From positions 1-43,230 of the forward strand of contig JAFLDE010000024.1 in NCBI GenBank assembly GCA_017302655.1: 43,230 bases of DNA, written 5' to 3'. A program made the position numbers and the translations under genes. The notes under the pieces were generated by a model, which did not search any database, was not told the origin of the DNA, and saw only the letters and a list, made by a program, of their open reading frames with translations. Positions 1 to 43,230 of the stretch are shown piece after piece. The stretch's first letter is position 1. Each line of letters starts with the position of its first letter. Source of the DNA: Burkholderiales bacterium. GTDB lineage: Bacteria; Pseudomonadota; Gammaproteobacteria; Burkholderiales; Burkholderiaceae_C.

Positions 1-148
1 CACGCGCGGGGCCCTGGGGCGGCGCCTCACGCAGCTGGTGCGCGCGCGTCGGGTCAGGGCCGAGCCAAGCCACGTCCAGTGGCCTGGGCCGCTGCGTGCA
101 GGCGGCCAGCGGCAGCGCTGCCGCCACCAGGCTTCTTCTAGTGAACAC
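1..148 (-). CDS. N-terminus of a twin-arginine lipoprotein, probably an exported oxidoreductase (partial)
   Basis: Reading leftward from a GTG at 148, an open frame runs off the left edge without a stop. It begins M-F-T-R-R-S-L-V-A-A-A-L-P-L-A-A-C: a short twin-arginine-like start, a hydrophobic stretch and an LAAC lipobox, which is a typical exported lipoprotein leader. The start overlaps the end of the upstream spermidine-synthase-like gene by 11 bases, so the two are probably translationally coupled. In related clusters the next gene is often a FAD/NAD(P)-binding oxidoreductase with such a leader, but only 49 codons are visible here, so that function is inferred from context alone. Confidence 0.55.
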   Translation of the reverse strand, partial: MFTRRSLVAAALPLAACTQRPRPLDVAWLGPDPTRAHQLREAPPQGPAR

Positions 149-1700
149 TGCCCCACTCGCGCAGGAAGTGCTGGACGAGCACGGGTTCGGAGACGCGGTT
201 CACGCCGCCCGGCACTCGCGCCATGTCGGGCGGGAAGCTCATCATCAGCGGCAGGGTCTCGGGTGTCAGAAAGCGCAGACCCGCGGGCAATTGGGCTGGC
301 GCGCGCCAGGGCCGGCGGCCGGCGATGACGAAGCCCCACTCGCCGAAGCTCGGCACGTTGGCGTGGTAGGGCGTGGTGCTGAGGCCCACGGCCTCCAGCG
401 TGTCCACCACGGTCCAGAAGCTGTGCCGGGCGATCAGCGGGGAGGTGGCCTGCACGACGAGGAAGCCGCCAGCGCTCAAGTGCTCCAGCACGCGCTGGTA
501 GAAGGTGGTGGAGTAGAGCTTGGCGATCTGGTGGTTGCTGGGGTCGGGAAAGTCGGCGATCACCAAGTCATTGCCGCCGGGCTGCGGCTGCTCGGCCAAC
601 CAGGCGTGGGCGTCGGCGTGCACCACCTGCACCTTGGGGTGTCGCAAGGCGTCTCCGTTCAGGCGCCGGAGCTGCGGGCTTTGCGCCAGGCGCGTCACCT
701 GCTCGTCCAGCTCGACCAGGGTGATGCGCTCCACGCCCGGGTAGCGCAGCAGCTCGCGCACCGCGAGGCCGTCGCCGCCGCCCAGCACCAGCACGCGCCT
801 CACCGCGCCATGACCGGCCATGCCGGGGTGCACCAGGGCTTCGTGGTAGCGGTACTCGTCGCGCTCGTGAAACTGCAAGTTGCCGTTCAGAAAGAGCTTC
901 ACGCCGGTGTGCCCTTCGGTCACGACGACGCGCTGGTAGGGGCTGGTTTGCTGCAGCACGATGGGTTCGCCGTAGTAGCGCTGCTCGGCCCACAGAGTGA
1001 GACGCTCGGCGCCTAGCCAGGCAGCTGCCAGCACGCCCAGCACGCCCGCGCAGGCCAGCGCATGCGCGCGCCAGGCGCGCAGTTCGCTGCGGAACATCCA
1101 CAGCGCCCACAGCGCCACCGCCCAGTTCAGGAGCCCGAAGAACAGGCCGCTGCGCACCAACCCAAGGTGCGGCACCAGCAACAGCGGAAAAATCAGGGCC
1201 ACCAGCAGCGCGCCCAGGTAGTCGAAGGTCATCACCTGGCTGACCAGCTCGCGCAAGGAGGCGCGCTCGCCCTGTGCGTGTTCTTTCAGGATGCGCATGA
1301 CCAAGGGGATCTCCAGGCCCACCAGCGCGCCCACCAGCAGCACCAGCGCGTAGAGCAGGACGCGGAAGGCGGCGTCGGCCCCCGGTGGCAGCAGGCTGTG
1401 CGCAGCGAAGAGGCCCATGGGCAGCAGCCCGCCCACGAGCGCCACCAACAATTCGATTCGCAGGAACTGCGCCACCAGCTGGCGCTGCACATAGCGGCTC
1501 AGGAAGGAGCCGATGCCCGAGGCGAACAGGTAGGTGCCGATGATGGTGCTGAATTGCAGCACCGAGTCGCCCAGCAGGTAGGACGCCAGCGCGCCCGCCG
1601 CCAACTCATAGGCCAGCCCGCAGGCGGCGATGAAGAAGGCGCTGGTGAGGAGCAAGACCTCGGCCGGCGAGGCCTTGGTGTCTGGAGAAGCAACGGTCAT
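138..1700 (-). CDS. Membrane-anchored spermidine-synthase-like aminopropyltransferase
   Basis: 520 residues. The first ~220 residues hold about six or seven hydrophobic segments (for example around residues 15-40, 80-105, 110-135 and 155-210). The C-terminal half is a Rossmann-type polyamine synthase domain with the S-adenosyl-binding loop VLVLGGGDGLAVRELL, the acidic strand end ITLVELDEQV and the IADFPDPSN active-site strand. Soluble SpeE is about 290 residues, so this is the long membrane-fused family and need not make spermidine. It is the fourth gene of a leftward cluster with SPFH, DUF4178 and DUF350 proteins, which suggests a membrane role for the transferase reaction. The ATG start has no strong ribosome binding site, but the hydrophobic segments follow it directly. 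Confidence 0.85.
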   Translation of the reverse strand: MTVASPDTKASPAEVLLLTSAFFIAACGLAYELAAGALASYLLGDSVLQFSTIIGTYLFASGIGSFLSRYVQRQLVAQFLRIELLVALVGGLLPMGLFAAHSLLPPGADAAFRVLLYALVLLVGALVGLEIPLVMRILKEHAQGERASLRELVSQVMTFDYLGALLVALIFPLLLVPHLGLVRSGLFFGLLNWAVALWALWMFRSELRAWRAHALACAGVLGVLAAAWLGAERLTLWAEQRYYGEPIVLQQTSPYQRVVVTEGHTGVKLFLNGNLQFHERDEYRYHEALVHPGMAGHGAVRRVLVLGGGDGLAVRELLRYPGVERITLVELDEQVTRLAQSPQLRRLNGDALRHPKVQVVHADAHAWLAEQPQPGGNDLVIADFPDPSNHQIAKLYSTTFYQRVLEHLSAGGFLVVQATSPLIARHSFWTVVDTLEAVGLSTTPYHANVPSFGEWGFVIAGRRPWRAPAQLPAGLRFLTPETLPLMMSFPPDMARVPGGVNRVSEPVLVQHFLREWGSVH

Positions 1701-1807
1701 CGTAGTAGGCCGGCCCGCGCAGGGCCGCTCCCAAGCGGGCCGCGGCCCCCTCGGGGGGTGGCGGAGCCTGCGGCCCGTTCAGGGCTCGCGGGCGGAGACC
1801 TGGGGGC

Positions 1808-2026
1808 TCAATGGATCGCGGCGGCCACGATCAAGCCAATGGCGACGCCCTTGGCCGCCACCACGATGGCCAGCGCCAGGTTGCGATGCTCCACGATCTC
1901 TTCCCACAGCTTGTAGGGCGAGATCTTGTCCACCACGATGAAGCTGATCCAAAAGATGACGACGCCGATCAGCGCGTACATCACGGTGCCGCCAATCGCC
2001 AGCAGGCTGAACCATTCGGGTTTCAT
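1808..2026 (-). CDS. DUF350 (YjfL/UPF0719-type) small inner-membrane protein
   Basis: 72 residues starting MKPEWFSLLAIGG, with two hydrophobic helices: residues ~8-30, and a C-terminal one rich in Ala/Val/Ile ending VAIGLIVAAAIH. This matches one repeat of the DUF350 family of unknown function. I chose the ATG at 2026 because GAGGAG lies just upstream on the coding strand; an in-frame extension to 2080 has no membrane features. It lies 19 bases downstream of the DUF4178 gene and upstream of the spermidine-synthase-like gene, an arrangement that recurs in bacteria and suggests a shared membrane-associated function. Confidence 0.8.
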   Translation of the reverse strand: MKPEWFSLLAIGGTVMYALIGVVIFWISFIVVDKISPYKLWEEIVEHRNLALAIVVAAKGVAIGLIVAAAIH

Positions 2027-2045
2027 CACGACTCCTCGGGAAAAA

Positions 2046-3617
2046 TCATTTGTGCCCGCCACCGCCCCAGCCGCCGCCACTACCGCCGCCGCTGGGCACG
2101 CGGAAGGAGCCGCTGCTGCTGCGTTGGCCGGCCAGGCATTGCTGGTACTCCAGGCTCTGCTCGCCGAAGCCGCGCCGCACCGGGTCGCAATCGTCGTCGC
2201 TGCAAGCCTTCACGAAGCCGACCAGCAGCATGGCGACGAGCAGAAAGATCAGGATGCCTTTGAGCGAGTCGCCGAGGTTGACCGGGTTCACATCGGCGGC
2301 CGCGCGGCGCATGGCCGAGTTCATGCCGAAGGCGGCCATCACCTCGGTGGCGTCGAGTTTGCGACCCTGGCTCCAGGTCACCTCGTTGCGGCTTTGCTCG
2401 CGCCCGAGGATCTCGCCACCCGGCCCCTCGAAGTCGGCCACCTCACCCTGCTCGTTGCGCTGCACGCGCCAATAGAACTCGCCGAGCACGCGCGTGGTGG
2501 TGGCCGTGTAGCGCTCCTTGAGCCGGAAGTTCTTGCCCTGCCAGCGGGCCGTGCTGCCCACCATCTGCGGGCTGCCGGTGAGCGTGCGCACCAGGCTCCA
2601 GCCTTCGCTGCTGTCCACCAGGAAGGCGAAGCCCTGCTCGCGGTTGAACAGCAGGTACTCGCGCCAGGGGAAGGTCTCGCCGTCCTCGCTGGTCTGGCGT
2701 TGCAGGAAGCCGACGATCTGCCAGGGCAGCCTGGCGCCCCCAAGCTCCAGGGCCAGCTGGCCGCTGCGTCCCAGCGCGATGGGCGGGTCGCCGCCGCCGA
2801 GTTGCTGCTTGTGAAAGCTCAGCGCCTGGCCGGTCTGGCCCAGTTGCACGACCGCCTGGCACTGCCCGCAGCTGACCGATTGCGACTGGTCGAGCTGGGG
2901 TTGGATCGGCGAGCCGCAATTCGGGCACTCGATGGAGCGCCCGCCCACGCCGGCCACGGATTCCTCGCGGACGTTGCTCAACTTCAGCGCCGCCAGTTCC
3001 ACCGCGCGGCCCACGCTCCAGCGCGGCACCGGGGCGCCCTCCACGTACTCCAGGCTGCCGACCTCGTCCTGCGCGCTACGCAGCTCGGCCACCAGCACGG
3101 CCTCGCCCAGGCGGGGGGCTTCGGGCAGTTCGCCCTCGGCGGCGTGCAGGGTGCAGGCCTGCAGTGACGCCACGCGCCAGGCGCGGCCGGCGATCAGCTG
3201 CTGGCTGTCGAGGATCAGTTCGTCGCGGCCGGGCAGCGCGTCGTCGCTCTGCGGCCAGCTGAGCACGAAGCGGCCGTTGTCCTCCGCCAGCCAGGCTGAC
3301 TTGCCGCTCGCCTCAAAGAAGGCATGCCATTCGTTCCAGCTGCCGCCCTCGTAGGCCAGTTGCACGCGGCCCAGGATGGTGAAGGGCTCGCCCTGCAGGG
3401 CGCCTTGCGTGCCGATCTGCAGCGGCGAGTAGTCGGCGAACAGCTCGCTCGACTCGCCCGTGCGCAGCAGCTCATCGTCCTTGCGCAGCAGGGTGCTGCG
3501 GCAGAACGAGCAGACGGCCGAACTGGACGCCGGCGAGGCGAACTCGACCGGCGCACCGCAGTTCGGGCAGGGGGAACGCCAGCGGCGTTGCGCCGGCGCT
3601 TGGGCGTCTTCAGCCAA
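2046..3617 (-). CDS. DUF4178 zinc-ribbon protein with a C-terminal membrane helix
   Basis: 523 residues. It has two treble-clef-like zinc ribbons: CPNCGAPVEF with CSFC near residues 18-40, and CPNCGSPI with CGQC near residues 226-250. Each is followed by a DUF4178-type beta-rich domain (YEGGSWNEWHAFFE is typical). A single membrane helix (GILIFLLVAMLLVGFV) lies near residue 460 and the tail is a Gly/Ser-rich run ending in HK. The start is a TTG directly after the stop codon of the SPFH gene; no ATG lies before the first zinc ribbon, so the TTG is credible. The family function is unknown. The link with SPFH, DUF350 and a polyamine-type synthase points to a membrane-stress or membrane-modification complex. 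Confidence 0.85.
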   Translation of the reverse strand: MAEDAQAPAQRRWRSPCPNCGAPVEFASPASSSAVCSFCRSTLLRKDDELLRTGESSELFADYSPLQIGTQGALQGEPFTILGRVQLAYEGGSWNEWHAFFEASGKSAWLAEDNGRFVLSWPQSDDALPGRDELILDSQQLIAGRAWRVASLQACTLHAAEGELPEAPRLGEAVLVAELRSAQDEVGSLEYVEGAPVPRWSVGRAVELAALKLSNVREESVAGVGGRSIECPNCGSPIQPQLDQSQSVSCGQCQAVVQLGQTGQALSFHKQQLGGGDPPIALGRSGQLALELGGARLPWQIVGFLQRQTSEDGETFPWREYLLFNREQGFAFLVDSSEGWSLVRTLTGSPQMVGSTARWQGKNFRLKERYTATTTRVLGEFYWRVQRNEQGEVADFEGPGGEILGREQSRNEVTWSQGRKLDATEVMAAFGMNSAMRRAAADVNPVNLGDSLKGILIFLLVAMLLVGFVKACSDDDCDPVRRGFGEQSLEYQQCLAGQRSSSGSFRVPSGGGSGGGWGGGGHK

Positions 3618-4670
3618 TCAAAGCTTGGCCAAGAGTTCGGCCTTCTTCGCCGCAAACTCCTCATCGCTGAGGATGCCCTTGGCTTTGAGGTCGCCGAGCC
3701 TTTCGATCAAGGCAATGACGTCCTCGGCCTTCGGCGTTGCGGCCACGGCGGCGGCTGCAGCAGCCTGGGCGGCGGCGGGATTCACGCCCGCCAGCCCGGC
3801 CTGCATCTGCTGCGCCAGCACCTGGCCCATCGCCACGCCGGCCCCGAGGCCCATGGCGTCGCCCATGACGCCGCCGCCGCCACCGCCGGCCACGCCCTCG
3901 GCCATCTTCGGAATGGCCTGTGCGGTCTGGTACTGCATGAACTTGCCCATGTCGTTGCCGACCATGCCCATGCCGATCTTCTGGTCGAGGATCTTCTGCA
4001 ACTCCTCAGGCAGGGAGACCGACTGCACCGTCACCGACTCCAGCTTCAGGCCCAGGCCCTCGAAGAAGGGCGCGGTGGCGGTCTGCACGGCCTTGGCGAA
4101 CTCGACCTGGTTGGCGGCGAGGTCGAGGAAGGGGATGCCGCTCTGCGCCACGCCGTCGGCGATGTGCTGGAGCATCAGGCCGCGCAGCTGGCCGTCGAGG
4201 TCGGCCACCGTGTACTTCTCGCGCGTGCCGCTGATCTCGGTGTGGAACTTCTTGGCGTCAGCGATGCGGTAGGCGAAGTTGCCGAAGGCGCGCAGGCGCA
4301 CGGCGCCGAAGTCCTTGTCGCGGATGGTGATGGGCTGCGCGGTGCCCCAGCGCTGGTCGATCTGCTGGCGCGTGCTGAAGTAGTACACGTCGCTCTTGAA
4401 CGGGCTCTCGAACAGCTTGTCCCAGTTCTTCAGGTAGGTCAGCACCGGCAGGGTCTGCGTGGTGAGCTTGTGCGTGCCGGGGCCGAAGACATCGGCCACC
4501 TGGCCCTCGTTGACGAAGACCGCGAGCTGCGACTCGCGCACCACCAACTGCGCACCGTACTGGATTTCCATGTCCTGCATGGAGTGGCGCCAGGCCAGCG
4601 TGCCGTCGCCGCTCTCCGTCCACTGCAGGATGTCGATGAACTGCTTCTTGATGAAATCCATCAGGCCCAT
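3618..4670 (-). CDS. SPFH/band-7 family protein with a C-terminal SHOCT motif
   Basis: 350 residues starting MGLMDFIKKQF. The body is an SPFH-type domain of the YdjI/'virion core protein' branch (residues ~20-240). It is followed by a Gly/Ala-rich linker and a short C-terminal SHOCT motif (LIERLGDLKAKGILSDEEF). SPFH proteins oligomerise on membranes; SHOCT motifs often mediate assembly. I chose the ATG at 4670 over an in-frame ATG at 4691 because GAGGAAG precedes it and the N-terminus matches the family. It is the first gene of the leftward cluster and sits just left of the rhlE terminator, so its promoter probably lies in 4671-4795. Confidence 0.85.
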   Translation of the reverse strand: MGLMDFIKKQFIDILQWTESGDGTLAWRHSMQDMEIQYGAQLVVRESQLAVFVNEGQVADVFGPGTHKLTTQTLPVLTYLKNWDKLFESPFKSDVYYFSTRQQIDQRWGTAQPITIRDKDFGAVRLRAFGNFAYRIADAKKFHTEISGTREKYTVADLDGQLRGLMLQHIADGVAQSGIPFLDLAANQVEFAKAVQTATAPFFEGLGLKLESVTVQSVSLPEELQKILDQKIGMGMVGNDMGKFMQYQTAQAIPKMAEGVAGGGGGGVMGDAMGLGAGVAMGQVLAQQMQAGLAGVNPAAAQAAAAAAVAATPKAEDVIALIERLGDLKAKGILSDEEFAAKKAELLAKL

Positions 4671-4722
4671 GGTGCTTCCTCTCGGGTGCAAAAGCCGTCA
4701 AGCGACGGCGCGCGCAGTATCA

Positions 4723-4763
4723 ACAAAAAAAACGGGCCGCGCCCTGGCTGGGTGCGGCCCGTT
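4723..4763 (-). terminator. Rho-independent terminator of rhlE
   Basis: A perfect 10-bp inverted repeat (AACGGGCCGC at 4731-4740, GCGGCCCGTT at 4754-4763) with a 13-base loop is followed on the minus strand by a run of eight T residues. It lies 33 bases past the rhlE stop codon and before the SPFH gene, so it separates the two transcripts. Confidence 0.85.
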
Positions 4764-4795
4764 CTTGGGGGGGACGCGGCCGAGGCCTCAGCGCG

Positions 4796-6253
4796 TCAGC
4801 GTGGCTTGTTCAACAGCGCCGGTCGGGGGCCACCACGGCTGCTGCGCTGGCCGGGCTGTTCGTGGCCCTGGCTGTGGCCGTGAGCGTGCTGGGCGGGCTT
4901 GCCCTGTGGTTTGGCATGCGGCTTGGCTTGCGACCGGCCGGCGCCCTGGCCTTGCGGACGGCCTTGTCCTTGACCTTGGGGGCGCCCTTGGCCTTGACCT
5001 TGCGGTCGGCCCGAATTTTGGCCCTGGGGCGGCCGTGACGAGCGCTGGCCACCGCCGCCGCTGCGGCGCACGCCAATGGTCTGGCGGCCAATCTGGATCG
5101 GTTCGGCCCGCTCGCCACTCGGTACTTCGAAGCCGGGCAGGGTCTCGCGAGGCAGCTGACGCTTGATGAGCTTCTCGATGTCCTTGAGGAAGAGTTCTTC
5201 GTCCGGGCAGACCAGCGACACCGCCTCGCCCTCGCAGCCGGCACGGCCGGTGCGGCCGATGCGGTGCACGTAGTCCTCCGGGACATTCGGCAGCTCGAAG
5301 TTCACGACGTGGGGCAACTCGTCGATGTCGATGCCGCGCGCCGCGATGTCCGTCGCCACCAGGCAACGCAGCGTCCCCGCCTTGAACTCGGCCAGCGCCT
5401 TGGTGCGCGCGCCCTGGCTCTTGTTGCCGTGGATGGCCATGGCGCTGATGTCGTTCTTTTCCAGGTACTCGGCCAGGCGGTTGGCGCCATGCTTCATGCG
5501 GGTGAAGACCAGCACCTGGCGCCAGTCCTGGCTCTTCACCAGATGGGCCAGCAGTTCCTTCTTGCGCTCGCGGCCGGTGAAGTAGGTGCGCTGCGCCACG
5601 GTGTCGGCGGTGGCGTTGCGGCGCGCCACTTCGATGAGCTGGGGGCTCTTCAACAGGCGGTCGGCCAGGGCCTTGATGTCGTCGCTGAAGGTGGCGCTGA
5701 AGAGCAGGCTCTGCTTGCTCGCCGGCAGAAGGGCCAGGACCTTCTTGATGTCGTGGATGAAGCCCATGTCGAGCATGCGGTCGGCTTCGTCCAGCACCAG
5801 GATCTCGACCTTGGACAGGTCCAGATGGCCCTGGCCCTGGATGTCGAGCAGGCGGCCCGGCGTGGCGACGAGGATGTCCACACCGCGCTTGAGTTGCTGG
5901 ATCTGCGGGTTCATGCCCACGCCGCCAAACATCACCATGCTCTGTAGCGGCAAGTGGCGGCCGTAGGCGCGCACGTTCTCCTCGACCTGCGCGGCCAGCT
6001 CACGGGTGGGGGTGAGAACCAGGGCGCGGATGACGCGGCGGCCTGCGGCCGGCGCCTTCTGCGACAGGCGGTGAAGCATCGGCAGGGTGAACCCGGCGGT
6101 CTTGCCAGTGCCGGTTTGTGCGCCGGCCATGAGATCGGCGCCGGAGAGCACGACAGGGATCGCCTGCTGCTGGATGGGGGTGGGGGTGTCGTAACCCTGC
6201 TCGCGCACGGCGCGCAGCAGCGGCTCGGCCAGGCCGAGATCTTGAAATTTCAT
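4796..6253 (-). CDS. rhlE: DEAD-box ATP-dependent RNA helicase RhlE
   Basis: 485 residues. All core helicase motifs are visible: the Q-motif near residue 25 ([11 protein letters not shown]), Walker [23 protein letters not shown] within [16 protein letters not shown] in LLFSATF, and the C-terminal ARGIDI and [10 protein letters not shown] motifs. The [15 protein letters not shown] start and the tail rich in Gly, Gln, Arg and His are typical of RhlE, which unwinds RNA duplexes during ribosome and mRNA metabolism. The tail (after residue ~385) contains three near-identical eight-residue repeats. It is monocistronic, with its own terminator, and is divergent from the GGDEF-EAL gene. Confidence 0.93.
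4940..5011 (-). repeat. rhlE: Three tandem 24-bp repeats inside the rhlE tail
   Basis: This stretch encodes the octapeptide GRPQGQGQ three times, the last copy ending in GA. Such repeats in disordered helicase tails expand and contract easily by slippage, so the copy number may differ between strains. Confidence 0.75.
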
Positions 6254-6504
6254 GGGGTAGGAGGGAGGGCACTTGGCCCTGGCGCACCGCGCCGGTCCCG
6301 CGGTGGGGTGGCGCCGTCGGATCGGTGCGCAGCGGCTGAGAAACAGCGGTCTGCTTGTCGCCCGCCTCGACGGTGGGGCAGGGCGAACGGGCTGAAGTGT
6401 AAGGGTTCGCCCGAAATCGGCATTTCGCCTCGGGTGGCTCCCCCACGCAGCCGATAGAGTGCGGTGGCCTTCATCTCGCGCCGGCCCAGGCTGTGCGTGC
6501 CTTC

Positions 6505-8934
6505 ATGCGTTCTGACCGGGTTCCGTTGTCTGCTTTCGACGAGGCGCTGCAACTGACGCGGCGCTTGTGGTCCGCCGACGACCGCCAGTCCAACGAATTG
6601 CGCGCCCGACACCTGCAAGCGGTGCTGTTCAGTTCGCCGTGGACCCTGGGCGCGACCTTGCTGAACGTTTTGCTGTGCGTGTGGGTGCTGCGACCGCACA
6701 TCGGTGGGATCGGCTTTGACATCTGGGCACTGACGCTCACACTGTGGTCGTCCATGGGCTTGTTCGGGTGGTGGCGCGGGCGCAAGCGCAGTGTGCAGAG
6801 AGTCCGGCCGAAGGTGGTGCGGCATGCCACGTGGAATGCGGCCGCATTGGCGCTGACCTGGGGGCTGCTGCCGGCCATCTGGTGGCCTGATCTGGCGCCT
6901 CCCCATCAGCTTTTCGTGGCGCTCCTGGTGGTGGGCAATCTGAGCGGTGGCGCCATCGCACTGGCGCCCTTGCCCAGTGCGGCTTGGGCGTTTGCCGGCC
7001 TGCAAATGGCCAGTGGCTGGGTGGCCCTGCAACGGACTGGCGGGGAGGTCGGGCTGTCCATCCAGTTGCTGCTGCTGCTCTACACCACCGTGCTTTGCGT
7101 TGCCTCTTACGCGGTCGCCCGTCTGCTGGCCAAGCGACACCTCTCTGAAGAAAGCGCAGCGCAGCAGGGCGAGGTCATTGGCTTGTTGCTGCGCGATTTT
7201 GAGGAGTCCAGCGCCGACGTGCTGTGGGAGATCGACGTTCAGGGGCGCTTCATGAACCCTTCGGAGCGCCTGGCCGAGTTGCTTCAACGCTCGCCGGACA
7301 AGCTGGCTAGGCTGGGCTTGGTGAATGCCCTGGCCTCGCTGCAGGCCCCGGGGGCGGGGGGGGGCGATCGCCTGCGCCAGACCCTGGTTCGTGGCGAGGC
7401 CTTTCGCGACGAGGTGATCCGTGTTCGTTTCGCGTCAGCGGCGGGTGAACCGGAACGGACACGCTGGTGGTCGGTGACCGCCAAGCCGGTGTTCGACCAT
7501 GAAGGCCGGGCGCAGGGCTGGCGTGGGGTCATCTCGGACGTGACGGCCGAGCGCAAGTCGCACCAGCATCTGAATTACCTGGCGCATTTCGACTCGCTCA
7601 CGGGCCTGGCCAATCGTGTGAGCGTACGCAACCGCCTGGCCCAGTTGGTGGAGCAGGCGGCGGGGGCAGAAGGGCGGCGTGGCGCACTGCTGTGCCTCGA
7701 TCTGGACAACTTCAAGAACATCAACGATTCGCTGGGACACAGCGTGGGTGATGCGGTCCTCCAGGAGATGGGCAAGCGTCTGCGCAAACTGATGCGCAAG
7801 AGCGATCTTTGTGGTCGCCTGGGAGGCGATGAGTTCGCGCTCGTGCTCGACGACCTGCGCAGCACCGACGAAGCCTTGCAACTGGCGCAACGCTTGGTGG
7901 CCGCCATGCGGGTGCCGGTTGAGTTGTCGGGGCTTCAGGTGGCCAGCGGGGTAAGCATCGGCCTGGCACTGGTGCCTGAGCACGCCTGCAGCGTGGACGA
8001 GGCGATGGCGGCCGCTGACCTCGCGCTGTATGCCGCCAAGGCCGAGGGGCGAGGCCGCGTCCACCTGTTCACGGCTGAGTTGGGCAGCAGTCAGCGGCGC
8101 CGCCTGGACCTGGAACGCGAGTTGCGTGAGGCGCTGGTGCGCGACCAGCTGCGCGTCGTCTACCAGGCGCAGGTGGACCTGAAGACCTGGCGCATCACCG
8201 GGGCCGAGGCACTGGTGCGCTGGCACCACCCGCAGCTTGGGCCCATCTCGCCGGCGGAATTCGTGCCGCTGGCGGAGAAGACCGGCCTGATCCACAACAT
8301 CGGCGCCTGGGTGCTGGACCGTGCCTGCTCCGACGCCGGTGGCTTGCTCCAGGGCCTGTGCATCGCGGTCAACGTGTCCACGGCGCAGGTGCAGCGCGCC
8401 TCCTTCGTGAACGAGCTGCGGGCGCAACTGGGGCGGCACCGCCTGCGCCCTGGACAGCTGGAAGTCGAGATCACCGAGTCGCTGTTGATGGAAAACGTCA
8501 ACGAAGCGCTGCAAAACCTGCACGCCATCAAGCAGCTGGGTGTGCGGGTCGCGCTCGACGACTTCGGAACCGGCTACTCGTCACTGGCCTACCTGCGGCT
8601 TTTCCCCTTCGACAAGCTGAAGATCGATCGGGCATTCGTCAGTGAACTCATGCAGGCCAGCGATGCCCGTGCCATCGTGCGCGCCATGCTGGAGTTGGCG
8701 CGCGTGCTGGGCATGAGCACGCTGGCCGAAGGCGTGGAGGAGCCCGCGCAATTGGAGGTCCTGACTCGCGTCGGGTGCTCCGCCATCCAGGGCTACTTGA
8801 CGGCACGACCGATGCCGGCGTCGGAGCTGGCGGCGCTGATCGCGCGCTGGGATGGCTTGCCGCGTCCCGCGGTCACCGAGCCGCTGCCCTCGTCGATCCA
8901 GGGTGAGCTGAACGAGGCGCTGCGCGGGCGCTGA
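6505..8934 (+). CDS. Membrane-bound GGDEF-EAL cyclic-di-GMP signalling protein with a PAS-like sensor
   Basis: About 809 residues from the ATG (an in-frame GTG lies 12 bases earlier). The N-terminal ~220 residues carry several hydrophobic segments forming a membrane sensor. A PAS-like region follows (LWEIDVQGRFMNPSERL), then a GGDEF domain with an intact active site (GRLGGDEFALVL), and a C-terminal EAL domain with GAEALVRW, an intact E in EITESLLM and the DDFGTGYSSL loop. Both cyclase and phosphodiesterase signatures are intact, so it could make or break cyclic-di-GMP. Output probably controls motility or biofilm. It is a single gene, followed by a strong terminator. Confidence 0.9.
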   Translation: MRSDRVPLSAFDEALQLTRRLWSADDRQSNELRARHLQAVLFSSPWTLGATLLNVLLCVWVLRPHIGGIGFDIWALTLTLWSSMGLFGWWRGRKRSVQRVRPKVVRHATWNAAALALTWGLLPAIWWPDLAPPHQLFVALLVVGNLSGGAIALAPLPSAAWAFAGLQMASGWVALQRTGGEVGLSIQLLLLLYTTVLCVASYAVARLLAKRHLSEESAAQQGEVIGLLLRDFEESSADVLWEIDVQGRFMNPSERLAELLQRSPDKLARLGLVNALASLQAPGAGGGDRLRQTLVRGEAFRDEVIRVRFASAAGEPERTRWWSVTAKPVFDHEGRAQGWRGVISDVTAERKSHQHLNYLAHFDSLTGLANRVSVRNRLAQLVEQAAGAEGRRGALLCLDLDNFKNINDSLGHSVGDAVLQEMGKRLRKLMRKSDLCGRLGGDEFALVLDDLRSTDEALQLAQRLVAAMRVPVELSGLQVASGVSIGLALVPEHACSVDEAMAAADLALYAAKAEGRGRVHLFTAELGSSQRRRLDLERELREALVRDQLRVVYQAQVDLKTWRITGAEALVRWHHPQLGPISPAEFVPLAEKTGLIHNIGAWVLDRACSDAGGLLQGLCIAVNVSTAQVQRASFVNELRAQLGRHRLRPGQLEVEITESLLMENVNEALQNLHAIKQLGVRVALDDFGTGYSSLAYLRLFPFDKLKIDRAFVSELMQASDARAIVRAMLELARVLGMSTLAEGVEEPAQLEVLTRVGCSAIQGYLTARPMPASELAALIARWDGLPRPAVTEPLPSSIQGELNEALRGR

Positions 8935-8951
8935 GCGACAATGCCCGCATT

Positions 8952-8983
8952 CGGCCCGGCGCCTGCCGGGCCGCCGCTTTTTT
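8952..8983 (+). terminator. Rho-independent terminator between the GGDEF-EAL gene and ettA
   Basis: CGGCCCGGC (8952-8960), a four-base loop and GCCGGGCCG (8965-8973) form a perfect 9-bp stem. A run of six T residues follows within CCGCTTTTTT. It ends only 22 bases before the ettA start codon, leaving little room for an ettA promoter downstream of it. Confidence 0.8.
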
Positions 8984-9005
8984 GCCTTTCACCCAGAGCA
9001 AGTTC

Positions 9006-10670
9006 ATGGCCCAGTACGTCTTCACGATGAACCGCGTCACCAAGACGGTGCCGCCCAAACGACAGATCCTCAAGCAGGTCTCGCTGTCCTTCTTCCCCGG
9101 CGCCAAGATCGGCGTGCTGGGTCTGAACGGCGCTGGCAAGAGCACGGTGCTGAAGATCATGGCCGGCCTGGACAAGGAGTTCGAGGGCGAGGCCTACCCG
9201 ATGCCCGGCATCAAGATCGGCTTCCTGCCCCAGGAGCCACAGCTCAACCCCGAGCAGACCGTGCGTGAGGCGGTGGAAGAGGGCGTGGGCGGGGTGGTCG
9301 CCGCCAAGAAACGGCTCGATGAGGTTTACGCCGCCTACGCCGAGCCCGATGCCGACTTCGACGCGCTGGCGGCCGAACAGGCCGAACTGGAGGCGGTGAT
9401 CGCGGCCAGTGGCGGCGAAAACACCGATCTGCAGCTGGAACTGGCGGCCGATGCACTGCGCCTGCCGCCCTGGGATGCGGTCATCGGCAAGCTTTCCGGG
9501 GGTGAGAAGCGCCGCGTCGCCCTGTGCCGTCTGCTGCTCTCCAAGCCCGACATGTTGTTGCTTGACGAGCCCACCAACCACTTGGATGCCGAGTCGGTGG
9601 AGTGGCTGGAGCATTTCCTGCAGCGTTTCCCCGGCACCGTGGTGGCCGTGACCCACGACCGCTACTTCCTGGACAACGCCGCGGAGTGGATCCTGGAACT
9701 CGACCGCGGCTTGGGCATCCCCTACAAGGGCAACTACACCGACTGGCTGGACCAGAAGGAGCGCCGCCTGGAAACCGAGCAGCGTCAGGAAGAAGCGCGC
9801 ACCAAGGCGATGAAGGAAGAGCTGAAGTGGGTGCGTTCGAACGCCAAGGGCCGCCAGGCCAAAAGCAAGGCGCGTCTGGCCCGCTTCGAAGAGCTGAGTG
9901 ACGTCGACTACCAGCGCCGCAATGAAACCAACGAGATCTTCATCCCTGTGGCCGAGCGCCTGGGCAATGAAGTGATCGAGTTCAAGGGCGTGAGCAAGTC
10001 CTTCGGCGACCGCTGCCTCATCGACAACCTGAGCTTCAAGGTGCCGCCCGGTGCCATCGTCGGCATCATCGGCCCGAACGGCGCGGGCAAGTCCACGCTG
10101 TTCCGCATGATCCAAGGCAAGGAGACGCCGGACAGCGGCGAGGTGCTCATCGGCAAGACCGCGCGCCTGGCCTTCGTGGACCAGAGCCGCGAGGCCCTGG
10201 CCGGCGACAAGACGGTGTGGGAAGACGTCAGCGGCGGCCTGGACAACATCGTGGTCGGCAAGTTCGTCATGCCCAGCCGCGCCTATCTGGGCCGCTTCAA
10301 CTTCAAGGGCAACGACCAGCAGAAGCTGGTCGGCAATCTATCGGGCGGTGAGCGCGGCCGACTGCACCTGGCCAAGACCCTGGCCGAGGGCGGCAATGTG
10401 CTGATGCTGGACGAGCCCTCCAACGACCTCGACGTCGAAACCCTGCGTGCGCTGGAAGAGGCGTTGCTGGAGTTCGGCGGCTCGGCCATGGTCATCAGCC
10501 ACGACCGCTGGTTCCTGGATCGCATCTGCACCCACATCCTGGCCTGCGAGGGCGAGAGCCAGTGGGTGTTCTTCGACGGCAACTACAGCGAGTACGAGGC
10601 CGACAAGGTCAAGCGCCTGGGTGAGGAAGGGGCGCGTCCGAAGCGCGTGCGCTTCAAGCCGATCGCCTGA
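9006..10670 (+). CDS. ettA: Energy-dependent translational throttle protein EttA (ABC-F ATPase)
   Basis: 554 residues starting MAQYVFTMNRVTK, the typical EttA start. Two ABC ATPase domains are complete: Walker A GLNGAGKST near residue 40 and GPNGAGKST near residue 358, and signature motifs KLSGGEKRR and NLSGGERGR. Each is followed by an LDEPTNHLD-type Walker B (the second reads LDEPSNDLD). The linker between domains is rich in Arg/Lys and binds the ribosomal E site in this family, where EttA gates the first elongation step according to the ATP/ADP ratio. The ATG at 9006 is preferred to an upstream TTG that would overlap the terminator. Confidence 0.95.
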   Translation: MAQYVFTMNRVTKTVPPKRQILKQVSLSFFPGAKIGVLGLNGAGKSTVLKIMAGLDKEFEGEAYPMPGIKIGFLPQEPQLNPEQTVREAVEEGVGGVVAAKKRLDEVYAAYAEPDADFDALAAEQAELEAVIAASGGENTDLQLELAADALRLPPWDAVIGKLSGGEKRRVALCRLLLSKPDMLLLDEPTNHLDAESVEWLEHFLQRFPGTVVAVTHDRYFLDNAAEWILELDRGLGIPYKGNYTDWLDQKERRLETEQRQEEARTKAMKEELKWVRSNAKGRQAKSKARLARFEELSDVDYQRRNETNEIFIPVAERLGNEVIEFKGVSKSFGDRCLIDNLSFKVPPGAIVGIIGPNGAGKSTLFRMIQGKETPDSGEVLIGKTARLAFVDQSREALAGDKTVWEDVSGGLDNIVVGKFVMPSRAYLGRFNFKGNDQQKLVGNLSGGERGRLHLAKTLAEGGNVLMLDEPSNDLDVETLRALEEALLEFGGSAMVISHDRWFLDRICTHILACEGESQWVFFDGNYSEYEADKVKRLGEEGARPKRVRFKPIA

Positions 10671-10683
10671 GGAGGCACGGGCG

Positions 10684-11658
10684 ATGCTGCGTTGGGGTCT
10701 GATCGCTCCCGGCGGCATCGCCGGCAAGTTCGCCGATGCGCTGACCGCGCTGCCGGACCATCGCCTCACGCGGGTGGCCGGCCGAGACTTCGGCCGTGCG
10801 CAGGCGTTCGCCGCGCGCTTTGGCGCACAGGCCGTGGCCGACCCCGCGCAGATGTGCGCCATGGACGACGTGGACATCGTTTACGTGGCCAGCCCGCACA
10901 GCGCCCATGCCGAGCAGGCACGCCTGGCTTTGGCCGCCGGCAAGCCGGTGCTGTGCGAGAAATCCCTCACCCCGGACCGGGCGAGCAGCCAGGCCCTGTG
11001 CGAGGACTTCCGCGGCCGCGGACTGTTCCTGATGGAAGCGGTGTGGAGCCGCTTCCAGCCCGGCTGGCGGCGAGTCATCGACCTGCTGCAGGGCGGGTCC
11101 ATCGGCCGCGTGCAGCGCATCCATTCCAGCTTCTGCATGAAGCCGGCCTACGACCCACGCTCCCGACTGTTCGACCCGCTGCTGGCCGGTGGCGCCCTGC
11201 TGGACATCGGCATCTACAACCTCAGCCTCAGCCAGTTCGCCATGCAGGCGGCCGGCCAGGGTGGGGTGACGCGCTTCGACATCGACGGCGAGCTGGCGCC
11301 CACCGGCGTTGAGCAGCGTGTGGAGGGCGCGCTTTTCTTCGAAGGCGGTGCGCGGGCGAGCTTCGTGTGCCGGCTGGACGGCTGCTCGGACAACCAGATG
11401 CTGATCGAGGCCGATGCCGGTTGGATCCGACTGCACTCGGGCTTCTGGCATGCACAGCAGCTGTCATGGCAGTCTGCGGATGGTGCGCGGCAGGATGAGG
11501 CCCATGCCTTCCTTCGCAACGGCATGGAATACGAGGCGCAGGCCTGCGCCGAGGCCTTGCGTCAGGGCTGGCTGGAGCACCCGCTGATGCCGCACGCCGA
11601 CACCTTGGCGACGTTGGCCCTGATCGACGCCATGCGCGCCCAGCTGGGCGCGCGCTGA
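10684..11658 (+). CDS. Gfo/Idh/MocA-family NAD(P)-dependent oxidoreductase
   Basis: 324 residues. The N-terminal Rossmann fold starts with LRWGLIAPGGIAGKFADAL and includes the conserved EKSLT (usually EKP) loop near residue 99. The C-terminal part is the usual Gfo/Idh/MocA beta-sheet domain with GGALLDIGIYNLSL, holding the conserved D and the aromatic residue. These enzymes oxidise or reduce sugars, inositols or dihydrodiols; the substrate cannot be told here. GAGGAGG lies just upstream of the ATG, and the gap to ettA is 13 bases, so the two are likely co-transcribed. Confidence 0.85.
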   Translation: MLRWGLIAPGGIAGKFADALTALPDHRLTRVAGRDFGRAQAFAARFGAQAVADPAQMCAMDDVDIVYVASPHSAHAEQARLALAAGKPVLCEKSLTPDRASSQALCEDFRGRGLFLMEAVWSRFQPGWRRVIDLLQGGSIGRVQRIHSSFCMKPAYDPRSRLFDPLLAGGALLDIGIYNLSLSQFAMQAAGQGGVTRFDIDGELAPTGVEQRVEGALFFEGGARASFVCRLDGCSDNQMLIEADAGWIRLHSGFWHAQQLSWQSADGARQDEAHAFLRNGMEYEAQACAEALRQGWLEHPLMPHADTLATLALIDAMRAQLGAR

Positions 11659-11663
11659 GGCGC

Positions 11664-11679
11664 GTTAAGGATTCTTTAC
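11664..11679 (+). promoter_or_regulatory. Possible response-regulator box upstream of the Spy-like operon
   Basis: GTTAA, six bases, then TTTAC form an imperfect direct repeat. The half-site size and spacing are those bound by OmpR/PmrA-type regulators (CTTAA-N6-CTTAA), with some mismatches. It lies 68 bases before the Spy-like gene, where the downstream response regulator could control its own operon. This is a suggestion from spacing only. Confidence 0.3.
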
Positions 11680-11747
11680 CTGGCGCACCAAGGCGGGCAA
11701 CGGGGGCGGAACACAGTGGCACCATCCCAACCCGCAGGAGACCTGCC

Positions 11748-12257
11748 ATGAATGCCCTGAAGTCCTTCAAGTCCCTCGCACTGGCCGCCGCCCTGGTGCT
11801 GGGCGCTGCCACCCCGGCCGTGTTTGCCCAACCCATGATGGGTCACGGCGGGCATGGCGGCCCCGGCATGCACCAACGCGGGCCGGGCGGCCATGGTGGC
11901 TTCGATGGCCAGCGCCTGATGCACATGCTGGACGACATCGGCGCCAGCGAGGCTCAGATCACGCAGATCCAGACCATCTTCCGCACCGCGCGCGAGGAAC
12001 TTCGCGCGCAAGCCGGCCAAGGCCAGGGCTTGCATCTGCAGATGCTGCAACTCTGGGCCCAGCCGAACATCGATGCCGCCGCCCTCGACGCCCTGCGCAA
12101 GCAGCAACTGGCGCAGCACGAGCGGGTCAGCGCCCGCATGCAGGCAGCTTTTGTCGAAGCCGGCCGAGTGCTGACCCCCGAGCAGCGCGCCAAGATGCTC
12201 GACCTGGCCAAGAAGCGCATGGATCGCATGCAACGGCGTGCCAATCGCGGTGGTTGA
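11748..12257 (+). CDS. Spy/CpxP-like periplasmic LTxxQ-type protein
   Basis: 169 residues. A Sec signal peptide is evident (MNALKSFKSLALAAALVLG, cleavage after VFA). A His/Gly/Met-rich segment follows, possibly metal-binding, then an all-helical Spy-like domain ending with LTPEQRAKML, the LTxxQ-type motif. Such proteins chaperone envelope proteins or act as periplasmic sensors for a two-component system. The 3' end overlaps the response regulator gene by 20 bases, so the protein is likely the accessory sensor of the following pair, like CpxP of CpxRA. A ribosome binding site (CAGGAGA) is 6 bases upstream. Confidence 0.8.
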   Translation: MNALKSFKSLALAAALVLGAATPAVFAQPMMGHGGHGGPGMHQRGPGGHGGFDGQRLMHMLDDIGASEAQITQIQTIFRTAREELRAQAGQGQGLHLQMLQLWAQPNIDAAALDALRKQQLAQHERVSARMQAAFVEAGRVLTPEQRAKMLDLAKKRMDRMQRRANRGG

Positions 12258-12975
12258 AGCCCCGCGCACCCTGGCCCAGCTGCTGCTCGTCGACGACGAC
12301 CAGCGGCTGGCCGACATGGTGCAGGGCTATCTGGGCGCCGCCGGCTACCGGGTGCAGGTGGCCGGCACCCTGGCGGCGGCGCGCCAGCAGCTGGCGATGA
12401 AGACCGGGGTGCCCGACCTGATCGTTCTCGACCTGATGCTGCCCGATGGCGATGGTCTCGATTTCTGTCGCTACCTTCGCACGCTGCCGCACGCCGCCGG
12501 TCTGCCGGTGTTGATGCTCAGCGCCCGCGGCGAGCCGATGGATCGGGTCATCGGCCTGGAGCTGGGTGCCGACGACTACCTGGCCAAGCCCTTCGAACCG
12601 CGCGAATTGCTGGCCCGCGTGAAGGCGCTGCTGCGCCGCGGTGGGGCGGCCCCTGCAGTGGCTGAGCTGCTGCGCTTTGGCCGGCTGGAAATCGACCTGG
12701 GCGCCCGTGTGGCACGCCTTGCCGGACAGCCCTGCGACCTGACCAGCCACCAGTTCGAGCTGCTGGTGGTGCTGGCGCGTCACGCCGGCCGGGTGATGAC
12801 GCGCGACCAGATCATGGACGCGCTCAAGGGCCATCCGCTCGAAGCCTTTGACCGCAGCATCGATGTGCACATCAGCCGCATCCGCGCGGTCATCGAGGAC
12901 GACGCCAAGGCCCCCAAGCGCGTGCTCACCGTGCGCGGCGCCGGCTACGTGTTCGCCAAGAAGCAGGACGAATGA
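12238..12975 (+). CDS. OmpR-family response regulator
   Basis: 245 residues from a GTG start (another GTG at 12250 is possible). The receiver domain shows the acidic pair in LLLVDDDQRL, the phospho-acceptor Asp in IVLDLMLPDGDG, and the conserved Lys in ADDYLAKPFEP. The C-terminal winged helix (residues ~140-240) includes DRSIDVHISRIR and VRGAGYVF, as in OmpR/CpxR/RstA proteins. It sits between the Spy-like gene and the kinase gene and is likely the DNA-binding output of an envelope-stress system. Confidence 0.9.
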   Translation: MPIAVVEAPRTLAQLLLVDDDQRLADMVQGYLGAAGYRVQVAGTLAAARQQLAMKTGVPDLIVLDLMLPDGDGLDFCRYLRTLPHAAGLPVLMLSARGEPMDRVIGLELGADDYLAKPFEPRELLARVKALLRRGGAAPAVAELLRFGRLEIDLGARVARLAGQPCDLTSHQFELLVVLARHAGRVMTRDQIMDALKGHPLEAFDRSIDVHISRIRAVIEDDAKAPKRVLTVRGAGYVFAKKQDE

Positions 12976-12979
12976 GCGG

Positions 12980-14317
12980 GTGAAGTTCCTCTGGCTTCGC
13001 ATCTACCTGGCCCTGGTGGCAGTGCTGCTGGTGTTTGCGCTCGGCCTGGCCGCGCTGGTGCACCGCCAATGGAATGCGGAGCGCGAGCAGGCCCAGCGTG
13101 CCTTGGACGACCGGCTGGAGGCCATGGCCGAGCTGCTCGCCCCCTCGTTGCCAGCACCCGACGCGCCTCCTGCCGAGATGCAGAGGGCCTTGCACCGCTG
13201 GGGCCAGCAGTTGCGCGCGCCGCTGGCGCTTGAAGCAGCCGATGGCACACGCCTGGCCACCAGCGCGCGGTTTGAGCGGCGCGAAGCGGTGGGAGCCGCC
13301 GAGGCACCCTATGTGTACGGCCTGAGCGACGGTCGCCGGCTGCTGGTGCTGCGCCCGCTGCGCCCGGGCTGGCGGCCCGGTGATGCGCCGGAGAGTGGTG
13401 CCGGAAGGGATGGCGCCAGCGGTCGCCCCCCGTTGCCACCCTACCTGCTCGGCACGGGCGTGCCGGCTCTCATCGTGCTGGGCCTGATGCTGTTCGGCGC
13501 GGTCGCCGTGGCCGCATGGCCTGTGGCCCGTCAGCTGACCCGCCGCTTGGAGACCCTCAAGGGCGGTGTGGAGCGCTTCGGCCAGGGACACCTCGCACAG
13601 CGCGTCCCCGAAGAAGGGCGCGACGAAGTGGCGCAGCTGGCCGCAAGCTTCAACGCGGCGGCGGCGCGCATCGAGCAGCTGGTACTCAGCCACCGCAGCC
13701 TGCTCGCCAACGCCAGCCACGAGTTGCGCTCGCCGCTGGCGCGCCTGCGCATGGCCCTGGCCCTGCGCGACGAGGCCCGAAGTCCGCAGCTCGACGCTGA
13801 GGTCCAGCGCAACCTGCAGGAACTGGATGGCCTGATCGACGAGGTGCTGCTGGCCAGCCGGCTGGAGGCCGGTGCCCAGCCGCTGGCCCAGGTCTCGGTG
13901 GATCTCGTGGGCCTGTGCGCCGAACTGGCCGCGCAGCACGGAGTGGAGCTGGGTGAGATGCCCGCGCAGGCCTTTGCCCAAGCCGATGAGCGCCTGCTGC
14001 GCCGCGCCCTGCGCAACCTGCTGGAGAACGCGCTTCGCTACGGCCGCGACGGCCAGCGGCTGGAATTGCATGAAGCGCCGCTGTGCTGGCATTTGCGCGT
14101 GCTCGACCATGGTCCGGGCGTGCCGGAGGCCTTGCGCACACGCATCTTCGAACCTTTCTTCCGCCTGCCTGGCCACGCCGAGATGGCCGGCGGGGTCGGG
14201 TTGGGGCTGGCTTTGGTCAAGCAGATTGCCGAGGCCCACGGCGGGCGCGTCAGCGTGTCGTCTCGCGAGCCGCAGGCCGAGGGCGGCTCCGTGTTCGAGC
14301 TCAGCCTGCCGCGCTGA
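12980..14317 (+). CDS. Envelope-sensing histidine kinase
   Basis: 445 residues from a GTG that follows the regulator stop by 4 bases. Domains in order: a membrane helix (residues ~5-30); a periplasmic region of ~120 residues; a second helix near 155-175; a HAMP linker; the dimerisation helix with the phospho-accepting His in ANASHELRSPLARL; and the ATP-binding domain with NLLENALRYG (N box), DHGPGVP (G1), and VGLGLALV (G2). It is the cognate partner of the regulator upstream. The small periplasmic sensor and the nearby Spy-like protein suggest a CpxA/RstB-like role. Confidence 0.9.
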   Translation: MKFLWLRIYLALVAVLLVFALGLAALVHRQWNAEREQAQRALDDRLEAMAELLAPSLPAPDAPPAEMQRALHRWGQQLRAPLALEAADGTRLATSARFERREAVGAAEAPYVYGLSDGRRLLVLRPLRPGWRPGDAPESGAGRDGASGRPPLPPYLLGTGVPALIVLGLMLFGAVAVAAWPVARQLTRRLETLKGGVERFGQGHLAQRVPEEGRDEVAQLAASFNAAAARIEQLVLSHRSLLANASHELRSPLARLRMALALRDEARSPQLDAEVQRNLQELDGLIDEVLLASRLEAGAQPLAQVSVDLVGLCAELAAQHGVELGEMPAQAFAQADERLLRRALRNLLENALRYGRDGQRLELHEAPLCWHLRVLDHGPGVPEALRTRIFEPFFRLPGHAEMAGGVGLGLALVKQIAEAHGGRVSVSSREPQAEGGSVFELSLPR

Positions 14318-14365
14318 ACGGCGGCGTCCGCTTGGCCTGTGGGCCGGGGGCCTAGCATCCGGCCC

Positions 14366-15436
14366 ATGCCCAGTCTCCCCTTTCGCGACCCCGACTCGCC
14401 ACCCCGGCAGCTGGTGGAGCCCGGCCAGACCTCGCCCTGCCTGGGCCGCTGGTCGCGGCCGGTGCCCGAGCCGAACCTGGAGGAGGCGGCCATTCCCCAT
14501 CTCTGGGACTGGCTGCCGGCGCGCATGGAGCGGGGCATCAGCCGCCGATGGCGGAACAAGCGCTGGCAGTTCGTCAACTGCGCGACGCCGGGCTGGGTGC
14601 TGAGTTGTGCCATCGCCGACGCGGCGATTGCCGGCAATGTCTTCGTCTATGCCGTGAACACGCGCAGCGGCGCCATCCACCGTCTGCTGCACATGAGGCC
14701 TCTCGCTGCAGGCGTGCGGGTCGAGGCGGGCTCCAGCGAGAGTGAGCACCGCTTCGACGGCGGCCGCACCTCGATGCGCATTGCCAACCATGGCGGCGGG
14801 CGGCATTTCGCGCTGCAGGGGCGCGGCCGGTTCGACGCGGGCGGCGGCGCGTTCGAGATCGACCTGCAGTTCGAGAGCGAGCCGGGCGACCGGCACGCCG
14901 CGCTCAGCGTGCCCCTGCCCGAGGGACGCTGGAACTACACGCACAAGTTCGGCGGGTTTCGCGTGCGTGGCGTGGCGCAGCTGGGCGGCGAAACGGTTCG
15001 CTTCGATCCGGCCCTCTCGCTCGGCGCGAGCGACTACACCCGCCTCGCGGCGTTGCGTCACACCGTCTGGCGCTGGGTGTCCCTGGCCACCGTGCTGCCG
15101 GATGGGCGCCGCTTCGCGCTGAACCTCGTGCAGCCCACACCGGGTGAGGCGGCGGGTCTGGCGACTGAGAACATGCTGTGGATCGAAGGCCAGCCCGAGC
15201 AGGTGCGCAACGCCAGCCTGCAGGTGGACGGGCTGGGCTGGCGCGTGCAGGGCGACGGCCTGCAACTGGTGATGCGCCCGTTGGCGCTCTATCGCCAGCA
15301 GTTGCGCGTGCCGCTGCTCGCGCACCGGCTGGACCATCATGTGGGGGCCTGGAGCGGCTTCGCCGAGACCAGCCAGGGGCGCATCGAACTGCGCGACGTG
15401 TTCGGCCTTGGGGAGGACAACGACAGCTGGTGGTGA
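14366..15436 (+). CDS. DUF2804 domain protein
   Basis: 356 residues from the ATG at 14366. The sequence fits the DUF2804 family in length and in its conserved stretches: an early WDWLPARMERGISRRWRNK, a FALQGRGRFDAG region, a WNYTHKFGG strand and a C-terminal EGQPEQV region followed by GRIELRDVFG. These proteins are predicted beta-rich and lipocalin-like; no reaction is established. It ends directly against the stop codon of the MATE gene on the opposite strand, with no spacer. Confidence 0.8.
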   Translation: MPSLPFRDPDSPPRQLVEPGQTSPCLGRWSRPVPEPNLEEAAIPHLWDWLPARMERGISRRWRNKRWQFVNCATPGWVLSCAIADAAIAGNVFVYAVNTRSGAIHRLLHMRPLAAGVRVEAGSSESEHRFDGGRTSMRIANHGGGRHFALQGRGRFDAGGGAFEIDLQFESEPGDRHAALSVPLPEGRWNYTHKFGGFRVRGVAQLGGETVRFDPALSLGASDYTRLAALRHTVWRWVSLATVLPDGRRFALNLVQPTPGEAAGLATENMLWIEGQPEQVRNASLQVDGLGWRVQGDGLQLVMRPLALYRQQLRVPLLAHRLDHHVGAWSGFAETSQGRIELRDVFGLGEDNDSWW

Positions 15437-16780
15437 TCAGCCCGAAGCGGCGTCGCGGCGGTGCACCCAGGCCATCAGCGCGATGAGCAGCGCCGCCGCC
15501 ACCACCAGGCCGAAGGTGCTGGCGCGCCAGAAGCCCAGCGCGCCCTGACCCTGGGCGAAGGCCAGCCAGTAGCCGCCTCCGATGCCCACCCCCCACAGCG
15601 CCAGCACATAGGCCAGCATGGGCAGGGTGGCGACATGATGGGCACGCAGCACGTAGGCGGCCACCGTCTGCAGGGCGTCGCCGAGGTGGAAGAACCAGAC
15701 CCAGACCAGCAGCGGTAGCGCCGCCGCTGCCACCTGGGCGTTGTTGGTGAAGAGACCGACGATGGGCTGGGCGAGCAGCGCCACGCTGCCCCCCAGCACC
15801 GCCGCCACCAGGGCGCTCAGGCCGAGGGCATGCCAGCCCACGGCCCGCGCCACCGCCAGCTCGCGCGCGCCCAGGTGCTGGGCCACCAGCGTGCCGGCAG
15901 CCGAGCCCAGGCCCAGCGCCGTCATGAACATCGCCGAGACCAGGTTCACCGCAATCTGGTGCCCACCCACCGGGGTGGCCCCCAGGCGCGCGATGAAGAA
16001 GGCCATGAAGGTGAAGCCCGTCACCTCGACCAGGATGCCCGCGCCCATGGGCACACCGAGCTTGAGCAGGCCCTGGATGCGCGTGCGCTCGGGGCGCGTC
16101 TGCCACAGATGGGCGATGGCAAAGGGGCGGTAGAAGTCGTCACGGCGCAGTAGCCATTGCGCGCCGGCCATCTGCACCACCATGACGCCCAGCGTGGCCC
16201 AGGCGCAACCGGCCAGTCCCAGCCCCAGGCCTTGCACGAAGAGCAGGTTGAGCAGCACCTTCAAGGGCAGGCCGGCGAGTTGCCAGAGCATCACCGCCTT
16301 GGGTCGGCTGACCGACGTGGCAAAGCCGCGGAAGGCGACGAAGAGCAGGGCCGGAGGCAGTGCCAGCGCCATCGGGCGCAGGTAGGCGCGCACCTTGGCC
16401 TCGACCTCGGGGCCGAGCTGGGCGAGCAAGATGAAGGGCTCGGGGAAGAGCATCAGGGCCATGCCGGGCACGGCGAGCATCAGGGCCAGCCATTGCGCCT
16501 GCACGAAGCTCATGCCGGCACCCGCCAGATCGCGGGCGCCGAAGGCCCGGCCGGCGATCGGGCCGACGGCCAGGATCACGCCCATCAGACCGACGAAGAG
16601 CGTGACGTAAACCGCCTGACCGACGGAGAGCGCAGCCAGATCCTCGGGGCTGATGCGGCCCATCATGACGGTGTCGACGATGCCCAATGCCATCACCGCC
16701 AGCTGGCCGACGAACACCGGCCAGGCCAGGGGCAGCAGCCGGCGCACGCTCTGACCGAAGCGGGGCAGGGTGGGCGTCAT
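15437..16780 (-). CDS. MATE-family multidrug/cation efflux transporter (NorM/MdtK type)
   Basis: 447 residues starting MTPTLPRFGQSVRRLL, with about twelve hydrophobic helices and the two MATE halves. Typical family stretches include LAWPVFVGQLAVMALGIVD, GRISPEDLAALSVG in the first half and VEVTGFTFMAFF in the second. MATE pumps export drugs or dyes in exchange for Na+ or H+. The start overlaps the stop codon of the upstream DUF3717-DUF1289 gene as ATGA, so it is translationally coupled. I rejected an upstream in-frame extension because it overlaps that gene and contains only low-complexity residues. Confidence 0.9.
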   Translation of the reverse strand: MTPTLPRFGQSVRRLLPLAWPVFVGQLAVMALGIVDTVMMGRISPEDLAALSVGQAVYVTLFVGLMGVILAVGPIAGRAFGARDLAGAGMSFVQAQWLALMLAVPGMALMLFPEPFILLAQLGPEVEAKVRAYLRPMALALPPALLFVAFRGFATSVSRPKAVMLWQLAGLPLKVLLNLLFVQGLGLGLAGCAWATLGVMVVQMAGAQWLLRRDDFYRPFAIAHLWQTRPERTRIQGLLKLGVPMGAGILVEVTGFTFMAFFIARLGATPVGGHQIAVNLVSAMFMTALGLGSAAGTLVAQHLGARELAVARAVGWHALGLSALVAAVLGGSVALLAQPIVGLFTNNAQVAAAALPLLVWVWFFHLGDALQTVAAYVLRAHHVATLPMLAYVLALWGVGIGGGYWLAFAQGQGALGFWRASTFGLVVAAALLIALMAWVHRRDAASG

Positions 16781-17229
16781 GGCGCGGCGGCGTCGCCGAG
16801 GTCCAGCTGCCTGGCCTCGGCCTCCTGCGCTCGCTCGCTGTAGCGGTTGAAGCGCCAGGCACTGGCCTCCAGCTGGATGCGCCGCCACACCGCACGCTTG
16901 GCCCAGGGGCTGAGTGAAGGCCAGTCACGCACCTCCTCGAAGCTGCGTCCACAGCCCTTGCACAGCGCGTCGCCCTGGGCGGTGGAGCAGATGGCGATGC
17001 AGGGCGAATCCGGCGTGCTGGCGTACCAGGCGTGCAGGGCCTCCGCGGCCGCGGGGCTGAGGCGGCTGGCCGGCCATTCGGCCAAGTGGTGATAGACCAT
17101 CAGGCCATAGACCTCGGCCAGCGCGCGAAGCTCCGGGCCGAGGCTGATGCCATCGACCGAGGGCTGGCGGGCTCGCCAATGGTTGATGGCCGACTCCAGG
17201 TCGGTGATGTGCAGCCCCGCTTCGTTCAC
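16777..17229 (-). CDS. Small DUF3717-DUF1289 fusion protein
   Basis: 150 residues from a GTG that overlaps the trpS stop as GTGA. The N-terminal ~70 residues fit DUF3717 (ITDLESAINHWR near residue 6). The middle fits DUF1289, a short Fe-S or zinc-like domain with the pattern CIAIC...CKGCGRSFEEV near residues 85-110. The C-terminus is charged and may be helical. DUF1289 proteins are often small and stand alone; here they are joined. The overlaps on both sides place it in a tight trpS-DUF-MATE operon. No function is known. Confidence 0.75.
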   Translation of the reverse strand: MNEAGLHITDLESAINHWRARQPSVDGISLGPELRALAEVYGLMVYHHLAEWPASRLSPAAAEALHAWYASTPDSPCIAICSTAQGDALCKGCGRSFEEVRDWPSLSPWAKRAVWRRIQLEASAWRFNRYSERAQEAEARQLDLGDAAAP

Positions 17230-18230
17230 CGCAGACCCAGGGCTTCGCGCAATTCGACCAAGGTCCGGCGGGCCAGGCTGCGCGCGCGTTCGCTGCCCAT
17301 CTCCAGCATCCAGTGCACCTGCTTGGGCTGTTCCTGGAAGGCCGCCGCGCGCTCGCGCCAAACGGCCTGCTGCGGCAGCAGGCTTTCGGCCAGCACGGCC
17401 TTGCAGTCCAGACAGCCCATCCCAGCGCTGCGGCAGCCCTGTGCCAGCTCGGTCTGCCGCGCAGGCGCTGTGATGACCTGGTGCAGGGCCCAGACGGGGC
17501 AGCGCTCGGGTTCGCCGGCGTCGGTGCGGCGCACGCGCTGCGGATCGGTGGGCATGTGATCCAGCTTGACGCGCGTGCTCTCCGGAGCCTCGCGCATGGC
17601 GATGGTGTTGCCGCGGCTCTTGCTCATCTTGCGGCCGTCGAGGCCGGGCAAGCGCGGGCTGCTCGACAGCAGGGCTTGCGGCTCGGCGAACAGGGGGCGG
17701 CCCAGCTGGTGGTTCAAACGCCGCGCCACCTCGCGCGCCAGCTCCAGATGCGCCTGCTGGTCCTCGCCCACCGGCACCCACTGGCCCTTGTAGGCGAGGA
17801 TGTCGGCCGCTTGCAGCAACGGGTAGGCGAGCAGACCGAAGCCAGGGTGCTGGTCGCGTTTCTCACGGAAGCCAGGCACCCGCTCCAGCCAGGCCAGCGG
17901 CGTGTGCAGCGCGAGCAGGGTGAACAGCTCGGCATGTTCCGTGAGCCGGCTCTGCAGGAATAGGGTGCAGCGCTGGGGGTCGATACCGGCCGCCAGCCAG
18001 TCCAGCACCATTTCGTACACCGCCTCCTCGCGAGGCGCGGCGCTGCCGCCGCTTCCCGAGCCGCCCGCCATGGCATGCCAGTCGGCCACGAAGAACAGGC
18101 ATTCGTGCGTGGGCTGCAGCTGCAGCCAGGTGCTGAGCACGCCGTGAAAGTGGCCGATGTGCAGCGCGCCGGTGGGGCGCATGCCGCTCACCACGCGGCC
18201 GCCGGAGGTGGGGAGAGGGGTCGGTTCCAA
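17226..18230 (-). CDS. trpS: Tryptophan--tRNA ligase
   Basis: 334 residues from a TTG start, which equals the usual TrpS length. Class I signatures: the HIGH motif in GALHIGHFHG near residue 20, and KMSKS in DGRKMSKSRGN near residue 200. The region RVVSGMRPTG is the canonical N-terminal strand and must be included. No ATG lies upstream of it in frame, so TTG 18230 or a GTG near 18194 are the candidates; the exact start is uncertain. The enzyme charges tRNA-Trp. It is the first gene of a leftward operon and is divergent from purN with only 33 bases between the starts. Confidence 0.9.
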   Translation of the reverse strand: MEPTPLPTSGGRVVSGMRPTGALHIGHFHGVLSTWLQLQPTHECLFFVADWHAMAGGSGSGGSAAPREEAVYEMVLDWLAAGIDPQRCTLFLQSRLTEHAELFTLLALHTPLAWLERVPGFREKRDQHPGFGLLAYPLLQAADILAYKGQWVPVGEDQQAHLELAREVARRLNHQLGRPLFAEPQALLSSSPRLPGLDGRKMSKSRGNTIAMREAPESTRVKLDHMPTDPQRVRRTDAGEPERCPVWALHQVITAPARQTELAQGCRSAGMGCLDCKAVLAESLLPQQAVWRERAAAFQEQPKQVHWMLEMGSERARSLARRTLVELREALGLR

Positions 18231-18263
18231 GGCGCGGCATTCTGCCTTCCTACACTGCGCACC

Positions 18264-18896
18264 ATGCGTGAGAAGAACATCGTCGTGCTGATCTCCGGGC
18301 GCGGCTCGAACATGGAAGCGATCGTGCGGGCCTGCCGGCAGGAAGCCTGGCCGGCGCGCGTGGCCGCCGTCATCAGCAACCGCCCCGAGGCTGCCGGGTT
18401 GGCCTTTGCCCGCGCGCAGGGCATCGAGGCGCAAGGCCTGGACCACCGCGCGCACACCAGCCGCGAGGCTTTCGACGCCGCGCTCATTCAGGCGATCGAT
18501 ACGCATGCGCCCGATCTCGTCGTGCTGGCCGGCTTCATGCGCATCCTCACGCCGGCCTTCTGCGCGCACTACGCCGGACGGCTCTTGAACATTCACCCGT
18601 CGCTGCTGCCGGCCTTCCCCGGCCTGCATACCCACGAGCGGGCGCTGCAGGCCGGCTGCCGGCTGGCCGGCGCCAGCGTGCATTTCGTGACGGCTGAGTT
18701 GGACCACGGCCCGATCGTGGCGCAGGCCATGGTGCCGGTGCTGGATGGCGACAGTGCCGATCAACTGGCGGCTCGCGTGCTGGCACTCGAACACCAGATG
18801 TACCCCCGTGCGGTGCGCTGGTTCGTCGAGGACAAGCTGCAGATCGACGGCCATCGCGTGCGCCAGCTGGACGGCGCCAGCCAACTCTGGAGCTGA
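18264..18896 (+). CDS. purN: Phosphoribosylglycinamide formyltransferase 1
   Basis: 210 residues, the normal PurN length. It shows the phosphate-binding start IVVLISGRGSNMEAI, the catalytic NIHPSLLPAFPGLHTHE segment (Asn, His) and the downstream catalytic Asp in TAELDHGPIVAQ. It transfers a formyl group from 10-formyl-tetrahydrofolate to GAR in purine synthesis. The ATG follows a short 33-base divergent promoter region shared with trpS; the next gene begins one base after its stop codon, so the two are co-transcribed. Confidence 0.95.
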   Translation: MREKNIVVLISGRGSNMEAIVRACRQEAWPARVAAVISNRPEAAGLAFARAQGIEAQGLDHRAHTSREAFDAALIQAIDTHAPDLVVLAGFMRILTPAFCAHYAGRLLNIHPSLLPAFPGLHTHERALQAGCRLAGASVHFVTAELDHGPIVAQAMVPVLDGDSADQLAARVLALEHQMYPRAVRWFVEDKLQIDGHRVRQLDGASQLWS

Positions 18897-18897
18897 C

Positions 18898-20127
18898 ATG
18901 CACCCCAAGGCCTTGATCGACGAAGCGGCCGCGCTGGCGCGTACCGTGCTGCGCTTCGAGCAGCCGGCCGACACCCTGGTGTCGGCTCATTTCCGCGGCA
19001 ACCGCAGCCTGGGCTCCAAGGAGCGCCACGCGCTGGCTGAAACGACTTACGCTTTGCTGCGCCGGCGCATGCTTTTCCAGCACCTGGCGCAAAGCGGCCG
19101 CGGGCCGACCGAGCGCCGTCTGGTGCTGTTGGCCTGGGCGGGTGACGCGCGCGTGCGTGATGCCGCCTGCAGTCCCGAGGAGAAGGCCTGGCTGGAGGGC
19201 CTGCGCAGCATCGACACCAGCACCCTCGCCCCCAAGCTGCGGCACAACCTGCCCGACTGGATCGCCGAGCGCCTGCAAGGTCCGGAGTTCGACGCCCTGG
19301 CCGAGGCGCTGATGCAGCCCGCCCCGCTGGATCTGCGCGTCAACACCCTGAAGGCCAAGCGCGACGCGGTGCTGGCCCAGTTGCAGGCGGAAGGCGTGCG
19401 CTGCGCGGCCACGCCGTACTCGCCCTGGGGCATTCGGCTCGAAGGCAAGCCGGCGCTCAACCAGTGGCCGCTCTTCAAGGACGGCACGATCGAGGTGCAG
19501 GACGAAGGCAGCCAGCTGCTGGCCCTGCTGTTGGACGCCAAGCGCGGCGAGATGGTGGCCGATTTCTGTGCCGGCGCCGGCGGCAAGACCCTGGCGCTTG
19601 GCGCGGCCATGCGCAACACCGGCCGCCTCTACGCCTTTGACGTGGCGGGTCATCGGCTGGAAAACCTTCGCCCGCGCTTGGCGCGCTCCGGTCTTTCCAA
19701 TGTCTACCCGGTGCAGATTGCGCACGAGCGTGACGAGCGCATCAAGCGCTTGAGCGGCAAGTTGGACCGTGTGCTGGTGGACGCACCCTGTTCCGGCTTG
19801 GGCACGCTGCGCCGCAACCCCGATCTGAAATGGCGGCAGAGCCCTGAGACGGTGGCGGCATTGACCGATCAGCAGCAAAGCATCCTGGCCAGCAGCGCGC
19901 GCCTGCTCAAGCCCGGTGGGCGCTTGGTGTACGCCACCTGCAGCCTGCTGCGCGAAGAGAACGAGGCCGTCGCGGAAGGATTCGATGCGGCGCAACCGGG
20001 CTTCCGTCGCCTGGATGCCGCGTCGCTCGTCGACCCGGCCCTGTGCGAGGCCGGTTGCCTGCGGCTGTGGCCGCACCGGCATGGCAGTGACGGCTTTTTC
20101 GCGGCCGTGTGGGAACGAGCCCATTGA
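18898..20127 (+). CDS. RsmB/NOP2-type rRNA cytosine-5 methyltransferase
   Basis: 409 residues. The C-terminal domain carries the SAM-binding motif VADFCAGAGGKTLALG near residue 220, the catalytic PCSGLGTLRRNP segment with its Cys, and the second conserved Cys in YATCSLLREEN. The N-terminal ~130 residues form a helical NusB-like region. This fits the RsmB/NOP2/Sun class of 16S rRNA m5C methyltransferases, though the exact target base cannot be assigned. It directly follows purN. Confidence 0.88.
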   Translation: MHPKALIDEAAALARTVLRFEQPADTLVSAHFRGNRSLGSKERHALAETTYALLRRRMLFQHLAQSGRGPTERRLVLLAWAGDARVRDAACSPEEKAWLEGLRSIDTSTLAPKLRHNLPDWIAERLQGPEFDALAEALMQPAPLDLRVNTLKAKRDAVLAQLQAEGVRCAATPYSPWGIRLEGKPALNQWPLFKDGTIEVQDEGSQLLALLLDAKRGEMVADFCAGAGGKTLALGAAMRNTGRLYAFDVAGHRLENLRPRLARSGLSNVYPVQIAHERDERIKRLSGKLDRVLVDAPCSGLGTLRRNPDLKWRQSPETVAALTDQQQSILASSARLLKPGGRLVYATCSLLREENEAVAEGFDAAQPGFRRLDAASLVDPALCEAGCLRLWPHRHGSDGFFAAVWERAH

Positions 20128-20226
20128 GCCGGTGCCCAAGCCCGGGCTGAGCGACCTGGCGCGAAGGGGCACCCCCCTAGAATCGCGGCCCCGTTACAAG
20201 AACTCGCCGGCCTGACGGCGCCGTCC

Positions 20227-21462
20227 ATGGACCTCTGGAACACCGTTTTTGACGCCTTCGCCACCTGGGCAGGCCAAGGCCTGCTGAATGCGAGCGGCTG
20301 GACCAAGTTGGCGGTGCTCCTGGTCGTCACGCACTTGAGCATCTTGTCGGTGACGTTGTTCCTGCACCGTGCGCAGGCCCATCGCGCGCTCGATCTGCAC
20401 CCCATTCCCGCGCACTTCTTCCGCTTTTGGCTTTGGTTGACCACGGGCATGGTGACGCGCGAGTGGGTGGCCATCCACCGCAAGCACCACGCCAAATGCG
20501 AAACCGTGGACGACCCGCACAGCCCGGTGACGCGGGGCTTGAGCACCGTCCTGCTGCGTGGCTCCGAGCTCTATCGCGCCGAAGCCCGCAACCAGGAAAC
20601 CCTGGCCAAGTATTCGCATGGCGTACCGGACGACTGGATCGAACGCAAGGTGTACACCCCTCACAGCGTGGCGGGCGTGGCCCTCCTGCTGATCGTGTTC
20701 ATGGCGCTGTTCGGCGCGTGGGGCGCCACCATGTGGGCCGTCACCATGATGTGGATGCCCATCCACGCGGCTGGCATCATCAACGGTCTCGGTCACTGGT
20801 GGGGCTACCGCAACTTTGAAGCGCCCGACACCTCGACCAACATCACCCCGCTGGCTTTCTGGATCGGGGGTGAGGAGTTGCACAACAACCACCACACCTT
20901 CCCAACCTCGGCGAAGTTTTCGGTCAAGCGCTTCGAGTTCGATATCGGCTGGGGTTACATCCGCTTGCTTCAGTTCTTTGGCTTGGCCAAGCCCCGCAAG
21001 TTGCCGCCTAAGGTGGTGGAGGGCGAGGTGCTGCCCGCGGACAAACGCACGCTGGAGGCGCTGATCGCCAACCGATACGAGCTCATGGCTCGGTTTGGGC
21101 GTGAGATGAAGCTGGCCTGCCGCGCCGAGTTGGACAGGTTGAAGCAGGAAGGCGCCAAGCATGGCGCACGTTGGCAGCAGTTCAAGCTGGCCAAGCGCTG
21201 GCTGCCGCGCGACGCGGACCGCATTCCTGCTCAGTTCCTGGAGGCCCTGGCAGCCGCTCGTTCGGCGAGCCCGGTGCTCGACAAGCTCGTCACCATGCGC
21301 GAGGAGCTCCGCCAGCTCTGGACCCGCACCAATGTGTCGGCCGAGCAACTGGTGAGTGATCTGCAGGCTTGGTGCCAGCGTGCCGAAGAGTCGGGCATCG
21401 CCGAGCTGCGCGCGTTCTCGCTGCGCCTGCGGGCGAGCCGCATGATGGCCATGCCCGTGTAA
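20227..21462 (+). CDS. Membrane fatty acid (delta-9 type) desaturase with a long C-terminal extension
   Basis: 411 residues. Four or more hydrophobic segments surround three histidine boxes: HRAQAHRA near residue 48, HRKHH near residue 85, and HNNHH near residue 220. These bind the di-iron centre that inserts a cis double bond into acyl chains. The catalytic part ends near residue 270. The remaining ~140 residues are charged and helical, and carry no membrane segment. Introducing unsaturation would tune membrane fluidity. The gene stands alone with ~100 bases upstream. Confidence 0.87.
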   Translation: MDLWNTVFDAFATWAGQGLLNASGWTKLAVLLVVTHLSILSVTLFLHRAQAHRALDLHPIPAHFFRFWLWLTTGMVTREWVAIHRKHHAKCETVDDPHSPVTRGLSTVLLRGSELYRAEARNQETLAKYSHGVPDDWIERKVYTPHSVAGVALLLIVFMALFGAWGATMWAVTMMWMPIHAAGIINGLGHWWGYRNFEAPDTSTNITPLAFWIGGEELHNNHHTFPTSAKFSVKRFEFDIGWGYIRLLQFFGLAKPRKLPPKVVEGEVLPADKRTLEALIANRYELMARFGREMKLACRAELDRLKQEGAKHGARWQQFKLAKRWLPRDADRIPAQFLEALAAARSASPVLDKLVTMREELRQLWTRTNVSAEQLVSDLQAWCQRAEESGIAELRAFSLRLRASRMMAMPV

Positions 21463-21558
21463 AGGGCGTTCGCGTCAACCACCCGATCGAGCTGGCGTTT
21501 CCTACACTCCGGCCACTGGACGGTCGCACCCGTTCAGTGCCCAGTTCAGGAGGTGCTC

Positions 21559-22035
21559 ATGCGCAAGTTCGTGTTGGGGTTGGCGCTGCTGGCCGGCGCT
21601 GCGACGGCCCAGGTGGGGCCGGTTCAGATCGATTTCGGCAAGGTCGAGGAGTTCGCCGACTTCGGGGACTCTCGCTGGGATCGGGAGCGCAACCAGAAGG
21701 ATTTCGAGGCCATGCTGCGCGAGGCAACGGCTGCGCTGCCGGCAGGGCGTCAGCTGTCGATCAAGGTGCTGGACGTCAATCTGGCCGGCGAGTTGGAATG
21801 GTGGTGGTCGCGTGCCGACCGCTTGCGGGTGATGCGCAGCGTCACCTGGCCCATGATTGAGATGGAGTACGCGCTCAGTGAAGGCGGGCGCACGCTCAAG
21901 TCCGGCACTGTGCGCTTGGCCGACATGAACTACCTGCAGAACGATTTCTTCAGTGTCAGCCAGAGCAGCACGGCGATGCGCTATGAGCGGCGCCTGCTGG
22001 ATCGCTGGTTCAAGGAACAGATCCTCGGCAAGTAA
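21559..22035 (+). CDS. Secreted DUF3016-type protein
   Basis: 158 residues with a Sec signal peptide (MRKFVLGLALLAGAATAQ) and a mature domain with the family features VEEFADFGDSRWDRERNQ near the start, LEWWWSRADRLRVMR in the middle and RRLLDRWFKEQI at the end. AGGAGG lies 5 bases before the ATG at 21559, which decides this start over a GTG 6 bases earlier. Family function is unknown. A bidirectional terminator lies between this gene and rpmG. Confidence 0.8.
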   Translation: MRKFVLGLALLAGAATAQVGPVQIDFGKVEEFADFGDSRWDRERNQKDFEAMLREATAALPAGRQLSIKVLDVNLAGELEWWWSRADRLRVMRSVTWPMIEMEYALSEGGRTLKSGTVRLADMNYLQNDFFSVSQSSTAMRYERRLLDRWFKEQILGK

Positions 22036-22060
22036 CGCCAAGCAGCGCTCCCAGAAGCAC

Positions 22061-22085
22061 AAAGCCCGCTCGATGAGCGGGCTTT
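22061..22085. terminator. Bidirectional terminator between the DUF3016 gene and rpmG
   Basis: AAAGCCCGCTC and GAGCGGGCTTT form a perfect 11-bp stem with a 3-base loop. The flanking A and T residues make it usable in both directions. It lies between convergent genes. Confidence 0.85.
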
Positions 22086-22105
22086 GCATTGGGAAAGTGA
22101 CTGAA

Positions 22106-22276
22106 TTACTTCAGCTTCACTTCCTTGTACAGCACGTGCTTGCGTGCCTTCGGGTCGAACTTCATGAATTCCAGCTTTTCGGGCGTGGTCTTCTTGTTCT
22201 TGGCCGTGGTGTAGAAGTGGCCGGTGCCCGCGGTGGACTCCAGCTTGATCTTTTCGCGTCCGCCTTTTGCAGCCAT
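22106..22276 (-). CDS. rpmG: 50S ribosomal protein L33
   Basis: A 56-residue protein read on the minus strand, starting [17 protein letters not shown] and ending YKEVKLK. The FYTTAKNKK and [14 protein letters not shown] stretches are characteristic of L33. It lies 20 bases downstream of rpmB, as in most proteobacteria, and is followed by a strong terminator. Confidence 0.95.
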
Positions 22277-22296
22277 GGTGTCGCTCCTTTACTGAA

Positions 22297-22530
22297 TCAA
22301 GCCTGACCGCGCGCGCGCAGGTCGGCCAGCACGGCGTCAATGCCCTTCTTGTCGATCAGGCGCAGACCGGCGTTGGAAATGCGCAGACGCACCCAGCGGT
22401 TCTCGCTCTCGACCCAGAAGCGGCGGTATTGCAGGTTCGGAAGGAACCGGCGCTTGGTTTTGTTGTTGGCGTGGGAAACGTTGTTCCCGACCATGGGCTT
22501 CTTGCCCGTGACTTCGCAGACGCGTGCCAT
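22297..22530 (-). CDS. rpmB: 50S ribosomal protein L28
   Basis: 77 residues starting [20 protein letters not shown], the canonical L28 start, with [22 protein letters not shown] and a C-terminal [11 protein letters not shown]. The first gene of the rpmB-rpmG pair; AGGAGTG lies just upstream of the ATG. The 181-base region between it and trxB should hold the promoter. Confidence 0.96.
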
Positions 22531-22686
22531 GCAGACACTCCTCTATCTTTTCCAGCGACCGCAGTGCCCTTGAGACATTTCAAAGGGCGCCTGCAGCGGC
22601 CTCACCTCGCCAAACGTACGAACGATGTACCCGGGTGGCGGTAACCCGATCTCCGCGAACCATTAGGCCACGGAGAAAAGCCCGCG

Positions 22687-22692
22687 AGTATA
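22687..22692 (-). promoter_or_regulatory. Possible -10 element of the rpmB promoter
   Basis: TATACT on the minus strand, in the gap between trxB and rpmB, resembles a sigma-70 -10 box. No strong -35 is visible at the usual distance. It would give a leader of ~150 bases before rpmB. Confidence 0.35.
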
Positions 22693-22711
22693 GCGATTTT
22701 CTGATGGGTGC

Positions 22712-23722
<1,011 letters not shown>

Positions 23723-23803
23723 TCACGCGCCTGCGGAAGAATGCACGAATTCTAGGAGTCGGCCTCTGGCGGCTTCTTTCCGTCCACTTCTCTGGAGCCC
23801 CCC

Positions 23804-24499
23804 ATGGCGATGCTGTCCAACCTCGATCTGATCCGACGCGTGCGCCTGTTCTCCATGCTGACGCCAGAGCAGGCGCAGACCGTCGCCAACAGCGTGACCA
23901 AGCGCCGCTGCAAGCGGGGTGAGTTGCTGGTGGAGCAGGGCACGCAGCCCAACGCGCTGTTCATCTTGCTGAACGGCCGTGCGCGTGTGCTGACCGCCGA
24001 TCACCGCGGTCGTGAGGTCATCATGGCCGTGCTGGAAGCGGGCGACTACGTGGGCGAGATGAGCCTCATCGATGGCGAGCCGGCCTCGGCCACCGTGCGC
24101 TGCGAGGCCCCCACCGACGTGCTGGTGCTGGGCCGTGGCGAGTTCGCCCGCTGCCTGCCCGACCCCAGCAGCATGGCCTACGGCATCCTCCGCGGCCTGG
24201 TCGCTCGGCTTCGCAATGCCGATCGGCAGATCGAGTCCCTGGCCCTGCTGGACGTCTACGGCCGCGTGGCGCGCACCCTGCTTGACATGGCGGAAGACGC
24301 CGATGGGCTGAAGATCATTCGCGGGCGTGTGTCGCGCCAGGACATGGCCAAGGTTGTCGGGGCCTCTCGGGAAATGGTCAGCCGGGTCATGAAAGACCTG
24401 GAAGAACGCGGCCAGATCGAGACCCTGGAAGACGGCTCGGTGGTGCTCAAGCGCATCGCTGAAGGGCCGATCGACGAAGACGAGGCCGGCGACGCCTGA
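23804..24499 (+). CDS. Crp/Fnr-family transcriptional regulator
   Basis: 231 residues. The N-terminal cyclic-nucleotide-binding fold (residues ~10-130) has the typical [20 protein letters not shown] and [19 protein letters not shown] segments. The C-terminal winged helix reads [21 protein letters not shown]. No cysteine cluster for an Fe-S centre is visible at the N-terminus, so a CRP-like mode is more likely than FNR-like. It lies 23 bases upstream of ftsK in the same direction. Confidence 0.88.
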
Positions 24500-24522
24500 A
24501 GCTGGCCGCGACAATCGCGGGC

Positions 24523-26838
24523 ATGAAGAGTCTGCAAGACGCGGCCACGTTGCCGCGCAAGCGCCTGGCCTCGCCGCTGGGCTTGCTGTTCGGGGCCTTG
24601 CTGCTGGGCCTGGTGTTCACTGCGTTGGTCAGCCACGACGGCCGGGATGCCGCCTTCAGCTTCGTGGGCGAGCGTGATTTGCCTGTGAACCGCCTCGGCG
24701 CATTCGGTGCCTGGCTGTCCGACCTGATGCTGTTCGCCTTCGGCGCTTCGGCCTGGTGGCTGTGGTTGGTCGGGCTGCGTGCCTGGCTGGGGGCACTGGC
24801 CGAGTTGTGGCGAGCCGAGCCGCGACCGGAGCAGCCGGCATGGCGTGTGCCCCTCGGTCTCATCCTGTTGCTGATCGGTTCCTGCCTGCTCGAATGGACC
24901 CGTCTGTACGCGCTGGAAGCGCGCCTGCCGGGCCATGCGGGCGGCGTGCTCGGCTACCTGATCGGACCGCTGGCCATGAAGGGCCTGGGCTTCGCGGGCT
25001 CGGGCCTGCTGGGCATCGTGCTGGTGCTGGTCGGTCTGTCGGCTGCCATGTCCTTCTCCTGGCTCCAAGCCTGTGAAAGGTTGGGTGGGGCCATCGAAAG
25101 CCTTTGGCAGCGCCGGCAGCAGCTTCTTGAGGCCCGCGAGGACGAGCGCCTCGGCCAGCAGGCGCAGGAGGCGCGCGAGGCTGAGGTCGAGGTGGCCAAG
25201 GTCGAACGCGAGATGGACTCGGTGCAGCATGAGCCGCTGTACGTCGAACCTCCGGTGCTGAACGTGCCGGTCGAACTGCCCTCCAGCACGCGGGTGGCCG
25301 CCGAGCGACAGCAGGCCTTGTTCCAGGATTTGGAGACCACCCGCCTACCGCAGATTGATCTGCTCGACCCGCCGGCCACGCGTGTCGAGACGGTCACGCC
25401 GGAATCGCTGGAGATGACCAGCCGCCTGATCGAGAAGAAGCTGCGTGACTTCGGCGTCGAGGTGCGCGTGGCGGCCGCCTATCCGGGGCCGGTGATCACG
25501 CGCTACGAGATCGAACCCGCCACCGGCGTGAAGGGCTCGCAGATCGTCAACCTGGCCAAGGACCTGGCGCGTTCTCTCTCCCTCGTGAGCATCCGCGTCG
25601 TCGAAACCATTCCCGGCAAAAACTGCATGGCGCTGGAACTGCCCAATGCGCGGCGCCAGACCATCAAGCTCACCGAGGTGCTGGGCTCGCAGGTCTATGC
25701 CGACGCCAGCAGCCTGCTGACCATGGCGCTGGGCAAGGACATCGTGGGCCAGCCCGTGGTGGCCGACCTGGCCAAGATGCCGCACTGCCTCGTCGCCGGC
25801 ACCACCGGTTCGGGCAAGTCCGTGGGCATCAACGCCATGATCCTCAGCCTGCTCTACAAGGCCGAGGCGCGCGACGTGCGGCTCATCATGATCGACCCCA
25901 AGATGCTGGAGATGTCGGTCTACGAGGGCATCCCGCACCTGCTCTGCCCGGTGGTCACCGACATGAAGCAGGCCGCCAACGCGCTGAACTGGTGCGTGGG
26001 CGAGATGGAGCGCCGCTACAAGCTCATGTCCAAGATGGGCGTTCGCAATCTGGCCGGCTTCAACAAGAAGATCGCTGACGCCAAGGCCAAGGAACAGCTC
26101 ATTCCCAACCCCTTCAGCCTGACGCCCGAGGCACCCGAGCCGCTGGAGCGACTGCCGCACATCGTCGTCGTCATCGACGAGCTGGCCGACCTGATGATGG
26201 TCGTGGGCAAGAAGATCGAGGAGTTGATCGCTCGCCTGGCGCAGAAGGCACGCGCTGCCGGCATCCACCTCATCCTGGCCACGCAGCGGCCCTCGGTGGA
26301 CGTCATCACCGGCCTCATCAAGGCGAACATCCCCACGCGCCTGTCCTTCCAGGTCAGCAGCAAGATCGACAGCCGAACCATCCTCGACCAGATGGGCGCC
26401 GAGGCCCTGCTGGGCATGGGCGACATGCTCTACCTGCCCAGCGGCACCGGCCTGCCGCTGCGCGTGCATGGCGCCTACGTGGCCGACGAGGAAGTGCACC
26501 GCGTCGTGCAGTACCTGAAGGAGCAGGGCGGCGAGCCCAACTACATCGAGGGCATCCTGGAAGGCGGCACGGTGGACGGCGAGGCCGGCGGCGACGCCCC
26601 GCCCTGGGCCACCGACGCCAAGGCCGACGGCGAGAGCGACCCCATGTACGACCAGGCCGTGGCCGTCGTGCTGGAGCACAAGCGCGCGTCCATCTCGCTG
26701 GTGCAGCGCCATCTGCGCATCGGCTACAACCGCGCCGCTCGCCTGCTGGAGCAAATGGAGAAGAGCGGCCTGGTGGGCTCGCTGGCCGCCAACGGCAGCC
26801 GCGACATCCTGGTGCCGCGCCGCAGCGAGGACGCATGA
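24523..26838 (+). CDS. ftsK: DNA translocase FtsK
   Basis: 771 residues. Four membrane helices lie in the first ~180 residues, followed by a charged linker that is short compared with E. coli FtsK. The motor domain has the Walker [13 protein letters not shown] near residue 427, the Walker [12 protein letters not shown], and [12 protein letters not shown]. The C-terminal gamma winged helix ([24 protein letters not shown]) reads KOPS sequences. FtsK pumps DNA at the septum and activates XerCD. The start of lolA overlaps its stop codon as ATGA. Confidence 0.96.
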
Positions 26839-27437
26839 AACGCCGCCTGCTTTTGACCCTGGCCGCGCTGCCCCTGCTCGCGCACGCCGACGCCCTGGAT
26901 CAACTCGCCGCCTTCCAGCGCGAGGTGAAGAGCGGCCGCCTGGCCTTCACCCAAACCGTCAGCTCCCCCAGCGGCCGCAAGAAGACCAGCAAGGGGCAAT
27001 TCGAATTCCTGCGGCCCAACCGATTCCGCTTCGACTACGAGCCGCCCGAGGCGCAGATCCTCATCGGCGACGGCAAGAAGGTCTGGCTGATCGACCCCGA
27101 CCTCAACCAGGCCAGCAGCCGACCGCTGGAGGCCGTGCTCGGCAGCACGCCCATTGCCTTGCTGGCCGGCTCCTCGCTGGGCGACGCCTTCAAGCTCAGC
27201 AACGATGCCAGCGAAGGCGACATCTCCTGGGTGCTGGCCGTGCCCAAGCAGGCCGACCAAGGCATCCAGCGCCTGCGCATCGGCTTGCGCCGCAATCAAC
27301 TGGCCGCCATGGAATTGGTGGACGGCCTGGGCCAGCGCTCGCGCCTGGACTTCAGCCGCTTCGAAGCCAATGTGGCCATCGACCCCGAGCGGCTCAAGTT
27401 CGTGCCTGCCAAGGGCATGGATGTCATCGACGGCTGA
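26835..27437 (+). CDS. lolA: Outer-membrane lipoprotein carrier protein LolA
   Basis: 200 residues with a signal peptide ([18 protein letters not shown]), then a LolA beta-barrel-like fold with typical segments: [32 protein letters not shown] and [12 protein letters not shown]. LolA carries lipoproteins across the periplasm from LolCDE to LolB. Its end overlaps rarA by 17 bases, so ftsK, lolA and rarA form one operon in which rarA translation is coupled to lolA. Confidence 0.93.
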
Positions 27438-27846
27438 CCTCTTCGAGCAAGCCCCGGCCCAGCAACCGCTGGCCGAACGCTTGCGCCCCAAGCGGCTCGC
27501 CGAGGTCGTCGGCCAGCAGCACCTGCTGGGCGAAGGCAAGCCCCTGCGCGTGGCGGCCGAGGCGGGGGCTCTGCATTCGATGATCCTCTGGGGCCCGCCG
27601 GGTGTCGGCAAGACCACGCTGGCGCGGCTGCTGGTGGCGGCGTCCGGTCTGCCTTTCATGGCCATCTCGGCCGTGCTCGGCGGCGTGAAGGACATCCGCG
27701 AGGCCGTCGAGCAGGCCCGGGTCCACGGCCGCGCAGCGGTGTTCGTGGACGAGGTGCACCGATTCAACAAGGCCCAGCAGGACGCCTTCCTGCCGCATGT
27801 CGAGTCGGGCCTCTTCGTGTTCATCGGCGCCACCACCGTTCTTTAG
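27421..27846 (+). pseudogene. rarA: Host rarA, 5' fragment cut by the element
   Basis: Codons 1-139 are authentic RarA: the start ADLFEQ, Walker A GPPGVGKT at residues 59-66, and Walker B VFVDE at residues 107-111. The frame then continues in element sequence for two codons (V, L) and meets a TAG. The natural continuation T-T-E-N-P-S-F is found on the other side of the insert at 40285. RarA (MgsA) is an AAA+ ATPase acting at stalled replication forks; without the sensor 1, Arg finger and C-terminal tetramerisation region this fragment should be inactive, though it could still be made from the ftsK-lolA transcript. Confidence 0.95.
27833..27838 (+). repeat. Left copy of the 6-bp junction repeat (attL core)
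   Basis: CCACCG at the left boundary. The same six bases occur at the right boundary (40283-40288). Deleting the sequence between them with one copy joins ACC-ACC-GAG-AAC in frame. The length fits the crossover region of tyrosine recombinases. Confidence 0.85.
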
Positions 27847-27874
27847 CCCTCTTTTCGATACATAGAAGAAGGGC
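27846..27874 (+). repeat. Left-end imperfect inverted repeat around an ATACATAG motif
   Basis: GCCCT-CTTTTC and GAAGA-AGGGC flank a central segment carrying ATACATAG (27858-27865), starting 8 bases inside the left boundary. The motif is 19 bases from the core; the matching right-end motif is 16 bases from its core and in inverted orientation. It may be a recombinase binding site or, as RNA, a terminator for read-through from rarA. Confidence 0.45.
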
Positions 27875-27939
27875 CTTCCTTCCCTCTCTCATAGAGCGGT
27901 TGTCGCTGAACCCGTATCGCGGCAGCTGCACGGCACCTC

Positions 27940-27968
27940 TTGCGAGAAATATAAATACCCTTCATAAT
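27940..27968 (+). promoter_or_regulatory. Predicted element promoter
   Basis: TTGCGA (27940-27945) and CATAAT (27963-27968) are separated by exactly 17 bases in an AT-rich stretch that is unusual for this chromosome. It lies 28 bases upstream of the GTG of the first element gene and would drive the whole element operon. Confidence 0.6.
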
Positions 27969-27981
27969 ACATAGTATGTAT
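27967..27981 (+). promoter_or_regulatory. Palindromic operator overlapping the element -10 box
   Basis: ATACATA-G-TATGTAT is a perfect 15-bp palindrome that overlaps the last two bases of the -10 box. Its position suits repression by a dimeric DNA-binding protein of the element, most simply the small first gene product. Its half-site ATACATAG also occurs near both ends of the element, so one protein may act both at the promoter and at the ends. Confidence 0.55.
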
Positions 27982-27995
27982 CTTGGGAGGGTGGT

Positions 27996-28421
27996 GTGCT
28001 GAGTGGACAGGAGAAGGGCGCGGAGCACTTCGAGGCGTTCAAGCGCTGGGTTGCCGAACTGACCGACGCCGACGCGAGGGCGATGGTGCGTGGTGGCCAA
28101 CTCAATCGCTCTGAAATCTGCAAGGCTGTCGGCTGCGCGCGCTCTGTCCTCCAACAGAACCCGCGAGTCAAGCAGGCCCTTGGTGAACTCGAAGACGGCC
28201 TGAGGGAGCGTGGTGTGTTGCCGCAAGCGCAACAGCACGACAAAGACTTGCCGCTGCGCGCCACTGGCCAGCTCCAGCAAGCAACTGACCGCGAGCGCCT
28301 CAAGCAACTTGAGGTGGAGAACGCATCGCTGCGTGCTGCCCTCACTGAAATGCGTAAGCGCCTTCAACGATACGAAGTGCTGGACGAACTCCTTGCAACT
28401 ACGGGTAGGCGACCGCGTTGA
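27996..28421 (+). CDS. VPA1267-like small DNA-binding protein
   Basis: 141 residues from a GTG with GGGAGG five bases upstream. The central part (LNRSEICKAVGCARSVLQQNPRVKQAL, about residues 36-63) looks like a helix-turn-helix. The last ~50 residues form a leucine-heptad coiled coil (LKQLEVENASLRAAL). The pattern resembles the VPA1267 family that travels with gamma-mobile-trio genes; this assignment is from memory of the family pattern. Its stop overlaps the start of the helicase gene by 4 bases. It could be the element's regulator or a recombination directionality factor; neither is shown. Confidence 0.65.
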   Translation: MLSGQEKGAEHFEAFKRWVAELTDADARAMVRGGQLNRSEICKAVGCARSVLQQNPRVKQALGELEDGLRERGVLPQAQQHDKDLPLRATGQLQQATDRERLKQLEVENASLRAALTEMRKRLQRYEVLDELLATTGRRPR

Positions 28422-30622
28422 CCTCCAGTCTTGAAACGACCAATCTCCGCGTGCAGCGAGTTCGCACGCGCGGCAGCAAGGCTGTCGTCTTCTCTGCCCT
28501 TGCTATCGACTTGGCTGGAGCGGCGAGGCCCACCGCTCCTCGCTACTCAGTAATGGCCCCACGTCGTGTCCTTACATCTGACGTTCAAGAAGGGCAATGG
28601 TGGCGAGTCAGTGGCTCGTTCGAGGATGTGGCCTACGACGCCGACGGCTGGCGGGTTCATGAAAGAAGGCTGCATGCGACAGAGGTCGAGTTGCTCAGGC
28701 CCTCGGGTGAGCACATCGTCCAGTTGCTTGCGCGCAGCGCCGCGTTTCCTGGCATTGGGGAGGTCAAGGCAAGGCGGTTGTGGGAGGCGCTTGGAAGTGA
28801 CCTCTACAAGGCTCTGGATGAGGGCGACCAAGTGCGCATTGCTGAGTGCGTCGGGACCGACCTCGCTGTTGTGCTCCTTGATGGATGGGCCGCCTACGGT
28901 GACTCCGAAGCCGTCGCTGCATTTCAGCGTATGGGGTTGGAGTTGACGGTCTCGCAAAAGCTGCTCGCTGTCTACCGGAGCGAGGCTCTATCAGCCGTCG
29001 CCGAGGACCCTTACCGCCTTCTAGCTTTCGAGCTCTCGTGGCGGGCCACAGATGAACTTGCACGACGCTTCTTTGCCGTGGCTGCTGACGATGCCCGACG
29101 GCTCGGGGCCGCCGCTGAGAGCGTTCTTCACAGTGACCTGGACCGAGGAAATACCTGGACCTCCCAGGAGGAGGTGAGGAGCCAGGTTGCCAAATTGATT
29201 GGTGTCACACACGCTGGCAGGGCACTTGGTCTAGCGCTCGAACGTCACTACGCCGTAGAGCAGGATGGTCGTCTGTATGGCATCGGTGCCTGGGCAATTG
29301 AGCGTTCGCTAAGCGAATGGCTGGTGCGACTCGCTGCTGCGTCTGCGCCAGTCATGGACAAAGTGGAAGTCGATGCACTGATTGAAGCCTACGAGAAGGC
29401 GGAAGCGGAAGTCCTTGGCTCGCACTTCGCGTTGAACGAAGCTCAGCGCGCGGCCGTGCAGGCAGTTGCCACCAGTCGACTCGTGCTTATCACCGGCGGT
29501 GCAGGAGTCGGTAAGACAACGGTCCTTAAGTGCATCCGTTCGATGCTCGATGAAGCGGGGAAGGCCGTCTATCAGATGGCACTATCTGGTCGAGCGGCCA
29601 AGAGGATGGCTGAGGCTACGGGAAAACCGTCGATGACGATTGCTGGGTTCCTCCGCAACGTAGCGAAGGAGGGGCTCCCTGCAGGCAGCACGCTCGTGGT
29701 CGACGAAGCCAGCATGCTCGACGTCCTCCTGGCCTACAGGCTAGTTGGCGCGATGCCAGAGGATGCCCGACTCGTTCTCATAGGCGACCCCTTTCAATTG
29801 CCGCCAGTGGGGCCCGGGCTAACCCTGCATGTCCTGGCTGACGTACCCCAAATCGCCAACGTCGAATTGACGGTTGTCCGACGTTTTGGGGGAAACATCG
29901 CGACAGTTGCCAGTGCAGTGCGAGACGGTCGTCTGCCTGAGTTGCCCTCAAATGACGATGAGGACATCGCGTTCATTGAGTGCAATGAGGACGACGCAGG
30001 CCACGTTGTGCTTGAGTTGTTGGCCAAGCAGCCTGGCGCCACACAGGTTCTCACTTTTACGAAAAGTAGAGGTCCTGTGTCGACCGCTGCGCTGAATGCT
30101 CTGTGCCAGCAGCGGCTTGCAGCAGGTGCGCGGCATCTGCTCGTCTTCAATGAGGAGCGCAGACGCCTTGAGCGCACGGGTTTCCGACTCGATGACCCGG
30201 TGCTTTGCACGAAGAACCTATGGCACCTAGGCCTGCAGAACGGAAGCCTTGGGCGCCTGCACTCGATTGAAGATACACCGCTGGTCGACGTCGATGGGGT
30301 CGCTACGTACGGGTGGATTCGCTGGGACGACGGGGAGCTGCGTGCCGTTACGGATGAGGTTCTTGATGCACTCGAACTCGGCTATGCAATTACCGTTCAT
30401 AAGGCGCAGGGCTCCCAGTTCGGCCGCGTAATTGTTCCTGTGTTCCGTGCCAAGAACCTCGACCGCACGATGCTCTACACAGCGATTACGCGAGCAACGC
30501 GGCAAGTGCTCCTGGTTGGCGACCGCAGTCTTGCAATCGAGGTCATCAAGAACCCACCGAGCGCATCTCAGCGACGGGTAAGCCTAGGCGTGCTTGCGCA
30601 GCGACTGCTTGAGGAGCACTGA
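28418..30622 (+). CDS. RecD2-type DNA helicase of the element
   Basis: 734 residues from a TTG overlapping the previous stop as TTGA. The N-terminal region includes a helix-hairpin-helix-like AFPGIGEVKARRLWEALG near residue 110. The SF1B helicase core follows: Walker A ITGGAGVGKTT (residues 358-368), Walker B VVDEAS (Asp 429, Glu 430), motif III GDPFQLPPVG, the C-terminal VHKAQGSQF and the YTAITRATR motif VI with its Arg finger. This is the order found in RecD2/TraI-like helicases, which move 5' to 3'. The N-terminus is shorter than in chromosomal RecD2. Its place before the recombinases suggests a role in processing or replicating the mobile DNA. Confidence 0.85.
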   Translation: MTSSLETTNLRVQRVRTRGSKAVVFSALAIDLAGAARPTAPRYSVMAPRRVLTSDVQEGQWWRVSGSFEDVAYDADGWRVHERRLHATEVELLRPSGEHIVQLLARSAAFPGIGEVKARRLWEALGSDLYKALDEGDQVRIAECVGTDLAVVLLDGWAAYGDSEAVAAFQRMGLELTVSQKLLAVYRSEALSAVAEDPYRLLAFELSWRATDELARRFFAVAADDARRLGAAAESVLHSDLDRGNTWTSQEEVRSQVAKLIGVTHAGRALGLALERHYAVEQDGRLYGIGAWAIERSLSEWLVRLAAASAPVMDKVEVDALIEAYEKAEAEVLGSHFALNEAQRAAVQAVATSRLVLITGGAGVGKTTVLKCIRSMLDEAGKAVYQMALSGRAAKRMAEATGKPSMTIAGFLRNVAKEGLPAGSTLVVDEASMLDVLLAYRLVGAMPEDARLVLIGDPFQLPPVGPGLTLHVLADVPQIANVELTVVRRFGGNIATVASAVRDGRLPELPSNDDEDIAFIECNEDDAGHVVLELLAKQPGATQVLTFTKSRGPVSTAALNALCQQRLAAGARHLLVFNEERRRLERTGFRLDDPVLCTKNLWHLGLQNGSLGRLHSIEDTPLVDVDGVATYGWIRWDDGELRAVTDEVLDALELGYAITVHKAQGSQFGRVIVPVFRAKNLDRTMLYTAITRATRQVLLVGDRSLAIEVIKNPPSASQRRVSLGVLAQRLLEEH

Positions 30623-30623
30623 C

Positions 30624-32030
30624 ATGCCCATCCCAATTACTCTGGTCAAAGCAAGCGTCAAAACTGACACCACCGGGGCGAGGACCGACGTCCCTGTACT
30701 CGTCACTCCGGCGGGCGTGCTTGAACCGTTGCTCGACTACTTCCTCGCCCGAGCACATGACCGCAGCCTCCAGTGGATGCTCGGTGTTGCTCGAGCGGTG
30801 CGCCTGTTCCTTGAGTACTTGTCTACCAATCCGGCAGAGCGCGATAACTACCGCCTGTTCTTGAACTTCGGTCAGCGCCTGTACACGGGCTCTTACGACC
30901 GCCAAAGTGGGGCAGACCCGAGTGGGCTCGGATGGAGCCCGCTCAGCGAGCCACGTGCTCGCAAGGTGGTGACAGCACTCAACGACTTCTTCGACTACCT
31001 GTCACAGGCAAGGCCAGCGGCTGCTCTTTTCAATCCGAAATATGCAGGCTCTACCTACGACCGCATGGTGGACGAGGCGGCCTATCAGTACCGCCGGGAC
31101 AAGGCGTTCCTGGGGCATACGTGGGCGACTTCCCTGGGTACGGCTGGTGACGCACCTGGTCGACTCTTTCGCGCCAAGAGAGGTGTTCAGGTCGAAACGA
31201 GCGAACCCCCTGCATTTCCAGACCAGCACTTCGAAAGACTGATAACCGAAGGATTCCGCATTGGCGAGCGATACGACTATCGAAACATCCTCATCACCGT
31301 CTTGATGCACTGTGCAGGATTTCGTGAGTCGGAGCCGTTCCACCTCTATATCTCAGACGTGCTTCCCGACCCAGCCAACTCCAAGGCATCGTTGGTGCTC
31401 ATACACCACCCCAGTGACGGGGATGCTCCTGCAGATTGGTATGACCCACAGGGACGCCAGCGCAAAGGTAATCGCAGGGCATATCTGCAAGAGCGCTGGG
31501 GATTGAAGCCTCGGAATGAGGTCCTGGGCTACCACCACGCGGGATGGAAGGGAGGTGCGCACGAGCACGACCTGGGAAGTCTCTACTTTCGCGCGTACTG
31601 GTTCGAACCCTGGTGGGGTGAATTCTTTCGTGCCGTTTGGTACAGATATCTGGGCGAAGTCGCGGTCCATGAGCGTAAGCACCCCTTTGCTTTCGTGAAC
31701 ACGGACCGAGAGCCAACTGGGCACATGTACGCGCTGGCGCAGTTCAACAAGGCCCACGCACGTGCGGTTCGCCGAATCGGTCTTGAGGTCTCTAAGGCCG
31801 CTGGGACTACGCCGCATGGACATCGTCACGCCTACGGACAGCGTCTTCGCGAAGCCGGCGTACCGCGCGAGCTCATTCGCCGCTTCATGCATCACAGCTC
31901 GCTGAGCAGCCAGGAGCCTTACACCATGCCGTCGCTCGCTTCCGCGATGAAAGAGCTGGGCGCAGCAGCGCAGCGGCTTGAGTCAACCATGCGACCACCC
32001 GGAGCACTGTCGGCTGTCTTGGAGTCCTGA
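30624..32030 (+). CDS. gmtY: Tyrosine recombinase, GmtY-like
   Basis: 468 residues from the ATG one base after the helicase stop. The C-terminal catalytic domain holds the full tyrosine-recombinase set: Arg 234 in CAGFRESE, the H-x-x-R box His 398 - Arg 401 in TTPHGHRHAYG, His 424 in FMHHSS and the nucleophile Tyr 433 in QEPYTMPS. The N-terminal ~130 residues are a helical core-binding region. It would cut and join the CCACCG core by a 3'-phosphotyrosine link. The trio name is assigned from gene order, size and motif content; a Tn554 TnpA-like identity is the alternative. Confidence 0.8.
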   Translation: MPIPITLVKASVKTDTTGARTDVPVLVTPAGVLEPLLDYFLARAHDRSLQWMLGVARAVRLFLEYLSTNPAERDNYRLFLNFGQRLYTGSYDRQSGADPSGLGWSPLSEPRARKVVTALNDFFDYLSQARPAAALFNPKYAGSTYDRMVDEAAYQYRRDKAFLGHTWATSLGTAGDAPGRLFRAKRGVQVETSEPPAFPDQHFERLITEGFRIGERYDYRNILITVLMHCAGFRESEPFHLYISDVLPDPANSKASLVLIHHPSDGDAPADWYDPQGRQRKGNRRAYLQERWGLKPRNEVLGYHHAGWKGGAHEHDLGSLYFRAYWFEPWWGEFFRAVWYRYLGEVAVHERKHPFAFVNTDREPTGHMYALAQFNKAHARAVRRIGLEVSKAAGTTPHGHRHAYGQRLREAGVPRELIRRFMHHSSLSSQEPYTMPSLASAMKELGAAAQRLESTMRPPGALSAVLES

Positions 32031-32042
32031 CAAGGAATCGCG

Positions 32043-34985
32043 ATGTCAAAGAGAAAGGGTCCCTCGCTGTCACCTAAGTCCACTCCTTACCAGAAGTACT
32101 CCGATGAGGTGCGCCAACGCGCTCTAACGATGCTGTTGGCGGGTAAGCCACACGCGGTCGTTGCGGATGAACTGGACGTTCCAGACGGGACGCTGGGGTA
32201 TTGGCTCAAGCAGCATCGGAAGCGACAGGGGCACGTGCCGGCCAAGCTAGCCAGCTACACCCCACAGCAGAGGCAACGTGCAATGGAAATTGCGCAGGCT
32301 GAGGGGCTTGAGGCGGCAGCGAGGGCCATCGGCTCGTCAGAAATGGCCGTCTACCGTTGGCTGAGTAAAGCCGGGCTGAAATACAAGGGTCATCGGGGAG
32401 AACGGGGTCGGCTTACTCCGGTAAGCCACGACAAGGACCTCATGTGGATGCGAGATGACTTGCCCGAGCTTGAAGCTTGGCGAGTCCTCGGGGCACAGTG
32501 GATTCGAGAGCAGAAGAAGAGCGTCCGCAGCAAGCTGCTCGTACTTCGGCGGTTCTTTCAGGACTATCTGAAGGACACAGTGTTGAAGGCAGGGTTGCCG
32601 ACCGCCCCGGCTGATGTCCTGTCTCGAAGAACTCTGCTGCCCGACTTCTTCAGTTCCTCGCTCAAAGGCTACAAGGAAAGCGTGAGCCGAGTTCGGAACA
32701 ACTACGTCTGCGACTTCTTGGACTGGGTGCTCCTGACAGAAATGAGTGCGCCCGACGACCACGGACGTCCGGTGATTGGCCCCGAGTTCCACAATCCCGT
32801 GAGGAGACGAGCGCGCGGCGGCGGCGGACAAACAGCCGAGTCAGTGCGCTCGCCGCTTCCGTATGGGTACATCGACGAGCTGCGTTCGATGCTGGCTGGC
32901 GGCCCAACCTTCTCCGATTGGACCTGGGCCCAAAGTGCACTGGGTGGCGACGAGGGCGGCTCGGGCAGCGGTGGTGCGACTGATTGGTTCGAGGTCGAAG
33001 AGAGCCGCATCGACAAGACTGACCCCGATTGCGTCTGGCGCCTCCGCCGCCGTAACAAGGCTAATGGTGGCCCTGTGCTGGAGATGTGGTCGCCCGTACG
33101 CTGGGTAGCGCTACACACCAAGCTCTGTTTGCCGCTGCGCACGACGCAGGTGCGTCTGCTTGACTCCGGCGAAGCCGACACCTGGCGATACAGCTTCTCG
33201 CCGGAGGGCGGCACGTGGACGATTAACGAGCATCGGTTGAAAAGTGGAACTGAGCGCAAGCCCACGCAAAGTGGGGTGTTCCGCCGCAAGCTTCAAATGG
33301 GCGTGGCCACCGCGCCGACTGCGGTGCTGTACATCAATACGAATAAGACGGCTGATGCCAACCTTAGCGGTTCGGACAAGGGATACGAACTGCCTTGGCT
33401 CAGTACCGGGCCTACGCACAGCAATCCGTTTTACTGGCTCGACCGCCTGCGCAACTGGCAGGAGAAGTACAACCCGGTGGCGCGGCGTACACCCTGGTCA
33501 GAGCTCGGACCAAAGCTTCTTGATGCCAAGTCTGATGTGCAGCTTGCAGGGTTCACGGACTCGTGCTTCGTCTTCAGGACGCCGGAGCTAGGTGCGGCCG
33601 AAGCTCACCTTCCGTTGGGCATGAAGGCCCTAGACACGCCTTGGTTCAAACTGCTTGAGGCTTACGAAGAGCGGCTCGCCAATCGAGGCGAAGTGCTCTC
33701 GGACGGCTCACGCATCCAGCTGGTTAAGGAGGGAAAGCAACTGGGCGTGCATTTCCCTCTACATAGCCTTCGCGTCTCTCTCATCACGGCCCTAGCTCTG
33801 GAGGGACAGGTTCCATTCCCAATTCTCCAGAAGATTGCCGGGCATTCGAGGCTTGTGATGACGCTTTACTACACGAAGCTCGGAGCATCCCACGCCAATG
33901 AGCAGCTGGCTGAGGCCGCAAAGCGCCTTGACGCAAGTAAGGACAAGAGCGTCATCCGATTTCTTCGAGACACCGAGTACAAGACTCTGGTCAAGCAAGC
34001 CATTTGCAACAGCTCGACGACTCTGGCGCTGGCCATCGAGGAGCACCCTGGAGCCAGAAACCCCGCAGGTTGGATGCCCATGCATCACGGTATTTGCTTG
34101 GTAGGAGGCAACACAAGCCAGATTGAAGGCAATCGCAGCATTGGTGGTTGCTACAACGGCGGGCCGAACATCGGAACGCCCTCAACACCCCGACATGCGC
34201 CGGTTCCGGGTGGCGCCCGCAACTGCGTACGCTGTCGCTGGTTTGTGACGGAGCCGCACTACCTGTGGGCGCTCCAGGCGCATGCCAACACGCTCTTCTA
34301 CTTCTCGGATGAGGCTATGAAATCGGCCGTGAAGGCGGAGCGACAGCTTGGAGAGCTGCGCGCCGCTCGCACTGATTCCGAGGCCGTAGGCCGACCGTTT
34401 GAGCAGCATGAGTTGCTCGACAAGACTGAGCGCATCTATGAGACGCAAATGCAGCGCTACAGCGACTTGACCGAAGACGTAGCAGCGACCATCCGACTGA
34501 TGCAGCGCTGCGTTGAGAAGGCTAAGGAACTTTCTGCGGGAGCAGCCGCAGATGGCAGGGCCCTCATTGCTGTTGGTAGCGCCTTCGACGTGCAGATTGC
34601 GGTGCAAGAAGTCGACAGCGAATTGCTTCAGCTCGCAGGTGTATGCGACGCAGCTGAGCTCTTCCCTGACATCAATCCTGGAAAGGCGGTTTTCCGGCGT
34701 GGGCAGCTGCTCGATGCCGCCTTGGCGCGCGAGGGGCTTGCACCACTGTTCTTGGGGTTGAGCGAAGAGGACCAACTCGTAGCGGGGAATGCATTCCTCA
34801 AGCGATTGGCCATGGCAGCCAATCCGCAGGACTATGTCCAAGGGAGGCGTGAAGTCATTGCGCTCATCGACGCGGGAAAGCGCCTTAGCGACATGCTGAA
34901 GTTGGACGTGCAGAGCCTTCTCCAAGGTGCTGACCGCAGCCCAGCATCGAGCGCTGAGCCAGCACTGGAGATGAACGATGAGTAA
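32043..34985 (+). CDS. gmtZ: Large tyrosine recombinase with N-terminal helix-turn-helix domains, GmtZ-like (VPA1269 type)
   Basis: 980 residues, about twice a usual integrase. Two helix-turn-helix units resembling transposase-type domains lie at residues ~15-65 and ~75-115 (GKPHAVVADELDVPDGTLGYWL; GLEAAARAIGSSEMAVYRWL). The catalytic set is Arg 366 in LPLRTTQVRL, His 574 - Arg 577 in LHSLRVS, His 601 in IAGHSR and Tyr 610 in LYYTKLG. After it come ~370 residues with a Cys-rich segment (GGCYNGG, CVRCRW) and a helical tail. A ribosome binding site (AAGGAA) is 6 bases upstream. It would bind the ends and exchange the second strand pair with GmtY. Confidence 0.8.
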   Translation: MSKRKGPSLSPKSTPYQKYSDEVRQRALTMLLAGKPHAVVADELDVPDGTLGYWLKQHRKRQGHVPAKLASYTPQQRQRAMEIAQAEGLEAAARAIGSSEMAVYRWLSKAGLKYKGHRGERGRLTPVSHDKDLMWMRDDLPELEAWRVLGAQWIREQKKSVRSKLLVLRRFFQDYLKDTVLKAGLPTAPADVLSRRTLLPDFFSSSLKGYKESVSRVRNNYVCDFLDWVLLTEMSAPDDHGRPVIGPEFHNPVRRRARGGGGQTAESVRSPLPYGYIDELRSMLAGGPTFSDWTWAQSALGGDEGGSGSGGATDWFEVEESRIDKTDPDCVWRLRRRNKANGGPVLEMWSPVRWVALHTKLCLPLRTTQVRLLDSGEADTWRYSFSPEGGTWTINEHRLKSGTERKPTQSGVFRRKLQMGVATAPTAVLYINTNKTADANLSGSDKGYELPWLSTGPTHSNPFYWLDRLRNWQEKYNPVARRTPWSELGPKLLDAKSDVQLAGFTDSCFVFRTPELGAAEAHLPLGMKALDTPWFKLLEAYEERLANRGEVLSDGSRIQLVKEGKQLGVHFPLHSLRVSLITALALEGQVPFPILQKIAGHSRLVMTLYYTKLGASHANEQLAEAAKRLDASKDKSVIRFLRDTEYKTLVKQAICNSSTTLALAIEEHPGARNPAGWMPMHHGICLVGGNTSQIEGNRSIGGCYNGGPNIGTPSTPRHAPVPGGARNCVRCRWFVTEPHYLWALQAHANTLFYFSDEAMKSAVKAERQLGELRAARTDSEAVGRPFEQHELLDKTERIYETQMQRYSDLTEDVAATIRLMQRCVEKAKELSAGAAADGRALIAVGSAFDVQIAVQEVDSELLQLAGVCDAAELFPDINPGKAVFRRGQLLDAALAREGLAPLFLGLSEEDQLVAGNAFLKRLAMAANPQDYVQGRREVIALIDAGKRLSDMLKLDVQSLLQGADRSPASSAEPALEMNDE

Positions 34986-35640
34986 GCGAGAGGCAACCCA
35001 CCCCGATGACGTTCTTGATGCGTTGCTGCAGGGCTGCGCGAGGGAGCAAAAGCGACAGAACCTGCGGCGCCTCCACGAGCTTTGCGCCGCTCAGCATGCT
35101 GGTTCGAAGGACTTCTCTCTGCCGGTCATTGGCAAGCTATGGGAGGCAGCTGGCGGAATCAAGGCGCGAGCTTTGTACAACGCACCCTCGGAGGACTACA
35201 GAACGCTCATCCAGGCTTGGGAGACGCACGCCGGCCCTGTAGAGGTGCGCGCGGTTGAGCCGAAGGGAAAAGCCAGTCATAGCTTTTTGACGCGTATTGA
35301 CGACCCGGCCATTCGGGCCCTAGTGCAAGGGGCGCTCATCGAGAGAGACAAGCTGCAGGCCGAAGTAAACCTGCTGAAGTCGCTCACGCAGCTGAATCTC
35401 GACCGAAGCCCTGCGCTACCCAACCCAGTGCCATCCCACTCTCCAATGCTCGCGCCACCCGACTCGACGGCGAAGCTCACCCCATCGGAGCGCGAGGCAC
35501 TGGAGCGCGCGATTTCCTCGGACTTCTTGAGCGACCAAGGTTGGTCGGAGGGGCGAAGTGGTGAGGTTATGAATGAGAAGGGGCGACGCATCTTCGAATC
35601 GGGTTTCACTCGTGCTATCCGCAAGGTGCTTGCCAAATGA
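34978..35640 (+). CDS. gmtX: Small accessory protein of the recombinase trio, GmtX-like
   Basis: 220 residues starting 8 bases before the GmtZ stop. It has no catalytic Tyr-recombinase residues. The N-terminal half carries FSLPVIGKLWEAAGGIKARAL followed by SEDYRTLIQAWE, a pattern I recognise from the third gamma-mobile-trio protein and which could form a helix-turn-helix. A predicted coiled coil lies near residues 120-140, then a Pro/Ser linker and a charged C-terminus. In Tn554-type elements a small third protein (TnpC) sets orientation and efficiency; an equivalent role here is inferred. Confidence 0.7.
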   Translation: MSKREATHPDDVLDALLQGCAREQKRQNLRRLHELCAAQHAGSKDFSLPVIGKLWEAAGGIKARALYNAPSEDYRTLIQAWETHAGPVEVRAVEPKGKASHSFLTRIDDPAIRALVQGALIERDKLQAEVNLLKSLTQLNLDRSPALPNPVPSHSPMLAPPDSTAKLTPSEREALERAISSDFLSDQGWSEGRSGEVMNEKGRRIFESGFTRAIRKVLAK

Positions 35641-35671
35641 GCAACACATCCACGAACACAGCGAGATAGCC

Positions 35672-36982
35672 ATGTCTGACCTTTTCACTTCGCAGCCAAA
35701 GCCTCCTCTGGCCGAGCTTCTTCGTCCAAAGACGCTGAATGAGGTTGTTGGTCAGCGCCATCTGCTGGGCCCAGGAAAGCCGCTAAGGCTGGCCTTCGAG
35801 GCAGGGAAACTGCACTCCTTCATCCTGTGGGGTCCACCTGGTGTCGGGAAGACCACGCTCGGACGCTTGGCTGCTAACGCAGCAGACAGCAAGTTCATTG
35901 CCATTTCGGCTGTCCTTGCCGGCGTTAAAGATATCCGACAGGCTATTGATGACGCACAAGACGCCCTGGACCGCTATGGCAAGTCGACAGTGCTGTTTGT
36001 CGACGAGATTCACCGCTTCAACAAGTCCCAGCAGGACGCACTCTTGCCGCATGTTGAGTCTGGCCTGCTGACCCTGATTGGCGGGACCACCGAGCACCCC
36101 GGCATGGAGGTGAACAACGCGCTGCTGTCGCGGGCGCAGGTTTACACCCTCACGCCACTTGCGGATGACGAGTTGCAGCAGCTCTACCAGCGTGCCATCC
36201 CTCACCTAGAAGGGGTGACCCTTCACGATGACGCTCTGGTCCTTCTTAAGGGCTATGCAGATGGCGATGGGCGTCGTTTCTTGAACTTGGTTGCCCAAGT
36301 GGCAACTGCTGCCAAAGGTGCTGGCCTAGCCCACGCGTCAGGCGAGTTCGCCAAGGCGTCTACGAGCCCCTCCTTGCGCCGCTTCGACAAGGGCGGTGAC
36401 GAGCTCTACTGGCAGCTTTCCGCGTTCCACAAATCCCTCAGAGGCTCGCAGCCAGACGCGGCGCTCTACTGGTTGGCCCGAATACTCGACGGTGGAGGGG
36501 ACGGGCGTCAGGTGGCGCGACGAATGATTGCGATGGCAAGTGAAGACATCGGCAACGCCGACCCCCGTGCCCTTCAGCTGGCGCTTAACGCTGCGGAAGC
36601 CTACGACAGGCTTGGGTCTCCGGAGGGGGAGTTGGCATTGGCCCAAGCTGTCACGTATCTCGCGCTAGCTCCGAAATCGAATGCCGCCTACCTCGCATGG
36701 AACCAGGCCAAGGCCTTCGTCAAACAAGACGGCTCTCGCCCAGTCCCGATGCACCTTCGAAACGCTCCCGCAAAGCTGATGAAGCAGATGGGGTACGGCT
36801 CCGAGTACCGCTATGCCCACGATGAGCCAGAGGCCTATGCCGCTGGTCAGACTTACTTCCCCGACGGTGTCGAGCCGCCTAGGTGGTACCAGCCCACCGA
36901 ACGTGGGCTGGACATCAAGCTAGGCGAGAAGCTTGCTCGGCTTCGGTCTCTCGATGAGGCTGCGCATGGCCCAAAGACCTAG
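35672..36982 (+). CDS. rarA: Element-borne complete RarA (AAA+ replication-fork ATPase)
   Basis: 436 residues, full family length. Walker A GPPGVGKT at residues 54-61, Walker B VLFVDE near 107-112, sensor 1 GGTTEHPG near 138-144, the Arg finger LLSRAQV (Arg 154) and the complete C-terminal domain ([42 protein letters not shown]) are intact. The protein is clearly divergent from host RarA across its length, so it is not a recent duplicate. Its core-site region keeps ACCACCGAG but differs after it (H-P-G-M for N-P-S-F). It lies 31 bases after gmtX in the same direction and probably restores RarA activity. Confidence 0.93.
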
Positions 36983-37049
36983 AGGGCCGCTTGGCAGTCG
37001 CATCCAAGGCAAAACGCATACGAATAAACTGAAGAGGATATACAGACAG

Positions 37050-38831
37050 ATGACCGCAAAACGTTCAAGCGTCGACCTAGCTCAGCCCAAAGGCCACTCC
37101 CCTGCGGAGCGATTTGCGCACGGCAAAGACATGGCCCGAGGCTTCGCCCAAGGACTGCCTGAAGGAGCTCGGCTTCCTGCAGCACGTGCGTTTTGCTTCG
37201 AGATGCTCTCCGCCTTCTGGACTGCCAAGGCCAAGGCTGCGGGGTCTTCATGGAAAGTTGCGCGCTGTCCTGTGCCGCTCAGCCTGGAGCAACCGGAAGC
37301 CAAGGTGATTGCCTCAGCGCTGGGTGCGGCAGCCGCAGCCGTAGATGACGTCACTGCGGGCTATCTGCTTGGCACGGTCTACACGGCCATGTTGCCGGTG
37401 ACCCTGCGTTCGGAGTGGGGCGCGTTCTACACGCCGCCCCAGTACGTGGAACACTTGCTGGACCAAGCGGAGCGCGCCGGAATTGACTGGAGTCGCGCTA
37501 CCGCAGCAGACCCGGCATGCGGAGGCGGCGCGTTCCTGGCGCCCATGGCGCTGCGCATGTGGCAGCAGAGCAAACTTGGTGGTCCTGAGCTTGCTTTAGC
37601 TGACATCGCTCGTCGGCTACGAGGCTTTGAGCTCGACCCGTTCGCCGCCTGGATGAGCCATGTCACGCTCGAGGCAGCCCTGCTGCCCCTGTGTGCTTCA
37701 GCCAGAAAGCGTATGCCCAAGGTCATCCATGTTGGGGATTCCATGCAGTTGGATATCACTGACAAGTTCGACCTGGTGGCCGGGAACCCGCCCTACTCAA
37801 AGGTCAAAGTGACCGAGCAAATCAAGGCACGGTTCGCTCGCTCGCTTTACGGCCATGCCAACCTCTACGGAATCTTCACAGATTTGGCTGTTCGTATGGT
37901 CAAGCCAGGCGGTGTGGTCGCATTCGTAACGCCGACGTCTTTCCTGGGAGGGCAGTACTTCAAGGCTCTACGGGGGCTGCTGCTGGCTGAAGCTCCTCCT
38001 GTCAGCATCGACTTCATCGCCGAGCGCTCCGGCGTCTTCGACGACGTCCTTCAAGAAACGCTGTTGGTTGCGTACAAGAAGGGTGTCGAAAAGGGAGCGG
38101 TAGCGGTGTCTTCGTTAGAGACAGGCGCAAACGGCCATGTCCACTCCACCCCCGTCGACGATGTCGCACTCTCTTCCGGCGATGGCCCATGGGTTCTTCC
38201 GCGCGAGCCTGCCCGTGCTGCGTTCTTGCAGAAGCTCAGGGATATGCCCGCTCGGCTTTCGACGTATGGCTTCACCGTCAGCACTGGTCCATTGGTGTGG
38301 AACCGGCACAAAGACCAAATGCGCCAGCAGCCTCTCAACGGCGCTCTGCCCCTGGTATGGGCGGAGTCTGTTTCGGCGAAGGGCTTTGGGTTCTCTGCCC
38401 AGCAGCGCAACCATGCTCCCTACATTCAAGTCTTCGCCTCGCAGCCACATTTGGTTATCCAGGATTCGTGCGTGCTGGTTCAACGAACGACTGCCAAGGA
38501 GCAGGAGCGACGCCTTGTCTGTGCTGTGCTTCCACAGGAGTTCATTGACGAGCATGGCGGTGTGGTCGTCGAGAACCACTTGAATGTGGTTCGAGCAAGG
38601 GGTGGCTCCACCATCAGCTCGGACACCATCGCGGCGGTACTTAGCAGCCGTGCGGTGGACGCTGTTTTTCGCTGCATCAGTGGAAGTGTGGCCGTATCGG
38701 CCTACGAGCTGAACGCGATTCCACTGCCCAGCTCTCAAGAGATGCGTGCCATCGAAAAGCTGGTGGCTAGCGGTGCTGACCGACGACTCGTAGAGAAGCG
38801 CCTCGACAAAATTTACGGATTAACAAAGTGA
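37050..38831 (+). CDS. N6-adenine DNA methyltransferase of a type II restriction-modification system
   Basis: 593 residues from an ATG after an AGAGGA site. Methyltransferase motifs run in the gamma-class order: motif X GAFYTPP (residues 124-130), motif I DPACGGG (154-160), motif II GFELDP (192-197) and the catalytic motif IV NPPY (246-249). The C-terminal ~300 residues would be the target-recognition domain. Order and size resemble BsuBI/PstI-type methyltransferases. It protects host DNA from the nuclease encoded next, whose start overlaps its stop codon. The 67-base gap after rarA may hold its own promoter, but none is clear. Confidence 0.85.
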   Translation: MTAKRSSVDLAQPKGHSPAERFAHGKDMARGFAQGLPEGARLPAARAFCFEMLSAFWTAKAKAAGSSWKVARCPVPLSLEQPEAKVIASALGAAAAAVDDVTAGYLLGTVYTAMLPVTLRSEWGAFYTPPQYVEHLLDQAERAGIDWSRATAADPACGGGAFLAPMALRMWQQSKLGGPELALADIARRLRGFELDPFAAWMSHVTLEAALLPLCASARKRMPKVIHVGDSMQLDITDKFDLVAGNPPYSKVKVTEQIKARFARSLYGHANLYGIFTDLAVRMVKPGGVVAFVTPTSFLGGQYFKALRGLLLAEAPPVSIDFIAERSGVFDDVLQETLLVAYKKGVEKGAVAVSSLETGANGHVHSTPVDDVALSSGDGPWVLPREPARAAFLQKLRDMPARLSTYGFTVSTGPLVWNRHKDQMRQQPLNGALPLVWAESVSAKGFGFSAQQRNHAPYIQVFASQPHLVIQDSCVLVQRTTAKEQERRLVCAVLPQEFIDEHGGVVVENHLNVVRARGGSTISSDTIAAVLSSRAVDAVFRCISGSVAVSAYELNAIPLPSSQEMRAIEKLVASGADRRLVEKRLDKIYGLTK

Positions 38832-39898
38832 CCCTTCCACGCATTCCATCCTTTGAAACAATCTTGGAGAGGCTGCCGCGCATCTTCGATGGTGTTGACA
38901 ATCAGGCTTACTGCACTCGAGCCAGCACTGCTAAGACTATCGCCGTCCTTTTTTACGCAGGCGCAATCCATGGTCAGGACCGTTGGATTCGTCCCAGCCA
39001 AGTTACCGAGATGTCGGACGACCAGTTGGCGTTGCAGTCTGATACGGAGCGCGAAGCATGGTGCCAGCTGACCCTCTCCAACCGAAGGAGGCCTCGGCCG
39101 TTAGGTGCTTGGTATGCCCCCAACTCTCGAGAGCAAATTCGTGACGAGAACCTGCGCCAAGGGTTGATTCCCAACGGTGCTGCTCATGAGCGGCCTGGGC
39201 TTCCAACCACTACGTCCCTGCCGAAGTACAGCATGTATGCAGACTTCGCCAATCTTTTCGACGAGACCCTGTCTGGCGTTGACCTGGATACCGCCATCGA
39301 TTCATGGCGAAGCGCACACCTCAGCCATGGTGCCCGTTCTCGTGCTCTGCTGAGAGCCCGAGGCGTCACTGCATCAAGCGCACGCGTGCAAGTGGCGTTC
39401 CCCAACGGCGCTGTGCACGTCCTGGCTCCGGGCCCGAGCTCTGACATATCCAAAGCTGTTGTCGAGGACTTCGCACATCGTTTCCTCGAGGACCCGGCAG
39501 TCTTGTGGCTTTCAGAGAGCGCTGTGAAGGTGCTGGATGATGGATTGGCCACGATGCTTGGTCTAACTATCGACCCCGCTCGCGCACTACCCGACATCAT
39601 TCTTGTCGATGCGGGAGTGCAAGGTGGCGGAGTGCTGGTTGTCTTCGTAGAGGTAGTCAACTCGGACGGGCCTGTCAACCAGGTACGCAGAGACACGCTA
39701 GAGGCGCTGGCTCGCGACGCTGGGTTCAATACAAGCGACATCGTCTATGTCACTGCTTACGCAGACAGAGCGTCGCCAGCCTATCGCTCCAACATCAACA
39801 GCTTGGCATGGGACTCGTTCGTTTGGTTTGCGTCTGAGCCCGACTGCGTGGTGAGCCTACGGCGCGGGACTGCGCGCAAGCTGTCGACACTCAAGTAG
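38828..39898 (+). CDS. BsuBI/PstI-type restriction endonuclease
   Basis: 356 residues from a GTG overlapping the methyltransferase stop as GTGA. The C-terminal part has the BsuBI/PstI family core LPDIILVD (Asp 256) followed by VVFVEVVNSDGP (Glu 275), a PD-(D/E)xK variant. The N-terminal ~180 residues form the family's winged-helix region. PstI and BsuBI cut CTGCAG; the target here is unknown. Coupling with the methyltransferase delays nuclease synthesis and could make the module addictive, which would favour retention of the element. Confidence 0.83.
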   Translation: MTLPRIPSFETILERLPRIFDGVDNQAYCTRASTAKTIAVLFYAGAIHGQDRWIRPSQVTEMSDDQLALQSDTEREAWCQLTLSNRRRPRPLGAWYAPNSREQIRDENLRQGLIPNGAAHERPGLPTTTSLPKYSMYADFANLFDETLSGVDLDTAIDSWRSAHLSHGARSRALLRARGVTASSARVQVAFPNGAVHVLAPGPSSDISKAVVEDFAHRFLEDPAVLWLSESAVKVLDDGLATMLGLTIDPARALPDIILVDAGVQGGGVLVVFVEVVNSDGPVNQVRRDTLEALARDAGFNTSDIVYVTAYADRASPAYRSNINSLAWDSFVWFASEPDCVVSLRRGTARKLSTLK

Positions 39899-40050
39899 TT
39901 GTCGCAAACGCCTCCGCCCCGCTGAGCTCCGGGGTACTTGGCGGGGATAGTTGCTCTTGACGGGCCTCGCTGGTCGTTGGTCGACGGCTGTGTCCGTGGT
40001 GTGCATCTCTCAGAGGCAAACACGCCCTCAGCATTCCACTCTGGCGTCGA

Positions 40051-40170
40051 AGGCCATGTCGTGCTTGCCCCTTGCTCGCGCCAAAGCGGGCAAGGGGTGA
40101 GGCGGTAGCAGCCGGCCCGGTAGGGCTTCGCGCGAAGCGCGAACTGCGTAGCCCGCCGAACACATGGCCT
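40051..40170. other. Nested inverted repeats, a multi-hairpin structure
   Basis: An outer pair AGGCCATGT (40051-40059) and ACATGGCCT (40162-40170) encloses two hairpins. The first is CCCCTTGC...GCAAGGGG (40068-40097), extended to a 12-bp stem with one T-G pair. The second is TTCGCGC-GAA-GCGCGAA (40127-40143), capped outside by GGGC/GCCC. Together they give a cloverleaf-like three-way fold on a single strand. It may be a non-coding RNA, a single-strand origin or a recombination accessory site; the sequence does not decide. Confidence 0.5.
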
Positions 40171-40181
40171 GAGCCTCCGAA

Positions 40182-40266
40182 CTATGCATGATGCTTGAGA
40201 AATACATAGTTTGGATGCATAGTGCGTTTCACAGGTGCGGCGCTCAGTCACTCACGCACTATGTAG
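40182..40266. repeat. Right-end cluster of four CATAG motifs with an inverted pair
   Basis: ATGCATAG on the minus strand at 40182-40189, ATACATAG at 40202-40209, ATGCATAG at 40215-40222 and CTACATAG on the minus strand at 40259-40266. The last two form a 9-bp inverted pair, CATAGTGCG (40218-40226) and CGCACTATG (40255-40263). Matching ATACATAG motifs occur twice at the left end. The arrangement suits arm-type binding sites for the recombinase complex. Confidence 0.55.
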
Positions 40267-40269
40267 GTT

Positions 40270-40286
40270 GTGGGATTAAGTCCCAC
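40270..40286. repeat. Terminal inverted repeat at the right core site
   Basis: GTGGGA-TTAAG-TCCCAC is a perfect 6-bp inverted repeat with a 5-base spacer whose right arm enters the CCACCG core. Core-flanking inverted repeats of this size are typical of sites where a tyrosine recombinase binds. There is no equal repeat on the left junction. Confidence 0.5.
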
Positions 40287-40288
40287 CG
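40283..40288 (+). repeat. Right copy of the 6-bp junction repeat (attR core)
   Basis: CCACCG at the right boundary, identical to 27833-27838. The rarA reading frame resumes here with GAG-AAC-CCC (Glu-Asn-Pro). Confidence 0.85.
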
Positions 40289-41166
40289 AGAACCCCTCTT
40301 TCGAGGTGAACTCCGCGCTGCTGTCGCGCGCCACGGTGCACGTGCTGGAGCCGCTGCAAGCCGCCGACCTGCACGAGCTCTTCGACCGCGGTTGCCGCCA
40401 CCTCAACGCGCAGTGGAGCGAAGAAGCCGCCGCCCAGCTCATCGCCTACGCCGATGGCGATGCACGCCGCATGCTGGGCAGCCTGGAGACGGTGAGCCGC
40501 GCCGTGCAGGGCGTGGTGGGCGAGGAGCAGCTCAAGCAGGTGCTGGGCAAGCAACTGCGCCGCTTCGACAAGGGCGGTGACGCCTTCTACGACCTCATCT
40601 CGGCTCTGCACAAGTCCGTGCGGGGTTCGGACCCGGACGCCTCGCTGTACTGGTTCGTGCGCATGCTCGATGGCGGCGCCGACCCGCGCTACCTCGCCCG
40701 CCGCCTGGTGCGCATGGCCAGCGAAGACATCGGGCTGGCCGACCCGCGCGCGCTGCGCCTCACGCTGGACGCCTTTGATACCTACGAGCGCCTGGGCAGC
40801 CCTGAGGGTGAGCTGGCGCTGGCCCAGGCCGTCGTCTATCTGGCCGTGGCGCCCAAGAGCAATGCGGTCTACACGGCCTACAAGGCGGCACGGGCCTTGG
40901 TCGAGAAGGACGCCAGCCGTCCGGTGCCCATGGAGCTGCGCAACGCGCCGACGAAGCTCATGAAGACGATGGGCATGGGCCAGGGCTACCGCTACGCCCA
41001 TGACGAACCCGACGGCTTCGCGGCCGGCGCGCACTATCTGCCCGAGGGCGTGGAGGAACGCTTCTACACACCCACCGAGCGCGGGCTGGAAGGCAAGATC
41101 GCCGAGAAGCTGGAGCGCTTGCGCGAGGCCAATGCGGCGGCTCGTGAAGGTTTGGGAAAGCGCTGA
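40288..41166 (+). pseudogene. rarA: Host rarA, 3' fragment
   Basis: 292 codons from E-N-P-S-F-E-V-N-S-A-L-L-S-R to the natural stop, including the Arg finger region and the whole C-terminal half ([47 protein letters not shown]). Joined to the 5' fragment it gives a 431-residue RarA with no gap or frameshift, so the insertion is recent or under little decay. A GTG at 40270 in the element opens into this frame, but no convincing ribosome binding site precedes it. Its end lies 8 bases from the convergent regulator gene. Confidence 0.95.
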
Positions 41167-41173
41167 AGTTGCC

Positions 41174-41827
41174 TCAGGCTCGCCAGCGCAGCCGGCCGTA
41201 GCCCAGCTCCACCCTGGCACAGGCTTGCTGTTCGCGCAGCCAGGCGTTCACGCCCTGGCGTGACACGCCCGCCAGTCGCGCCAGCTCAGCCTGCGTGATG
41301 CGCAGCTCGCGCCATCCGCCTTGTGCTGGCTTGGCGGGCAGCTGCTGCACGGCCAGCCACACGCGATCACCCAGGGCGGCGTGGCGGGCGCTGCCGAGCA
41401 GGCCGAGGTTGCCGTCGAAGTGCTCGGCAAAGCGCTGCAGCAGCAGGCGGGCGAAGCCCGGCCATTCGTCCATCAGCGCCGTGTAGAGCGGCAGGGCCAG
41501 GGGCCAGACCTCGCTGGCCGCGGCGGCGCGCGCCTCGAAGCGGCTGGGCCGTCCGGTGACGAAGGCGGAGAGCCCGAACAGGCTGGGCGCCACCAGCCGC
41601 CCCAGGGAGGAACCACTGCCCTCGCTGCTCACGATGTCCAGGCTCAGTTCGCCTTGACCGAGCAAGTAGAACTGCTTCACGCGCGCGCCTTGAGCGAACA
41701 GCACACGCCCGCTGGCCAGCTGGCGGGCGCGCGGCACCGGCCAGCGCTGGCAGACCGCCGGCGGCTCGCCCAGGCCGGGCAGGGCCGCGCGTAGCGCGGC
41801 GAAAAAGTCAAGTGAAATGTCAGCCAC
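41174..41827 (-). CDS. Crp/Fnr-type transcriptional regulator
   Basis: 217 residues from a GTG. The N-terminal cyclic-nucleotide-binding-like fold includes GRVLFAQGARVKQFYLLGQGELSL and a degenerate second half (LVAPSLFGLSAFVTGRPSRF). The C-terminal winged helix reads ITQAELARLAGVSRQGVNAWL. The phosphate-binding cassette for cAMP is not well conserved, so its ligand is unclear. An in-frame upstream extension to 41923 lacks domain features and runs into the start region of the divergent DUF2332 gene, so I did not use it. Confidence 0.8.
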   Translation of the reverse strand: MADISLDFFAALRAALPGLGEPPAVCQRWPVPRARQLASGRVLFAQGARVKQFYLLGQGELSLDIVSSEGSGSSLGRLVAPSLFGLSAFVTGRPSRFEARAAAASEVWPLALPLYTALMDEWPGFARLLLQRFAEHFDGNLGLLGSARHAALGDRVWLAVQQLPAKPAQGGWRELRITQAELARLAGVSRQGVNAWLREQQACARVELGYGRLRWRA

Positions 41828-41866
41828 CCGACGATTCTGCGCGCCGCACCTGCGTAGGCTTGCGCC

Positions 41867-42967
41867 ATGGACGACGCCCTGATCCTGTTGCGCGAACGCT
41901 TCCTGCAGTTCGCCGACGCCCACGAGCCCGACGATCGCCTCTATGGGGCGCTGGCGCGCGCCATCGCCGGGGACGCGGACTTGCTCGGCCTGCTCATCGC
42001 CGCAGCGCCCACCCAGCGCCTGCCGGTGCTGCTGCTAGCTGCCATGCACGCGGTGCTGCTGGACGGCAGCCCGCACCCGCTGCGCCACTACTACCCCAGC
42101 TGCGGTGGCACGCGCCCGCCGGATGCCGAGTTGCTGCCCCGCTTGCGCGACTTCGCCCGCGAGGCGCGCGAACCCTTGCTGCACCTGCTGCGCACGCGCC
42201 AGACGCAGACCAACGAGATCGGGCGCTGCGCCGTGTTGTGGCCTGCCTTGCAGCAAGTGGCCCTCCTGCGCGGCGGAGAGAAATCGCAGCCATTGGCCCT
42301 GCTCGATTTCGGCTGTTCGGCGGGCCTGAACCTGGGTGTGGACGCCTATCGATTCGACGACGCAGAGGGCGGCTACGGCGCCTCCGCTGGGGCAGGCCCG
42401 TGCCTGGACGTGCAATGGCGTGGCGGGCGGCCTGCGCTGCTGGGCCCCGCGCGCTGGCACCTGGCCGCGCGCGTGGGCACCGACCTCGCACCCCTGAGCC
42501 CGGCAGATCCGAGCGACGCCCGCTGGCTGCAGGCCTGCCTGTGGCCCAGTGACACCGCCCGGCGCCAGCGCCTGGATGCCGCGCTGGCCCTGGCCGTTCG
42601 ACGCGGCGACCGGCTGCTGCGCTGCACGGATGGCCTGGCGGCTCTGCAGCAGGCCGCCGCCACGCTGCCGCCCGGCGTGCAGCCGGTGCTTTTCAATTCC
42701 TGGGTGCTGGCGTACCTGGACGAAGCGGCCTTTCAGCAACACCGCGAACGCGCGCTCGCCCTGGTGCGCGAGCGGGGTTGGGCCTGGATCTGCGCCGAGG
42801 CGGCCTCGCGTTGCCCCTTGCAGCAAGTGCCCGCCGTGCCGGCGGGGGAGTCGAGCGGCAGCGCTTCGATCTGGAGCCTGCACTGGCGCGCACCCGGTGG
42901 CGAAGTGCGAGAGCAGGCGCTTGCCTGGTCGCACCCCCATGGGCGCTGGGCGAGCTGGCTGGGCTGA
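41867..42967 (+). CDS. DUF2332 family protein, SAM-methyltransferase-like fold
   Basis: 366 residues. Family features: FLQFADAHEPDDRLYGALARAIAGD at the N-terminus, LRHYYPSCGG, RQTQTNEIGRCAVLWPAL, and LLDFGCSAGLNLGVDAYRFD near residue 145, which looks like a glycine-rich nucleotide or SAM-binding loop. The C-terminal part reads VLFNSWVLAYLDE and WSLHWRAPGGEV. No reaction is established for this family. It is divergent from the regulator at 41174-41827, with 39 bases between the starts, so that regulator may control it. Confidence 0.8.
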   Translation: MDDALILLRERFLQFADAHEPDDRLYGALARAIAGDADLLGLLIAAAPTQRLPVLLLAAMHAVLLDGSPHPLRHYYPSCGGTRPPDAELLPRLRDFAREAREPLLHLLRTRQTQTNEIGRCAVLWPALQQVALLRGGEKSQPLALLDFGCSAGLNLGVDAYRFDDAEGGYGASAGAGPCLDVQWRGGRPALLGPARWHLAARVGTDLAPLSPADPSDARWLQACLWPSDTARRQRLDAALALAVRRGDRLLRCTDGLAALQQAAATLPPGVQPVLFNSWVLAYLDEAAFQQHRERALALVRERGWAWICAEAASRCPLQQVPAVPAGESSGSASIWSLHWRAPGGEVREQALAWSHPHGRWASWLG

Positions 42968-42979
42968 TCGAGCTCGGGC

Positions 42980-43230
42980 TCAGACCTGCAGCGCCAGCAA
43001 CTCACCGTCCAGCGTGCCCGCGAAGAGTCGCCCGCCCAGCAGCGCCAGGCTGCCAGTCACGCCGTAGTTGCGCGCGGCTGAAGGCGCCGGCAGCGGCAGG
43101 CGCCAGCGCGGCCGGCCTTGCAGCCGTTCGAAGGACCAGATGGCGGCGCCATGCTTGACGCCGTAGGAGCCCAGCGCCGCCGTGCCGATGGCGACCTGCC
43201 GCGCGTCCAGCGCCGGCTGGCCCCAGGCCC
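42980..43230 (-). CDS. C-terminal end of a PQQ-type beta-propeller protein (partial)
   Basis: 83 codons enter from the right edge and end at a TGA. The sequence has two propeller-like strands: IGTAALGSYGVKHGAAIW and a last blade NYGVTGSLALLGGRLFAGTLDGELLALQV, typical of PQQ-binding-like repeats in which a blade ends DG-x-L-x-A-L. The full protein cannot be named from this part. It converges on the DUF2332 gene with 12 bases between stops. Confidence 0.6.
   Translation of the reverse strand, partial: AWGQPALDARQVAIGTAALGSYGVKHGAAIWSFERLQGRPRWRLPLPAPSAARNYGVTGSLALLGGRLFAGTLDGELLALQV

Follow-up and report, generated by a model that had tools for sequence, protein, structure and literature searches.

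A mobile island in rarA that carries its own complete rarA points to a possible strategy of supplying a spare copy of the disrupted gene

The window, a 43,230-nucleotide stretch of contig JAFLDE010000024.1 from a Burkholderiales bacterium, contains a host rarA gene in two pieces. From its start ATG at 27421 the gene reads on the forward strand to codon 139, which ends at 27837, and then meets a stop within inserted DNA; the C-terminal part, from codon 140 to the stop, resumes at 40285 and ends at 41166 on the same strand, and both pieces (27421-27838 and 40285-41166) are still open frames. Direct repeats of 6 bp, CCACCG, lie at 27833-27838 and 40283-40288 and thus delimit an insert of 12,450 bp at 27839-40288, one repeat copy included. 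In DNA alignments to all five same-genus genomes the left match reached 27838 and the right match restarted at 40283-40285, and the uninterrupted rarA match was found once per genome in each of the five (5/5). Additionally, the GC content was 59.8% in the insert vs 68.4% in the rest of the window. The junctions and alignments agree with an earlier note on this DNA, which had read rarA as split after codon 139 by an insert of this length.

Profile matches, alignments and GC content identify the insert, as judged from its sequence, as a Gamma-Mobile-Trio (GMT) island. Its genes, all on the forward strand, follow the order VPA1267-recD2-gmtY-gmtZ-gmtX, complete rarA, Eco57I-like methylase and BsuBI/PstI-like endonuclease. 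The VPA1267-family protein (27996-28421, 141 aa) matched NF040697 over its cut-off with 150.5 bits, and the RecD2-like SF1B helicase (28418-30622, 734 aa) matched HHH_RecD2 over its cut-off and TIGR01448 with 344 bits, below the cut-off of 500. The adjacent trio of the tyrosine recombinase GmtY (30645-32030, in an open frame from 30594; NF040693, 493.7 bits), the integrase GmtZ (32043-34985, 980 aa; NF047926, 893 bits), with Integrase_2 and an N-terminal transposase-like HTH (HTH_Tnp_1), and GmtX (34978-35640, 220 aa; NF040692, 204.9 bits) exceeded the curated NCBIfam cut-offs for all three proteins. A discrete insertion with short direct repeats is a GMT hallmark, and both features were seen in the alignments and at the junctions. 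Defence or offence cargo, a further GMT feature, is represented by a type II restriction-modification pair, i.e., the adenine methyltransferase (36933-38831; Eco57I 51.7 bits, MTase_II 757 bits) and the restriction endonuclease (38828-39898; BsuBI_PstI_RE 132 bits, REase_II 343 bits). The left terminus (27839-27865, forward strand) holds the heptamer TACATAG at 27859-27865, and the right terminal region (40180-40282) holds TACATAG at 40203 and the inverted CTATGTA at 40259; these are putative recombinase sites.

The rarA gene of the island (35672-36982, forward strand, 436 aa) begins 31 bp after gmtX. Residues 5-429 of its product align with the solved RarA structure 3pvs_A, from E. coli, with the Walker A and Walker B stretches included, and this bears out the earlier reading of a full-length RarA with ATPase motifs on the same strand. 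It was the only complete RarA found in the window genome, which is 99.96% complete. Its identity to the host pieces was about 67% on the 5' side (66-67% over element residues 1-140) and 58% on the 3' side.

The search for rarA broken at the same codons, as the earlier note had proposed, identified a second GMT island in Alcaligenaceae CGII-64, and these two were the only rarA-type islands found. The CGII-64 island breaks host rarA at the same codon, with CTACCG on both sides vs CCACCG in the window, and shares the core gene order and a near-identical left end. The three RarA matches found in CGII-64 correspond to the copy on the element and the two parts of the host gene, and a further complete RarA was not found. 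The element RarAs of the two islands are 83-84% identical, and the cargo differs. Amongst five element genes compared between the islands, the spare RarA was the most conserved (83% at the amino acid level; GmtZ 72%), and its pN of 0.107 vs saturated synonymous change indicates, at the level of codons, a protein under purifying constraint.

In the RarA tree, the element RarAs of the window and CGII-64 were sisters (98/86) inside a mobile-gene clade (100/100) far from chromosomal RarA, and the host piece of the window, its 3' part, grouped with its own genus (98/92). Both checks suggested in the earlier note, the genome search and the tree, favoured its reading. The tree held 53 of 55 rows, the two N-terminal host pieces being left out; its bootstrap had not converged, and the placement of the CGII-64 host piece was unsettled. 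That the element copy arose from host rarA by duplication or gene conversion might be supposed from its being the same gene on the same strand close to the broken copy. However, the identities of 67% and 58%, the placement in another clade at 100/100 and the occurrence of a sister RarA in a bacterium named as Alcaligenaceae make this origin practically impossible, and identity and tree together led us to reject it, as the earlier note had done in stating that the copy was not a fresh duplicate. Amongst plasmids, the closest relatives of the element RarA, from Aeromonas caviae, Shinella and Comamonas, were 80-82% identical and adjoin uvr and formaldehyde-metabolism genes (for Shinella, uvrA was not listed). 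Neither a GMT protein nor a second piece of RarA was seen in the plasmid stretches examined, so the spare may bring a benefit of its own. The element copy has an altered attachment motif, GGTTEHPG. With its different attachment-site sequence the spare may also escape a second insertion, but GGTTEHPG occurs as well in the plasmid RarAs without a GMT gene in the stretch; the motif thus looks like a pre-existing property, and immunity as an adaptation to the island is weakly founded. A literature search on RarA and formaldehyde yielded nothing judged relevant among the entries listed.

Pairs of a split target and a complete, divergent spare were also found for other genes: srkA in the GMT islands of G1212, G1213 and G1214, radA in that of G528 and greB in those of G112 and G1237. 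Together with rarA, such pairs occurred in 8 of 98 GMT loci examined, many visible only in part, and the majority of loci showed none. The insertion points coincide with strongly conserved motifs (GATTENPSF, HGDC, directly behind KNRFG, and SENAEYQ); no clear direct repeat was found at the srkA junctions. In all eight split-target islands the matching spare is a full-length open gene, a rate that is biased because some of the cases came to light through a search aimed at such pairs. In G1215, an island with an srkA spare lies outside srkA and the host srkA is intact, which shows that a spare may be carried even where the corresponding host gene is untouched. All four SrkA spares fall into a single clade (100/99), and the recombinases of the two rarA islands, the four srkA islands and the two greB islands each form a clade with SH-aLRT 100. 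The GmtZ tree held 49 of 97 rows (the window and the 96 loci whose GmtZ was of sufficient length), chosen as target cases and selected others and then every third of the remainder, with no bootstrap and with several long branches, L065 included. A self-search found the target-plus-spare pair in 5 of 97 sets (45 limited to the core locus, 37 extended by the contiguous sequence downstream and 15 made of pieces placed next to each other and separated by N), and L072 and L278 were recognised by other means. A tdk gene beside gmtY in L059 and L090 marks a candidate fifth case, for which no split tdk was seen.

In the GMT family at large, a RarA match was absent from the stretch examined in 92 of 93 loci fetched by homology, and rarA was unbroken at this codon in all 49 other GMT genomes searched. 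The genome scan covered the best 80 of 104 relatives. The earlier note had named members without rarA, inserted elsewhere, as evidence against its view; these counts describe just such members for the wide family, and not for the immediate lineage. Genes for VPA1267 and RecD2-like proteins were also present in other GMT loci analysed. The suggested tie between RecD2 and RarA was not supported, as 32 of the 33 loci with a RecD2 match (33/93) had no RarA match, and RecD2 was dropped as a RarA partner. A viral carrier was rejected: an IMG/VR search with the window GmtZ found no relative, the eight RarA relatives there comprised seven with 38-53% identity and a single piece of 152 residues with 72%, and the 57 RarA matches in phage records were all below 60%. 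GMT islands on plasmids were rejected as well, since all 147 plasmid records matching GmtZ were below 60% identity. PADLOC returned only marginal candidate matches for RarA.

Altogether, the disruption, the intact spare, the same-codon event in a second bacterium, the shared spare clade and the srkA, radA and greB parallels are best explained, with high probability, by a GMT island that integrates at a conserved rarA motif and brings a divergent spare so that the cell keeps RarA. The GmtY/GmtZ recombinases would choose the rarA site and integrate between GATT and ENPSF of this highly conserved motif with a 6-bp stagger, and the complete rarA from a divergent mobile-gene clade, placed next to gmtX, would be expressed and compensate for the host gene once cut. 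Compensation may then be the reason for which the spare is kept, by lowering the cost of integration and making a conserved site usable in many hosts. Nevertheless, rarA is dispensable in E. coli, and compensation may therefore matter little.

Amongst the other explanations, RarA could be a beneficial passenger for DNA-damage or aldehyde tolerance, or serve the element's own fork processing, with selection for that trait and not for sparing the host, and with insertion in rarA made tolerable once the gene was on the element. The plasmid relatives beside uvr and formaldehyde genes and the G1215 island outside srkA fit this idea, which we nonetheless consider unlikely: by itself it does not account for the exact match between the spare that an island carries (rarA, srkA, radA or greB) and the gene in which it lies, the two rarA islands have rarA in common but not their cargo, and SrkA and GreB have no obvious element functions. 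It is less probable still, and very much so, that the recombinases simply favour conserved coding motifs, as the four insertion motifs would allow, and that the spares are coincidental or decaying, given the matching open spare in 8/8 split-target islands (the biased rate noted above) and the constraint on RarA. The draft state of the window genome, in 203 contigs, could raise the suspicion of an assembly chimera, but the precise 6-bp repeats, the independent CGII-64 case with its own repeat version and the parallels in further assemblies, one of which (G528) consists of three contigs, leave a chimera exceedingly improbable.

Compensation by a spare, the reading that we prefer, was put forward for rarA in the earlier note as a target-gene replacement strategy; it gains support there, and the target-plus-spare arrangement extends to srkA, radA and greB. 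On balance, we lean towards target-gene insurance as a recurrent GMT strategy, in which each recombinase lineage is fixed on one core-gene motif and carries the corresponding spare, in many cases within the recombinase operon or adjacent to it. The familiar sites of integrating elements are tRNA genes, gene ends and neutral sites, where harm is limited; the GMT islands described here cut conserved repair, kinase and transcription genes in mid-gene and seem to pay via the spare. If this holds, the island puts its version in the place of a core host gene and thereby binds itself to the host, and mobile elements would offer a way for foreign versions to take over from core replication and repair genes. 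The spare would also predict the attachment site and vice versa, and the connection of GmtY/GmtZ lineage with motif would be open to direct testing. As a caution, when a draft genome shows a core gene complete, that copy may belong to an element.

The founding paper on GMT islands is reportedly that of Mahata et al. (2024, Nat Microbiol). Literature searches, whose scope did not extend to that paper, found no report of rarA as an insertion site or in a spare-copy island. Passages of PMC12039261 and PMC12715929 also refer to GMT islands. The window island resembles GMT islands in GmtX, GmtY, GmtZ, VPA1267, RecD2-like genes and restriction-modification cargo, and differs in that islands of its lineage lie within rarA and bring along an entire replacement for it. 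A comparable design in Vibrio, as claimed earlier, is indeed published in the recA mobile element (RME) of V. cholerae S24 (PMC4405046) and V. parahaemolyticus 090-96 (PMC4334540), which, in the parts of these papers available, interrupts recA at one defined position and brings a full-length, divergent recA. According to the same parts, the RME is about 30 kb, has a phage integrase and XerS in V. cholerae, where it excises and restores recA (PMC4405046), and has one annotated site-specific recombinase and a reported 6-bp overlap in V. parahaemolyticus (PMC4334540). The window island likewise splits its target and carries a complete divergent copy, but target and spare are rarA instead of recA. 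The recombinases found in it are GmtY/GmtZ; the gene sizes printed for 090-96 in the available part appear, as judged by size and not by sequence, unlike those of the GMT trio. By analogy, the window island would work like an RME, as a counterpart and not as an established member. The GMT family and the recA design were known before; what appears to be new, provisionally, is a rarA-targeted GMT lineage that carries a replacement rarA.

The host rarA gene starts at 27421 of the window, is cut after codon 139 and restarts with its 3' part at 40285. A CCACCG repeat at 27833-27838 and 40283-40288 delimits an insert of 12,450 bp, and DNA alignments to five other genomes of the same genus converge on this repeat; each of the five (5 of 5 searched) holds one continuous rarA match. 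The split described in the earlier note was thus borne out by reading frames, repeats and same-genus alignments. As read by eye, the flanks and a single repeat copy encode GATTENP in frame, so that precise exit would restore an intact site; a lolA-like gene, also named by eye, lies upstream of host rarA. The GC content is 59.8% in the insert versus 68.4% in its surroundings.

The insert is a Gamma-Mobile-Trio (GMT) island, in which the VPA1267 family protein, GmtY, GmtZ and GmtX each scored above the curated NCBIfam cut-off. A RecD2-like helicase, scoring below the RecD2 cut-off, lies between VPA1267 and GmtY. Located 3' of gmtX, after a 31-bp gap, are a complete rarA (35672-36982), an Eco57I-like methylase and then a BsuBI/PstI endonuclease; this restriction-modification methylase and endonuclease (36933-39898) were each without a match in 93 other GMT loci. 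TACATAG heptamers, possibly recombinase sites, are found in both terminal regions (27859, 27968 and 40203, and inverted at 40259), with an additional copy in the interior at 33760. The partnership of RarA with RecD2 that had been suggested was unsupported, because 32 GMT loci have a RecD2 match but no RarA match.

A second case of rarA broken at this codon was found among other GMT loci. Homology searches supplied 93 such loci: family and class searches contributed 13, and a scan of 84,980 species genomes, of whose 104 relatives the best 80 were kept, contributed the rest. RarA was found beside gmtX in one of these 93 loci, in the Alcaligenaceae genome CGII-64, with identities to the window of 84.5% for RarA, 80% for GmtY, 74% for GmtZ and 74% for GmtX. 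A whole-genome search gave the element copy of RarA plus two pieces of the host gene, of which the N-terminal piece stops at the same residue as that of the window and continues into an island left end near-identical to the window's; CTACCG is repeated at both junctions. Among 61 genomes of the family (60 with a RarA match), rarA was broken at that codon only in CGII-64. All 49 other GMT-bearing genomes searched have rarA unbroken at that codon, including three in which one copy matched as two adjoining pieces with other break points. The CGII-64 island is split across three contigs, and its cargo is unlike the window's, with a SulP-type transporter, a UspA-like protein and an ArsR-like regulator, and apparent arsenic operon genes on a further contig (names by eye). 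Its recD2 is apparently interrupted by an IS3-type element (by eye), whose sequence recurs at contig breaks (end of L163, both ends of L072, start of L164).

Residues 5-429 of the window's element RarA align with the solved RarA 3pvs_A, with Walker motifs conserved, and this copy was the sole complete RarA found in a genome that is 99.96% complete. The cut-site motif GATTENPSF is present in 45 of 45 full-length RarAs outside the mobile clade, and the element RarA reads GGTTEHPGM. In a tree of 53 rows, which excluded two N-terminal pieces and whose bootstrap had not settled, the element RarAs of the window and CGII-64 were sisters (98/86) inside a clade (100/100) with four more RarAs: three are from plasmid modules, and the fourth is an additional copy carried by a genome of the CGII-64 family. 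The C-terminal host piece of the window grouped with its own genus (98/92), in agreement with the earlier note's view that the element copy is no fresh duplicate; the CGII-64 host piece formed a long branch outside the mobile clade, with no resolved placement. Of five genes compared between the two rarA islands, RarA was the most conserved (pN 0.107, synonymous sites saturated). The plasmid RarAs of Aeromonas caviae, Shinella and Comamonas (L166, L167 and L168), 80-82% identical to the element RarA, adjoin uvr and formaldehyde genes (uvrB, formaldehyde dehydrogenase and S-formylglutathione hydrolase, with uvrA in two of three), and no GMT proteins were detected in the plasmid stretches around them. 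The Comamonadaceae MAG G1229 holds a second RarA copy, 79% identical (contig C103, 87-1373), and a full-length host-type rarA (66%).

The arrangement also recurs with other genes. A search of 94 loci, then of 97 sets extended downstream where such sequence was available, for a complete gene and broken homologous pieces in the same GMT locus yielded, among other repeats and paralogues, srkA (NF008738) in L092, L093 and L096, radA (TIGR00416) in L060, and greB (TIGR01461) in L065, with both greB pieces within the joined set. Whole-genome searches confirmed the srkA pieces and spare in G1212, G1213 and G1214 (the last over two contigs). They did the same for radA in G528, with the N piece at 219210-219962, the spare at 258634-259968 and the C piece at 264751-265338; in each of the four other genomes of that search, radA gave a single continuous match. 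A further greB island, that of G1237, was first seen from its flank and confirmed by reading the remaining contig, C198. Its greB coordinates are 4976-5152 and 12639-13115 in L293, which holds the N piece and the complete spare, and 18208-18630 in L278, which holds the C piece; the two pieces are about 152 kb apart and share 95 bp of exact DNA overlap, with the spare near one end. The island may be nested or very large. Including the window and CGII-64, 8 of 98 loci carry a broken gene with its spare, which is not a rate because many loci were seen in part and the search aimed at such pairs.

Related observations were made at other loci. In G1215, the srkA spare (L097, 18181-19239) lies in a GMT island located elsewhere, whose gmtZ has a frame break, and host srkA is intact. 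Two related islands have a thymidine kinase gene directly upstream of gmtY (L059, 5409-5963; L090, 4995-5627), a possible further spare; no split tdk was seen for either. Similar gene pairs in opposite orientation occur within or beside the GMT region in L094 (7898-8434 and 14166-14726) and L141 (8018-8914 and 10375-11292).

The islands interrupt their targets at conserved protein motifs: at GATT|ENPSF in RarA, in the HGDC region of SrkA, just after KNRFG in RadA, and at SENAEYQ in GreB (L065). Direct repeats of 6 bp flank both rarA islands and the radA island (GAGATC), the greB junctions in L065 share 8 bp, and the srkA junctions had no clear direct repeat. The spare is directly 3' of gmtX for rarA and greB (L065), between gmtZ and gmtX for radA, and at the far end for srkA. 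The target gene is linked to island lineage: a quick GmtZ tree, built from 49 of 97 rows and containing several long branches, recovered three groups, each at SH-aLRT 100, namely the rarA pair, the greB pair and the srkA four. The four SrkA spares formed one clade (100/99). GmtY and GmtZ may recognise the DNA of these motifs; the spare could be co-expressed with the recombinases and would protect the host from loss of the broken gene.

Literature searches on rarA, in a scope without the founding GMT paper, found no report of such a design, nor did the literature searched on spare-copy islands in general (srkA, radA and greB not by name); novelty is therefore provisional. The design itself is already known for recA from Vibrio islands. 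PMC4405046 describes an island of 32.8 kb in the recA of V. cholerae, a case also named in the earlier note, which carries a divergent recA and excises as a circle. PMC4334540 describes a similar recA case from V. parahaemolyticus, where the overlap is 6 bp.
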